Positions 1-64,000 of a stretch of 64,000 bases of DNA are shown here, one piece after another. Each line of letters begins with the position of its first letter. Within the stretch, counting starts at the first letter, position 1. The translations under genes were made by a program, and so were the position numbers. This stretch comes from Tubulanus polymorphus (Eukaryota > Nemertea > Palaeonemertea > Tubulaniformes > Tubulanidae): the NCBI RefSeq assembly GCF_964204645.1, contig NC_134036.1:9038704-9102703 (forward strand). Direction: 5' to 3'. The notes under the pieces are model-generated. The model saw nothing but the letters and a program-made list of their open reading frames with translations. It made no database searches and had not been told where the DNA came from.

Positions 1-3000
1 ATCTCGACATCAAGACAATATACAGAGGCATGCCAAGAACTCATAAAAAGATATCCCAATTTGGCCAGAATCTCAGCTGGTAAAGTTACAAAGCCTTGGG
101 TAAGTAATCATTATATGATATTATAATTACATTATATTATATTATAACCTTTAACTATTTGCATATTAATCTAAAACTTGGAATTTCAATGAAAAGTGAT
201 AGTTCATATCTCAAGTTGGATTCATCGAAGCAAAATCCTGAAATGTTTTTAAGGAAAAAGACTAAATACCGGTATATATGTTATAATTTTTAGCCCACTT
301 GGCCGAAGGCCATTCGGTTAGTCCCTGTGGTTGGTTGCACAGTTTTGATTTAAGTCCAAAAGTTGTCTTAAATTTTAGAAGTGATCTTAGGTTGTTAGAT
401 TGGCTATAGAACTTAGTTGGTCTTAAGTCTTAGCCGTGACTATGCAACCGGCCCTGGGTCTTAGTGTGGTCTGGCGTGCGTGTGTCATATTTCTTGTGAA
501 CGCTCTACAGACCACAGTTTTTGGCCAATCGGCTTCAAATTCACATATATTGTGTATGACCAAAACATCTCGGAGGAGTTTTATATTTGTATTAATTGGA
601 TCCAAGATGGCTGATTGGCGGCCATCTTGGTTTCTGAAATGTGAAATGAAATGGTCTATCATATGACCAAGCAAGGTCATCATATCATCCAATATGGCCG
701 CCTGGTGACCATCTTGGTTTCTGAAAATGTACAATTTTGATATTACCTGATATAATATTCCATGTAGATCTTTCATATTTCATATGAGAATGTGAAATAG
801 AAGGGTCTATCATATGACCAAACTAGGTCTTCTTAGCACCTGTCCTATTGTGCTTCGATTTTGTTTGATTAAGGTGGCTTTTAAGAAATCGTTAAGTATG
901 AAAGTGAGACACATTCGGCACTACAGAAAGAAGAGAGATAATACGTCAGCTAGCAGTAGTTACAGGAAGGCAGTTAAGGTTTCAGGTAATTTTATGAAAT
1001 AATAGTTTAGTCGTACATGTATGTATTATTAATGAAATATGGTATGATATTAAAACAGATGAATCTGTTTTAGCTTGCCGTGGTTTGAGTCGGGAGTCTC
1101 CGTCGTCGCCTGTTGGTGGTTTAGACGAAGACCGGAGTTCTTTCACAGCTTTTAAAGCGTCAGGTATTTATAAAATGAATAGTTCGTTGTTGTTCCTGAT
1201 AAAATTCCAATCAAATTACCGCATCTAATTAGATGAGTCTCTTTTAGGTCGTTGTGGTTTGAGTCGGGAGTCTCCGTCACCTGTTGGTTTTTTAAACGAA
1301 GACTGGAGTTCTTGCAAAGCTGTTAAAGCATCAGGTAGTTATAAAATGAATAGTTCGTTGTTGTTCCTGATAAAATTCCAATCAAATTACCGCATCTTAT
1401 TAGATGAGTCTCTTTTAGGTCGTTGTGGTTTGAGTCGGGAGTCTCCGTCACCTATTGTTTTTTTAAACGAAGACTGGAGTTCTTGCGAAGCTCTTAAATC
1501 GTCAGGTATTTATAAAATGAATAGTTCGTTGTTGTTCCTGAATAAATTCCAATCAAATTACCGCATCTAATTAGATGAGTCTCTTTTAGGTCGTTGTGGT
1601 TTGAGTCGGGAGTCTCCGTCACCTGTTGGTTTTTTAAACGAAGGCTGGAGTTCTTGCGAAGCTGTTAAAGCATCAGGTAGTTATAAAATGAATAGTTCGT
1701 TGTTGTTCCTGATAAAATTCCAATCAAATTACCGCATCTAATTAGATGAGTCTCTTTTAGCTTGCCGTGGTTTGAGTCGGGAGTCTCCATCACCTGTTGG
1801 TTTTTTAAACGAAGACTGGAGTTCTTGCGAAGCTGTTAAAGCGTCAGGTATTTATCTGAAATAATGGTTTAGTTGTATATATGATTGACGAAATTCTATT
1901 CAGATTATGGTATGATATTAAAACAAACGAGTCTCTTTTAGTTTGCGGTGCTTTGAGTCAGGAGTCTCCGTCGCCCGTTGGTGTTTTAGCTGAAGACCTG
2001 AGTCCTTCTGAAGTCTCAAAAAGTGGTAAGAATGATTCCAAAGTATATGAAATGTATTAATGTGAATTGAGTTCAGATGCCTCTTTTCTTTAATCTCTTA
2101 GACCAAGCTGACCTTGCTATGTTAGGAGAAAAGCGATTGTTGGACCGACCAAAGATATTCAAACTGATGAAGGCCACACTAGCGCAGCGTCGACAGGAAA
2201 TAAGAAATTCAGGCGATATACTTTTCTTCACGCAAAAGTATAAATTTTTTCAACATTTAGATTATGTGAGTGCAAATATCTTTGATTTTGAAATTTCCAC
2301 ATCAAATAAGATTTATTTGGTTGTAAAGTTTGTTTTGGATATTTTTAGATTTTCGAGGAATTTCATTTGATGGGATATGCAAGGGACTTTCTACATAATT
2401 TTTCTCAGAGATATGAATCAATGTTAGAAAAGTTAGCCACTTTGGCTATGATGAATGGAGATATTAGCGTAAGTCGCCTAGCCCGATTGATGTTGATTTT
2501 TTAAATTACGAAGTACACTTTGAAGAGTTCTGCTTGGATAATGTAATCCTGCTATTTTCATCTGTTAGCTTCAACATTTTGTCCATGTTTCAACACATGG
2601 CTAAATCTATATAGCTGCGTTCACACGACAACTAGTTAGACCGGTCTAAATCGGTCCGCACTGGGCCCACAGGATGTCGCCATGAGTATTTTACCCCAAA
2701 ATTTATGTAAATGATCATAGATTTATGATTCCCTGGCAGTTTTTTATTTGAACAATTTTGACGCAGTGTACCATATATCTGGACACATCAACCTATAATA
2801 GATTCTAGGTATTTTCCAGAACAATTTATAGGGATATCTATTCAAATATCAACATACGCTGAGATTTTAAGATAAATAATAATCCGTTAGCGTACACATT
2901 AATTTTAGGTAGTAAAGAAATTATATGAAATCTTAAAACTATATTAATAGGCTTGATAAGTAATTGCTGACGATACAATTGAATTGATATTGCAGAGTAC

Positions 3001-3695
3001 GATTTAGACCGGCTCCTAGTACCAGTTTCTCTCCACGGCACACACACAGATTTAGTTCTGTCCTAATTTAGACCCATCTAAATAATGTCGTCTAAACGCG
3101 CCTATACAGTATATGTATTCTAAACCTACGTATTTATCATTCTAGGAGGATCAGCATCAGATTGCCTTGATTGAGTTTGTACACAAGGAAACAAGCTACA
3201 ATTATTCACGTTGTATAATTTCCGTTGTTGACGTAAGTTCATTTGCCTAAGCTTGAGCTAATTATGAAAATATCTGGTACTTAAAATATTTCTGGTATTT
3301 AAAACATTTCTCTGACTTGAATTTAAGGATAGTCAAAATCTCATACAATGTTTTTATGGTTACAGTATTGGTATTTTTAGGAAGTGGACTTTGGAAAGAC
3401 CAGCAATTCAGAAAATTCAGCATTCCCAAGTATTGTTGTGGTTGGTGATGGGGTATCGTATGCGCAATATTTTCTTTCTATCGGAACAGTGCTTATCGAT
3501 TGTACCACCTACAAAGATCTATCCGGAATCAAGTTAGCATTACTGGCAACACTGGTATTGTACTACATTTTTGACCTGAACTATCCGAGACCTTTCAAGG
3601 AGTCCCTATCATTCTTTCAGGCAGTTCTATTTCAAGAAAATTGTCGTAAAGGCAATAGAACGGCCAAATTATTCAGCCATTTTACATGTAGTTAA
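1..3695 (+). CDS. 3' part of a multi-exon CACTA/TNP2-like transposase-derived gene, intact in window
   Basis: Twelve exons with GT-AG borders and consistent phases: 1-99, 874-985, 1074-1163, 1248-1334, 1419-1505, 1590-1676, 1761-1847, 1942-2025, 2102-2265, 2349-2468, 3146-3232, 3381-3695 (TAA stop). The 5' end lies outside the window. Exon 1 encodes a LIKRYPNL motif, exon 2 a basic segment starting VAFKKSL, exon 9 a helical segment with QRRQEI, and the last exon a hydrophobic domain with VVVGDG and YYIFDLNYPRP. The gene at 56.5-61.5 kb has the same order of C-terminal modules after a TNP2-like transposase core, so I infer the same family here, although no catalytic domain is visible. I see no lesion in these exons. 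The function of the C-terminal module is unknown to me. Exon calls are by eye and need RNA support. Confidence 0.72.
100..873. other. Intron 1 of the left-end gene, no separate gene seen
   Basis: The sequence runs from the GTAAGT donor after position 99 to the acceptor at 871-873. A short direct repeat of a segment reading about CATATGACCAA...GGCCGCC occurs near 600-730. The open frames here have no recognisable domain. Confidence 0.5.
1074..2025 (+). repeat. Tandem array of six duplicated exons, period about 171 bp
   Basis: Six near-identical cassettes start at 1074, 1248, 1419, 1590, 1761 and 1942. Each is an exon of 84-90 nt flanked by an acceptor ending in TTTTAG and a donor GTATTT, GTAGTT or GTAAGA, with an intron of roughly 80-95 nt. 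All exons are phase 1-1, so any number can be included without shifting the frame. They encode repeats of about 29 residues with the core LSRESPSPVGFLNEDWSS. The intron parts are as similar as the exon parts, which points to recent unequal crossing-over. The last copy is the most diverged. The repeat sits in the linker between the basic motif and the C-terminal helical domain. Confidence 0.8.
2614..3102. mobile_element. MITE-like element with imperfect TIRs (family seen again at 35474)
   Basis: The left end reads GCTGCGTTCACACGAC followed by TAGACCGGTCTAAAT. The right end is its imperfect reverse complement (TTTAGACCCATCTAAAT, then GTCGTCTAAACGCG). It lies wholly within the intron between the exons at 2349-2468 and 3146-3232. 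A second element at 35474-35756 shares the ends and the internal AATTGT-rich segment. No coding capacity. The target-site duplication was not resolved by eye. Confidence 0.55.
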
Positions 3696-3801
3696 ATAAT
3701 ACATGTAGTTGAATTCCTGGAAAATCCAGCCTTGGTAAACTAATGAGTAGTTTGAGTAAAAATACAATATTAGAATTGAAATCTGACAGTGAGATTTAAA
3801 A

Positions 3802-3938
3802 GATCAGTTTGGTGGAGCAGATTTTGTGGCCTTTTAAAGTGAGAAGGGTCAGTGTGATTCTACGAGGCATTCATTAATTCATTCATCCTGACCCTACTCA
3901 CTTTAAAAGGCCACAACATTTGCTCCACTTAGGCGATC
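3802..3938. repeat. Long hairpin (about 41-bp arms)
   Basis: Positions 3812-3852 and 3888-3928 are inverted copies with few mismatches. They contain GTGGCCTTTTAAAGTGAG on one arm and its complement on the other, with about 35 bp between them. It lies just after the stop of the left-end gene, so it could fold in the 3' UTR or be a solo fold-back element. Confidence 0.75.
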
Positions 3939-4033
3939 TTTAATTTCAGGGTCAAATTTCATCTTCAATAATAATTTTTCACTAAAACTGTATGCTATAA
4001 AACTACATTTCTGTATTGGCGGTAACTGTTAGG

Positions 4034-4150
4034 AATTTCATTTCAGGGGATATGTAAGGGATTTTCTAAGTGATTTTTCTCAAAGATATGAATCAATGAT
4101 TGAAAAGTTAGCCACTTTGGCTTGGATGAGTGGAGATATTATCATTTAGA
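4034..4150 (+). pseudogene. Duplicated, degraded copy of the exon at 2349-2468
   Basis: The run from GGAATTTCATTTCAGGGGAT to GGAGATATTATC closely matches exon 2349-2468 of the left-end gene but has lost its frame and downstream donor. At about 4450-4490 a fragment resembling exon 3146-3232 (GAGTTTGTGCACAAAGAAAC) follows. Together these indicate a partial downstream duplication of the gene's 3' end. Confidence 0.65.
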
Positions 4151-4285
4151 TGAACTAGAAAATGCGCATTCAGAAAAGAAATAAACCTGGAAAATCGGCA
4201 GAATTTTGAATTTGCTTGAACTATATATGCTCTTCTTTGATTGTGTTTTTATTTCACGCTTAAGGCTGAACTGTTCAGATATATT

Positions 4286-4652
4286 ATATTATGTTTTTTA
4301 GTGATGCAGACTGAGATGGTCAGATATATATTTTACCATGTGAATGACATGTGCTAATGCAGCTATTAAAAGGCAGCATTCTCTTAAAAAGAGCGTGTAT
4401 GTATTTGATTTACGCTTATTGTGGCCAAATACATTGGTTAAGGATTTTGATTCAATGGAGTTTGTGCACAAAGAAACCAGATACATTTTATTATGTTTTT
4501 TAGTGATGCTGACTGAGATAGTCAGATATATATTTTACCATGTGAATGACATGTGCTAATGCAGCTATTAAAAGGCAGCATTCTCTTAAAAAGAGCGTGT
4601 ATGTATTTGATTTACGCTTATTGTGGCCAAATACATTGGTTAAGAATTTTGA
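4286..4652. repeat. Two direct copies of a ~165-bp unit, period about 202 bp
   Basis: Positions about 4286-4450 and 4488-4652 are nearly identical, starting at TTATGTTTTTTAGTGATGC and running to CCAAATACATTGGTTAAG. The small plus-strand open frames in each copy are identical because of the repeat and are not credible genes. Confidence 0.8.
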
Positions 4653-4752
4653 TACTTCCTTTTTGACAATTTTAATTCAAAATAATAAAATTTTGGATTT
4701 CAAGATTAATCTCATCTTTTTGGTTTTTCTGCCGGGAATGTGTTGAGTTTTG

Positions 4753-4895
4753 CAATGTTCCCTCAGGTGTTCCGGAGTTCTACAAGTGTGTTCCCAAAAG
4801 GTGTTCTTGCAGTGTTCCCACTGGTGTTCCAGAGTTCTAAGAGTATGTTCCCAAAAGGAGTTCTCGTAATGTTCCCACAGGTGTTCCATGATTTA
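4753..4895. repeat. 57-bp minisatellite, about 2.5 units
   Basis: Units begin TGTTCCC(T/A)C and contain GGTGTTCC(G/A)GAGTTCTA and GTTCCCAAAAGG. The period is 57 bp (19 codons), so the open frame that crosses it is repetitive. No function recognised. Confidence 0.7.
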
Positions 4896-4982
4896 AGTGT
4901 TCCAAAACTCTACTCAACTGAAAATGTTCTAAGTAGTGTTCAAGATATGTTCTTAGTTTTTACAGTGTGGGATGAAATGTAG

Positions 4983-6695
4983 TAACAAATGATATATATA
5001 GTACATGGGCTATATATCACAAACGTCACTCTCGTCTCGACCTACATTGATCAGAGGTAAACAATAACACGCGCTCTCCTGGCCTGGCCCTGACGTCAGT
5101 CAACTCGACGATATGCATCTATTTTTCATCCATCGGGAATAGTCAACCTGGCGGCTTTTTCCTTTCGGATGAGACATGTGTCGTGAGATCTGTCTCTTAT
5201 ACCTTTTTAATTTTATGCCATGGGCATTATTTTGGGTCTTCGTGGGCCTAAATTTAGCGAAATTGAGTCATTAACCGTGGATTTTTGCAATGAGAGATCC
5301 TTGCACTAGCCTTTTTTGTAGATAATAGATGATAAATAATAAATAATTTATAAATAAGATAGATTATGGTTTTTGAGACCATTTATTTAACCCTTTTTTG
5401 AATGAGGTGTACAATTTCAATTATTGTGATAAAAACTTCACGTGCAATATGTAAATATGTATATAAATTATACAGTAGTTATTGTTTCTTAAATAATAAT
5501 TTTCTACATTATTCAATACAAGACTTATCACTGTCGTGGGGGGTGGCGTTTGGACGAAGTAGGATCCACTTTCTTGAGGCCAGGTCAAAAAATCTTATTC
5601 TTTATGAAGTGGCGAATGTCGGGGTGTCTTTAGACACATAGATGGGGGCAAGATACTGCGCCAGGACGAGGAGATCGTGCAGGGAGGCACTCGATATGTT
5701 ACACCGTGAGGACCTGAGGAAAAGATGCGCCGGAGCTCGGGTGACAGTGAGGTTCCGACATCGAGTCAAGGGCCCTGACTCGATAGACCCCATGGTGGAC
5801 ACCTGGCCTGTCTGGTCCGTGTAATTGGGTCAATAGTTAAGACTTACCTCTGACACTCGCTTCCTTCTCCCCTATTCCTTTTTACGAACTATAAACTTTT
5901 TGTCTCTGAAGCTGTCCATCCCTTCGGCGGAAAATTTCTGAGGATTTCCCCTTTATAGTTCCACTTCCCGGGACTACAGGACCAAGGCGGACCCTGTAGC
6001 CACGCTTATTGAGGAGACCTGACGATCACGACACCTATCGGTCGCTACCAGAGGATGACACTAAATCGCGGGCGCGTACCGGCTACATAGAAAAAAAGAT
6101 ACAGCACACGAAAAGTAAACGGCGCCTTGAAGGGAAACATATGTCATGGTTAAGTTAACTTTGAATGACGGGACGGTGTCTCAAGATCACATTTCTGCAT
6201 TACAGGGATTATTCAGACAACATCCATTTCACGTATCTAGAAGCAGTACATATTTATAGCAAGCATGCTATGTGCAAAAAGAATAAGACTCAGATATTAC
6301 GAGGGTGATGCAGCTAATCATATATCATCGGGGTATTAAGACATGATACAGAACATACCGATGGCCACAGTAGACAAGTTCCAGCCAGTAGTAAAAAGTT
6401 GGATGATAAACATTGATAAATGACACAATATCCACAAGTGTAACCACAAAATCCAATACCGCAGTAAACGACAATGTTGAGTATGTAACCTGAAGAACCT
6501 ATATACTGGGAATTAACACCAATAAAACGTTTCCAGAACATTCTAAATTACTCTATTCTCTCGACGTATCGGAGTGAGACACATGGACAACTACAGTAGA
6601 ACTGGCGTAAGTCGGACGGCTTTAAATAGGAAAATCGGCCGAATCCGAAGACCCGATTTTTTTCAGTTCATTTTCCTATTAGTTTATTAACACGA
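4983..6695. other. No gene recognised
   Basis: Several short open frames occur (about 5402-5824 on both strands, 6314-6541 minus), but none shows a domain, splice context or repeat-family signature. The sequence at 5520-6060 is locally richer in GC than its surroundings. Confidence 0.5.
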
Positions 6696-6696
6696 A

Positions 6697-6726
6697 CGTT
6701 TTCGAGACCATATCCCCTCATCAGGT
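6697..6726 (-). ncRNA. Hammerhead-ribozyme-like core at the end of the Penelope-like element
   Basis: On the minus strand CTGATGA is followed by GGGG, a loop ATATGG, then TCTC and GAAA, which matches the conserved hammerhead core with a 4-bp stem II containing two G-U pairs. Penelope-like elements are known to carry hammerhead motifs near their ends. I did not establish stems I and III or a cleavage site, so activity is not claimed. Confidence 0.4.
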
Positions 6727-6849
6727 GAAATACAAGTGAATCAAATGATTAAACTACAGTTTTATATACAACATAAGTTACAAAATTAAAAGTGCTAAAT
6801 TCTAAGGTAATTACAAACCAAGTATTTAATTACAAGCTAATTATTTGGA

Positions 6850-8343
6850 TACATTTAAGATAAAGGATGAGCCGTTTTGGAATAATTGTTGATTTAGAGT
6901 GGGTCGTTGCTCTTTAATAACCAGGACCTCCCTTATTTTACAGTCGAGATCAGATGAACGTTTGTCTAGAATTTTGAATATGTTGTCACTGAATTCCTGA
7001 TGTGACAAATTGCGAGATGTTGTCCAATCGCAGGAGTCTTTTCAAAGAGAAAAAATTCTTAATTTTGGTCGTAGTGAATGCACATTTCTGGTTAATTTCA
7101 AAATTCCTTTTAAATAGATATTTTAATTTTTCGGGCAAATAGGATTGACGGGTTACCAATATACGGTAAGGAGATGAATATATCAATTCCATCTTCATCG
7201 ACAGGTTTCGGTTTAGGTTCGGAGCTATCTTGATTTCACAAATCTATTGATACATTGATCGATGATATGGATAGGAAACGCATTAGATATAAACAGATTT
7301 TTCAAGTAATTAATTTCATCTGAAAAGATGGTCCAGTCACTGCAAATATTGTAAGCACGAAAAAGCATGGTATTTATGAGTCCTATTTTCCATTTGCACG
7401 GGCACATGGCGTTGAAATTCTTAACAAGCCCAATGTTGGAAGTTGGAATGGATGTTGGAAAATAGTCTGTAAGTGGATTCATTTCGAAATTTGCCGAAAA
7501 TATCGTCAACGTAGGTATGATGTCGGTTTGTAATTAGTTTTGGAGAGGAGCAAGTTTTCAAAATGGGCAAGACAAAAGTTGGCTAAGGTTAGACCTAAGG
7601 GGCTGCCAATGGTGACCCCCATCAACTTGCTTGAAAATCCGATTATTGCACATGAACAAACCCGAAGTTGCGATTTTCGGTAATTCTTCGAATATAGCCT
7701 GATCATATGAAGGTTTAGAGTTGGAAGCATATACATAATCGGAGACTATATCTATGGTTTCTTTCAATGGAACATTAGTGAATAGTGACTCCGAATCAAA
7801 ACTTATTAGGATATCAGAAGGTTTAAAAACGAATTGTTTCAGTTTTTAAGAAACTCCCATGTGCTATTTAGCATGAATTTAGACGGTATATGCGGTTTAA
7901 TGATTTTATCAAGATATTTAGCCAGGTTATATTCAGCAGTGTCAATCATTGAGACAACGGGTCGAAATATAAAATTATCTTTATGAACTTTGCACATACC
8001 GTATAATTTGCCTGGTTGGCTACCGCTTGGGTAGATAGAATCAAAATGTTTCTGAACTTACATACTGTTTCACATGTTTTCTCAGAAATTCACGGATTTT
8101 GGTTTCATTAGATATGACAAAATGATTTTTTCTAACATTTTTGATTTCAGTAAATTTACTTTTATCAAATACAATCTTATCTAATTTATCGAAATATTCA
8201 TTAGAGTCCAAAATAACAATGTCGTTGCCTTTGTCAAACGTGCAGATCTTAATATCCTTGTTTTTTCGAAGTTTTACAATCGTACGGTAGAAATGTCGGT
8301 TCCAGGTCGAGCCACAGACGTAAGGAACACGTACCTGACCCAT
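6850..8343 (-). pseudogene. Penelope-like retroelement, reverse transcriptase and degraded GIY-YIG-type tail
   Basis: Reading right to left: a segment with DKGND and a following D..Y pattern at 8041-8343; GKLYG.CKVHK and FRPVVSMID near 7950-8030; then GVTIGSPLGLTLANF with YVDDI at about 7500-7620; the thumb region CKWKIGLINTMLFRAY at 7225-7509; and the LKYLFKRN region at 6986-7198. This order is that of Penelope-like RTs. A further frame with EQRPTLNQQ near 6870-6930 resembles the end of the endonuclease region. The parts lie in different frames with stops, so the copy is dead and the GIY-YIG core appears deleted. It is not expected to be mobile. Confidence 0.8.
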
Positions 8344-9687
8344 CTAGATAAAGTGAGCACCTGTTTAAATTGCCGATTTATTAGTGTATTTCGGGAAATG
8401 ACTGAAATGATGATAATCAGTAGCATATTATAACTTGTGAACATATTACCTCATACACAAATCAGTTAATGCTGCACGCTGCAGTACAGCCCATTCGATG
8501 TGTTGTTATTCCAGGGAGATTAATGTTAAATTTTTTCTACTATGAATTATGATTTGTTTAAAAGACCAGTGCCAATATGAAAGGTCAACATGTGCTGAAG
8601 AGAACTGTGAAATAAAATTTCGGATTGGCCCACTACTTTTCCCGTAATTTGCTAATTACTTTACCTATAAATCCGAATAGAATCGACTAAATCCACGCCC
8701 ACCACTAAAAACTTACATACATGAATATTAACATGGCTTACTATAGGTTAGTATCTAACTGAAAAGTATATGGTTATAGCTTGGGTCTGTCTATTTGGTC
8801 TGCTAGGTCAACTTTTACGATTTTTGGGTACCAAAAACCGACTGACCTATATCATGTATACACATTTTTGTAAAATGGAGTAACTACTTGAAGATGACCA
8901 TATACTCTGCTATTAGGTTGATATGTTAGCCATCGTTTTCCGTTATATGTTTATTCATATCATTAATGATGGGCGTAGATTTTAGGTTTCAGTAAAAGAT
9001 TTGTGACGTATGCTAAAAATAGTACAGCAGTGTAACACTGCTAGGAAGGATGACGTCAATCACTATACACATAGCGCTTGCTGTACACATGTGATGCGTA
9101 TAGTTCAGACAGAATAAAAGTTCACAAGACAATTATATTTGTTGTATTACCTACAACTTTAAATTTGATACAACTACTACGCATTAAAGGAATTATTTAC
9201 AGTATCTTGCATAAGTAAATTAATAATATATGAGATTTCTTAGAAATTATAATCGCTATGATTGAACGGCAATGAGATACAGGAATGGATTTTGTTTACG
9301 AATTAGCCATTTTTATCCTTCTACAGACCTTTAGAATATTTTCACTCAATAATATTGATGTAACTATTTGTATTTGTCCAAAATATTTGTTATATCCTGT
9401 AAACAAAACTCCATTCAAAATATAAAACTCCGAAATTAAAAACCAGGGAAAATTGAAACTGTTGCGAGTTGGTCGGCAACAGCTTTTTGGCGGGAAATAC
9501 AACTAACATAAACCACAAACAAATGTGTTTTTAGATTTAATGTTCTCTGACTTAGGCTTTGCGTTAAAAACATGGTACATGCTCGATCATGGATTACTGT
9601 AATTTTGTCAAAGTTTTAGCAGCAAGAGTGACATAAGACAAACATTTTCTCCATTCACGTGAGTAAAAACCTCGTCATAACTCGCAT
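8344..9687. other. No gene recognised
   Basis: AT-rich sequence. A small imperfect inverted repeat occurs near 9060-9100 (CTATACACAT...GTGATGCGTATAG). The minus open frame at 9296-9502 has no supporting feature. The far end may contain a 5' exon of the next gene, but none could be identified. Confidence 0.4.
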
Positions 9688-12600
9688 TTGACAGCCGGTG
9701 AAAGATACAATCTATATAACAATATCACGAAAGATTTACGAAATTTGAAATTCAAGGATTCTAATACTTTTGCGAGAGAAATAAAACGGATCGAACTTGT
9801 GCTCAAGGACAGACAGTACTGGCTTCATAAAAATCAAAACGGTGAAAAAGAAGAATTTTTACAGTATTTCTCTCATGAATGCTGGGTCAAGCTTCCGCAA
9901 AATATAAAGGAATCCCATACTCTTAAGGGATGTATTACTTGCAAGTCTCGTGACGGTCATATTAGTTGTCTCCATGTCAGCAAAAAAGACAAAGGACTAT
10001 CATCTGCTTCCACTGTGTGTAGAGAGGTTCTCAAAGAAATTACCAATGCGAAACCGCCCCGTAACAAACAGAAAACGGCCGCAAGAAAGGCTGCAAAAAG
10101 AATCATCGAATTAGTAAAGCCCATTTTTGAGAAATCGTATGAAGAGCCAATTGAAGATGCTATCAAGGTAATTTCATTTCTTCAATATTTCAATATTTAA
10201 TTGTTTATATCCATTTTACTGAGTTACATATACCGTAAACAAAACCATCCAACAAATTTTTGTCTATTGCATTGCATCCTGATAGGTCTATATGCCTGGG
10301 CTGGTGCAACGCCTATTTCGTTAGTAAAAAAAATACGCACCCGAATTTCAGAATTGCTGCAATAATGTTTATTATACAGCACGTTAATCCTATTATCAAC
10401 CGCAGTCGCTTTAGTTCAAGTAGACTCCCGAGTGCAAATAGTTTTCACTTAAAAGCTACATCTTTCTTTTTAACTTATTTCCGGCGGGAAAGTCCATTTT
10501 GTTCACTATGGGCTGATAAAATGAAATTTATACACTCTACAGCGCTCACTTCTAAATAATCGGGCAATGCATTGCAAAGTTTGGAGTTCTGCATACATGT
10601 ATAATCTTAATTGCAACACTTCTCGATATCACAGAAGAGTTAATGTATTGAAACTGTTCGGTTCTATTACAGCTTATCACGATGAGACGATATGAATTGA
10701 AAGATATGTATCGGATTTATAATCTTCAATTTCAAACTGTATGTTAATCAATATTCGAATTCCATTTATTTACAGGCGGTTTATCAGAAATCAAACTCCA
10801 CTAATGAAACAATGAAAAACGCTAGAAGGAGAATACGTGACCAGTTAATTAAAGATGACGACAATCGATTATTAGCAATCGGAGATTCTTTCGCTCACCA
10901 TGACCGTCGTGTTAAGGCAACATATTTTGAGAAAATGTCCACTGCAGCAAATCGTGTTGCTCAAAGTATAATCTCCGAGGAAAGCGGTACTCAAGCAAAA
11001 AAGAATCCGGTTGGTTGTCTCGACGCCTACAATTTTGAAAGAACAGATTTTCTGTCTGAAATACGTACATTGGAGGAAAATACACATATAAACTGGTCGG
11101 AGATGGCAAGAAAATATAATGTTACTGGAAACGATGGTAAAATAAGTAAAAAAGGGGGTCAGATCTTAAAGGAATATGCGAAATTGCAAGGAATAAATGT
11201 CGACAAATTCAATACTAATGTCGTGATATCAGGAAGAGATATCCCAAAGCGTGTGAGACGCTGCAAAAAGCGTCTTTATGGTCACATCACCTTACCATGT
11301 GAGCGCAGCGCAAAGGAACTATCAAACGAAATAAAAGGAAAAATTGAAAGTGGGGAAATCAATCTGGGTGAACTTGTAGCACCGAAGGAATTCGAAAAAG
11401 AAATAATCAATTCGAATGGAGAACTCGAAGTACAGAAAGTAATTGTGTATGGTCGAAAAAGGGCGCTAGAAAATATTCGACAGGATGCACTAGACCGTCA
11501 CGAGAAATTAGGAATTCTGCGGGACTTTGACGAAAATATGTCTAACCAAGAATTGAAATCATATCTAAGTACAATCGGTGAATCTCGAAGCGCAAATTGC
11601 TGTGTCGATTCTCTTCGTCACTGTGTTCGCGATTTCCATCGGACCCGACACATGAAACTTTGGCATGACCACAGTAGTATTGCTGGACATTCACATTTCA
11701 TGGTTATGATTCAGTTTATATATGATCGCGCTGTTTATTTGACGGATGAAGAATATCGTATTAAATATCCAAAAAGAAGATCTATCAATATCCAAAAAGT
11801 CGTCGAAATACCCGAGATATATATAATCGGCCGATCTGGAGCTAGCGAGGCAGACCAATTGATATATATGGATACAAGATTAGAAGACTTGAAATCTCTT
11901 GGGTTACCTGTTATATCGAGTCAAGGTACACCGTATTATGACGTGATGCGATATTTTAGTGGTGATGGACCGGCACGCGCATTCGAAGCTGGAAATAATT
12001 CCGGCGGTCACTATCAGTGCCACTGTGGCGCGAATGCCAATTTACATGAAAATCTCGCGCACTGTTTTAGTAAATGTCATCGATCAATTGCGGAAAAACA
12101 AAACATTGTTACAAAAGGAATTATGTGGAAGAAATATGCTAACAAAATATAACCCTTTAGCAACTTAAAGGTCGATGACATCAGAGGAGAACTTTAAAAT
12201 TGATATTTCGGAGCTTAAATTGAAAGCCGACTTACAGCAAGCACTATCCGAAGAACTTTCCGGCGTAAAGCGAGTCCCAAGTGTCCTGTTCAATTCACCA
12301 ACTGCTTCCCTGGATGATTTGAATTCCAATAATTACGAAATCGTCGAAATCGAAACTCTACATGATATCGCAAATATGTCCAAGTTAATCATGGAAGAAC
12401 TACCGGAACATATAGAAAACCAGGAAATCAAACGAAAAATGAAATGTCTCCACGACCAGTTATTAGCAGGAAAGACACAGATTAAAGGGAGTGATGCCCG
12501 ATTACAACTTGTACGATTGTGCAATCACTGTGAAAGATGGGAAAAAGAAGGGTTGATATCAACAGATATTTTAAGAGTTGTATCTTCACTTGCAGAAATC

Positions 12601-14633
12601 AGTGATATAGCCTACAGCCCGGAAAGTGAACGTTCGCAAAAGCTCATCCTTCGATTATATAATCTGACATTCGAGTTCGGATTTCTTTGTGAAAAAGTAA
12701 TCGGTATCCCGTCAACAAAAAAGACAACAAAACGTCGCTTCTATGGATCATATTTCCATTCGATTACCGCTCATATGGCTGATGTCTTCCGTTTGATTCC
12801 GCTAAGTTCCCTATTAGCTGAAAATGAAGAAAGGACATTTGGAGACTGCAAGCGTATTTCTGCTACAACGGGCCTAAAAAGACCCGGTTACGTTATCGGT
12901 AATATTTTTCTTCGCCATCAAGCTGAGCGACAGAATTGCTATAAACGAGATACGCTAGCTATTCAGGTGTCACGAATCAGCAAGGAGACCAAAGTTCTCT
13001 CTTCATTCGGAAAAAATACAATTATTACGTGGGACATGCTGTGTAAGAGACGATCTCTAGTTCAAGCACATTTTCGACGGATTTCTGATTATTTGGTACT
13101 CGGTGAAAACACATGGTGGAAAGTATGCGACAAAGGAATAGAGTGGATGGATGGAAACGATGAAAACAACCAGCGAATCTCTCCAAGGCAATTTCATTTT
13201 CGGTCATCCTCAAGAAAGGAGTGTGAGTTACATGTCAGAAAATGCTGGGATGATTGTCTGGACTTGTTGTGTAAACAGAAAATACGTCTCCCAATGATCA
13301 AAGTTAAGATGTCTGATGACGAAATCGTAGAAACTGACTTGATTAACGATATGCCTTGCTGTGAGTATTGCCGTTTCCCCATAATTTTATATTTCAATGT
13401 ATCCAATATCAATACGCTTATTTACTTTTCAGCACAAAATCCGAATGAAGACGTAGAATTTAACTGCATTACGGAGGTATCTGACATCTCGTCACCTGAT
13501 ATCTCGTTTCTACGTCACCAAGAATCCGAAACAGTTGAGAGAAATGAAGAAATATGTGTACAAATTAAGGCAATAACCGGTGAGCTTATTAGTGAAAATG
13601 AAAAAGTCCTATTCAATATATTTATATTCGATTGGATTGCTAATTGCTGTGTTGCTATTCTAGGAGACGAAACCTTACTGATGGAGCCGAGAGAAATTAG
13701 TTTGATGACATCGCCACCAAATATAGTTAATTCTGACCTAGGTAGATTGCTTAATTGATATGATATTTCAAATTCAAAGATATATTTTTACATTTTCTTT
13801 TAACTTGACTGTTCTCAAAAAATATTTCTTCAGATATGTCCGGTATAGACAAAGTCGATGAATCGTCCGTATTTCCCGCAGATGAAACAACAATACAGAT
13901 TATACAAAGTAAGTTACCAAATGTTATTACGCTATTATAATTGAATAGCCTAGACCATACATTGAAATTGATTATGAAAGTTTTGAGCGTGAATTCAATT
14001 AAAACGTGGATTTACAGGTGGAAGTAAACTTGAATTATCCCTCGAAAAACACTCATTAGAGAAGCAAAACCTTACAGGTGTGTATATCGTATGATTTAGA
14101 TTACGGTCAGCTGCTTTTTTAGTCTAAAGATGACCATGTATGATATACATAATTTTTATTCACAGATTCTTCGGAGAACGATCTCAGTACAAATAGGAAA
14201 ATATCTTCAATCACATGTAGCACACCGAAAAGTAAGCTTTTTAATCTTTTCAGAATTCATTTCAATGTGTCTAATTTCGATTTTTAAGTAATAAATAATC
14301 TAATTATTTTTTTCAGTCAATGCGGAGAAGAAAAAGGACACTGGCGATCTCGTGAGAGAGTTATTGGGTGAAACTCCCCTCGTCAATGAATTTCTACGGC
14401 TATGAAGGCAACGACATAAACGGAAAGAATTTCTTAATACTTTGGCGGTTGTTCAAACGAGGATTCTTGCGAAACGCAGAGATTTCAAAAACAAACTCTC
14501 AGAATGGGAAAAACAGTTTATCATAGAAAACGGCGGATCATTCCCATCAGTGCAAGAATATAAGAAATGTCAACTATATAAACATAAAACATATTGTGAA
14601 ATATTACTAAAACACTGGGGTTGCTATTACTAA
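9688..14633 (+). pseudogene. DDE (RNase H-fold) transposase-like gene, broken
   Basis: The reading begins near an acceptor (TTTGACAG) with no ATG, so an upstream exon is likely. Exons: about 9695-10167; 10776-13360; 13433-13741 (the 72-nt intron before it is in frame); 13834-13908; 14018-14077; 14166-14231; 14317-14633. The core has WHDHSSIAGH (about 11670), GDGPARAFEAG with GG.Y.CHCG (about 11960-12030) and ENEERTF (about 12816), the expected D, D, E order. The YEIVEIETLHD motif (about 12335) is typical of this uncharacterised animal family. Breaks: TAA at 12150-12152, a frameshift near 12180-12200, and TGA at 14403-14405 with homologous-looking sequence continuing in frame to 14633. The last part, with WEKQF...G.FPS, resembles a helical tail. 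The family name is uncertain. Confidence 0.72.
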
Positions 14634-15616
14634 ATTTGAATGCACATTTATAATCCGAAAATATTTATATTGATGTCTCATTTATAATGATGTATTGTTG
14701 AAAATTTATTCATACGATGTTCATCGAATGATTCGTGAAATATATAGTATTCTAAATCTGTTTTTGAAACTCGCGGTTACTCCAAGTGTAGTTTTGTATA
14801 TGCGCATGTATACTTCTGAGTTTTATGACTCGTTGGAATTTCTTATCAGTTCTGTAAACAGGTCACACGTGTACGTCTAGATTTTCACAATTCACAATTC
14901 ACCGTAGCATCCTGGAAATGACCGACATTTTCCAAGCGCAGGGTTTTGTATCCACGAAATTATGTGACTCATGCTCGGTTTCACTGAAAATTTTTCATGT
15001 AGCATTAACTGATTTGTGTAGAAAAAGTATGACATGATATTCTATTAATTGTAATTGTACGTGTGCCCTTTAAGCAAGTAGAATCAACATCGCGGATTGA
15101 ATGCTTCATTGTAAAGGAGACATGCTGATGATTCCATTTTAAAAACAAACTTCACTATCTTTAAGTTCCAAACTTTGATTTTTTTTTCATTCCAGAAATT
15201 ATATAACTATGCCTTTAAAGTTCCAATAAATCGACCCTCTAAACCTTCGACCTTAATTATATATGACTCATCAACGATATTCGAGATATATCAACAACTT
15301 AGAAATTATGTACTCGTGATACAAAGGAATTCCGTTGGTAGTAATTAGTTGCAAAACTGTTCCGATTCGACATTTTTGGCCTCTTTTTTTACTAAAACAC
15401 CCTAAATCGATTCGGCGCTATGGTTTTAGTTACAGCGCATCATCGAATACATCGGAAAACCAACCGATGACCTCTCGTAACATCTCTATTACCTTTTGAC
15501 AGCCGGACATTTTCATTCGTTCCAGGTTCTTTATTCTCTAGATGGCGCGAGTATACGATATTCCTCTGCCCAGACGTATTTACATAACCATGTCTCGCCT
15601 GAGATAAGCGATAGCT
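14634..15616. other. No gene recognised
   Basis: AT-rich intergenic sequence. The short open frame at 14695-14880 has no support. No repeat family recognised. Confidence 0.45.
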
Positions 15617-16384
15617 AACCTGACCTCAGTCACTAGGCTAATCGAGACGTCTGCGTGTGCCGATTTCAGTAGTTTCACAATTGCTATGCAACGACAGTAA
15701 CCATTGGATTAGAATACATATGAATAGATTTCACATTTTGAATCGGCAGCCGGGATCCAGTAGCCGGCTGCCGGTTCCCGGTTCCCGATTCGGCTCCCGA
15801 TTGAAAATGATTTTGAATTGGGAGCCGGGAACCAGTAGCCGGTTCCCGGTTCAGTAACGCAATTGGCTGTGTGAAGAACTAGCAACATATTACAAATCAT
15901 GCAGTACAATCTTTCTCGTATCAGACCGATGATGCTCACATCGCAGTATTCTCCACTATTACATTCCCCATAATTGAGGTCATCCGCGTCTCTGAAGGCA
16001 GACAAAATGAAATTAGGTCACCGGCGCCTCTGTAGTCAACGAGCAACAGCTGACGCTCACATCGCGCAAATGTTTGTTTTCATCATCGCGCGCAGTGACG
16101 TCACGCGGAAAGTCCAAACTTAAATGGTACAAAAGTCTACCTAAACTTAATCGTATCGGCACGAAATCTATTCGTAAACACAGATCAGACCATCCTCTTT
16201 CAATCCATACCACTTGACGCGTAATCGAAGGCACACGAACGGAGATTACGCGCTACAAAGTTAATACGCTATGGCTTAGCCGCTTATAGTATAGACTATA
16301 GTTGCATAGAAACTGTGTGTATTAAAATCACACGCGTGGTGTTAATTCAGACGTCTCGATTAGCCTGGTGGCCGAGGTCAGGTT
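15617..16384. mobile_element. Non-autonomous DNA transposon (MITE), 768 bp, ~39-bp TIRs
   Basis: The left end 15617-15655 begins AACCTGACCTC and contains GGCTAATCGAGACGTCTG. The right end 16346-16384 is its reverse complement with about five mismatches. The interior has no credible ORF but contains a GC-rich run at 15750-15855 of repeated CCGGTTCCCGG and CGGCTCCCGATT elements, including a hairpin CGGCTCCC...GGGAGCCG. No clear target-site duplication was found by eye. Confidence 0.75.
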
Positions 16385-16439
16385 GCACTCATTTCAGCAG
16401 ACATAGAACAAAATCTTAAAATTAAATGATATCAATTTT

Positions 16440-17013
16440 TGGCAAAGTGGACAGTTTATGTATCTTTATACGAATAACCAACTATCTGATGTTTTCAAAA
16501 ATTTCTTCCCTCCATTTGTGACTATGCAACGTACTAGATTTGATAGCAACAGAAATATAAGATATGAACAGTTTAAATCGAACTTAAAAAAATCTTCTAT
16601 AAAAGTAAATGGACCCAAAATTATGAATAGTTTATCACTTCATTTAAAAACCCTGCCATCCATCAAAAGCTTTAAAACACATTTAAAGGACAAATTGCTT
16701 TCTTCCTATTAGATACATACAGATTTTTTGATGACCCGCATTAAATTTTTTATGAATTTTGCAGTAAGTTACTTTTCAGATAGTACATTTTTGTATGTGT
16801 GAGAGAGTGCATGGAAGTATGAATGAATCTTTTTTCTTTTTCTAATGTAACACTTTTTTGGGGGTGGTATATCCTACAAGCTATGCTTTTTTATATCTTC
16901 CGCTCTGATAAATTATGTCAATTTATACTGAATTTGTGCAAAAACATGATAATTTATAAATTTTATATTATTTGTTATAGATTGCTATAATTTTCAGAAA
17001 ATAAATAAATAAT
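16440..17013 (+). pseudogene. 5'-truncated LINE (non-LTR retrotransposon) 3' end
   Basis: The frame at 16458-16712 contains the characteristic last residues of CR1/jockey-like reverse transcriptase ORFs: an NNQLSDVFKNFF segment, then KKSSIKVNGPKI.NSLSLHLK and a final FKTHLKDKLLSSY. It is followed by an AT-rich 3' UTR ending in TTTCAGAAAATAAATAAATAATAAA near 17010. Upstream RT motifs are absent, so only the last ~85 codons survive. Confidence 0.7.
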
Positions 17014-17299
17014 AAAATATCCTGACAATGTGTTGAATTCGTTAAAACCTCACTTTGAACGCAAAAGATCACTAGAAATGTAAAAAAAACTACCAAAAAT
17101 CACAAATTTAGCGATGACGCTCGAAGCAGCTAACGGAAGTAATGACTGGTGCCGGATGTCATCACTTTGTTGTTGAGTTCAAGACTCTAAGGTGAATTTA
17201 TTGCAAGCTACACTGATAAATATGAAATGATATTATGAAATAAAATTGATTTTTGAGGGACTACACTCGTAGATTCATAATAAAAATATGAAAAGTACC

Positions 17300-17372
17300 A
17301 GGACTCGAACCAACAATCAAAATTGGGCCGTCAAGTGCTGCCACCATGCGATACCTCGCAACCAGTCTTCAC
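17300..17372 (-). other. tRNA-like sequence, possible SINE head
   Basis: On the minus strand a box-B-like GGTTCGAGTCC is preceded by ~45 nt with TATCGCATGGTGGCA, which loosely resembles box A. A full cloverleaf with matching acceptor ends is not evident. A degenerate tRNA or tRNA-derived SINE head is possible. Confidence 0.3.
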
Positions 17373-17654
17373 ATCTTCAGCCGTTGCAAAATGTTTTTTG
17401 ATAATTTTAGGACACTTATAGTGATTTCTAGCCTTTGCAGTGAGGTTTTATTATATCCAACGTAACGGTAGGTTATCATATTTAAAGGATTACGCATGAC
17501 GATTTATAGTAAGTAGAATATCGCTGATTGAAAACTTGAAGCGAGAGATTTTCATTGCAAATGAACTAGAGCATGGCGGATTTAGGTTCCAATTTCCGGA
17601 TCTGACTAGCGCCATCAAACGATTTATTCAAGAACTTGAATTTGTCGATATCCA

Positions 17655-17757
17655 TTATTCATACTTAATTTGTGCAAAAACATGATAATTTATAAATTGT
17701 ATATTATTTGTTATAAATTGCTATAATTTTCAGAAAATAAATGAATAATAATTCTAG
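17655..17757 (+). repeat. Second copy of the LINE 3' tail
   Basis: The run from TTTGTGCAAAAACATGATAA to TTTCAGAAAATAAATGAATAATAA is nearly identical to 16931-17013. It contains no coding part, as expected for an extreme 5' truncation. Confidence 0.75.
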
Positions 17758-17857
17758 TGGGCAACGGGTAAACCACATGAGGATCTCATGAGACTTTACA
17801 GGGCCCTTGGGACTCTAGTTTAAATATTCATTCCCTTCGATATTTGCGTTATGCGCT

Positions 17858-18892
17858 CTACATTAGCTTTCCTAGTCGGTGACAGCTCAAAAACCAGATA
17901 AGTGTTTTTCCAAAACCTTTTCGGATACCCAAATATACGAATAGATTTATCATCGAATTAATAGCGTGTAATAACTGTTTGGAATGATATGGCCGATACC
18001 AAGTCCTGCTACCGTCTTCCGGCAAAAGCGCTGGCAAAAACGTGTTTATTACACTCATTATGTATTCAACCATAAATATTATGTTTAAAACTAGTATTGT
18101 AATTGTTATTTGTCGGCCTTGTTTACTATCGGTAGAATTCGATTTATCATCACCGTCGATTTCTCGAAGTTTCCGCCGCATACGAGCCGCATCCTGCACC
18201 AATAAATACATATGAGCGTTACACGCTAAAACAATGATACCTGGGATAAATAAAAGTATACCTTTAGCAAATAAAAAGTCGTAATACATGGCATATTGTT
18301 TGTTTAGAAGGAGTAAATTTCTAAGATAAACATATGCGCATGGATGGTTGGGCTCCACTGCGTAAGTCTCCTTGTCCCATAACGTCGGTATCTCGAAGAT
18401 AAAAGTGAGAATCCAAATGGATATCGAAACACGTAACGCATTTTGAATTGTACATATCTGTATGGCAGAAAGAGGAAACCTAATCGCTATATAGCGGTCA
18501 ATACTTAATGCGAAAAGTAGCCACGGACTTGTAGTCATAGTCATCTGAAATATGGAATCAATGTAGAGATAAAGGCGACGAAAATACTGTTGATAAATGC
18601 CATTATATCGAACATATTCGAACGGATAATCCTCAGAAAGAATCAGCAAACCACGCCCAAACATTCCCGCAGTTAGACAATTTACCATATCGGCAATAGC
18701 TAGAACTTCCAAATACAGAATACTGCTTCCTCGAATTTTCATCAGGCGGAGAACTATGAAGGCGAGACAGTTGGCGATTCCACCAATGATGTAAAGAATC
18801 GCACAAATCATTGTCATTATGGTAGCGTACGTGTACGTACCTTCAGCACCGTCACATGATTTACCACAACATATGACCGTTTCATTTACCAT
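17858..18892 (-). CDS. Class A (rhodopsin-type) GPCR, probable peptide receptor
   Basis: Uninterrupted 344-codon ORF with seven hydrophobic segments. TM1 has N41 (GGIANCLAF), TM2 has LAIADM with D68, TM3 ends LSIDRYIAIRFP with DRY at 132-134, and TM7 carries NSMINLFVYLGI, a variant of NPxxY. N3 is a possible glycosylation site. The length is normal for a small peptide receptor. It resembles the FMRFamide-receptor-like expansions of marine invertebrates, but the ligand cannot be read from sequence. Odd points: no Cys at the usual TM3 start position (Tyr108 there), although a Cys lies in extracellular loop 2, and no CWxP motif in TM6. It appears intronless. A broken relative lies at 20273-21506 on the same strand. 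Confidence 0.88.
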   Translation of the reverse strand: MVNETVICCGKSCDGAEGTYTYATIMTMICAILYIIGGIANCLAFIVLRLMKIRGSSILYLEVLAIADMVNCLTAGMFGRGLLILSEDYPFEYVRYNGIYQQYFRRLYLYIDSIFQMTMTTSPWLLFALSIDRYIAIRFPLSAIQICTIQNALRVSISIWILTFIFEIPTLWDKETYAVEPNHPCAYVYLRNLLLLNKQYAMYYDFLFAKGILLFIPGIIVLACNAHMYLLVQDAARMRRKLREIDGDDKSNSTDSKQGRQITITILVLNIIFMVEYIMSVINTFLPALLPEDGSRTWYRPYHSKQLLHAINSMINLFVYLGIRKGFGKTLIWFLSCHRLGKLM

Positions 18893-19639
18893 CGCGGTGT
18901 ATCGTCGTTTTCTTCACGTCAAGAAATATGAATTCGGAACGATGCCGCACATGAGTTACGTTCTCTACATCTCACTACTATCAATTGCTTTGCATTGCTT
19001 TGTGAACGTTAAGCGTATAATTCTCTTCGCTCGACGTCTATTGGCACCCATTCCTAGTTTGTAATCACCCTCACACCTAGAGGTGTTATTTTATATGCCA
19101 ATACTCATGCTCAGCAAAACAGCGTATTTCAAAAACAGCGCGCATTCATATAGATACGGTACTAAAGTTTGAAATACCATTCATCTGTATGCGCTCTGTA
19201 CAGCTCATGAAAGCTTTGAGAAAACTTACAAATTCAAATTCGAGATGAGAGAATACAGTGAGGGTCAGTCATAATCTATTGTCTCCTCCCCAGTAGAAAA
19301 TCTAAATCTCATAAATACAAGGGAATATCACCATATCCCCTAAAAACCGCTTAATTCTTAGTTGTAGGATTCTATACTGATAGGTTTTAACAGTAAACAA
19401 AATGATAAACTGGTTCGCAGTTTTCTAACGGTCCAAGCACCAAACTTGCATAATCAAGTATTACCGAAATGCATCTTTTCTTTGGTTCGTTTAATGGCCC
19501 CATGTTTCTGCAATGTTGGAGAGCCGTTTCCTTTTGTGGCGAATTATTCCATGTGCGGGGAATGGTAAATTTGAACATTGGCCCTAAAAAAAATTTGCGT
19601 TAGGGCCTTTGAGTCCAGGCTATGAATAAACTTATGGTA
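18893..19639. other. GPCR upstream region, no gene recognised
   Basis: This would contain the promoter of the minus-strand GPCR. Short open frames on both strands (18819-19064, 19387-19578) show no domain. Confidence 0.4.
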
Positions 19640-19870
19640 GTGTAGTAGAAGCATCAGTTGCGAAAATTCACACAGATAGTCCATAATTTACGGGTGAAAC
19701 CCTAGAGATATGTATGAATAATCCAGTTTACGATATAGTTATCGGCAACATAATTGGGGCTTGGAGGTTAGCTGAACCAAATCCAAATTGGGTTCCAAGT
19801 CAAGGGATTAATGGATGTGGATTGGCAGTTAAAAGATCTCAAACGAAAACAATGAATTTAAAACCAATGA
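19640..19870 (+). pseudogene. Ty3/gypsy pol remnant (end of protease region)
   Basis: The plus strand reads TGETLEICMNNPVYDIVIGN followed by a PNPNW motif and KRSQTK. This is the conserved stretch between aspartic protease and reverse transcriptase in many Ty3/gypsy elements of aquatic animals. An in-frame TAA precedes it, and no RT or integrase follows, so only a fragment remains. Confidence 0.6.
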
Positions 19871-19889
19871 GGATGGCTCAAACATATAT

Positions 19890-20020
19890 TAGCGATTTGA
19901 ATTTCTGCAGCGGATTTTCATACAGAAATATTCGCGAATTTCTCGTCCCAGTAAAATATATAAAATGTAGAAATTTACCACAAAGTTGCAAACATGGAAT
20001 TGTGTAAAAATATCAGAACA
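19890..20020. repeat. Segment duplicated at 22095-22215
   Basis: GCGGATTTTCA..ACAGAAATA, then AATTTCTCGTCCC.GTAAAAT and CATGGAA(T/C)TG(T/A)G occur in the same order at both places. The copies flank the GPCR pseudogene, so a local duplication is likely. Confidence 0.55.
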
Positions 20021-20272
20021 GAGAGACCATTGCATCATCGGCCGCCGTGAAACCTCATTTCATCAGATCTTAGGGATGGAATATCATATAAAATCCAATC
20101 AAAACTTATTTGAGATTTGATATGTCGGTCTTATAATTCTATCAGATTTTGCCATCGTCAATGGTCCAGTCCAAGAAGTAAAGACGACGGGATAGGAAAT
20201 TGACTGCAGAATACGAGTGGTATTGTGACTCGATGCTTTGAAACTAATGGAAGAATAAGACTACTACTATAG

Positions 20273-21506
<1,234 letters not shown>

Positions 21507-22433
21507 GTGAAACGGTTTTTAATCAGCGTGATGAATATATTTACACCGCGAATGCGGTTCAAACCTTGCCATTCTCAGTGGTGGTCGTCAGGTCTGATCC
21601 ATTGAGAATCTCGGCGCCAACAAACGATACATTTTCTAAAGCCATCATTTCAGTTCGCACACAACGCACGGTCGCTAGTTGGTAATAACTGCGAAACAAC
21701 GCTGCAGAAAGTCAAATGCGCCCCAATTCCGATTACTTGATATTCAAATATATGTACTGCAGTTATTGACGTCTAACTGCCGTTTGGTAAACTCGATCAA
21801 ATTCGTTATGTTTTGTTTACTGAATGTTTTCATCAAGCACTATAGTAAGTTGAAACGTGAATTCGAAAAAAAAATTAATTCGTATTTGTGTATGTGTGTG
21901 ATGTGAGAGAATAATAAGCAATAAAAAAGAAGAAAACCATCGATTTGTTGAAGATGAATTTTGAGTCCGCGTAGTAATTTATGTAGCTGTAGGTATGTAT
22001 GTAATTTACAGAATATCACAATGCACTGTATACATTGAATACCGGTTCTATGTGTTAAAATGTGAATAAATCCTTGAAATCAATAGTTATTTTTGACTGA
22101 ATTTCTAAAGCGGATTTTCAGACCGAAATACTCACAAATTTCTCGTCCCCGTAAAATTATATTATGTAAACATTTACTACATATTTACAAGCATGGAACT
22201 GAGTGCAAATGTCTAATAGGAAATCTCTCTGCTTCGGCAACACTGGTAACAACGACGTTATAGTATTTGGAAGTGTAAATATTGCAAAAAATGTTACATG
22301 TGAGTTCGTGTTTGTTTCATTTCGTGTATCCGCAGTCATTGGACTATCATTTCGTGTATCCGCAGTAACTGGAAGTTGACTGTAATGATGTGTTATACAT
22401 GATTCTTGAAAGTGACATAAGCAAAGAATATAT
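21507..22433. other. No gene recognised; contains duplicated segment and a 29-bp tandem pair
   Basis: 22095-22215 repeats 19890-20020. At about 22317-22373 the segment TCATTTCGTGTATCCGCAGT occurs twice in tandem. The open frame at 21679-21906 has no support. Confidence 0.5.
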
Positions 22434-25400
22434 TTACGTATTGACTTTTAACGTACCCGAGTTTATGCCTATATCGAACTTTATTCTTCCATACGGATCA
22501 ATCGATGACACTTGCTCCGTTCTTTTCTCAAGTAAACGCTTCGCATCACAATTGATTCGAACGTGCCAGAAGTGAATAATGAGTCGCAGCACGAACACGT
22601 GTTTTGCAGCACCCATCACGTCGAGAAAAAAATTTTCTTTTTTATCACAGAATTAATCTGTTCTTGCGATTCGCTATTTAGCCAACCACGTAACTGGCGC
22701 ACATGGTTCATCCGTCTCAAAATATCTTTATCGACGCTGGTGTCAGTTTCGTGAAAACGATTGAAATTACGTAGGTATCCGTTGTACGAGTGATTGGATG
22801 GCCACCTGTATTATTTACATAATCATGGTTGACAACTGTTCATATTTCAAGTGTCTTAAATAGGGTATATCAATGTCTAGTTTCTTTGTTTTTGGCCGCT
22901 GTGATATTTTCCTCGGTTGGTTCTAACAGACGGCCTTCGTTAGGATGAAACATATTCGAAGTGCGTTGATTGCCGTGTTTTGCTACTATCCCAGCCAAGT
23001 CACTTATTACAACAGTCGGCTGGTGCTTCATGGAAAGTATCATGTGTACGTGATCCCTCGGCCCTTCTCCACGAAGTAACACCTTAATACCGTAGGCCAC
23101 TCGATGTGGACATGTTACTGCAAGCCAACCACCTGACAATAAAAATAAAGTCATATTATTCGAACGAACTTTATATTTAAGTTCGGAGAAACAACGAACA
23201 TTGATCCTTACCTGATGCTCCCCATAGTTTAACTAACTTGTCACAGTACTATTGTTACCATAGACCTTGCTTTAAAGCATTTTAAGCATACTCGTTTTCG
23301 ATCCGGTCTCTTTTATTCCGATGCTTCTGCATGCTTTCTGAATGTCTTGTACTGTAATAATAGCGCTTATTCCATCTTGCCATTGTAGGTAAGAATTATT
23401 TAGTCATAATCTAGGTCTGTTAACTCCTAACCACAGTGTCGTACATCAAATGTAATATCTGTTCGGTGGTTATCGTCAATTCATTGTCTTCATCATTGTT
23501 GTCGTCTTGGACATGCAAACAGTTGTATTTTTTGTACTCTGTATTTACAGCGGTATCACTGCGCTTCTACTTTTACGATCCATGGCGCCCAGTTACTAAA
23601 GTTTGGGGCTACTATCTTGTTCGCCATGCAACCTAAAATATGTACAAACGATTGCTGTAGCCACTATTTGAGATGAATGTGGCTACCTTCTAATGTTGAA
23701 AATGCTACCTTTGCTTGATTGATTGATTATATCAGTTTCCACTTGCGATTAAAACGAATCAATATTTACATCATCCGTGCAGTCGTCTGTTGGCTCTAAT
23801 TCTGAAGCTGCAGTAGAAAATAACGCGAATGAATGACGTCCGTTGGTAGAAACAAACATATTTGTCTGATCTGCTAAAACTTGATTTATGCCTCACCATT
23901 GAGCCTGTTGGTTGAGTTTTATGTTCGATGTTTCCTCTATGATTGACACCAAACGACCTACTGCTGTATGATTCTGAAATTATAAGACATGAAATTTCAT
24001 GAACAATAGAATTAACAAAGTCATATTTGAACTTTACAGTGAGGTTGATACTTACTATCAAACCAGCTCGTAACCACAGACATAAACGAGTCGACAACAA
24101 CAAACTGTCGTCGAAGATATGAATTCCCTCATCGTGCTCCTGATATCGAAACCAATGACCTCATTGACGACATTGCCGAACGTATACTTCAATATCTTAA
24201 AAAAACAGTGTCATTGAACATTATATGATTAGATAAGACAACATTTTAAATGCATGATTTTCGACTCAATTAAATAAATCCATTAAATAATTCAATCAAA
24301 ATAACTTATGTGAATGGCAATAATATCGACAATTTCCCCGCGAAACGTAAATCTGTGTTCGTGCAGTTCACATCCACATTTATGGCAACGATTTTTGCGA
24401 AGTCTAATCTGCGTGATTTGGCTTGGGGATTGTACATGTCCCGGGATAACCGGGATTCGCTTGTAATTGCGTAAATAATGTGACAATTTGTCCAAAAGTT
24501 GACCCTGTGGCGGGTATGAATTGTCGATGGAATGGTCAGCGTCTTGGTGTCCAGATTATTGGATTTCACGTCGGTGAATGCCAGATTTGATTGCAATGAA
24601 AACCACTTTGCAATAGACTTGTGGATACAGCCTTTCCTGATGAGCATTTACAATTTAATTGTAATGCTTTCCGATCGAACGAAATGACACATCTACCATG
24701 CCGACTCCATGATCGTATTTCTTCGCAAAATATTGACATATGGATAAAGCGTTCACTTCTCATCCATACACTGATCAATGGAGCCTTTTTTGCAATGCCA
24801 ACTGTGAACGCACTGGACAAGCATTTTTGCTATCTATTCCAATAATTTATCTATGTACAAGTGACTCTAAACTGTCGTTTTTTAACTGTGTATTTACATA
24901 TGGAAGGGCGTGAGTACCACTTTTGACGTGTGGACTCTGGTATGCATTATTGCCACCTCGTGCAGACGCTTCTGATGCCGAGATGCACGTGTCGTTTTCG
25001 CAACTGAACATTGCAGGCGGCGATGCCCTTGCAATCACATGGATGGGGTATCCCGCTCCGTGCATAGAATTCGCGATCAAAAATATTCCCCGATTGGGGT
25101 CGACACATATCCCGGGGTTGTGTCTGTTGGAATCAATAATTGCAGGTGAATGCTGTGCCATATGCTTCTTTATATTTTTTCTATACCTAATGGTAGCATT
25201 GCAATGTGTAAATTTCACATTGTCCCATTTAGGGTTCGGCATTTCATTGACGGATACGACTGTTCTAAGCGCGGATTCGGTACTTCGTTGGATACGACTG
25301 CTGCAGAGCGTGGGTTCGGCATTTCATTGATGGATACGACTGTTTCTAAGCGCGGATTCGGTACTTCGTTGGATACGACTGCTGCAGAGCGTGGGTTCGG

Positions 25401-25856
25401 CATTTCATTGATGGATACGACTGTTTCTAAGCGCGGATTCGGTACTTCGTTGGATACGACTGCTGCAGAGCGCGGATTCGGTACTTCGTAGACGGATACG
25501 ACGTCTGCAGAGCGCGGATTCGGTACTTCGTTGACGGATACGACTGCTGAAGAGCGCGGATTCGGTACTTCGTCGACGGATACGACTGCTGCAGAGCGCG
25601 GATTCGGTACTTCGTTGACGGATACGACTGTTTTATTACATACGACTAGATGTGTTTCGATATTTTCTCTCCGCGATATGATGGCCAAACACTCGGAGCA
25701 ATGAAAATGGTCATGTCCACTTTGGTTTCGGCAACAAACATGATGGCATGCGAGTATAAGTATATCTAGCAAAAGCAAAAAAAAACAGAAAAAGAATAAA
25801 AAGCAATAATAATACATCGCTTTCATCGTTGGTAGCCTTATATTCAAGAAATGCAT
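22434..25856 (-). pseudogene. HMGXB3-like (transposase-derived) gene, broken
   Basis: Right to left: a hydrophobic N-terminal segment, an HFHC.EC....R..NIETH.. zinc-finger-like motif, a 13-14-residue repeat (25226-25640), a second such finger, then CVDPNRGIFLIANS and PIHVIA (24847-25242). Next come a Cys-rich SWIM-like stretch CKCSSGK..CIHKSIAKW in two frames (24566-24820), KRIPVIPGH with CHKCGCEL (24292-24495), FRYQEHDEGIHIFDDSLLL (about 24070-24140) after an in-frame TGA, HTAVGRLVSIIEET (about 23930-23980), GGWLAVTCPHRVAYGIKVLL with MKHQPTVVISDLAG (22870-23154), and the tail HVFVLRLIIHFWHVRIN (22434-22619). This module order matches the uncharacterised C-terminal half of HMGXB3-like proteins. 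At least four frameshifts or stops break it. Confidence 0.68.
25226..25640 (-). repeat. In-frame coding minisatellite, 39-42-bp units, about 10 copies
   Basis: Each unit reads VVSVNEVPNPRSAA or the shorter VVSNEVPNPRLET on the minus strand. Units of 42 and 39 bp alternate in the part nearest 25226. Near 25261 the unit has GTTC where the others have GTTTC, a one-base loss that shifts the frame between the two halves of the HMGXB3-like gene. Confidence 0.85.
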
Positions 25857-26139
25857 AGTTCAGTTTACCTCTGTACAAAAACGCTGATTTTCTATGGCAT
25901 AGTAGATGGTTCTTTAATCACGACTTTTTTGCTGGCTTAAAGACGGTAGTTGGACGCGCTGGGCAGCTGTGTAGAGGTTGCTTCGGTAGCGACTCCAAAT
26001 ACGTATCAACAGACTTTATGATAGAGGCTTGCGGCTGCAGCGAGAATTACATTATTCATAATATTAGATAAATTCAACTTATTGTCACTGATTATATCTT
26101 TAGTTTCAATTTATTATGTATTTTTTATGATATAATAAT

Positions 26140-26975
26140 CATTTAGTCTTAGAAAACAAAACAAATACTGCTAGAAAAATCGCAATCGCTCCTAAAATCA
26201 CGCTGTCTTCTACATGGCGTTACAGGCCCCAAATGTTCTGCAGTCGCTATGGCGTGAAAGGACCCGAACGGTTTTCCGTACAAACAAATGAATAATTGTC
26301 ACTCGTTATCGTAACTATTCAAAGATCTATCATTCTACATGGATTGTCAATCATTTAGACTTAGAAAAAAGGCAAATATTGTTTCAAAAAGCTCCTAAAA
26401 TCACGCTGTCTTCTAGATGGCGTGTCAGGCCCCAAACGGTCTACAGAATAGCTTCAATTGAGACATGGCGTGAGAGGACCCGAACGTTTTCCGTACAAAC
26501 AAATGAATAATTGTCACTAATTATCATGAATATTCAAAGATGTATCATTCTATATGGTTTGTCAATCATTTAGACTTAGAAAAAGGCAAATATTGTTTCA
26601 AGAAGCTCCTAAAACCACGCTGTCGTCTACATGGCGTGTCAGGCCCCAAACGTTCTGCAGCCAATATGGCGTGTCAAGCTTCAGTTGAAACATGGCGTGA
26701 GAGGAACCGATCGGTTTTCCGTACAAACGAAGGAATAATTGTCACTAATTATCATAAATATTCAAATATTTATCATTCTATATGGTTTGTCAATATTTAG
26801 ACTTAGAAAAAAGGCAAATATTGTTTCAAGAAGCTCCTAAAAACCACGCTGTCGTCTACATGGCGTGTCAGGCCCCAAACGTTCTGCAGCCAATATGGCG
26901 TGTCAAGCTTCAATTGAAACATGGCGTGAGAAGACCTGGATTATTTTTCGTTCAATCAGTAGTACAATAATCATT
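26140..26975. repeat. Four tandem copies of a 210-225-bp unit
   Basis: Copies begin at about 26140, 26350, 26565 and 26791 with ATCATTTAGACTTAGAAAA and contain CACGCTGTCTTCTA, ATGGCGTGTCAGGCCCCAAA and TTTTCCGTACAAAC. Copies 3 and 4 share an extra GCAGCCAATATGGCGTG segment. Related ATGGCGTGACAAGCCCC sequence recurs near 27550. No coding role is credible. Confidence 0.85.
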
Positions 26976-29213
26976 ATGTCTTAGAAATAGGTTTATAAAT
27001 CGTTGTTTCTATTTTGTTCATATTTAAAAATATACAAAAATTGCTTTGGTAATAAGTAAAGAATAAATAGAAATTCATTACACATTGATATACCGGTACT
27101 TGAAATTATCTCATTCAGGTTTTACACGTCGTATCTGACTAAATAACGTGGTCCGTTCGACGCGAACATATATCTTCGTTCCGCGTGAATCATATATAGT
27201 CTGCATTTTGCTCGGGGCTTGTGACGCCCTTTACGGATGAAACTCCATGGCTGAAATACCCAATTCCTTTTCAGATCCAAGCTTCAGGGTCGAACTACAC
27301 CCATAAAACTAATGACGACACCAGACGTATAATATTACAACGTACGTACATTTATTAAAGTTATGTGGCTGGGACTGACTGTGGTCAGTAAACATATATT
27401 GTTATAGGTACAGTTTATAGGGGTATGTCAAGTATAAACACTGAATGATTCACACTGAACAGACTGACTCAGTACACCATATAAACACTATACATACAAT
27501 AACTATACAATAACTGGGTAACACAACTGGGTGACACGCCTTGTCAGATATGGCGTGACAAGCCCCAGGGCCTGTGACGCCATATTTAGCTGATTCTTAA
27601 GATTGACTACACTCAATTTTTCAGTCGGCGACGGACGTTTATCGTTGTTAGTGATGTAATATGTAAAAAATACAGGAAACCTATCCCAATTGGTTTTGTT
27701 CTACCGATCCATAGTACTGTAGCGTAATGGGGGAATGGGGGAATTATAAGCGGGCACGCAACGTCCGCTACGGTGTCGTAGCGCGACACAAAGTCTCCTC
27801 AGGGAAGCGGGTTTGCACGCTTCCGGTCTCGTGATTCCTCGAGTATCTCGTGGTAGCATGAACGGCGAGGGGGAAAGTGGACGTTGCTTCATAAGTTCGC
27901 TGATGTCGAACGGACTCTAGGAAAAAGTTGAAATCAGAAGAGTGGTTGGAAATGCCTCGGAGAAACGGACCAAAGCCAAAGAACGAAATTCAGAGATGTA
28001 CGTATATCTCGATATGTCCACGATAGTGGCTTTAATTAATATCTTAATGTAAATAATGCAATTATAACTTTATGATGATTAGATTAACAATGATCAAATG
28101 AAATAGAGTGTTAATAACATACAGGGCTGGTGACACACAGTCAAAAGACACACGGTCTCGAGAGGACACACAGTCCCACAGCCTCAAAGTATGCCTGAAC
28201 TTGCAAGATCTCCAATAAAACACGGAAATGAAGGATAATAAATCTTATTTCAATACTATACACCGAGTCACGTTATCTGATGAAAAAGGAAGCCATTAAC
28301 CGAGGAGACTCCTTGAAAGTTCGACTAATTCTACTAGTATCTACAATATATCTACAGCGTGCGAAACGCGATCAATAGGATAAGATTTCGTCAAACATTT
28401 ATACAAAGTGCCCTCGGACGGGACCGACGGCAAAACGCGATAATACGGGCGCGGGGAACTAATGATGTTCGACCACACGATTGGCTTCAATGTTTAATAC
28501 ACACAGTTAATAACGGCGCGCTCTGACGGAATCGAGGGCGAAAAGCGATAGGACGCTCTTATAATATACAACAATAAATTAGGCCAATCAAAACAGTAAA
28601 TAGAAATAACAAGCGGGACCGGTTCAGGACACGGCGACTTGCCTTCCAACTCGTCGACCCATGCAATCTACTCCGGTCAGGTTGAGAGGGAAGACGAGAA
28701 GGACCGCGACACCGCCGGTCCTTCCCCTGTCTCGATAAAAAGGTAAAAGGGGAGAATCGAATCTCCGCGCGTGAATCAGAATTAATACCCCCATTAACCA
28801 ACAATTAAAAACGTTAATTAACGAGCCGGGAAACGAGCGCGCCGACCGGCCCGGCAACGTGCACCGCAACCGGCCCGGAGTCAAGAAATTCCAACAATAG
28901 ATACCGGAGACTCCCCTCGCGAGCGAAACCTAGCGGGGGAAGCCCGATAAATGATACATTTTGGCCGCGAACACAGAAGGTAGAAAGTTTCTTTTGTCCA
29001 ATGGCGTATAGCGCCGCCGCGGTCGAAAATCGAACTAATCTGTCAAGTCGATAATTTTCTAAGTGAGAAGACGCCGCGTTCAGTTCGCGGTACACTGCTG
29101 TTCATCAAATTTGTTTTGAAGTTGAAGTTCACAGCGCGGCTCCCAGGAATTCCAGCGATAATTCCTCGTCGTCGTACAATTTAAGAAATTTAGAGGCAAA
29201 AAATTACCTACAG
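26976..29213. other. No gene recognised; GC-richer stretch 28400-29100
   Basis: Loose repeats of GCGATAGGACG and GCGATAATACG lie near 28440 and 28550. Overlapping open frames at 28559-29095 (minus) reflect base composition. The GC-rich part may include the promoter of the chromodomain gene, but no specific element is evident. Confidence 0.4.
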
Positions 29214-31116
29214 ATGATCCAACTTCCATTAATAAAGGAAAGGAAAGTTAAAGCTCAACCTGCTGTACAGACTTTAGGCTACTACGACGTTGAAAGAATT
29301 ATTTCGAGAAAGACAGAGGGCCGAAAGGTAACGTTAAGTTAAGAAGCATAGCCATACATTCGTTTAGCCCCCAACGAGACGTAAAATAGCGCACTACGCT
29401 GGTATATTCGGCTAAATGTCTTATTTAGGCCTATGGAATTAAGGTATGAGTGAAGTCACCCGCCTGCGAGGATGCCCTGGTTCCAAATGAAAATATTCGT
29501 AATTTTTCATTTATTATGTTCTAATATCCAGAAAATGAGCATAACGCACAAAACTATTAAGATACATTGATAAAACATTTTTAGATCAATATTTATTATG
29601 TAGATTGCCATTACGAGTTTGGATGGCACTGTTCATGTCTTAAAATTCACGGATTATAATTCGGTATGTGGCTGCCCTGACAGCTAACCGAGCCGACGCT
29701 AGCGCCATCTATCAAACATAAATTGAAGCTGTTGCCCAATTTTACAACAAATACTGCCACAAATCATTGGAAAGGTCTGTTGTGTTTAGTGTCAATAGAA
29801 TTTTCATAGGCCCTATATTTATTAAGATGCCAAGTCTCAGATTCGACTGGCAGTGTTTATTGTTTTTGAAAGATTTGGAGAACAGAAGTTACAACCTGTC
29901 CTAGAAGGGAGGACTAGCCTACTTGTTTTACACATTTCTTCAAACTTCAAAATTTTCATACTGAGAGGAAATCAAGGGTGATGTTGATTTGTAATTGACA
30001 CATAATTCTTGAATTAAGTATAGAACTCCTATGAATAAATACAGTATATAATAGCACATATTATTCGTATGCAGGCCTACTTGTCGGAGAAGGTTCTTCG
30101 GTTTGTTACTGTTGCCTATTTTGTGGCTGAAAATAATGAATAATGAAAAACCCTCATCAACTTTGAGGTGACTGTTTAGTGATACCACACGTTCTGCAGG
30201 CCATAAAAAATTACTTGATTCTCATCAGTTGTGATCAACATATCGGAGAGGGAGGTTTATATTTTGTATGAAATAATATTGATTTATGATGATTTTATAT
30301 CCGTCATATTCATCTAAAAACGACTCTGTCACAATAGCAAGGCCCATTGAGGTTGCGATTTTTTTTAAACCAAAACCGCTTGTCACTGAACAGAAGTGGG
30401 TCAATGTTTGCTGAACTGAACTAGCTTTCAATAATCATTAAATGTGAACTAATTTGAGTGCTATGTCTCACTATTATCTTAAGTGTTTACAATTCGGAGT
30501 GGGCGCTGATAAGAATCAAATAATTTATTTCATAAGATCTAAATGTCATCAAGATGCTGAAGTACTGGTACAAACAAATTGTTGTATTTTTCAGGTTTTC
30601 TTTCTTGTCAAGTGGGAAACTTATAGTATAACTCATTGTTCCTGGGAGCCGTCTTCACATCTGCCACGTCATTTTATTGATAATTACGAGGAACCAAATA
30701 TTGAACCCACACGAATTTCATTTTGGTCCGATCGTTTTTCTGAAGCTGTTAGAAGATTAGTCCTAACTGAAGGAGTAGTAAGGGCAAACATCGAATTTCC
30801 GCTGGATATTTATCGTTATGTTTTTTACGGAAAGGGAACTCTTCTTAAAAATGGATACTTGTCTCTTCAAAAACGCGACTTTGATAAGTTACAACTCGAC
30901 GCTGCTTGGAATTATCGTATCAATAAACATGGGCAGGGACTCAGAATACTATTCCCTGTAGAATTAAAAGCAAAACTATGGTTTAGTCGAAGAATTTATT
31001 ACGTAAATGAGAACAAAAATCTTGATTTTGGGAAGAATCACCCACTCGAGAAAATAATCGTCCTATGTGTAACTATTGCGTGCGATACGGCGACATTGAA
31101 TGATGAAAATTCGTAG
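29214..31116 (+). CDS. Chromodomain protein, two exons
   Basis: Exon 29214-29327 starts with ATG directly after an acceptor (TTACCTACAG) and encodes YYDVERIISRKTEGRK. The donor is AAG|GTAACG. Exon 30595-31116 (acceptor TTTTTCAG, phase 0) continues VFFLVKWETYSITHCSWEP..HLP..FIDNYEEP. Joined, they make a complete chromodomain, the fold that commonly reads methylated histone tails, split at the usual loop. About 135 residues follow with no domain known to me (starting ISFWSDRFSEAVRRLVL). Stop TAG at 31114-31116. Upstream exons are possible. It is next to a transposase-like gene on the same strand. A chromodomain captured by or domesticated from a mobile element is plausible but unproven. Confidence 0.72.
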
Positions 31117-31635
31117 TTTGTATTGAACTTAGTTGACTTTAATGTCAAGCTGTAGTGAGTGGTCATTTATTCAAGAATTTCATTTTAAGACTGCAGATTG
31201 GAACTGTATTTGTGTTTTTTTTTCATGAATATTTGACATCAGAACTTGTAGTTGTCTTTTTGCGATTGTTCGACTGCAGTTTGTGGTTTTGTAATTTTTC
31301 CTATCCTTTATTTGGACTTCACTTACCTCGGACCAATTTTGCCAGTCCCAGTTTGTCCGAGTTAGGCAAGGTTTAACTGCAGAACTGGTTTTGTATTTTT
31401 TGTACTTATTACACTACAGAACTGGAGTGTTAGTTATTTACTTCTGTTTACAATCATATTTAGAACTTGCAATATGTCTCTTGGAGATATCGAATATAAG
31501 TACAAATTGAATTTAGTTACACGTAGTTTCAGTACATCTGCTGATGTTGTACTTAGCTTACAAATGGACTATGGTCTAATCAAAGAATTTCTAAACTTCA
31601 AGCAAAAAATATAAGATGCTAGCTATGTTTTATTA

Positions 31636-33309
31636 TTGAATGTAGCCCTTCCAAACTTTGTTCAGTTGCACCATACTGAACGTCTGAATCAAAGAATCAA
31701 AGAAATCTGTTCCTCTGTAAAAAACAAGTACCAGAACTTGTCCGGTAGAAGGTACATGGAACTGAATGCTAAAGTGTGGTCAATGGGCATATATGCCCAT
31801 GAACTAGTTGATGTTGGGGGGCAAGTTCAGAATTGTAAAATTTTGACCTCTGAAAACTGTGACCTACACAGAAGGATTGATCTACTTTTGAAATCAATCA
31901 TTGAATATCAAAACAGTACCCACTCCTTGTCTACCAAATGTCAGGAACAGCAAATAGAAATTGAAAGATTGAGCTCATCATTAAGTAATTATCTAGACAA
32001 GGTTTATAACAATCCTATCAAGACAAATAGTGGGAAATTATTTCATGATCTTAGTGATTGGCAACAAAAGCGTAGACTTCATTCGCTACATGGGGAAATT
32101 GAAAGGGCTCTATGGTTTATGGAAACATATGGCTTGGAAATTGACTCCTTGACTGTAACTATTGGAACTAACGAGCATAATATCAATTTCAAATCTGACA
32201 ACAGCAGGAACATAGGTAGTTATGAGAAATTGTCAGACTCCGTGAAGGACAAATTGAAAAATATTTTGTATGTGCTAGACTCATTTTGTATCAGCGATGC
32301 TGCCTACCATGAATTGACCGTTCTTGATTCAGAATTACCAAAGAAGTCACTTATAGTTCAATGTAGGGAATCTCTGTCAGATATATATTCCATACATAGG
32401 GCTGTTGGGGGAATACCAGGAGCCTACATAAGTTTCCATGAGCAAGTAGCTCTTCTGGTTAAGAATGACCCTTCTCTTCAGTCTGCTGAGAAAATTGTCA
32501 TAAAATTGCGTGGTGATGGAGCAAACATGAGTCGTGTTAGTAGTTTCCTAACTATGTCACTTGCCATTCTGAAAGAAGGGGCAAACACAGGTGTACCTAT
32601 TCCTATTGCAATTCTTAACCAGTCTGAATCGTATGATTCTATCAAGAATGGTCTCAAGCCACTCATTGAAGAAATCAATGAAATATTGATTCAAAAGAAA
32701 ATGGCTATTAATGGTCTATCATATGAGGTTGAAATTGTATTAGGTGGCGATATGAAATTTTTACAACTGTTGTGTGGTTTAAAAGGCAGTACAGCCAATC
32801 AAAGTTGTCCATGGTGCAAAGTGCACAAAGACAACAGACATGAGTGTAATCATAATTGGGATCATTTTCATCAAGATCCTCTTGTCAGAACCTATGATAA
32901 TTTAGTGAATGATGCCCTTGAATCCAAAAACGGGGTAGACCATCTACATATATTAAAGATAGATCCAGGAAACATTGTTATTGATGAGCTTCATCTATTA
33001 CTAAGAATATTTGATGTATTATTGCGTAATATCATCACTGATGTTAAGGATCTTGATGACTTTGCCAGACTTGGCCAGCTAGATACTGCTAATCAACCAC
33101 TAATAGGAGATAAACTACAAAATCTTTGTAAACTGATAAACTCATGTGGTGTGACTTTCAGGATATGGGAAGTCAGAGATCCATTAACACATAAAGGTAC
33201 TGGCAAACTTGATTGGACATCTGTTCAAGGACCCGATGTAAAAACCATTATGACACTTCTACCTCAGATGTTACAGGGGTCAGATGTCATGCATGCACAG
33301 ACAAAACAT
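31636..33309 (+). pseudogene. RNase H-fold transposase-like gene, 5' part, split by element A
   Basis: Open frame entered near an acceptor (AATGTAG). Order of parts: coiled-coil-like region (residues ~70-120); FHDLSDWQQKRRLHSLH and LWFMETYGLE, typical of this animal family; IKLRGDGANMSR (Asp ~294); VLGGDMKFLQLLCG (Asp ~372) followed by a CPWCKVHKD zinc-binding motif; and DELHLLLRIFDVLLR (~450). These fit the D, D part of an RNase H-like transposase core. The family is widespread in aquatic invertebrates but unnamed to me. The reading stops just inside element A. The original frame resumes at 41634. Confidence 0.78.
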
Positions 33310-34486
33310 CACGACCGTACGCGAACACGCGAAAACGAGTAACGCTCGGCGACCCGCAACAATTGTATTGATTGGCGGGATTCGACCTCTCGCTAAAAAT
33401 AGCTGAGCCGCTATCACGTGATCGAGCTAATGGTTAAAGGATAGCACGGAGGTTGTGGACGGGTTTCCTTATTGCTGGTTCAATGATGACGTATATCATC
33501 CCCTCGTGCCTTGGAAATAAACTTAGTTCCCATCTCAACTTCGTCAAGTTTTTACTTTTTCGCTGAGTGATCTAGTTTTCGCGCTATACAGGCGCAAAAA
33601 CTTGGGATATTCTGGATTTTTCCACGCATGCGGAAGCCGCTGGTAATAAACTAATTTCTTCTCAGTGATCAAATATACAAAATAAAACGAAACATCTCGA
33701 AGAAGAAAATTTTCCCACGTTTAATTTGATATACGATACGTCTATATTACGATAAATGTTGACTGACCACTTTTGCAATCCGCGTCCGGGATTTTCTACA
33801 AAAAGATGCCACTCGGATTAGGCCTCAGCCCACATGCTAAAAAGCGATGTTATCGTTTCAGAATATCCGGATAGTTATTATTTGAACTATCATATGACAT
33901 GAAATTTGAGTCCATTAGGCCTAATAATGTAAATTTCAATACCAAAACAAAGTAGGTCCTGATGTGGATCGAGTAGGCCTAATACGCCCTTAGGTCTACC
34001 CCCGGCCCGGTACCAAATTAGCTGTTTAAATACTAATTATCATAGGCCTTCCTAATCCAGCAGGCCGTAGGGTGGGTGGAATTAGGGGGGGGGGGGGGGG
34101 GGTGGTTGCTGATTTCATTTTAGTGGAACTTTTAACAAATGGGGGGGGGGTCTAGAAAACCCGCATACTGGTACTAGGAAGATCAGACTGCATTTAAAAA
34201 TCAGATAAAATTCTCAGTTTGCAGTACATCAAATTCTTAGGTTGTTTTTTATACTGATGTTTAATTATATTCTAGATCGGAACGCACAGTGGTCCAGGTA
34301 TCCCAAGTTGTTTTGATCGGCGACGTGAGCTGCTGAACCAGTGTAGGCCTATAAAATCTTACGGGTAATGTAAGTGTAAGTTAAACCTTTATCTCTAAAC
34401 CAAATAATTGAAATTATTTACTTTGCTTTATAACGGCTGATGATACTTCCAGGAACGGAAATCAGCAGTATTGATCTAAATTATCT

Positions 34487-34616
34487 ATGTTCACGATGGC
34501 GGATAAAAATGTAAACAGGAGTCTCGAGTCAAAGGGTGTGAGAGGAAAAAGAAAACTTTATTTTGGAGGGAATAAAAAGGGAAAGAAAAACAAAATCAAA
34601 AAGATGATAGAATCAA
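34487..34616 (+). CDS. First coding exon of the element A gene (basic N terminus)
   Basis: Starts at ATG 34487 or the nearby ATG 34496 and ends at A|GTAAGT. It encodes a lysine-rich segment GKRKLYFGGNKKGKKNKIKK that could act as a nuclear localisation or DNA-contacting tail. The paralogue at 48592-48704 encodes GKRKLYYGSNQKSKKNKAKV at the same phase, which supports it as a real exon. A middle exon ending at 35070 (VTLEG|GTAAG) fits the phase of the main exon; its start is unresolved. Confidence 0.7.
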
Positions 34617-34773
34617 GTAAGTATTCTATGATCCTATTTTCATATGAATTTACTGTTAATGTTAGTGTTCTTATTTCAATTAAGTGTTATCAATAAAAGC
34701 TCTAATGTATTATTACGTGATTCTTTTTTCCATTTTCATCAGTTTTAAAATCAATCGTGTATAGTTAACTCAT

Positions 34774-34884
34774 ATTTAAGTCTTCCTTTGATTATCTCCA
34801 ACCAAAAAGTATACTCTCTCAAAAATAAATTGTGAAGTTCTTTAATAAAATAAACAGGCCCGATAATCAAAGGAAGACTTAAAT
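34774..34884. repeat. Perfect 22-bp inverted repeat
   Basis: ATTTAAGTCTTCCTTTGATT (first 20 of 22 bases) at 34774-34795 is exactly complemented at 34863-34884, with a 67-bp spacer. It lies in intron 1 of the element A gene. It could be the ends of a tiny MITE or an intronic hairpin. Poly-G runs at 34087-34105 and 34141-34150 lie upstream. Confidence 0.75.
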
Positions 34885-35473
34885 ACATGTAAGACTGTAA
34901 ATTCCAAAAAGCATTTTTCCAATGACGTTACAATGGATTTTCCCATGACGTGACTATTGCGGACTGCCGAGAGGATTTTTTTGTGTTAGACCGAGTTCCA
35001 GTTCTGTGATTTTCTCAGAATATTGCCACCTTGTGTTGATAAACCACCAACAATTGAAGTCACACTGGAGGGTAAGTTTTATAGTAGTAAATTATATAAT
35101 TTATTCTCTCACCGACATGAAATGAAGTCATTCATTATATTAAAACAATTTTGCCAACATATCAAGTATCAGTTTGTGTCATCAATAAATATATTAATGG
35201 CAATACATTTCGTGAAGTTCAAAAGTTCTGAAAAGTTAATTTGTTACACTAACAATGGTTGTTTCATGTACTAATAAAAATCTAAACAGTGAAACTCTCT
35301 TAAGTCAGGATGATCATGATGTAATCCAGATGAAGACTTACTAAATTTTAGTCCTATAGAAATTGGGACTAAAATATAGATAACATTTGTTATGTGACAT
35401 ATATGATGATGACTGAAGCGAGTTTAACTGTATATTAAAGATTAAATGATCACTTATTTTGTGTAAATTCAAA

Positions 35474-35756
35474 GCTGGATTCACACTACCACTAGTTCGA
35501 CCGGTTTAGTTTGGATTGGATCAAATCACTGAGTGTGCGTTCACATACGCGTTGCTAAATTGGTTCCAGATTGTAATGACTTGCAGTTTTATATTTGAAC
35601 AATTGTGATGATTGCAGTTTATTATATTATATAATATACTGCAATCATCAAAATTGTTCAATTCAATAGTTTTAAACTCATCACGCTTTGGTCCAGTCCA
35701 AGTTGGACCGGGCCAAATTTAGACCAGTCTAAATAACTTTGTGTGATCACGCTTTA
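35474..35756. mobile_element. MITE-like element, second copy of the 2614 family
   Basis: Left end GCTGGATTCACACTAC and CTAGTTCGACCGGT; right end complement of AAAGCGTGATCACAC and TTTAGACTGGTCTAAAT. An internal palindrome at about 35598-35659 pairs GAACAATTGTGATGATTGCAG with its near complement. It lies in the intron before the main exon of the element A gene. Confidence 0.55.
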
Positions 35757-35889
35757 ATGAACTTCAATACATTGCTTTATTAATATGCGAGATGCAAAAT
35801 GCACTTTATTTCATTTCTTAATACTTGCAAGTAGCAATACCTTTTTTATTTAAATGTTTTATTTATGTTTTCATTTTGATTTGATTAAG

Positions 35890-38696
35890 GAAACATGAAA
35901 GCAACTAACATGAACAGTAGTGAAGATCTCCAAAATTCTGCCGCCCACTCGTACTCGAATACATCATCAGATGCAGAAAGTTTATCATCATTTTCATCAG
36001 ATTCATCACATATTCTACCTCTGGCAACATCAAGTCCTATCCATCCCACTGTTCCATTGAATTCATTTAAAACACCCCTTCAATTTACCCCATTAGTTCA
36101 GAAAGTTCATCAGGAATCTCAAACAGACGTAGAAGAAGGAAAAGTTAATCTACACATATCCCTATTACAGAAAGAACTAAAACAAAGAGATGGTCAGCTA
36201 GTTAAAATGGAATTAGAAATTGAACAGTTGAACAATACAATCGTTCAATTGAACCAACAATTGATGGAAAAAAACAACATATTACTCGAAAAAGACAAGA
36301 AAATCAAAATTGTTCAGGCCGAAAACAAAAGTCTTAATAGCATAAAGTCGCACATGGATTCTGTTTTTGGCGCAACCAATATTGTTCAGCTTCCTGATAG
36401 CTATACCATCAATGATCCAATCTTTAAAGGTCGACTTATATCATCCGCGCACACATCCACTTTCACTAAATTAGACGAACCAATTGTACCATCACTTTCA
36501 GCCAGTCAACAAACAGTAGAGAAGAGGGCAGCAAAATTGAAAACCATTTTAGATTATACATCAGCGAAAAAACCTACAATAGAAAATAGTTCATTTACTT
36601 TAGCTAAATTTCTGAATCAATATCAAAATCTCGCTAACAATGCATTGAAAATTGCTCGATTCAATGCTGTTTCAAAAACCCTCACACCAGAAGAAGCGGT
36701 CGAACTAAAATTAAGATTACGCTTGACGATGACTCGTTTGCTTCAGTTAATACAGGTTCTAAGATACTACAAAATTAATATATTTCCTGCAATAGCCAAA
36801 ATTAGAGCCGAGATTGAGATGCGTGGCAGGAAATTGGCTCCTTACATATCGGTCGGAGAGAAACCACTAGAGGTGAATAGTCGCACCCACGAGATAAAAA
36901 TTTCCCCATATGCAACAATATCCAATGTTAAACATCAGCTTGAAAGGACTGTGTCACGGTTAATAAGATCTGGCAAATTGATTGATTCAGAAGCATTTCA
37001 CGGGGAAATCTGGGTTAAGATTGGAATTGACAAAGGGGGTGGGAGTACAAAGATGATTTATTCTATCGTTAACAGCAGGGTGGGTAATAATCCCGACGAA
37101 GCTGAAATGTTAGGATATTTCGAAGGAACTGACTCTACCGTAAATATGGAGAGCATATTTGGGTATTTCAGACATGAAATGTCCGCAACAAATTACATCG
37201 ATGTAGAGATTGAAAATGAAGAAAAGAAAGTAATAGTTCGATTTTTCATTATCGGCGACTATCATTTTCTATGTCAGTGCCTAGGTCACCAAGGATCTAC
37301 TGCTACGTATCCTTGTGTGTGGTGCCTTGTCAAACTAGAGGACATCAGGAAAAAGAATAGTTTGCCACATAACTTGGAATCCTGCAAGTTCACAGAGAGA
37401 ACAATTGCACAGTACAAAGACAATCTAGGCAGGCTGAATGAAATTCAGCCTGGACCAGAAACTGAAAATGTATGCGCACCAATGCTTATAATGCCTGATG
37501 ACTTGGATCATGTTGTCCCCCCTCCACTACATATATCCCTAGGCCTCGGTCTTTTCTTTTTCAACATGTTGGAAGACAAATGTAAAGACATAGATAGAGT
37601 TTCGCTAGGAGATCGAGATCCTGATCTCAACGCCGAATGGCAGGATCTCTCAAAAAATCTTTCAAGATTAACCGCTGAATTAGAGTCATTGAAATTAGAA
37701 ATCAACAGTAGTAATGATGTATTAGACATGTTAAAGACTGCCAAGAAGAAAAAAAGAACACCAATTAGCTGCACGGCACCTATATGTATTATTCGAACCA
37801 TTGAACAGGCAAAGCCTCATCAGTATACTTACTGTAAAGAATGTGAGGCTCCATATCACAGTCAGTGTATCGATAATGTAGATAATTTCATTTGTGTCGA
37901 ATGTGTCACTGGTAAGAAACCATCAGCAGATTCTATAATCAAACAAAGTGTGAAATACATCAATGATTTAAAAACTCTACAAAATAGCACAAAATCACAA
38001 ATAGGTGAAGCCCAAACTCTACTCAACAAAGTATTCGAAAGAGTCAACGCTAAGATGGGTCCACTGCAGAAACGCCTGAATGAAATACTTAAAGAAATAG
38101 GAATCGATAAACAGGCATATCATTCGAATTCCTTTGTAGGAAATCATATCCACAAATTACTGTATATAGATCAAAGGTCGGGTGTAAACAACCCTCAGAA
38201 ATTATGCAAAGTTCTTGCCGGGCACCCAGAGGAGGAACATAAATTCTATTCTCTGTTTGAGAAATTCCATCATTTATACAGCTTATATACAGCCAACCGG
38301 ATGCTTACCCCTCAGGAAATTGATCAGTTAGATTATCTTTGCAATACATTTGGATCATGGTTCCCTAAAACCTTCCCCCAAACTAATATCACACCCAAGC
38401 TCCATATACTTCTGTTTCATGTACCTAGATTTGTTAGATTATGGGGCTCTCTAGGCCTGTTTAGCGAACAGGGCCTAGAGTGCAAACATGCAAGTGTAAA
38501 CAGAGATGCACGGATTTATTGCACAATACGAAACAACATCTTCAGAACCAAACTACTATTCATCAATCAAGGATTGTATACAACTAAAACCCTGAAGATC
38601 GATGCTATAAAAAGAAAATGTCAATGCGGAGGTTTCTATAAAAAAACCAATGAAGGTAGAGTTTGTAAAATCTGCAAGAAAAATGCAAAATTATAG
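35890..38696 (+). CDS. Main exon of the element A transposase-like protein with PHD-like finger
   Basis: Acceptor TTGATTAAG before 35890, in phase with the exon ending at 35070. 933 codons from the ATG at 35895. Layout: Ser-rich N terminus; coiled coil (~80-148); VKIGIDKGGGSTKMIYS (Asp ~379); FIIGDYHFLCQCLGHQG (Asp ~455) with YPCVWC; VPPPLHISLGLG; a second coiled coil; a PHD-like C4HC3 finger (~626-676: CTAPIC, CKEC, HSQC, CVEC); then ITPKLHILLFHVPRF and SEQGLECKHAS (Glu ~858-862); and a C-terminal zinc motif CQCGGF...CKIC. D, D, E with zinc insertions indicates an RNase H-fold transposase. It has no internal stop, so the element may encode an active protein. The exact superfamily is unknown to me. 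Confidence 0.8.
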
Positions 38697-38833
38697 ATTT
38701 ACCAAAATACAACAATTAAAAACCAATTTTCATACAGTAAATGAAAATGGTATATGAATTGAAATCCTTGATTAGTATATAGATAGTAGTTATGAAACCG
38801 TGAATACGCAATTAAGCAACTTGAATATCAATA

Positions 38834-39414
38834 GTCAGTGTAGAGGTGGAAGCGAAATGGGCCAGCATTCCTTCTGTTTAAATCTCTCCCGCCCGCTACA
38901 CTGGCCAGGGGATAATTTCAGTTGCTTATTTTGGAATATTGGTTTAAGGCAGGTGTGCATCAAACACTCACCGTTAAGAAAATCCTGTAAAGATAATTCC
39001 ACATTGACTGATTAAAAACTTGTATTGTAGTAAATCTGTAAATATAGTAAAATCAAAATGTTATTATCTATGAATTTCACCTTAAATCCAAATTAAGCAA
39101 CTTGAATATCAATAGTCAGTGTAGAGGTGGAAGCGAAATGGGCCAGCATTCCTTCTGTTTAAATCTCTCCCGCCCGCTACACTGGCCAGGGGATAATTTC
39201 AGTTGCTTATTTTGGAATATTGGTTTAAGGCAGGTGTGCATCAAACACTCACCGTTATGAAAATCCTGTACAGATAATTCCAAATTGAATGATTAAAAAC
39301 TTCTATTGTAGTAAATCTGTAAATATAGTAAAATCAAATTATCTTTGAATTACACTATCAATTCCAAGTAATTTGAATATCAATAGTCAGTGTAGTCAGC
39401 ATCGCTACACTGAC
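38834..39414 (+). repeat. Element A hairpin array, three modules
   Basis: Modules at 38834-38906 and 39115-39187 are nearly identical (period 281 bp, including flanking sequence). Each begins GTCAGTGTAGAGGTGG and ends CCCGCCCGCTACACTGG, so the ends pair. A third module at 39386-39414 is reduced to a perfect 10-bp hairpin, GTCAGTGTAG with CTACACTGAC. They start about 140 bp after the transposase stop. Confidence 0.85.
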
Positions 39415-40338
39415 CCAAGTCAGGTATCAAAAATTGAACGCAACGTTTTGGTAAAGTCGCTATTGGTTTTCAATGAGAAAATAATTCAAAACGTGACTGT
39501 TATTGGCTTAAATTGTTTCATGAAACCAGACCCAGGGGCTTATTTTAGAATATTGAAGGCAGGTGATGGGAAATGTACATCCAAATTAACTGAATAAATA
39601 CTTCTAATTGTAAATACATTAAAATCATATCTGTAAATACGATGAATCAAAGTTCTAATAGCCTACATTGAGACTATAATGTTTTCTTAAAATAACTAAA
39701 AAGCTGTAGGCCTATCTTGTATCAAACTTACATATTTGATTATATGCTTACAAACAGCGAATTAAACATTTTACGTTAAATTTATGACAATGCGTTCGGC
39801 TTACCTTCCTTTTTGTGATCATAAAACTGCAATGACCAGATAATTTGCATTACTCTTTCCAGGCTGAAAGACAAAAATTTGAAATTTTCAGTTGACTTTT
39901 TGATCCAGACAGCGTAGCATGAAATAACAAAAATGGTATCGTGCTAACCTTAATAATATGCTCTTCCATAGTCCATCATGTACGCTATATCACACTAGGC
40001 CCATGTGGTGTTTGAGTCAAGTCGTTTGGGCAGCAAAAATTAGGCAGATAAAACTTCCAATAGATAACATTCACACGGACCTTATCGCTGTAAAAAGTAG
40101 CCTATCCTACGGCACGCACCCCCGCCTCTCACCCTTAAAGTGCACTGCTGAACTGACCTTTTTGTGCGAACCAAGACAATGCACAATGAAAAATCCTTTA
40201 TCTGATTCAATTTGTGAGTTAAAAAGCCCTGAACGTGGCTACGTAGGTCTGATTTTAAAAAATATCCCAAGGGAGGCTCCATTTAAATTCCCCAGGCCGG
40301 AAAGCATATAACCGCTGCTTCGGGTATGTCTCAGCTAC

Positions 40339-40886
40339 CTAATGTCTATTTATTAATGGATGAGACCTGTTTTTCTGGGATATTTTGCTTACTTTTTGGG
40401 GTACATACCTCATTTATGTCTTAACAGAATGCCAAAAATTGCGGACAACAACTGAATATCCGATATATTTCCAGTTCTGTACCAATTAGATGGATTGGCA
40501 AAAAGACTCCTTAAGTCCAATTGAATGAGAGAGAAAATCCTCCATTTTGTGAAATTTCTTGAATTTTTACATTGTCACCATGCCTACGAAATGAAGTTAT
40601 TTTTCTTGTGGGGTCTCAACAACTAAATCAGGGTGGCGTAGGCATGGTAACAATGTTCAAATCCAAGAAATTTGACAAAATGGAGGATTTTCTCTCTCAT
40701 TCAACTGGACTTAAGGAGTCTTTTTGCCAATCCATCTAATTGGTACAGAACTGGAAATATATCGGATATTCAGTTGTTGTCCGCGATTTTTGGCATTCTG
40801 TTAAGACATAAATGAGGTATGTACCCCAAAAAGTGAGCAAAATATCCCAGAAAAACAGGTCTCATCAATTAATAAATAGACATTAG
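40339..40886. mobile_element. Fold-back element, ~250-bp inverted arms, nested in element A
   Basis: 40339-40588 begins CTAATGTCTATTTATTAAT and is almost perfectly complemented by 40637-40886, which ends ATTAATAAATAGACATTAG. The central loop is about 48 bp. No ORF of note. Transcribed, it would form a long double-stranded RNA. Confidence 0.9.
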
Positions 40887-41633
40887 TCGATACATGAGGA
40901 TGGCTTGGCTGAGGCCTTTTAATTGTTTGATAAGGACTAGGCCTACTAATCTTATGTAGACTAGGCCTACGGACCCATTTCCCCCCATCGATTATCATCA
41001 TGGTGAGTTAAGTAGCCTACCTGGCATTTAGCTTCGTGTAAATATTGCATCACCTTTACTCATGTCTCAATTCGACATCTACTGACTAATTTACCAGGTG
41101 TTATGAGTCTAAATCGAGAGTGACTAACTAAGTAACTGAACGCGGAAGTAGAAGTTTTTGTCGTAATTTTAGATTTCGACCTGCCGGGTACACTACCCCT
41201 ATCACCCCAGGCCCAGCTAAATACATCTATTGCAATCCTCATAGCGTTTAATTCTAATTTATGAAATTTTGATAACAAAAAAACAAATCAGTAAACGGTT
41301 TCTGCCTTCAAATACACGACGAATTTCACATCGGCAAAACAAAACAACCGTCCGCCATTTTGTTAAAATAATCCGCTGTCACATGACTACGAGTATCAGA
41401 ATATATATATTAATATGTTATTTCAATGGATCATACAAGTTATTCTTAATATTAGAGGGATAATGGATATTTAAGATAAATTGCGTTAAAATCAAATTGA
41501 TTTCGATGAATGTAATATGTGTTCGTATTCAACGTCGGAGACTGCCGAGCTTGGGTGAGCGTGAAGCCACGAAGCTTAGCTCCGCCCACTATAAGTTCGA
41601 GTTCACGCTGCGATAGACCGCTGTACGGTCGTG

Positions 41634-42268
41634 ACATGATGTATTACAACTGTGGATTAATTTCTTTGATTTGTACAAATATTTGTCTGATGATACACAT
41701 GTACCAGAACTATTGGTTTTCTTTAAAAATGTGAAAAATTGGATCACTGATTTTCTCAGTCTTGGTTCTCAAAGGAAGGGATACAAGAAGGCCAATATCA
41801 CACCCTATATGCATGCGCTTCTTTTCGATGTACCTTTCTTTTTGGACAAATTTGGTCCGCTCAAAAGGTATACAGGACAAGGGATAGAAAAGTTGAATGC
41901 GATTATCAAAAGGTACACATGGCTAAGACCTGTAAGGCTGATTCAACTAAGGAGGTATTAACGGTCCTGAAAAGAATAGAACATTTAAAGGACTCTGGCC
42001 ATGAAAGAAAGAAAAGGGCATATAAGAAAACTGATCAAATTACTGGTTGTGGGAAAAGCACTCCCGGGCTCAAAGAAAAAAGCGTAGAATACTGCAGGAG
42101 ATACAGGAAAATTGTGTTCCATGTGATCCTGTACCTGAAAGTGTTGAGGGATTAAGGTCTGATCTTTTGAAAATGGGTGTTAAAAGTATGCGTAGAACCT
42201 ATGAACCCTTGAATAAATTATTCTTGATGAAAAGAGAGTTGTTATTAAAGCCTAGCAATTCAAAATGA
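41634..42268 (+). pseudogene. 3' part of the split transposase-like gene
   Basis: After the duplicated ACAT the frame continues with DVLQLWINFFDLYKYL, ITPYMHALLFDVPFFLDKFG and TGQGIEKLNAI, whose Glu is the likely third catalytic residue. Two frameshifts follow, near 41910 and near 42045. After them AKTCKADSTKEVL and then AQRKKRRILQEIQ run to a stop at 42266-42268. The gene was therefore already decaying, or has decayed since element A landed. Confidence 0.75.
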
Positions 42269-44918
42269 GGTACGAAAGCCCTGCGAATCAGTGGTTGGGC
42301 TAAGAAAATAGCCATCATGAATGAGTGGTGCCCTTTTCTTTCTTTCATGAGTGTTGCCAATTTTTCCTGATTTCGGGATTTTGACATGCATAATTCCAAA
42401 ATTATTTTGATTATAGTGTAAAAATGCGATGATTTTGAAGGTGCAGACACCCATTTTCAGAATTTTTGTACATGTAGTAAGAAATCAATTTGAACATGTA
42501 TGAACTTAAATTATTTTTTAAAAAATTATCTGGAATTTGACCAATTGTTGTAAAAATGTGATGATTTTGTGGAACCATCGATTTAGAATGTATATACGCA
42601 TGGCTCGGAGAGGGTGGGTCCTGAGATCTCTAAATACATAAGACATACTAAATGCATGACCCCTTTCATGAGAGAAGAGTATATTGATGTAACTGATATT
42701 GATTGATGAAGTTGTCTTTCATTTTGTGTTATGTATTCTGTCCATTCTGTGTTATGTATTCTGTCTCAAAATAATTACTAATGTTTGTATTAATATGTTT
42801 ATTTTTCTGTTTTTAAAAATAAAATGTTTGCTTATATTACATGTATTCTCAATTACATTTATCGGGATCAGATGGTGGATTCAATATTAACAATTTTGGA
42901 AAGGATTTATTTTTCGAAAACTGCTTTTGGACAAAATTTGATGGAATAGCCTAATACCAGGGTCCGTAGCGGTCTTTAAATTCCATGAAGGTTTTTGAAT
43001 TATGTTGCTGGGGAAATACTATAATCTTTAAATTTGAAAGCCTGTCTTTGGAAGTCTTTAATGTTATCGATTATCGCCGAGTTGTATGGTGTACGGACAT
43101 TTATTTACTGAAGACAATTCAATGCGTAGCAACAGTCAGCGCCTCGTGATGTCAGTGTAAGTCAGTGTACACGGGGCTAAGCGCTCGAGATGCAGATTAC
43201 TGATGTATAGAGGCCTACAAACACCATCACATACACGCTCTAGTCACCATGCTGGCAACACATCCAGTGCTCATATATTGGGGCGCGCGCGCGCTCGCGC
43301 TATACGTTTTGTTTCAATACAGTGTTTGAATGAAAACAGTTTTTTTGAATGCAATATACTACATGAATTATCATTTTTAGAGTAATTATCGGTCTAATAA
43401 TTATCAGTAAGTATTTGAAATGATTTATATTGGGTCATGAGGGGGAAGGTGCGGTATCGGCATTGACGAGGTGGACGGGAACCGAGAAAATTAGGGCCTA
43501 CGGTTGAAAAAATCATTTGAGAATATTATATTCTGAGGGACGAGCCTATTTCAGAGGAGATTTTTATTAAATGGGAAGGGTGATGATGTCATAGGATTTA
43601 TGAAGGCAAAAATTGCATGGCGTGTCCACGGTGTCGTCAAATTCGTGATTTTAAGCGTCCATTTAAAACCTTAAAATTTTTCTGATTTTTACAGAAAGGT
43701 AGGTTTTTGGCTCTAAATTGGAAAAATCAAATCTGCGACTATCCGAATTTGTCTTACACCGTTGTGACCGTAGACACCCGTATATGGCGACTGTATAGTC
43801 AACTCATGCATGAAATGCATTTTTGCTCCATCTATTGACAGCGAAACACACTAAGACACCACTCAACGCGTGCCCGTAATGGGAAAAACACTTGACTTTA
43901 CCGATCAATTTTTACGGTTAATTTGGAAAAACTTTTCTCTGCAGTCGGTAAATGATTTTTACATCATGAGAATCACATTATTCTAAAGTAAATTTATTAA
44001 TACTCAACTTTTTACAATAAAACATCATGGAAGATTAACTGCCGTTTAAATCAAATCACTAACACAAAACTCAATAGCGCGCGAGCTTCAACAATGCGTC
44101 GATGGCTGTCATGCGCAACAATGGATTCACGAGAAAGTTCGGCATGGGGATTCGAACCTGACAGGTACAGGCTATCGCGTTCGGTTTCGTTGCGAACGAG
44201 ATCCGTCCACCATTTTCAACGTTGCCGAACCCCGTCGAACCTCACGCCGTTTTTCAGTTTGTCACTCATTATCTACATTATTTTGATATAAAGGTAAGTA
44301 ATTTCATATATTTTAGTTGCTAGATCGCATAAATTTGGGCCTTAGATCGAGTTGAATAACGCGTTGGACAAAAAGCCTGTTGTAATGAGCAATTATACAG
44401 CCTACTACCATTCCTTCTGGACCCGGGGCCCTGCCTGCTTCCCTTTTCTGGTTTGCCCCTTTATTTTTCGTTGAAATTTTTTTTACCTAGTTCCTTTAAA
44501 CAATGATAATATGCCTTCTCTACTTCGTAGCTAGTGAGACATACTACGTAGAAGAGACTTAGTCCGGTCTCGACTAGTAGCATTTCCCTTAAAATTAAAC
44601 GCTGTAAAAAAAATCACGGGTCTGTTTTTATTTTTAAAAGAACGAATTTGTTCCGATAGGCCTACAATATATCCGCGACGTACGTAACTTAAAGTTCTGT
44701 ATCGGGTCTGACCTCACAGAGATTAAATCGAGTTTGTTTGATACACAATTAATCTTGAGATTATCTTCAAAATAAAGTCGTGTAAAATTCATCAAAAATG
44801 TTTTATTATCAATCAGAACTTAGGCCTATCTTTATCAGTTCGTAGCATTTGAATTAACATTCATATTGTTGTTCTAGATGCTGTAAATTGCAACATTTTT
44901 TGCCCGATTTTTCAAAAG

Positions 44919-44924
<6 letters not shown>
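42269..44924. other. No gene recognised
   Basis: AT-rich sequence with several AGGCCTA occurrences. A small ORF at 43203-43385 crosses a GCGCGC run. A box-B-like GGATTCGAACC at about 44148 (minus) lacks a convincing tRNA structure. Confidence 0.45.
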
Positions 44925-44970
<46 letters not shown>

Positions 44971-45014
44971 GCAGCGACTTGCTGTTTGAATATTCGCAGC
45001 GATTTGCTGTTTGA
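44925..45014. repeat. (AT)n microsatellite followed by a 24-bp tandem pair
   Basis: About 20 AT units from 44927 to 44968, then ATTCGCAGCGA(C/T)TTGCTGTTTGA twice. The pairing of a dinucleotide run with a short duplicated tail suggests replication slippage. Confidence 0.9.
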
Positions 45015-45044
45015 GGTAGAAATTATGGCACTGTTATGTCCCCT

Positions 45045-45776
45045 AGGCCAAAATAAAATATACCTTTGTTTCCGGTGTCATGTCCAAAATTTGGTAGGGT
45101 AGGTAGGTAGGGAAAACATTTTATTTAAAAAAAATATTTCTTTCATTCGCCGATCAAATGTCCAATAATATTCAATATTAAACAATTAATGTTCGCAACA
45201 TTTTAACCTCGACTTATATAGTTATATAGAATATAGTTTTCTACTTAGTATTTTCAAGTCAAAAGAAATATTGATCAACAAAGTTTTATTACAAATTCTA
45301 CGAAACAGAAAAGACAGCGATCAAGTTGCTCTTATTTTCTCACTGCTAGGCCTATAATAGTTTAAATGATTATTCATGATGAATAAAGTTATTTTACTAA
45401 ATAAACTTCTTTCATTTGAACACTACTTGAAACGTACACGGGCGCTACTGAGCAGCGCTCATACTAAGCTATATATACAACATGTATTACTCACACTCTG
45501 TATCACTATACTACTAGGCCTATAGTGTATATCTGCGCGCGCTGTCCATTTATAAGCACACAGCAGCAATCCGATTTACGCGTGCCGTGAAGGAACAAAC
45601 TATTCAATAAAACAATACCGACGGCCGATATGTAAAATATTCTCAAAAGCACAGACGGTCGGAATTCGTTCTTAATTATTTTATTTTCCACCGAAGTCAA
45701 AAAAATGTTTTCGGTCGGCACCTTTTTGACAGGGTCTGTCGGAAACCGGAAACAAAGGTATATTTTATTTTGGCCT
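45045..45776. mobile_element. MITE with ~31-bp perfect TIRs
   Basis: The left end AGGCCAAAATAAAATATACC followed by TTTGTTTCCGG (45045-45075) is exactly complemented at 45746-45776. Just inside the left TIR is a GGTAGGTAGGTAGGG run. The interior is AT-rich and the open frame 45506-45721 has no domain. The target duplication is unclear (TA- or T-type possible). Confidence 0.85.
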
Positions 45777-46261
45777 TAATTCCTATTCGGACCCCTGCCT
45801 TCTTTCAATCCAAGATCCGCCGCTGTTTACGCCCAAGACGTAAAGTGATTTACCACCTCACAATATTGGCGCTTTTGCACTTTTGTACCCCCTCCCAGAA
45901 TGTTTATTTTAGCATTTTATTTATCAGTGACAGTGAAGTCTGGGGAATAAAAATCTGTAACTTTGAGCCAAAAACACCTACTTTTTTTCGTAAAAATTTT
46001 AATGATTTGGGCCGTTTTTCGACCGAATCAGACGCCATAATGGTTTCTGCAACTTTATAGTTGTGCTAACTACCACCGAGAACCATCCTATTATATTTGT
46101 TCTATTTTCAAGAATCTATGTGTGAAAATATCATAAGATTCTAATTTAACCGATCCCCGATACCCATAAGTAAGCGTCTCGTGAAGGCGGCTGCTGCGGT
46201 TGACAATTCAATGCAATGATTCTTGATTGTTCCGTAATGGGAGGGGGGTACGAAGGTCCCT

Positions 46262-46523
46262 CATGGCGGATCTAGGAGGGGGGATTGGACGCGCCCCTTT
46301 TTTTCGGTTGAATGACCTTTGAATCATCTACCCAAAAAAATCACTAGAGATTTTCAACCCGCCGTGAAATTGTGAGCATATTTCATTTCTAATTTCACCC
46401 AAGAAAATGCTCGGAATCCATCTAAATGGATCTTATTGACGGGCAAAGAAGTATGTGTTTATTTGAATAGTGACCCTAAATCTCATGTGCCCCCCCTTTT
46501 CTAAAACTTTGATCCGGCCCTGG
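46262..46523. mobile_element. Probable short MITE with G-rich ends
   Basis: Starts CATGGCGGATCTAGGAGGGGGG and ends with CCCCCCCTTTT...GATCCGGCCCTGG, a loose inverted pair (GGCGGATC / GATCCGGCC with G7 and C7 runs). This kind of repeat is common in marine invertebrate genomes. No coding capacity. Confidence 0.4.
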
Positions 46524-48591
46524 GTCTATAGGCCAATCTGTCAGTAAGTGCCCTCCCTGAGAGACGTTCCGCTTGACCCCTGTCTGTCACGCATGCTCTC
46601 CATGCAACATTTTGATCCGCAATATCTGGATATTCAGTTCATCTACAATTATTCAGTCTGAATACCAGACGTTACGGTCCCCTATGTCTGATACCAAACT
46701 GTCATAGGCCCTATAGAGGTTAATTCCTGTTTCTTGCAGTGCAACCACAGTTTTTTTTCCACAATCCAAGCTATTTTATCAAATGAACTGAATAATTACC
46801 TTAAAGATCAAGTGTAGCCAAATTTATCAAAATTTTTATTATGATTTTATTCAATAGATAAATAACCCGCATACCAGTAAAAAATGTTATTTTTTCGAGA
46901 AACACTCAGTTTGAATAAATATCTGGGTTTGAAAAATAGATAACAGGTGCGTGAATTTCAGAGCGCGCGCTGACTATTCGCTATGCGTGTGACGTCATAC
47001 GGGCTACAGAGCGAATACAACGTGCACAAGCCGTCGCAAAACCGACATACGTCCGGCTTAAGTCATTAGCAATTAATGAAATACCTGTTCCATTTATGAT
47101 GAAAAAACTCAAATGAAAAGTCTGGCTTATAAAGCTGTCTGCTCATACGAAATGTTTAAAACAACTCTTCATTTTTTCCAATAAAATTGATAATTGTGAT
47201 TGATCGTTGCAAGTCAGAACCAGTTAATCACTAATTAACATGCATATTAATAAATCTGATTCCTCCTTTACAGTGAACTTAGCTTTAACCTAGTAGAGGC
47301 TACTAGCCTATCACGACGATACGCGATAAGGCAATAACGACTAACAATGTGAGCGCGTAGTTAAGCAAGGGCGCGCTATTTTTAACTTTCTGATCGCGTG
47401 ACTTCATGACGTCACGAGGCATAATGCTAGTGAATAGGAAAATCTACGGTTTTTAGTGGCATGTTTCTTGCGCTATTTAGCATAATCGTCCCCTGCCAGA
47501 TTGCAAATAACATTCAACTGGCCTGGCTCCACCGCGCTAAATTTGCCGTTTTTTGAAATTTCCCCGACGTTGTCGCCTGTCCGGCTCGAAAGTCTAGCGA
47601 TAATCGGACGACCTATGTGTAAGTATACCACCAAATACATCAGGAAATACTTAATCTGAGGATAAGAATAATTATATCTGTAAACATAGCGCTGAGCGTG
47701 AGCTTATCTAGTTTTAATTGATATATTATAAGTGGTGTTTTTGTAACCGTATCGCTGAGAAATCGTGTCGCTCCTAACCCGGAAATAAGTTTTAGTCGAT
47801 TTCGATCATCATTCAAATTTGCAGTATCTTTATCTTTATAGGCCTTGCCTCATTTGAACACCGAATTTAGTGATATCCATGAGAGATAATTCATATTGAA
47901 TCGTATGTTCAATAGTAGAGAGGCCTGATTCATGTCCAAAAGCAAAGCCAAATCAAATAGTAGTCCCCTTTTAGACTTTCTGTTCGAATATCCACTTTTC
48001 TCTTTCAGGATATTTTTCGTCGTTTAAATTCCTACTGTACTCATAAAATAAGATATCGTCTCGTGAGGTAGGCTCAAAAATCAGTCATTTTTCAAATCGA
48101 AAACTTTTTCTTGGACTTTGAAATAAAAAAATTGATCAATCATGCATGTAACTTCAATAATTTCAGATTTTTCGTGGTCCTTCAGTGGCAGGCTGCCGTC
48201 GGGTGGGGCCCTTCAATATCGTCTAGTTAGGTAGGCCGAAAAATGTATTTCATACTAAAAAGTTCTCCTCGGGCTAAAAATTCCTTGATTAAGCTGTACT
48301 TTTGTTTATAATTTCAGATTTTTCGCAGTCGCAGTGTCAGTCTATACCAAAAAGTTAAAAATTCCTTGATTAAGCTGTAGTTTTTTGTTTATAATTTCAG
48401 ATTCGCAGTGTCAAGAGTCCAACCGCAAGTGTTGATATTGATATCGTTTAGACTGCAGTCTGGCCATATTTTTAATTTAGTCAGGTGAGGTAAACCAACA
48501 ATTTAATTTCGTATGCTAAGTTGAAAAACCATCTCATGCTTACAAATAAGCGGTTACTTTGTTACTTGAATTGGCATGATTTCAATTTCAG
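46524..48591. other. No gene recognised; ~75-bp tandem pair near 48277-48420
   Basis: AAAAATTCCTTGATTAAGCTGTA followed by GTTTATAATTTCAGATT occurs at about 48277 and again at about 48355. Each copy carries an acceptor-like TTTCAG, so they may be alternative or decoy acceptors upstream of the element B first exon. The 5' boundary of element B was not found here. Confidence 0.5.
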
Positions 48592-51500
48592 AATGGCAGA
48601 AAATTTTGACAGGAAAGTTGGTCAAGGCAAACGTAAGCTTTATTATGGGTCCAACCAGAAAAGTAAGAAAAATAAAGCTAAAGTAAAAAAAATGATCGAA
48701 GCAAGTACGTATATCAATACAATTCTTTTTATGTCCCAGTAGTTTCATTCTTCACTCCCAAAATGCCAACTATGAATCATGCCTATGCCTCGGCTGTGCC
48801 CATTGCATTTTGCTGGCAAGTTAGTTATTCATGAATAAGGTATACATTTTCGATTTTTGATTTGTAAGTATATTTGTTAAAAATATAATCTATAGCTGCA
48901 TTCAAATGAGAGTGAAAAATAAACTTTGGAATTTGTTATTTAAATTAAGTGTTTATTTTCTGATTGAATAAAAACAATAATTATATTTTCTGACTTATTT
49001 TCTGACTTTTTAAGTTCTGATTTATTTTTCAAAAAGGAACTGATTTCTAAACATGCTCTGAATCAAAGTATCTAGGGATCATGAAGATCTTAAATGGCAA
49101 TTCTCAAATAAATGTGTTTCGTGTATAGTCTACTCCTGTTGTGCCTATTAACCCATTCCCCCCTAAGCCAATATCAGTATTGAAACATTAATAAGAGTCT
49201 CGTATGTATTCTTGGAAAACAGGCCTCAGGTTTACAATGTATACAATGCACATGTTCATATTTAAGAATTGTTCAGAAAAAGGAGGTGAAGTAATTATAT
49301 TATGATGACTGCCAGTGAGTGAGACTGAGAATTTGAGGGTTTATGAGTGACAACAACCCGCAATAACAAAAGGGTAAAACTCTCACCACTATTCCATTGG
49401 CATTTATCTGGATTGTTGTTAACTACAAACTTAAGAACTCAAATGAACCCTAGCAAGTGTAAAGACACAATGTTCTACGTATAATGTTATTGTGGGTCTT
49501 ATATTTGAAATGGAAAGAAATTATGATAAAAATGGTTAGGTAAGTTGAATTATATTTACTAACTGGTGACTAATACTTCCTATTTATGAATATATGGATT
49601 AATGAGAAAACAACAAAACTAAATTAATTAGTACCATATGTACACTTCCATTGATCTTTTATTTCAACTGATAATGATCGACATTGGTTTATAAATGAAG
49701 GGACTCGTATGCATGAAAATTAATTCATTGAAATTGATTGTATTTTACCATCTATTGATTCAATAGGAAATGCAAAATGGGGAAATACGAGCCTATTGAG
49801 TGAAAGTGTGTCTAGCCAGTTTTCTCCTCAATCGCAAACTTCATTTGACGAAAAAGAATCAAATATTCAGCCTCCATTTACCAGTACTCCATTTACGTCC
49901 CCTGTTATGTATGTACCAAGTACCAACGTTGAAACATCTGTACCGACCTATCATTTCAAAGAGGATCGCAGCTGTCAAACGGAGAACACTGCAACTGAAA
50001 ATAAACAAGAAATTAAGATCAAACTACTTGAGTCGAAAATGAGACAGATAGAAAGTGAGAAATTGGTTTTGCAATCAGAAAATGTAAATTTAGCAGAGCA
50101 AATCAAAATTAAAGATCAGAAATTAGAAGAGTTACAAAATCAGATATTGCAATACGAACAATATGAATCTCTAATCAGAAATAAAAGCTTATTAGAAATA
50201 TGCGGAGGAAATATGAATAGCATCTTCGATGCTCGTCACTTAACGAAGTCTCGCCCTGAAAAGTTTTGCAAATTGAGCATCCCTAATGTCCCATCATCAG
50301 CGGCAAGTTCCCAAACTCTAGAAGCTCGAGCATTGACAATGAAAAATGTATTAGACACAATATCAGCTAAACCAATCAATTCATATCAGAGCAGCATCAC
50401 GCTTTCAACATTTCTATCACACAATCCCAAATTATCTAAATCTGCAATAGACCATTCTCAACAATTACATCTACTCAAACCATTAACCGCATCGCAATCT
50501 GTTGAATTAAAACTTGCTCTGCGTCTGCCGATGAGACGACTTTTCGACTTGAAACGGGTTCTAAAAAGCTATGGAACGCCAATCTTTCCATCTGCAAACA
50601 AAATCCGACAAGAGATCTTGCAGAGGGGAAAATCTTTCACCCCCTATATCACTGTAGGCCAAACAGAATTAGAAGTTAATTCGAGAACCCATGAAAAAAA
50701 GACAGCTCCTCATGCAACTCTGACCAATTTGAAGTTACAAATTCAAAGAACTGTACAAAATCTATCTGACCGAAAGAAAATGAGTTTTCATCCAAATTTT
50801 CACAATGAAGTTTGGGTCAAAGTGGGTATTGACAAGGGAGGGGGTAGTACAAAAATGATATACTCGGTTATAAATGGGGAAGGGAACAACAGTGCAGATG
50901 CCAGCGAAATGATTGGCTATTTTGAAGGCACTGATATTGTTGAGAATATGAGAACGGTATTCGGGATTTTCAAAGATGAAATCGATGCTAATGATATCAC
51001 TATATCAACAATGATTGATAATAGAAAATTAGATTTGCCTGTTAGGATGTTCCTCATTGGGGATTATGCATATCTGTGTAACTGCATGGGTCACCAGGGG
51101 CCCTCGGCTACCTATCCCTGTTTATGGTGCCAAGTAAAACTTGAAGATCTTAGGAAAAAGAACAGAACACCACACAATCCATCTTCCCATCCATATCAAA
51201 ACCGTACTATCGCATCATATCTCGAAAATTCATCAAAATCACCACAATCATTCGGCCCAGAAACCTTGAGTATTTCATCATCAATGCTATTCAAACCATC
51301 AGACATGCTTCATCTCGTTCCTCCAGTTCTCCATATTTCCCTAGGATTAGGCCACCGTTTCTTTGAGATGATGGAAAACAAGTGCAAAGAACACGACCAG
51401 ACAAACTTAAGGGAATCGAACCCTGAATTAAACAAAAAAATGGCAAGACCAATCAGAAGTAGTTTCAAAATTAAGACTAGAAATCGAATCGAAACAATTG

Positions 51501-52472
51501 TCTTTTGAATCATCCAGCCAATTACTTAATCTCATGAAAATTTCCCACCGTAAAGGTTCATCGGTAATTGACTGCACGGCATCCATCTGCTTCATTCGCT
51601 CTATTGAAAATGCAAACCCAAATGAATATACATACTGCGTAGATTGCAACTTACCTTTTCATAAACAATGCGTATCGAATATAGAATGTTTTACTGGTCG
51701 CAAACCATCAGCAGATTCTATCATAAAAAAACAAAACATCATCATCACAAAGCTAAAAAAAGACATCTCAACTTTGAAAACACAAATAGCCCCGGAACAA
51801 TCTCTTCTGAATGAAATTTTCAAAGAAATTAATAGTATTCAAGGACCGACCCAAAAAAAACTCAACAATATCCTATCTGAGATTGGTATTGTTCGACAGG
51901 CCTACCATTCGAATAGTTTTGTCGGCAATCATATCCATAAAATGTTCAAAATCGATGAATCAAAAGGAATCAATAATCCGCGTAAATTATGTGAAGCACT
52001 AGAATTTGACCCAGCTACTCAGTCATTATTCCAACTTTTGTTTGAGAAATTTCACTCAATCTATACATTATATACGGCAAACCGTTTCCTTGAAAATTCT
52101 GAAGTTCAAGAACTAGGTAGGCTTTGTGATGATTTCGGTATGTGGTATCCGAACGCGTTTCCGGACACAAACATCACTCCGAAAATGCACATGCTAATTT
52201 ATCATGTACCAGAATTTGTTCGTGTCTGGAGGACAATTGGCATGTTTGGCGAACAAGGACTGGAATCTAAACATGCTAGTGTCAATAAAGATGGACGAGT
52301 TTATTGCACTATAAGGGACAATATTCTACGAACCAAGTTAATCTTCATTAATCAGGGTCTATATACTACGAAAACGCTAAGTATCGAAACTGTTCCACGC
52401 AAATGTCTGTGCGGTGGATTTTTTATAACTAAACAAAATGAACGAAAATGTCAAAAATGTAGTAAGAGCTAA
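48592..52472 (+). pseudogene. Element B: paralogue of the element A transposase-like gene, one frameshift
   Basis: First coding exon 48592-48704 (acceptor AATTTCAG, ATG at 48593, donor A|GTACGT) and main exon 49767-52472 (acceptor CAATAG) mirror element A in phase and content. The main frame has VKVGIDKGGGSTKMIYS, FLIGDYAYLCNCMGHQG and YPCLWC. It then shifts near 51434-51440 in a run of seven A; dropping one A continues the frame into the finger and C-terminal part (YHSNSFVGNHIHKMF, ITPKMHMLIYHVPEF, GEQGLESKHAS, CLCGGF...CQKC). The PHD-like finger has lost its last C-x2-C pair (IECF replaces FICVEC). The single indel could be a sequencing error, but the finger loss could not. No TIRs were located. 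Confidence 0.78.
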
Positions 52473-52555
52473 ATTTTCAATCAAGTACCAAACATCTAGG
52501 CCTATACTTTGTTATGTGCATTTTCGGAGTGATAGTAATATTTTCACCGTGATGT

Positions 52556-53773
52556 CTGACAGTAGAGAAGTGGATGGGAAATGGGCAACTTTATGGTTTT
52601 TAAACCATAGAGTTATGTTCGGGTTTATTCCCTCCCGCTCGCTCTACTGTCAGTCTATTAACTATTAATGTATTCTGTATATCTATGTCTGTCTATCTAT
52701 CTGTTTGTCTGACAGTAGAGAAGTGGATGGTAAATGGGCAACTTTATGGTTTTTAAACCATAAAGTTATGTTCGGGTTTATTCCCTCCCGCTCGCTCTAC
52801 TGTCAGCCTATTAACTATTAATGTATTCTGTCTATCTATGTCTGTCTATATATCTGTTTGTCTGACAGTAGAGAAGTGGATGGGAAATGGGCAACTTTAT
52901 GGTTTTTAAAACATAGAGTTATGTTCGGGTTTATTCCCTCCCGCTCGCTCTACTGTCAGTCTATTAACTATTAATGTATTCTGTCTATCTATGTCTGTCT
53001 GTCTGTCTGTCTATCTATCTGTTTGTCTGACAGTAGAGAAGTGGATGGGAAATGGGCAACTTTATGGTTTTTAAAACATAGAGTTATGTTCGGGTTTATT
53101 CCCTCCCGCTCGCTCCACTGTCAGTCTATTAACTATTAATGTATTCTGTCTATCTATGTCTGTCTGTCTGTCTGTCTATCTATCTGTTTGTCTGACAGTA
53201 GAGAAGTGGATGGGAAATGGGCAACTTTATGGTTTTTAAACCATACAGTTATGTTCGGGTTTATTCCCTCCCGCTCGCTCTACTGTCAGTCTATTAACTA
53301 TTAATGTATTCTGTCTATCTATGTCTGTCTATGTCTGTCTATCTATCTGTTTGTCTGACAGTAGAGAAGTGGATGGGAAATGGGCAACTTTATGGTTTTT
53401 AAACCATAGAGTTATGTTCGGGTTTATTCCCTCCCGCTCGCTCTACTGTCAGTCTATTAACTATTAATGTATTCTGTCTATCTATGTCTGTCTGTCTGTC
53501 TGTCTATCTATCTGTTTGTCTGACAGTAGAGAAGTGGATGGGAAATGGGCAACTTTATGGTTTTTAAACCATAGAGTTATGTTCGGGTTTATTCCCTCCC
53601 GCTCGCTCTACTGTCAGTCTATTAACTATTAATGTATTCTGTCTATCTATGTCTGTCTATGTCTGTCTATATATCTGTTTGTCTGACAGTAGAGAAGTGG
53701 ATGGGAAATGGGCAACTTTATGGTTTTTAGAGTTATGTTCGGGTTTATTCCCTCCCGCTCGCTCTACTGTCAG
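52556..53773 (+). repeat. Element B hairpin array, eight modules, period ~150-166 bp
   Basis: Modules of ~98 bp start at 52556, 52709, 52862, 53037, 53192, 53355, 53520 and 53683. Each starts CTGACAGTAGAGAAGTGG and ends CGCTCTACTGTCAG, forming a 12-bp terminal stem (copy 4 has one mismatch). Inside are GGGAAATGGGC and CCCTCCCGC. Spacers contain variable (CTGT)n/(CTAT)n tracts. Copy 8 lacks about nine central bases. The array begins some 85 bp after the transposase stop, as in element A. Confidence 0.92.
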
Positions 53774-56299
53774 CCGTAGCCTATAGTCCTATACGAATAA
53801 AGTAAACAATTAAGATATAATCTGCTTACCAGTTATTACTTCGTACATGGGGCAGGGAGGTTAAAAAATCAGAATTTCGTGCTTACGTCTGTTCGTAGGC
53901 CTATGAGATATTGACTTACCGAGATATAACTGTGGCCACAGCCACATTATCAGCCAAATCATCTTTCCTGTTGGTGAATTCCATCCTTTTCTTAAAACAT
54001 GAAATTCTGGTCCACTTATTTTCGACTGGAAAGTCTTTACGGCATAGCCAATCTGAGTTCAGTCCTGGTACAGTCTGCAATAGACCTATATTCGGATAAA
54101 AATTCATGTCACATATTCTGCCGAAACAGCTTCGGTGCATTAGGCCTTTTCATTTCAAAGTATCAGCATGAACTTTTTAGTATTGTGGAGCTGCGGTGAC
54201 CTACGGCTACTACACCAGGTCCAGTCCTCCAGGACAGGAGGTCTTTCGAGTATCATTTTACTATTGAATGTCGAATTATCTGCCATTATACAAAGAGAAT
54301 CTACCATACCTATTTATCATTTTGCGTAAAGAAATGGTTCAGGTGGTTTTGGTAAGCTACAAAGTCAACTAAAAGCCTACACACGTATCAGCAGTACTTA
54401 CTGTCAGCTGGTCAGTCGACTCGAGAACCCGGAAATAGAACAGAAATATTGCATTTCAGAGGCAAATACAGCATCTATCGTACGCATTTACACCAATTAA
54501 GCCATCGTTATCTTCCTTCATCTGTTGCCAATATCAAATATGATATCGTATGCACATAATCCAGTGTTATCCTGTGAAATCTTTGAATTTGACGTCAAAA
54601 ATTATTGAAAACATCGCCGACGGCGGCCATTTTAGGAAAATCACCACCAGGAGGACCACTGCGTATTTTTATAATGAAATATGATTTTATCAATCTAAAA
54701 ACCACAAAAACATATTTCCTGAATGAATATCTGTTAAAGATTTAGAACAATGATTGAAAATTCATATTATGACACACAGCGCAGCGCAAAAATATAATCA
54801 GCAAGTTCACGCACGGTAACTAAGGACGCGCACGTACGCCACTGTCAAGGGTCAAGGTCAAATTCAGCTGAAAGCTTGTACACTCGTGCTATGTAGGCCT
54901 ATGTATATGCGTAGGCCTAACATCCGGACAGATTGGTCGTACGCCTATTGAATAACAACCCTCCTAAATATCCTGAATTTTGTTTTGAAGTTCAATCCAA
55001 TGAGTCCGTTAATTAACGCAACAATTATACTGTGCTTGTTTGAGACAGTAAAGGTCAGTTCCGGTAGGCCTAAGCCTTAAGGTCGCTTAAAACTCGATAA
55101 AACCTTCAAGCGACACAGCGAACGATCTCCTTTCCTCCACAGCGAACGCTTACTCCGAATGTCAAGTGTGAGTCCAGCATACGACTAGGAGTGTGTTATA
55201 TACTTGTATTTAGTAAATACCTTGTGCATTTGACAATGATCGGTATGTATCGGTTAATTCGGTAAAGAAAAATAGGTATTGTTGAAGTAACTCCTTGAAA
55301 CCCGCAGCCAAATCACTGGTAGTAATACATTAATTTGTACTCGATTTTATTCTCATGATGAGGAGAAACTCGCAGCTGATCCCCGGAACGACGATGTAGT
55401 AACACACGTCGATTCGTCGATGTTTACGGCTCGACAGTGCTTTTAAAATCTAAATTAGTAAATTTCCAGTGTATCGGTAATATGATTTGATGAGGAAAAT
55501 AGGCTATTGTTAAAATCACTGTTTGAAGACCGCGGCAATAAATTAGTTCATTTATACTTGAATTGATAATCGAAGTGACAATCGGCCTGCAGGTTGATTT
55601 CGGGATGACGACTCGAAAAAACATGTCGCCCCATTGAATGAGGCTAAATTTTCGATGTTTACGGCCCGACAGTGCTTTTGTAACGATGATTCGTGAAAAA
55701 ACACGCGGAGTATTTGTAGATCTCAGTGAGCTGAACGATATCATACGGATTGTATCGACAACAGCGGCAAGGTAACAAAGCCTTAGTTCTTTTAGTGAAA
55801 ATAGTGTGACATAAAATAATAATAATAAGAAACACGCGAATCTCAATAGGGTTTTCTCTGATGTAACAGAAAACCCTAATTAATTCTTCGATCCCAAATT
55901 ATTCTAAATGTTACTTTTTAGCCCACTTCAGACTTTTGTCCCAGCCGGCTATTGCGTTCACTTTTTGTTTGTCCGTCCGTAGACGGAATTCAGTTATTTT
56001 GGGAAGTTTTGAAGAGTTACGAGCCGCGACAGCCGTTTTTCAGCACTATACGATTCTAGGTAAACAATCGCTGATAGGTGAAAGCTAAAACAAGTTTACG
56101 TGTGGATTTATAGTTAATCCTCACTGAACAAACTGATGAAGATCAAGTGATTATTAACGATATTACAGATCGAAACGTCGCACGGAGAGCATGTGTGACA
56201 GACAGATTTTACTCTTTATATCTTGTCTAAAAAGATATTGCTTGAAATAGATAGGATATGGATAATTAGAGAAGAAATTGGCGAAAACGTTGTGCAGAA
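53774..56299. other. No gene recognised; degenerate ~220-bp tandem pair at 55240-55690
   Basis: Two diverged units each begin near TATCGGT(T)AAT, contain GAAAATAGG.TATTGTT and end CGATGTTTACGGC(T/C)CGACAGTGCTTTT (about 55240-55443 and 55470-55680). At 56133-56176 CTGATGAAGATC...GATCGAAAC resembles a hammerhead core. Open frames here lack domains. Confidence 0.45.
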
Positions 56300-56664
56300 A
56301 TGAGGGAACTTATGAACTCGAATGTTGAAGATGACCTGGATTTAAGTGGCATCCTCAGTGATAAATCCAGTAATGATCAACATGGTATCGGACAGGCATC
56401 AGAAAGTGATGAAAGGGAATTATGTGATGAATTGATCGGCGATGAAGCCGATGTAGATTGTTTTTCCGATTCTTCTTCAAGTTCATCTGATAGCGACTCT
56501 TCACTTTTAAATGAATCAGGAGACGACGAACCTGATTTGAATCAGGAGTTGAGCCAATGGGCATGCCGGGAGAACATTTGCAGATCAGCTTGTGACAAAT
56601 TACTTTGTATTCTTCGAAGGCATGGCCACCAGGAACTCCCCAAAGATGTGCACTTATTGCCTGG
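56300..56664 (+). CDS. Orphan N-terminal exon of a transposase-like gene
   Basis: Starts ATG 56300 with an acidic, Ser/Asp-rich segment (CFSDSSSSSSDSDSS). Then comes ELSQWACRENICRSACDKLL with ILRRHGH.ELPKDVHLL, a small helical motif found at the N terminus of several animal transposase families (general form W-A...N-I...LL.IL..H...LPKD). A donor-like CCTG|GTAAAA follows at 56664. No downstream exons of the same gene are found on the plus strand; instead the 3' end of the minus-strand gene overlaps it. A truncated element is likely. Confidence 0.55.
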
Positions 56665-59600
56665 TAAAATCTTAGTAGGAACTTTCTCCACGCTTAAATT
56701 CAAAATATAATGCTCTAGGAATATCAATGTGTTCTTAATCTTGGATGGATATGCAATACTAAATGTGTAATAAGCCGACATAAGGCACGCCACTCCGCTT
56801 ATAACATTCATAGTCTCTTCGTTTTCAATCAGTGGCAAGCCATCTACATGGAGGGAGACATGGGTCGGTTTCAGGGGACTGCCACCTTCACACCCTTTCA
56901 ATTGCAGCACCGGATGATTGCCTTTTATTTACTGAAATATCAATAATATTGAGAAAAATCGATAAGTAACAATTTTGATAATCTTATGTAATGATACATC
57001 TGATACATGATGCTTACAATTAGATTTGCCCCTTTAAGATATTACAAAGAATCGAACAGTGGGATATGATTTTCTTTTAAATACGAACCTATTCAACAGT
57101 TATCAATTCATTTCGATCCTCTCTTAATAGTCCCGGTAACATGAGCAGAGCTGCCGTAATCATCTCATCTGAAAACCAATGAATTTGTGGGTTGAGAATA
57201 ATAATCTTTTATTCAAATACAGTCATAGAGTAATGGCCTTAAATCAAAATCAACTTACCTGTGTCTGCATTTTCTCCATTTTGAAGTGACCTCAAGAGAG
57301 CCAAGTCTGCAGACTTTGAACATTTCTGAAAGATTTTTTCTGCCATTGGTTTCAGATTTGAATAGATCTTTCTAACAACATTGACTTTGTGATCGACTTC
57401 CATGGAACATAGTAGCTATAACAAATACAAAAGTATGATAAATTTAAAACAAATTTGAGTTATACCCTTAGTGACTAATCAAACGAATTGACACACTTAC
57501 CAATTTAGGACGCCGAAGCCATGGAAACTTAGCCACGCAAATATCTGCTGTGTTTTCGTTAAGTATAGATCCACGAAATTTCGTTGATCTTCTCAATTTA
57601 TCCTTAATTGAATCCATATTGGGATGCAATTTTGAAGCCTCAATACTTATGGCTTTTAAATGAAAGCCTACAGTTCTATCGTCCTCAGCTGTCTCTATTA
57701 ATTCCTTAAACAGAAATTTACAGAATTGAGATCATTTACCGCGCTACGCATCACAGAAGAAAATAGATTTCATTTCTTAGTTGGCTCTCTCATGAACAAA
57801 TTATTACCTGATTCTGTCGCGTTTTCTTGGTAGGCAAGTCCTGTTGTTCAGTCTGTTCACTGGGAACTTTTCTTTTCGGTCTACCACGACCAGGTGAGCC
57901 AAACTTCTGCTTAATGTTTTGCACCTCCTGTATCATGGTCAAGGGGCGGCGTTCTTTCTTCAGCTTGTTTCGCAGACTTTCTTTAAGGCAGTGCTACAAA
58001 ATTGCATACAAGAAAATCATGTTACATAAAAATCTAATAAACAGCCATTCTCAATACCTGATTCTATTATTGTATTATCAATGAATAATGATGCAGATGT
58101 CAGCTTTCTATCAGTAATATTCCGGCAAGTAAAAAACTTTCAAATATTCTCAATTAAAAACTTACATATCCACTATTATCTTTCCCCTTGAGATATGGAT
58201 ATTGCTTTAATAGTTCTTTTATGATAATATCATAATGTGCGGGTTTTGGAAATCTGGAATGATATAAGTAAAATATAATTAACAAAATAAACTTTGTATA
58301 TACCTGTTAATTGGTTATCATTTCAAAAAATTACACAGCAGAGTAAAATAAACCAGATCAGTTGAATCAGAATTTTTATCCAACCTGGACCAATAAAAGT
58401 GCATGTAAATATGACGTTAAGTTGGGTCTATAATGTATGTCTTCACTAACAAATACTCACAAAGTATAGATTTGAACCTGGTCTGCAATAACTGTAATCA
58501 TTTTCGATCTCTTTGAACACCTCCACTTTTCAAGAATACTCGGATCTTCCTCTTCTAACGACTTTTTAAGAGTCACTGGAAAATCTGGCAATTTGTACGG
58601 GTTTGGAAATTGCTCATCAGCTACATTTTCAGTTGAATCAAATATCATCGTAGAATTGAAACCAGCTGAACAAGAGTCGATGCTTGAATTCAAACTCAAA
58701 CTAAAACTAGAAAATAAATAAAGAATTAATATTTCACATACAGTGCACACAATCAATATGATAGTCACACTTTTCCCACACAAAAGAAGACTATCCGTAA
58801 CAAATATATCAAAAGAAATACCAGAATGTGAAATTACCTTTCATTCACATCTTTACATGGTTCCTTTAACTCAGTTAATAATTTTAGAAATTTACATTGT
58901 TGCTTCATCTTTGGAAACAGCTTTGAAATCATATTTTCAGTCAGTGTGAGAAGCGTTTCTCCATCTATATCATTTTCTGAAAAATAAAACAAAGTTTACA
59001 TTACCAAGATGTCATCACAAGCATATCCGGGGGAAATTAGAATATAGTAAGTTCTTAAATATAGATAATCCTTACAAAATTCAAAAAGTTCTATGTTTTA
59101 GAACAATTAGGTTAGTTTCTGAATCATCGTCAACATCTATGTAACCATCCAAAAGACTACAGTCTTTATGATTTCTTGGTTCCAGTACTAGCCACAATTT
59201 GGTGTTTTCCAACCTGTATGTATGTAAATTTTTTTCGAATAGTACACACATGAAGAGCCGTCCACAAAGATACCACGATCCATCGAGTTTAAGAATGTAC
59301 AAAATTTTCATGAAGACTGGTATATCCCTGATATGAACTACGATTATAGAATCCTTCACTTTATATGTCATATGATCTGAAATTAGTTCACTGACTTTCA
59401 TGATTTTTTCATCCGATGAGCTTAGGTCCAGCTGTTGAGCTATTTCCTGCTGCAGGCCCACAGGCATGCGACTTAACGCAACACATGAGCTTCCATGTTT
59501 ACTGGTAGTTTCAGATCCAAGATAATTTGGAGAATTTTACAACCAGCACTGGAATACCTGGTGGTGCTTCGCAAGTGTCAAGGCTGGGTTTTTGAAGTTA

Positions 59601-61548
59601 CACATAGTTCCAGTGATGCGTTTAAAATAACTATGCTTGCCTTCAAATCTCATGCAACACAAGAATTTAAGTGGGCCAAATCTCAATAACAAGCGGGGAT
59701 AATGTACCAGATAATGCACTTTTGGAGTAAACTTTCCAGGGTACAATTGACTGAATTGAGACAAGAATCCCTGAATCATTAGACTTAAGTGAGGTATCCA
59801 TTCCCTTCGAATAACTGGCGCAAAAATGATATCAACTATTTCCCTGAACAACAAAAAATGTTCCCAATATTCATTGTCAACAGGAATGAGGTTTTTCATT
59901 ATAAGTGGTAGCAGGCGCAGTAGACACCACTTTTCAGAAGCTTTTCCACTTAACGATTTATCCTGTAATATCTTAGCTGGAATAACAGTAGGAATGTTTG
60001 AGCTGTCATTTTTACCAAAGTTGAACTGCGTTAGCTCTGAATTCAGTTGATTTAAGGTAAAGTAACGATCATTGATGAGTTTCTTTAACAATAGTCGAAT
60101 AAGAAGGGGTGGCACACCTTCTAATATATCGTGCATTAGATCTGGTGGCAAGCTATCGGTTAGCTTGAAGTATCTCAATTCACTGAACGGTGAAAATCCT
60201 TTTACTCCGTATGCTGAACTCGCCGCAGGATCTCTTTCTACTGCCTCCAAGTGATATTTATGAACTTCAGCTGTACGAATCATTAATGTCTTTTCAGTTT
60301 CAGTTTTTGCAAGATCTTCATAATGGATCATGCAGAACCTACAGACTCGTCCACATGAGAAGCTACCATTAAATCTCCCAATAGAATGTGCTGAAAGATT
60401 GTCAGAAGACAAAAATGCAAGCGATCCATACAATCTATACTGTTGTTCATCGACAGTGACTTCAACCCCAATAGCTTCCAGTGTTTTCAAGTCTTTTAGC
60501 AATGGTTTGAGCACTTCCTTGTATGAATATTTTGTTACGTAGGCATACTTAACGAGAATCGAGAGATTTATAAACTTCAGCTGTGAGCAATACTTGGCAT
60601 CCAAATTATTTATCAGAAAATAGAATGCGCACATTTTGTGAATTGTCTTCTTCGATCCTAAAGGATTGACGATCTCAAACTCATCAGTATATAGATGAAT
60701 ACGCAAGTTTTTCGGGTCCTTGGAGAACAGAGCATGCTCTCGGAAAATCTGACCGTCTTCAAAATTACGCAATATCTCAGGTTCTGAATGACGTCCTCGA
60801 TTTATATTTGCCCACACCGTTGGTTCCTTCAGAATAGTCTGTAGAACTTCCAGAATTGGAACATACTGGAGAGTGTGTTTTTCATTACCAGGTAACACAT
60901 ATTCAACTGGTTTAATCATTGACAGATTTTCGCTGCAGTACTTCATGACTTGATATTCTGTCGCAAAACACGAGAAAACACTGGCAAAGACATTATCATC
61001 ACTTAGTAACTCTGACAGCTCTTGGTTATCCTCTATGTGAACATTTACAATGCGTAGTTCTTGTTTAATAACTGTGCTGTAGTGGTCAATAAACAACTCG
61101 AATAAGTATTGAACCTCATTCACAATTGTTGACTTGACAACATTCGGCAACGCATGCTTTTCTTGAAGACTAATCAGGAACATACAAAAATGTCTTTTTA
61201 GGTCACTGACCAGCTTCTTCACCTCCACAATATCAACAAATTCGCCATCAATTTGATCTATATCCATCTACTGATCAAATCCACCATCAATGTCAACATT
61301 TTCTGCAGCCCCATTTTCAGGTGGCACGTGAGTGGCAGCTCGGTGACCAGGAACTGCGAGCATATGTTTACGGTACATATGGCTTTTGAACGACAAAAAC
61401 TTATAATACTCATGATGACATCCAGCAACGTAACATTTGACAGTAAAGTTTGGGTCATATTGATGTAGTCCTACGTGTTGCACAATTCGAAAAGTGAATA
61501 TTTCACGGTCGGGCAATGCTGACATCGGAAAGCATTTATTTCAGCCAT
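56542..61548 (-). pseudogene. CACTA/TNP2-like transposase gene with C2H2 and SAM-like parts, broken
   Basis: ATG at 61548. Paired Cys/His fingers, the second C..AGCHHEYYKFLSFKSHMYRKH. TNP2-like core: YTDEFEIVNPLG (Asp 195 of the frame from 61267), SSDN (~289), CRFC, LPPDLMHDILEGV (~373) and RFEGKHSYFK (~541). Smaller exons follow: 58838-58976 (SAM-like, DIDGETLLTL), 58461-58706, 58166-58253 (KELLKQYPYLKG), 57808-57993 (AT-hook-like GRGRPKRK), 57501-57704, 57259-57415, about 57090-57168, and a terminal exon to ~56600 (YYTFSIAYP). Breaks: frameshift near 61490, TAG 61268-61270, TAA 59537-59539, frameshift near 59090. Both stops are single codons with homology continuing in the same frame. Splice sites are preserved. 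The C-terminal order matches the left-end gene. Confidence 0.8.
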
Positions 61549-64000
61549 TATGTTGAGGACTCTTCATCACTTACGTCGAAACTGTTCACAAGCTTCATTT
61601 AAATCATTTCCACGAAGAAACTCACACACTTGCTCGATACTCCAGCTTGAAACATCATCCATCATGATTATTCTAAGCTAAAAAATAAATAAATTATTGA
61701 TAGTAAAACTTGATACAGCATACTCATGTATATCATCCGGGAACAAGGGTAGTACTACATCATCTTAGACAAAAGAAAGGCAGGGGTATTATTTATACTA
61801 CTGCCCTATAAGTGGCTACGGGCATGGGATTGCGAGAGAGTGTACTCGAAGTGAATTATACAGCGCCTACAATAGGAAAAATTGTTTAGTGATTCAGTGA
61901 GTCAGTGATTGATTGAATGAACTTTTGAGAATGGCTGCGTGGACTGCCTGATAATCTTTAACAACCACTTTTTTATCAGAACATAATAGCAGATAAATGT
62001 CGACCCGTCACAAAGTATTTCAGTGATATTTTGAATTTATGTGCGGTTCAAATTTAGCGCCATTCTCGTGAGATTATCAACAACCCGGAAATAAAAGCCA
62101 AGCCAGTTTACAAGCTTCTGTGCTCTAAGTTAAAGTTACGGTTCCTGAACTTCGCTGAAAAAGCTGAAACACTGAAAAGCTGAAACGCTGAAATAAAAAC
62201 GCTGAAATTTCAGGGAATTTCCGAAAAACGCCGAAATTTCAGGGAATTCCCGAAAAACGCTGAAATCGTGCTAGGTACCGACAATACACGTTTTGAAATT
62301 CTTTCCGGGCCGGTGTCCGCTGCCGAGTCCTGAACCGTCTTTTAGACTCTACCTTCGGTTACAGAGACATGCCTTGAGGTCGTCGTCATGTTCGACTTGA
62401 TCGATTGCGGATTGCGTGGATTGTTAGATGTGTTTTTTGTTTTATGCGCATATACCGGTACGATCTAACAATGAAATTATCACTTCATTTGAATAAATTC
62501 TTAATTACAGTAATATTAATTCTCAATATTTTTTCTTATATTTGGTGATTTCTTCCAACTTATCATTGCCAAGTCTCATACAAAAGTAGTAGCTGAATGA
62601 AAGTACAGCTAGTAAGGCTGAACCTGATAACCCAAATTAAGTGCTATCATGGAACTTATGACTACTTTGATTCTATTTTGGTGTGAATAAAGGTTCAACC
62701 GTCATAGTATACTGTACTTAGCATTACTACGATTGGGTGCCATATTTCTACAATCTCTTCAAGGAAGGAGTCTTGGAGTGTCTTTCGTTCCCGGGTAGGC
62801 ATCCTCGCTTGCCAGGAGACCAGTATCGCTCCCAAACTCGCTTCCACCTGCCCCCTGGCCTCACGACGCGCGATTTCATTACCGGCGTTTTAGCGAATGA
62901 CGTCATATATCAACACGCGAAAATACTTCTGTTTTCGCTACGTGTTCGCTGCTTGGTCCATTTACCGGGAAATTCCATAGATGCCAAATGTCGTTTGTAA
63001 CAAGCGCTGTGATTGGCCCGACCTGATTCTGGTCGGCTAGTAACGACTCGAGGTCAAGCGGTTCGGAGGGTAGGGTACGGGGTAAAACCTGGTTTACTCT
63101 CTCTGTCTACTTGCTGGAGACTACTATCTGCAATGTATTGCAAGTTTTTATTTGTCTGGCTTATGAGAGTCGAACAACGTTTTCCCATACACGGGCTTGG
63201 CTTTAGTACTAGATGAAGGCTAGGCACTGCACATTGTGGATTGACTGGAACTCTAAACTCACAAAATTAAACGAGTCAACAAGAAAGATCCAATAATTTG
63301 ACGTTTGTCTAATTATATTATTTAACAGCTTAAAATAATGCTTAACACATTATAAGAATACACAAAAGAAATCAGTTCTTACATTATATCAGAATCAATA
63401 GTTCGCTTAACTCGGGCTTGAATTCTGGTTCCATTGCTTTATATTCTAATGAAATTCACTAGCATACCTTAGAATATTGCTTAGCTTAAGATAAAAAATT
63501 TGGTACCAGGAAAACGGGGAAGTAAAGTGGGTGTACTGTACATCCCCAATTGACTTATTTCTCTCTGGTTGAATCAAGTTATTACTGAAATAGCATTCGA
63601 ATAGCCATTTTGTTTATAAAAATTGTGTCGTTCAGCTATCCTGCTGCAAATTTCGCAGTTCAAGTTAACTAGTGCCATCTGATTTCTCAGTATCTCAAAT
63701 TTGCACATTCTTAGCCCGAGTCTAAAAATAGAAAAAAGTGCATTTAAAGTAGGAAATAAAAGAATAGTGGCTAACACACTCTGGAGATATAGCCTATGGG
63801 GTGGGCCTAGTTTGAAAGCACTGAGGTCCGAGGGAACAGCACTTAGTAAATAAATACTGAAATCAAACTTACAAAACACCCAATACTTGAGATGATGTAC
63901 TTGACAAGAAGTGTGTCCAGCTGAGCAAATCAACTTTATCTATGACTCCTCCTTTTATAGATACCGTAGTAGTCTAAAAATAAGAATCGGTACATTTTTC
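61549..64000. other. No gene recognised; short tandem repeat at 62152-62275
   Basis: At 62152-62275 GCTGAAA-based units grade into two copies of an element reading CGAAATTTCAGGGAATT(T/C)CCG. The open frames at 62737-63216 and 63574-63933 show no domain. The first part may hold the promoter of the minus-strand transposase gene. Confidence 0.45.

Follow-up and report, generated by a model that had tools for sequence, protein, structure and literature searches.

A reading frame in the 64,000-nucleotide stretch of Tubulanus polymorphus DNA analysed here (the window) is interrupted by 8.3 kb of sequence, which raises the question of what was inserted. A sequence-only reading had proposed a DNA transposon, and this was borne out by its ends, a 4-bp duplication, empty sites and near-identical copies. 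We conclude that the insert is very probably a DNA transposon that moves by cut-and-paste, is young and probably autonomous, and stands nearest to Chapaev within the CMCT clade (CACTA/Mirage/Chapaev/Transib), to which RAG1 also belongs. Its features are given in Table 1.

Table 1. Features of the element, its target and a second family member (window positions)
Feature	Position	Strand	Remarks
Complete element	33310..41633	+	8324 bp; both edges set by empty sites and by copy 2
Left terminal inverted repeat CACGACCGTAC	33310..33320	+	11 bp
Right terminal inverted repeat GTACGGTCGTG	41623..41633	-	
Left target-site duplication ACAT	33306..33309	.	One ACAT at the printed junction letters of empty copies L034 and L035
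Right target-site duplication ACAT	41634..41637	.	Empty-site comparison
Likely first exon	34487..34616	+	43 complete codons, basic, starts MFTMADKN
Predicted intron	34617..35889	+	GT/AG join, tblastn against loci
Main exon	35890..38696	+	Holds 933-aa ORF 35895-38696, DDE transposase
Pfam DUF1280			Residues 259-422 of the 933-aa ORF
Predicted catalytic D1	37029..37031	+	Residue 379, GIDKGGGSTK; Asp in 7/7 aligned proteins covering the stretch
Predicted catalytic D2 (455), then C(2)C (474, 477)	37257..37325	+	Cys at D+19 and D+22; aligned to RAG1
LH motif	37527..37532	+	Residues 545-546; invariant in A1 and A4
PHD-like C4HC3 finger between D2 and E	37770..37904	+	C626 C631 C647 C650 H655 C658 C667 C670
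H(4)H (837, 842) and predicted catalytic E (862)	38403..38480	+	E 20 residues past second His
1.9 copies of 281-bp unit	38810..39338	+	Each with imperfect hairpin; 3' of gene
Internal 250-bp inverted repeat	40339..40886	.	Arms 96% complementary, 48 nt apart
Target ORF, first part	31636..33309	+	Multicopy transposase-like gene, distantly related
Target ORF, second part, to stop	41638..41961	+	Open across site in L034
Second family member within window	47312..54888	+	7577 bp; duplication CTAT at 47308-47311 and 54889-54892
ORFs of second member	49883-51505 and 51432-52469		
Hairpin array of second member	52553-53773		

The boundaries had been placed exactly to the base with ACAT on both sides, and a search for empty sites confirmed them. 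Five target loci without the insert (L034, L035, L036, L040 and L041, of which L040 and L041 are 99.9% identical) span the insertion point, and their two flanks overlap cleanly by 4 bases. Removal of the element was also expected to restore a reading frame. L034, which lacks the insert, carries one ACAT and a 758-aa frame that is open across the site.

Other copies were found to share the termini. Exact matches to the 14-mer CACGACCGTACGCG number two in the 268-Mb genome, one in this element and the other in copy 2, which lies on the same contig and has its own duplication, CCAG. The two copies differ at 16 of 5,624 bases in their three longest aligned pieces, supporting the earlier suggestion of recent movement; the element looks recent. 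Identity within subfamilies is at least 98.98% over the longest aligned pieces of copies. Measured family members are 5.5 to 8.6 kb long, as calculated from copy coordinates.

We examined 21 insertions from five subfamilies. Both ends were recovered for 17; for the remaining four, the retrieved sequence yielded only one end. All 17 have a duplication of exactly 4 bp whose sequence varies. The question whether ACAT recurs as a fixed target at other insertions was thus ill-posed, because only the length of the duplication is conserved. All 17 also have CAC...GTG ends, a count to be read with the fact that the search patterns began with CACG and recovery leans toward such ends; for the 964-aa and 923-aa subfamilies, the left edge had initially been placed by copy alignment. 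Among ten ends, no subterminal 7-mer was shared by more than four, a maximum that was equalled or exceeded in 200 shuffles.

The element contains an unbroken 933-aa transposase ORF, in line with the D-D-E transposase reported at the outset: it matches DUF1280, as do seven of the eight aligned family members, and its predicted catalytic residues are D379, D455 and E862. One spliced gene would encode a transposase of about 978 aa. The candidate first exon had tblastn matches at L005 (E 2.6e-6, in an alignment with a gap and one stop) and L021 (E 7e-4), and the GT/AG join to the main exon leaves the frame open. In 6/6 family and 3/3 target-gene proteins tested, D2 has Cys 19 and 22 residues further on and H(4)H is followed by E 20 residues on, with an Asp in place of the second His of H(4)H in the target-gene protein L034; off-register matches of these spacing patterns occurred once each in L015 and L037. 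AlphaFold mean pLDDT was 39 and 48 (three window sequences; finger segment and one window relative), so low that the models were set aside, and NCBIfam gave nothing useful for three proteins. One scan of viral contigs with the family alignment gave 52 pattern matches, none of which encodes a relative.

The PHD-like finger noticed in the first reading is supported by a C4HC3 pattern whose eight ligands are invariant in 8/8 proteins and by weak PHD profile matches, with no confident model. H3K4me3 readers carry a Trp two residues before the finger His. The family has an invariant Pro at this position; therefore, classic H3K4me3 reading is not expected. The finger may serve as a chromatin- or protein-binding module.

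The interrupted frame is itself rejoined when the element is removed, but the "gene" turned out to be multicopy and transposase-like. Its D2-C(2)C and H(4)H-E spacings match those of the element transposase, and hhalign gave a probability of 98.6% over the D2 region. It differs in having no DUF1280 match, no C4HC3 match and only about 20% identity. Comparison of L034 and L035 with the window revealed no ends of a target element; window positions 30011 and 44561 delimit the L034 copy, and no CAC/GTG ends are present there.

We searched the PDB with a joint profile, A4, built from 6/8 family and 3/4 target-gene proteins; D1 is not among its invariant columns. The best 9 of 22 rows were RAG1 or RAG1L (E 2.6e-5 to 0.03). 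The H-H-E part carries this signal, as the D2-C-C piece of RAG1 is not significant alone (i-Evalue 24, 3jbw). A single transposase protein reached RAG1 at E 0.94, and the target-gene profile alone at E 0.77 and above, ranked behind coiled coils. Transib structures exist in the PDB, and none was among the 22 rows. The transposase shares its D-C-C and H-H-E spacing, and the element its CAC ends, with Transib, RAG1 and ProtoRAG. In contrast, Transib and ProtoRAG generally make 5-bp duplications, rather than the 4 bp found here. CCAGG is a published example (PMC4411706). The RAG system also differs in that its PHD-like finger is in RAG2, whereas here it lies within the transposase itself. The ORF list, which covers single-exon genes, contains no further ORF of at least 150 aa in the element, and hence no RAG2-like gene was seen.

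The family left unnamed by the first reading is Chapaev-like and falls in the clade that unites CACTA, Mirage, Chapaev, Transib and RAG1. DUF1280 proteins are described as putative Chapaev transposases in one clade with RAG1 in the available text of PMC3985635, and that of PMC4079192 gives 5'-CAC...GTG-3' termini as a Chapaev hallmark. The family shares both features with Chapaev, together with the 4-bp duplication, within the 3 to 4 bp of that group, and a predicted DDE core with C(2)C, LH and H(4)H motifs. Chapaev differs in its Cys-rich N-terminus, with a Chapa zinc domain and, in two subgroups, a RING finger (PMC4411706). By Cys count, no such domain precedes D1 here: there are 0 Cys in the window ORF and in predicted exon 1; five relatives have 3-7, and L008 has a single CxCxC cluster. 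We use the label "Chapaev-like" because this Cys-rich region was not seen. The PHD-like finger, the 3' hairpin arrays of several subfamilies and the member sizes are further differences.

These differences could mean that the family stands next to Chapaev, not within it, as a CMCT lineage of its own that is marked by the PHD-like insert and has no Chapa/RING N-terminus, possibly with the same mechanism. We consider this a serious alternative, a little short of an even chance. It would account for the N-terminus, and no PHD finger within a Chapaev transposase was found in the literature among the matches listed. However, DUF1280, the 4-bp duplication and CAC/GTG ends are Chapaev features in the portions of the sources available, and the hallmarks named in that of PMC4079192 do not include an N-terminal Chapa domain.

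Membership in Sola, Kolobok or KDZ is very improbable. Kolobok duplicates TTAA, which was seen in 0/17 cases. Sola combines 4-bp duplications with a D-D-D/E transposase, as here, and the 4-bp duplication alone does not decide for or against it. The DUF1280 match, the joint-profile match to RAG1 and the CAC...GTG ends argue against all three. Zisupton (KDZ) makes 8-bp duplications according to the available text of PMC12730594; the target-site duplication here, 4 bp of varying sequence, rules out both Kolobok and Zisupton. That the matching flanks reflect segmental duplication or an assembly chimera is hardly credible and was rejected for the element on the 4-base overlap at its clean empty sites: the contig carries repeated copies of the target and L016 and L017 have a common right flank, but the 17 insertions lie on six contigs (C2, C3, C5, C6, C8 and C12) with differing printed flanks and a 4-bp duplication each.

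For the Chapaev-like element, we propose that the transposase recognises the CAC...GTG ends and would cut them through a DDE RNase-H-like core. Excision may be RAG/Transib-like, with hairpins formed on the flanking DNA. Joining of the ends to the target with a 4-bp stagger would duplicate 4 bp whose sequence is not fixed.

Tandem hairpins lie directly 3' of the gene in several subfamilies and would be in the 3' untranslated region of the transposase transcript. Between two subfamilies compared, the hairpin is 97% identical vs 59% for coding DNA. The array could have a function as RNA within the element and be either subject to selection or swapped from one subfamily to another, although we regard this as doubtful. 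No such arrays were found in the literature among the matches listed. Neither the element nor 52400-54888 had an Rfam match that reached the gathering score; low E-values in the Rfam search came from microRNA models aligned to long inverted repeats.

The locus thus provides a Chapaev-like element that is complete and apparently intact, with ends known to the base, empty sites and relatives nearly identical to it, from a group in the clade of RAG1. Its hairpin array is kept better than the gene between two subfamilies, and its PHD-like insert is a natural comparison for the split of catalysis and chromatin reading between RAG1 and RAG2.

The 8.3-kb element is flanked on both sides by ACAT, and the sequence-only reading held that its boundaries are exact and that excision restores a reading frame. 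In the genome (268 Mb, 77 contigs), the interrupted target gene has 27 matches. Both target flanks are joined, with an overlap of exactly 4 bases, at five loci (of which two are nearly the same in sequence), and a single ACAT was read at the junction in the gene copies L034 and L035. L034, the best other copy, shows 100% identity (rounded) across the first part of the interrupted ORF, and its frame is open for 758 aa across the empty site. Because of these overlaps, the single ACAT and the open L034 frame, removal of the element with one ACAT gives the true empty form, and both claims were borne out. The reading frame is real, but the gene itself is multicopy and transposase-like; neither DUF1280 nor a C4HC3 finger is found in it. 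The ends of the repeat carrying it were looked for and not found. A chromo-domain ORF (Pfam E 2.3e-7) lies upstream and may belong to the same repeat.

We inspected 21 insertions, two within the window and 19 elsewhere. All 17 with both ends recovered have an exactly 4-base duplication: ACAT, CTAT, CCAG, ATGC, AATT, ATTG, GATT, TTTC, ATGA, TGTG, GTAT, GTCT, TGTG, TTGG, ACTT, TCAT and TATC. Match lengths of 2 to 10 were tried for 15 insertions outside the window, and the two window insertions were read by eye. A chance 4-mer match is expected at about 1/256 per site. ACAT had been expected at other insertion sites; the sequence differs among the 17, but the length is constant. At L016, L019, L004 and L028 the pattern missed one end within the stretch examined, and L016 is not independent because it shares its right flank with L017.

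Features of the two window elements, their relatives and the target gene (window positions unless a contig is named; residues are those of the window transposase)
Feature	Position	Remarks
8.3-kb element	33310-41633	ACAT on both sides; read from sequence
First exon (predicted)	34487-34616	basic; has a GT donor; frame continues at 35890
Predicted D1	residue 379	
Predicted D2	residue 455	Cys at +19 and +22
LH motif	residues 545-546	
C4HC3 ligands	C626, C631, C647, C650, H655, C658, C667, C670	between D2 and E
H-H-E	H837, H842, E862	E predicted catalytic, 20 after second His
Hairpin array, 8.3-kb element	38810-39338	3' of gene; 1.9 copies of 281-bp unit
Internal inverted repeat	40339-40886	250 bp, 96%
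Second window element	47312-54888	923-aa subfamily; duplication CTAT; 7.6-copy hairpin array
Hairpin array, second element	52553-53773	3' of gene; 7.6 copies of 165-bp unit
Copy 2	C12:9588338-9604115	minus strand; duplication CCAG
Interruption of copy 2 ORF	C12:9590979-9597000	about 6 kb of other sequence
Target gene	31636-33309 + 41638-41961	multicopy, transposase-like; D2-C-C and H-H-E spacing as in family
Chromo-domain ORF	30454-31116	upstream of target gene

The search for shared termini elsewhere in the assembly was successful. The exact terminal 14-mer occurs twice genome-wide, and copy 2, on the same contig (C12, at 9038704-9102703 of which the window lies), differs from the 8.3-kb element at 16 of 5,624 bases in the three longest aligned pieces, in line with the suspected recent movement. 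The element looks recent. Two of its internal stretches are missing from copy 2, and nearly the whole internal inverted repeat is absent from the aligned pieces. The transposase ORF of copy 2 is itself interrupted. A third copy, on contig C10, has a left end 89% identical; the right-end search of the genome recovered only the 8.3-kb element and copy 2. A protein search gave at least 53 matches. Four further subfamilies, each labelled with the length of its open frame (923, 865, 844 and 964 aa), share the element's type of ends (CACGACGATACG, CACGACCGTAGG, CACGGCTGTACG and CACGGCTCTACA), and copies within them are 98.98% to 100% identical in the longest aligned pieces. The frame of the second window element is broken into two overlapping ORFs.

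Residues 259-422 of the window protein match DUF1280 (Pfam, E 1.7e-21), as do seven of eight aligned family members; L027 is a C-terminal fragment lacking this region, and the Pfam result does not name the non-matching member. Excerpts of the literature describe DUF1280 as putative Chapaev transposases of the same clade as RAG1 (PMC3985635), give 3- to 4-bp duplications, CAC/GTG ends and C(2)C, LH and H(4)H motifs as Chapaev hallmarks (PMC4079192), and define a wider CMCT clade (PMC12730594). A joint alignment of six of the eight family proteins and three of four target-gene proteins, with about 20% identity between the two groups, has 23 invariant columns, including D455, C474, C477, L545, H546, H837 and E862; D379 and H842 are not invariant. 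The corresponding RAG1 residues are D708, C727, C730, H937, H942 and E962, and in the RAG1 letters of the PDB profile alignment D-C-C and H-H-E are spaced as in the window protein. With the joint profile, RAG1 or RAG1L filled the top nine of 22 PDB rows (E 2.6e-5 to 0.03); Transib structures, which exist in PDB, were not among the 22. The signal is carried by the H-H-E stretch; the D-C-C stretch is in register with RAG1, but alone is not significant. Separately, the family profile matched RAG1L at E 0.0013, the target-gene profile RAG1 at E 0.77 and above, and the single window protein RAG1 at E 0.94. DUF1280, the motif spacing and the joint match agree with the D-D-E transposase first proposed. 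The family left unnamed by that reading can be assigned from DUF1280, CAC/GTG-type ends, the 4-bp duplication and the motifs: the element is a Chapaev-like transposon of the RAG1 clade. We filed it as Chapaev-like within CMCT, and as only a possible member of Chapaev proper, because a Chapa/RING N-terminus was not seen in a Cys count of the sequence before D1.

The predicted spliced frame is 978 aa. In tblastn against the collected loci, the first exon matched L005 at E 2.6e-6, in an alignment containing one stop and a gap, and L021 at E 7e-4. There are no other ORFs of at least 150 aa in the element. With about 5.5 kb from end to end, the 964-aa subfamily has little room for a second gene. 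The 8.3-kb element is probably autonomous.

All eight C4HC3 ligands are invariant in the eight aligned proteins, so the proposed PHD-like finger has good support as a zinc pattern. As a candidate PHD fold it is less well supported: Pfam PHD matched one of eight members (E 0.0041, under its cut-off), PDB PHD chains matched at E 0.2 and above, and structure models were too poor for fold confirmation. Excerpts of PMC4411706 mention PHD only in connection with RAG2, and the literature matches listed, as excerpted, include no PHD finger inside a Chapaev transposase. The finger may serve as a module for binding chromatin or protein.

The units of both window elements contain imperfect hairpins whose sequences are related. 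Against 200 shuffles, folding is much stronger for the unit of the second element (z -7.0, and -5.6 on the opposite strand) and only slightly stronger for that of the 8.3-kb element (z -1.6 and -2.1; equalled by 13 and 9 of 200 shuffles). Units also occur in the 844-aa subfamily, L015, L021 and others; the loci examined for L012 (865 aa), L009 (964 aa), L006, L007 and L027 showed no array. A one-unit query gave at least 21 arrays genome-wide, after rows matching only the TGTC-rich tail were removed and the remainder grouped by hand; the 8.3-kb element's own array was not among the matches listed. Seventeen of the 21 lie 51 to 2627 bp downstream of a same-strand transposase match, and four have no such match within 5 kb. 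The units had no Rfam match at gathering score, and nothing similar, a Chapaev with tandem repeats and hairpins, was among the literature matches listed. Among 13 aligned units, paired changes preserve pairing at 5 of 31 pairs. Because three of the five come solely from the row of the 8.3-kb element and pairing is lost at several positions in some rows, the case that the array may act as RNA is modest. AATAAA follows closely after the last hairpin in the 923- and 844-aa subfamilies; in the 8.3-kb element the first AATAAA past the gene is near 39593. Between these two subfamilies, 103 of 106 hairpin bases are shared (97%) vs. 1467 of 2475 aligned coding bases (59%). This likeness could reflect selection or exchange between elements.
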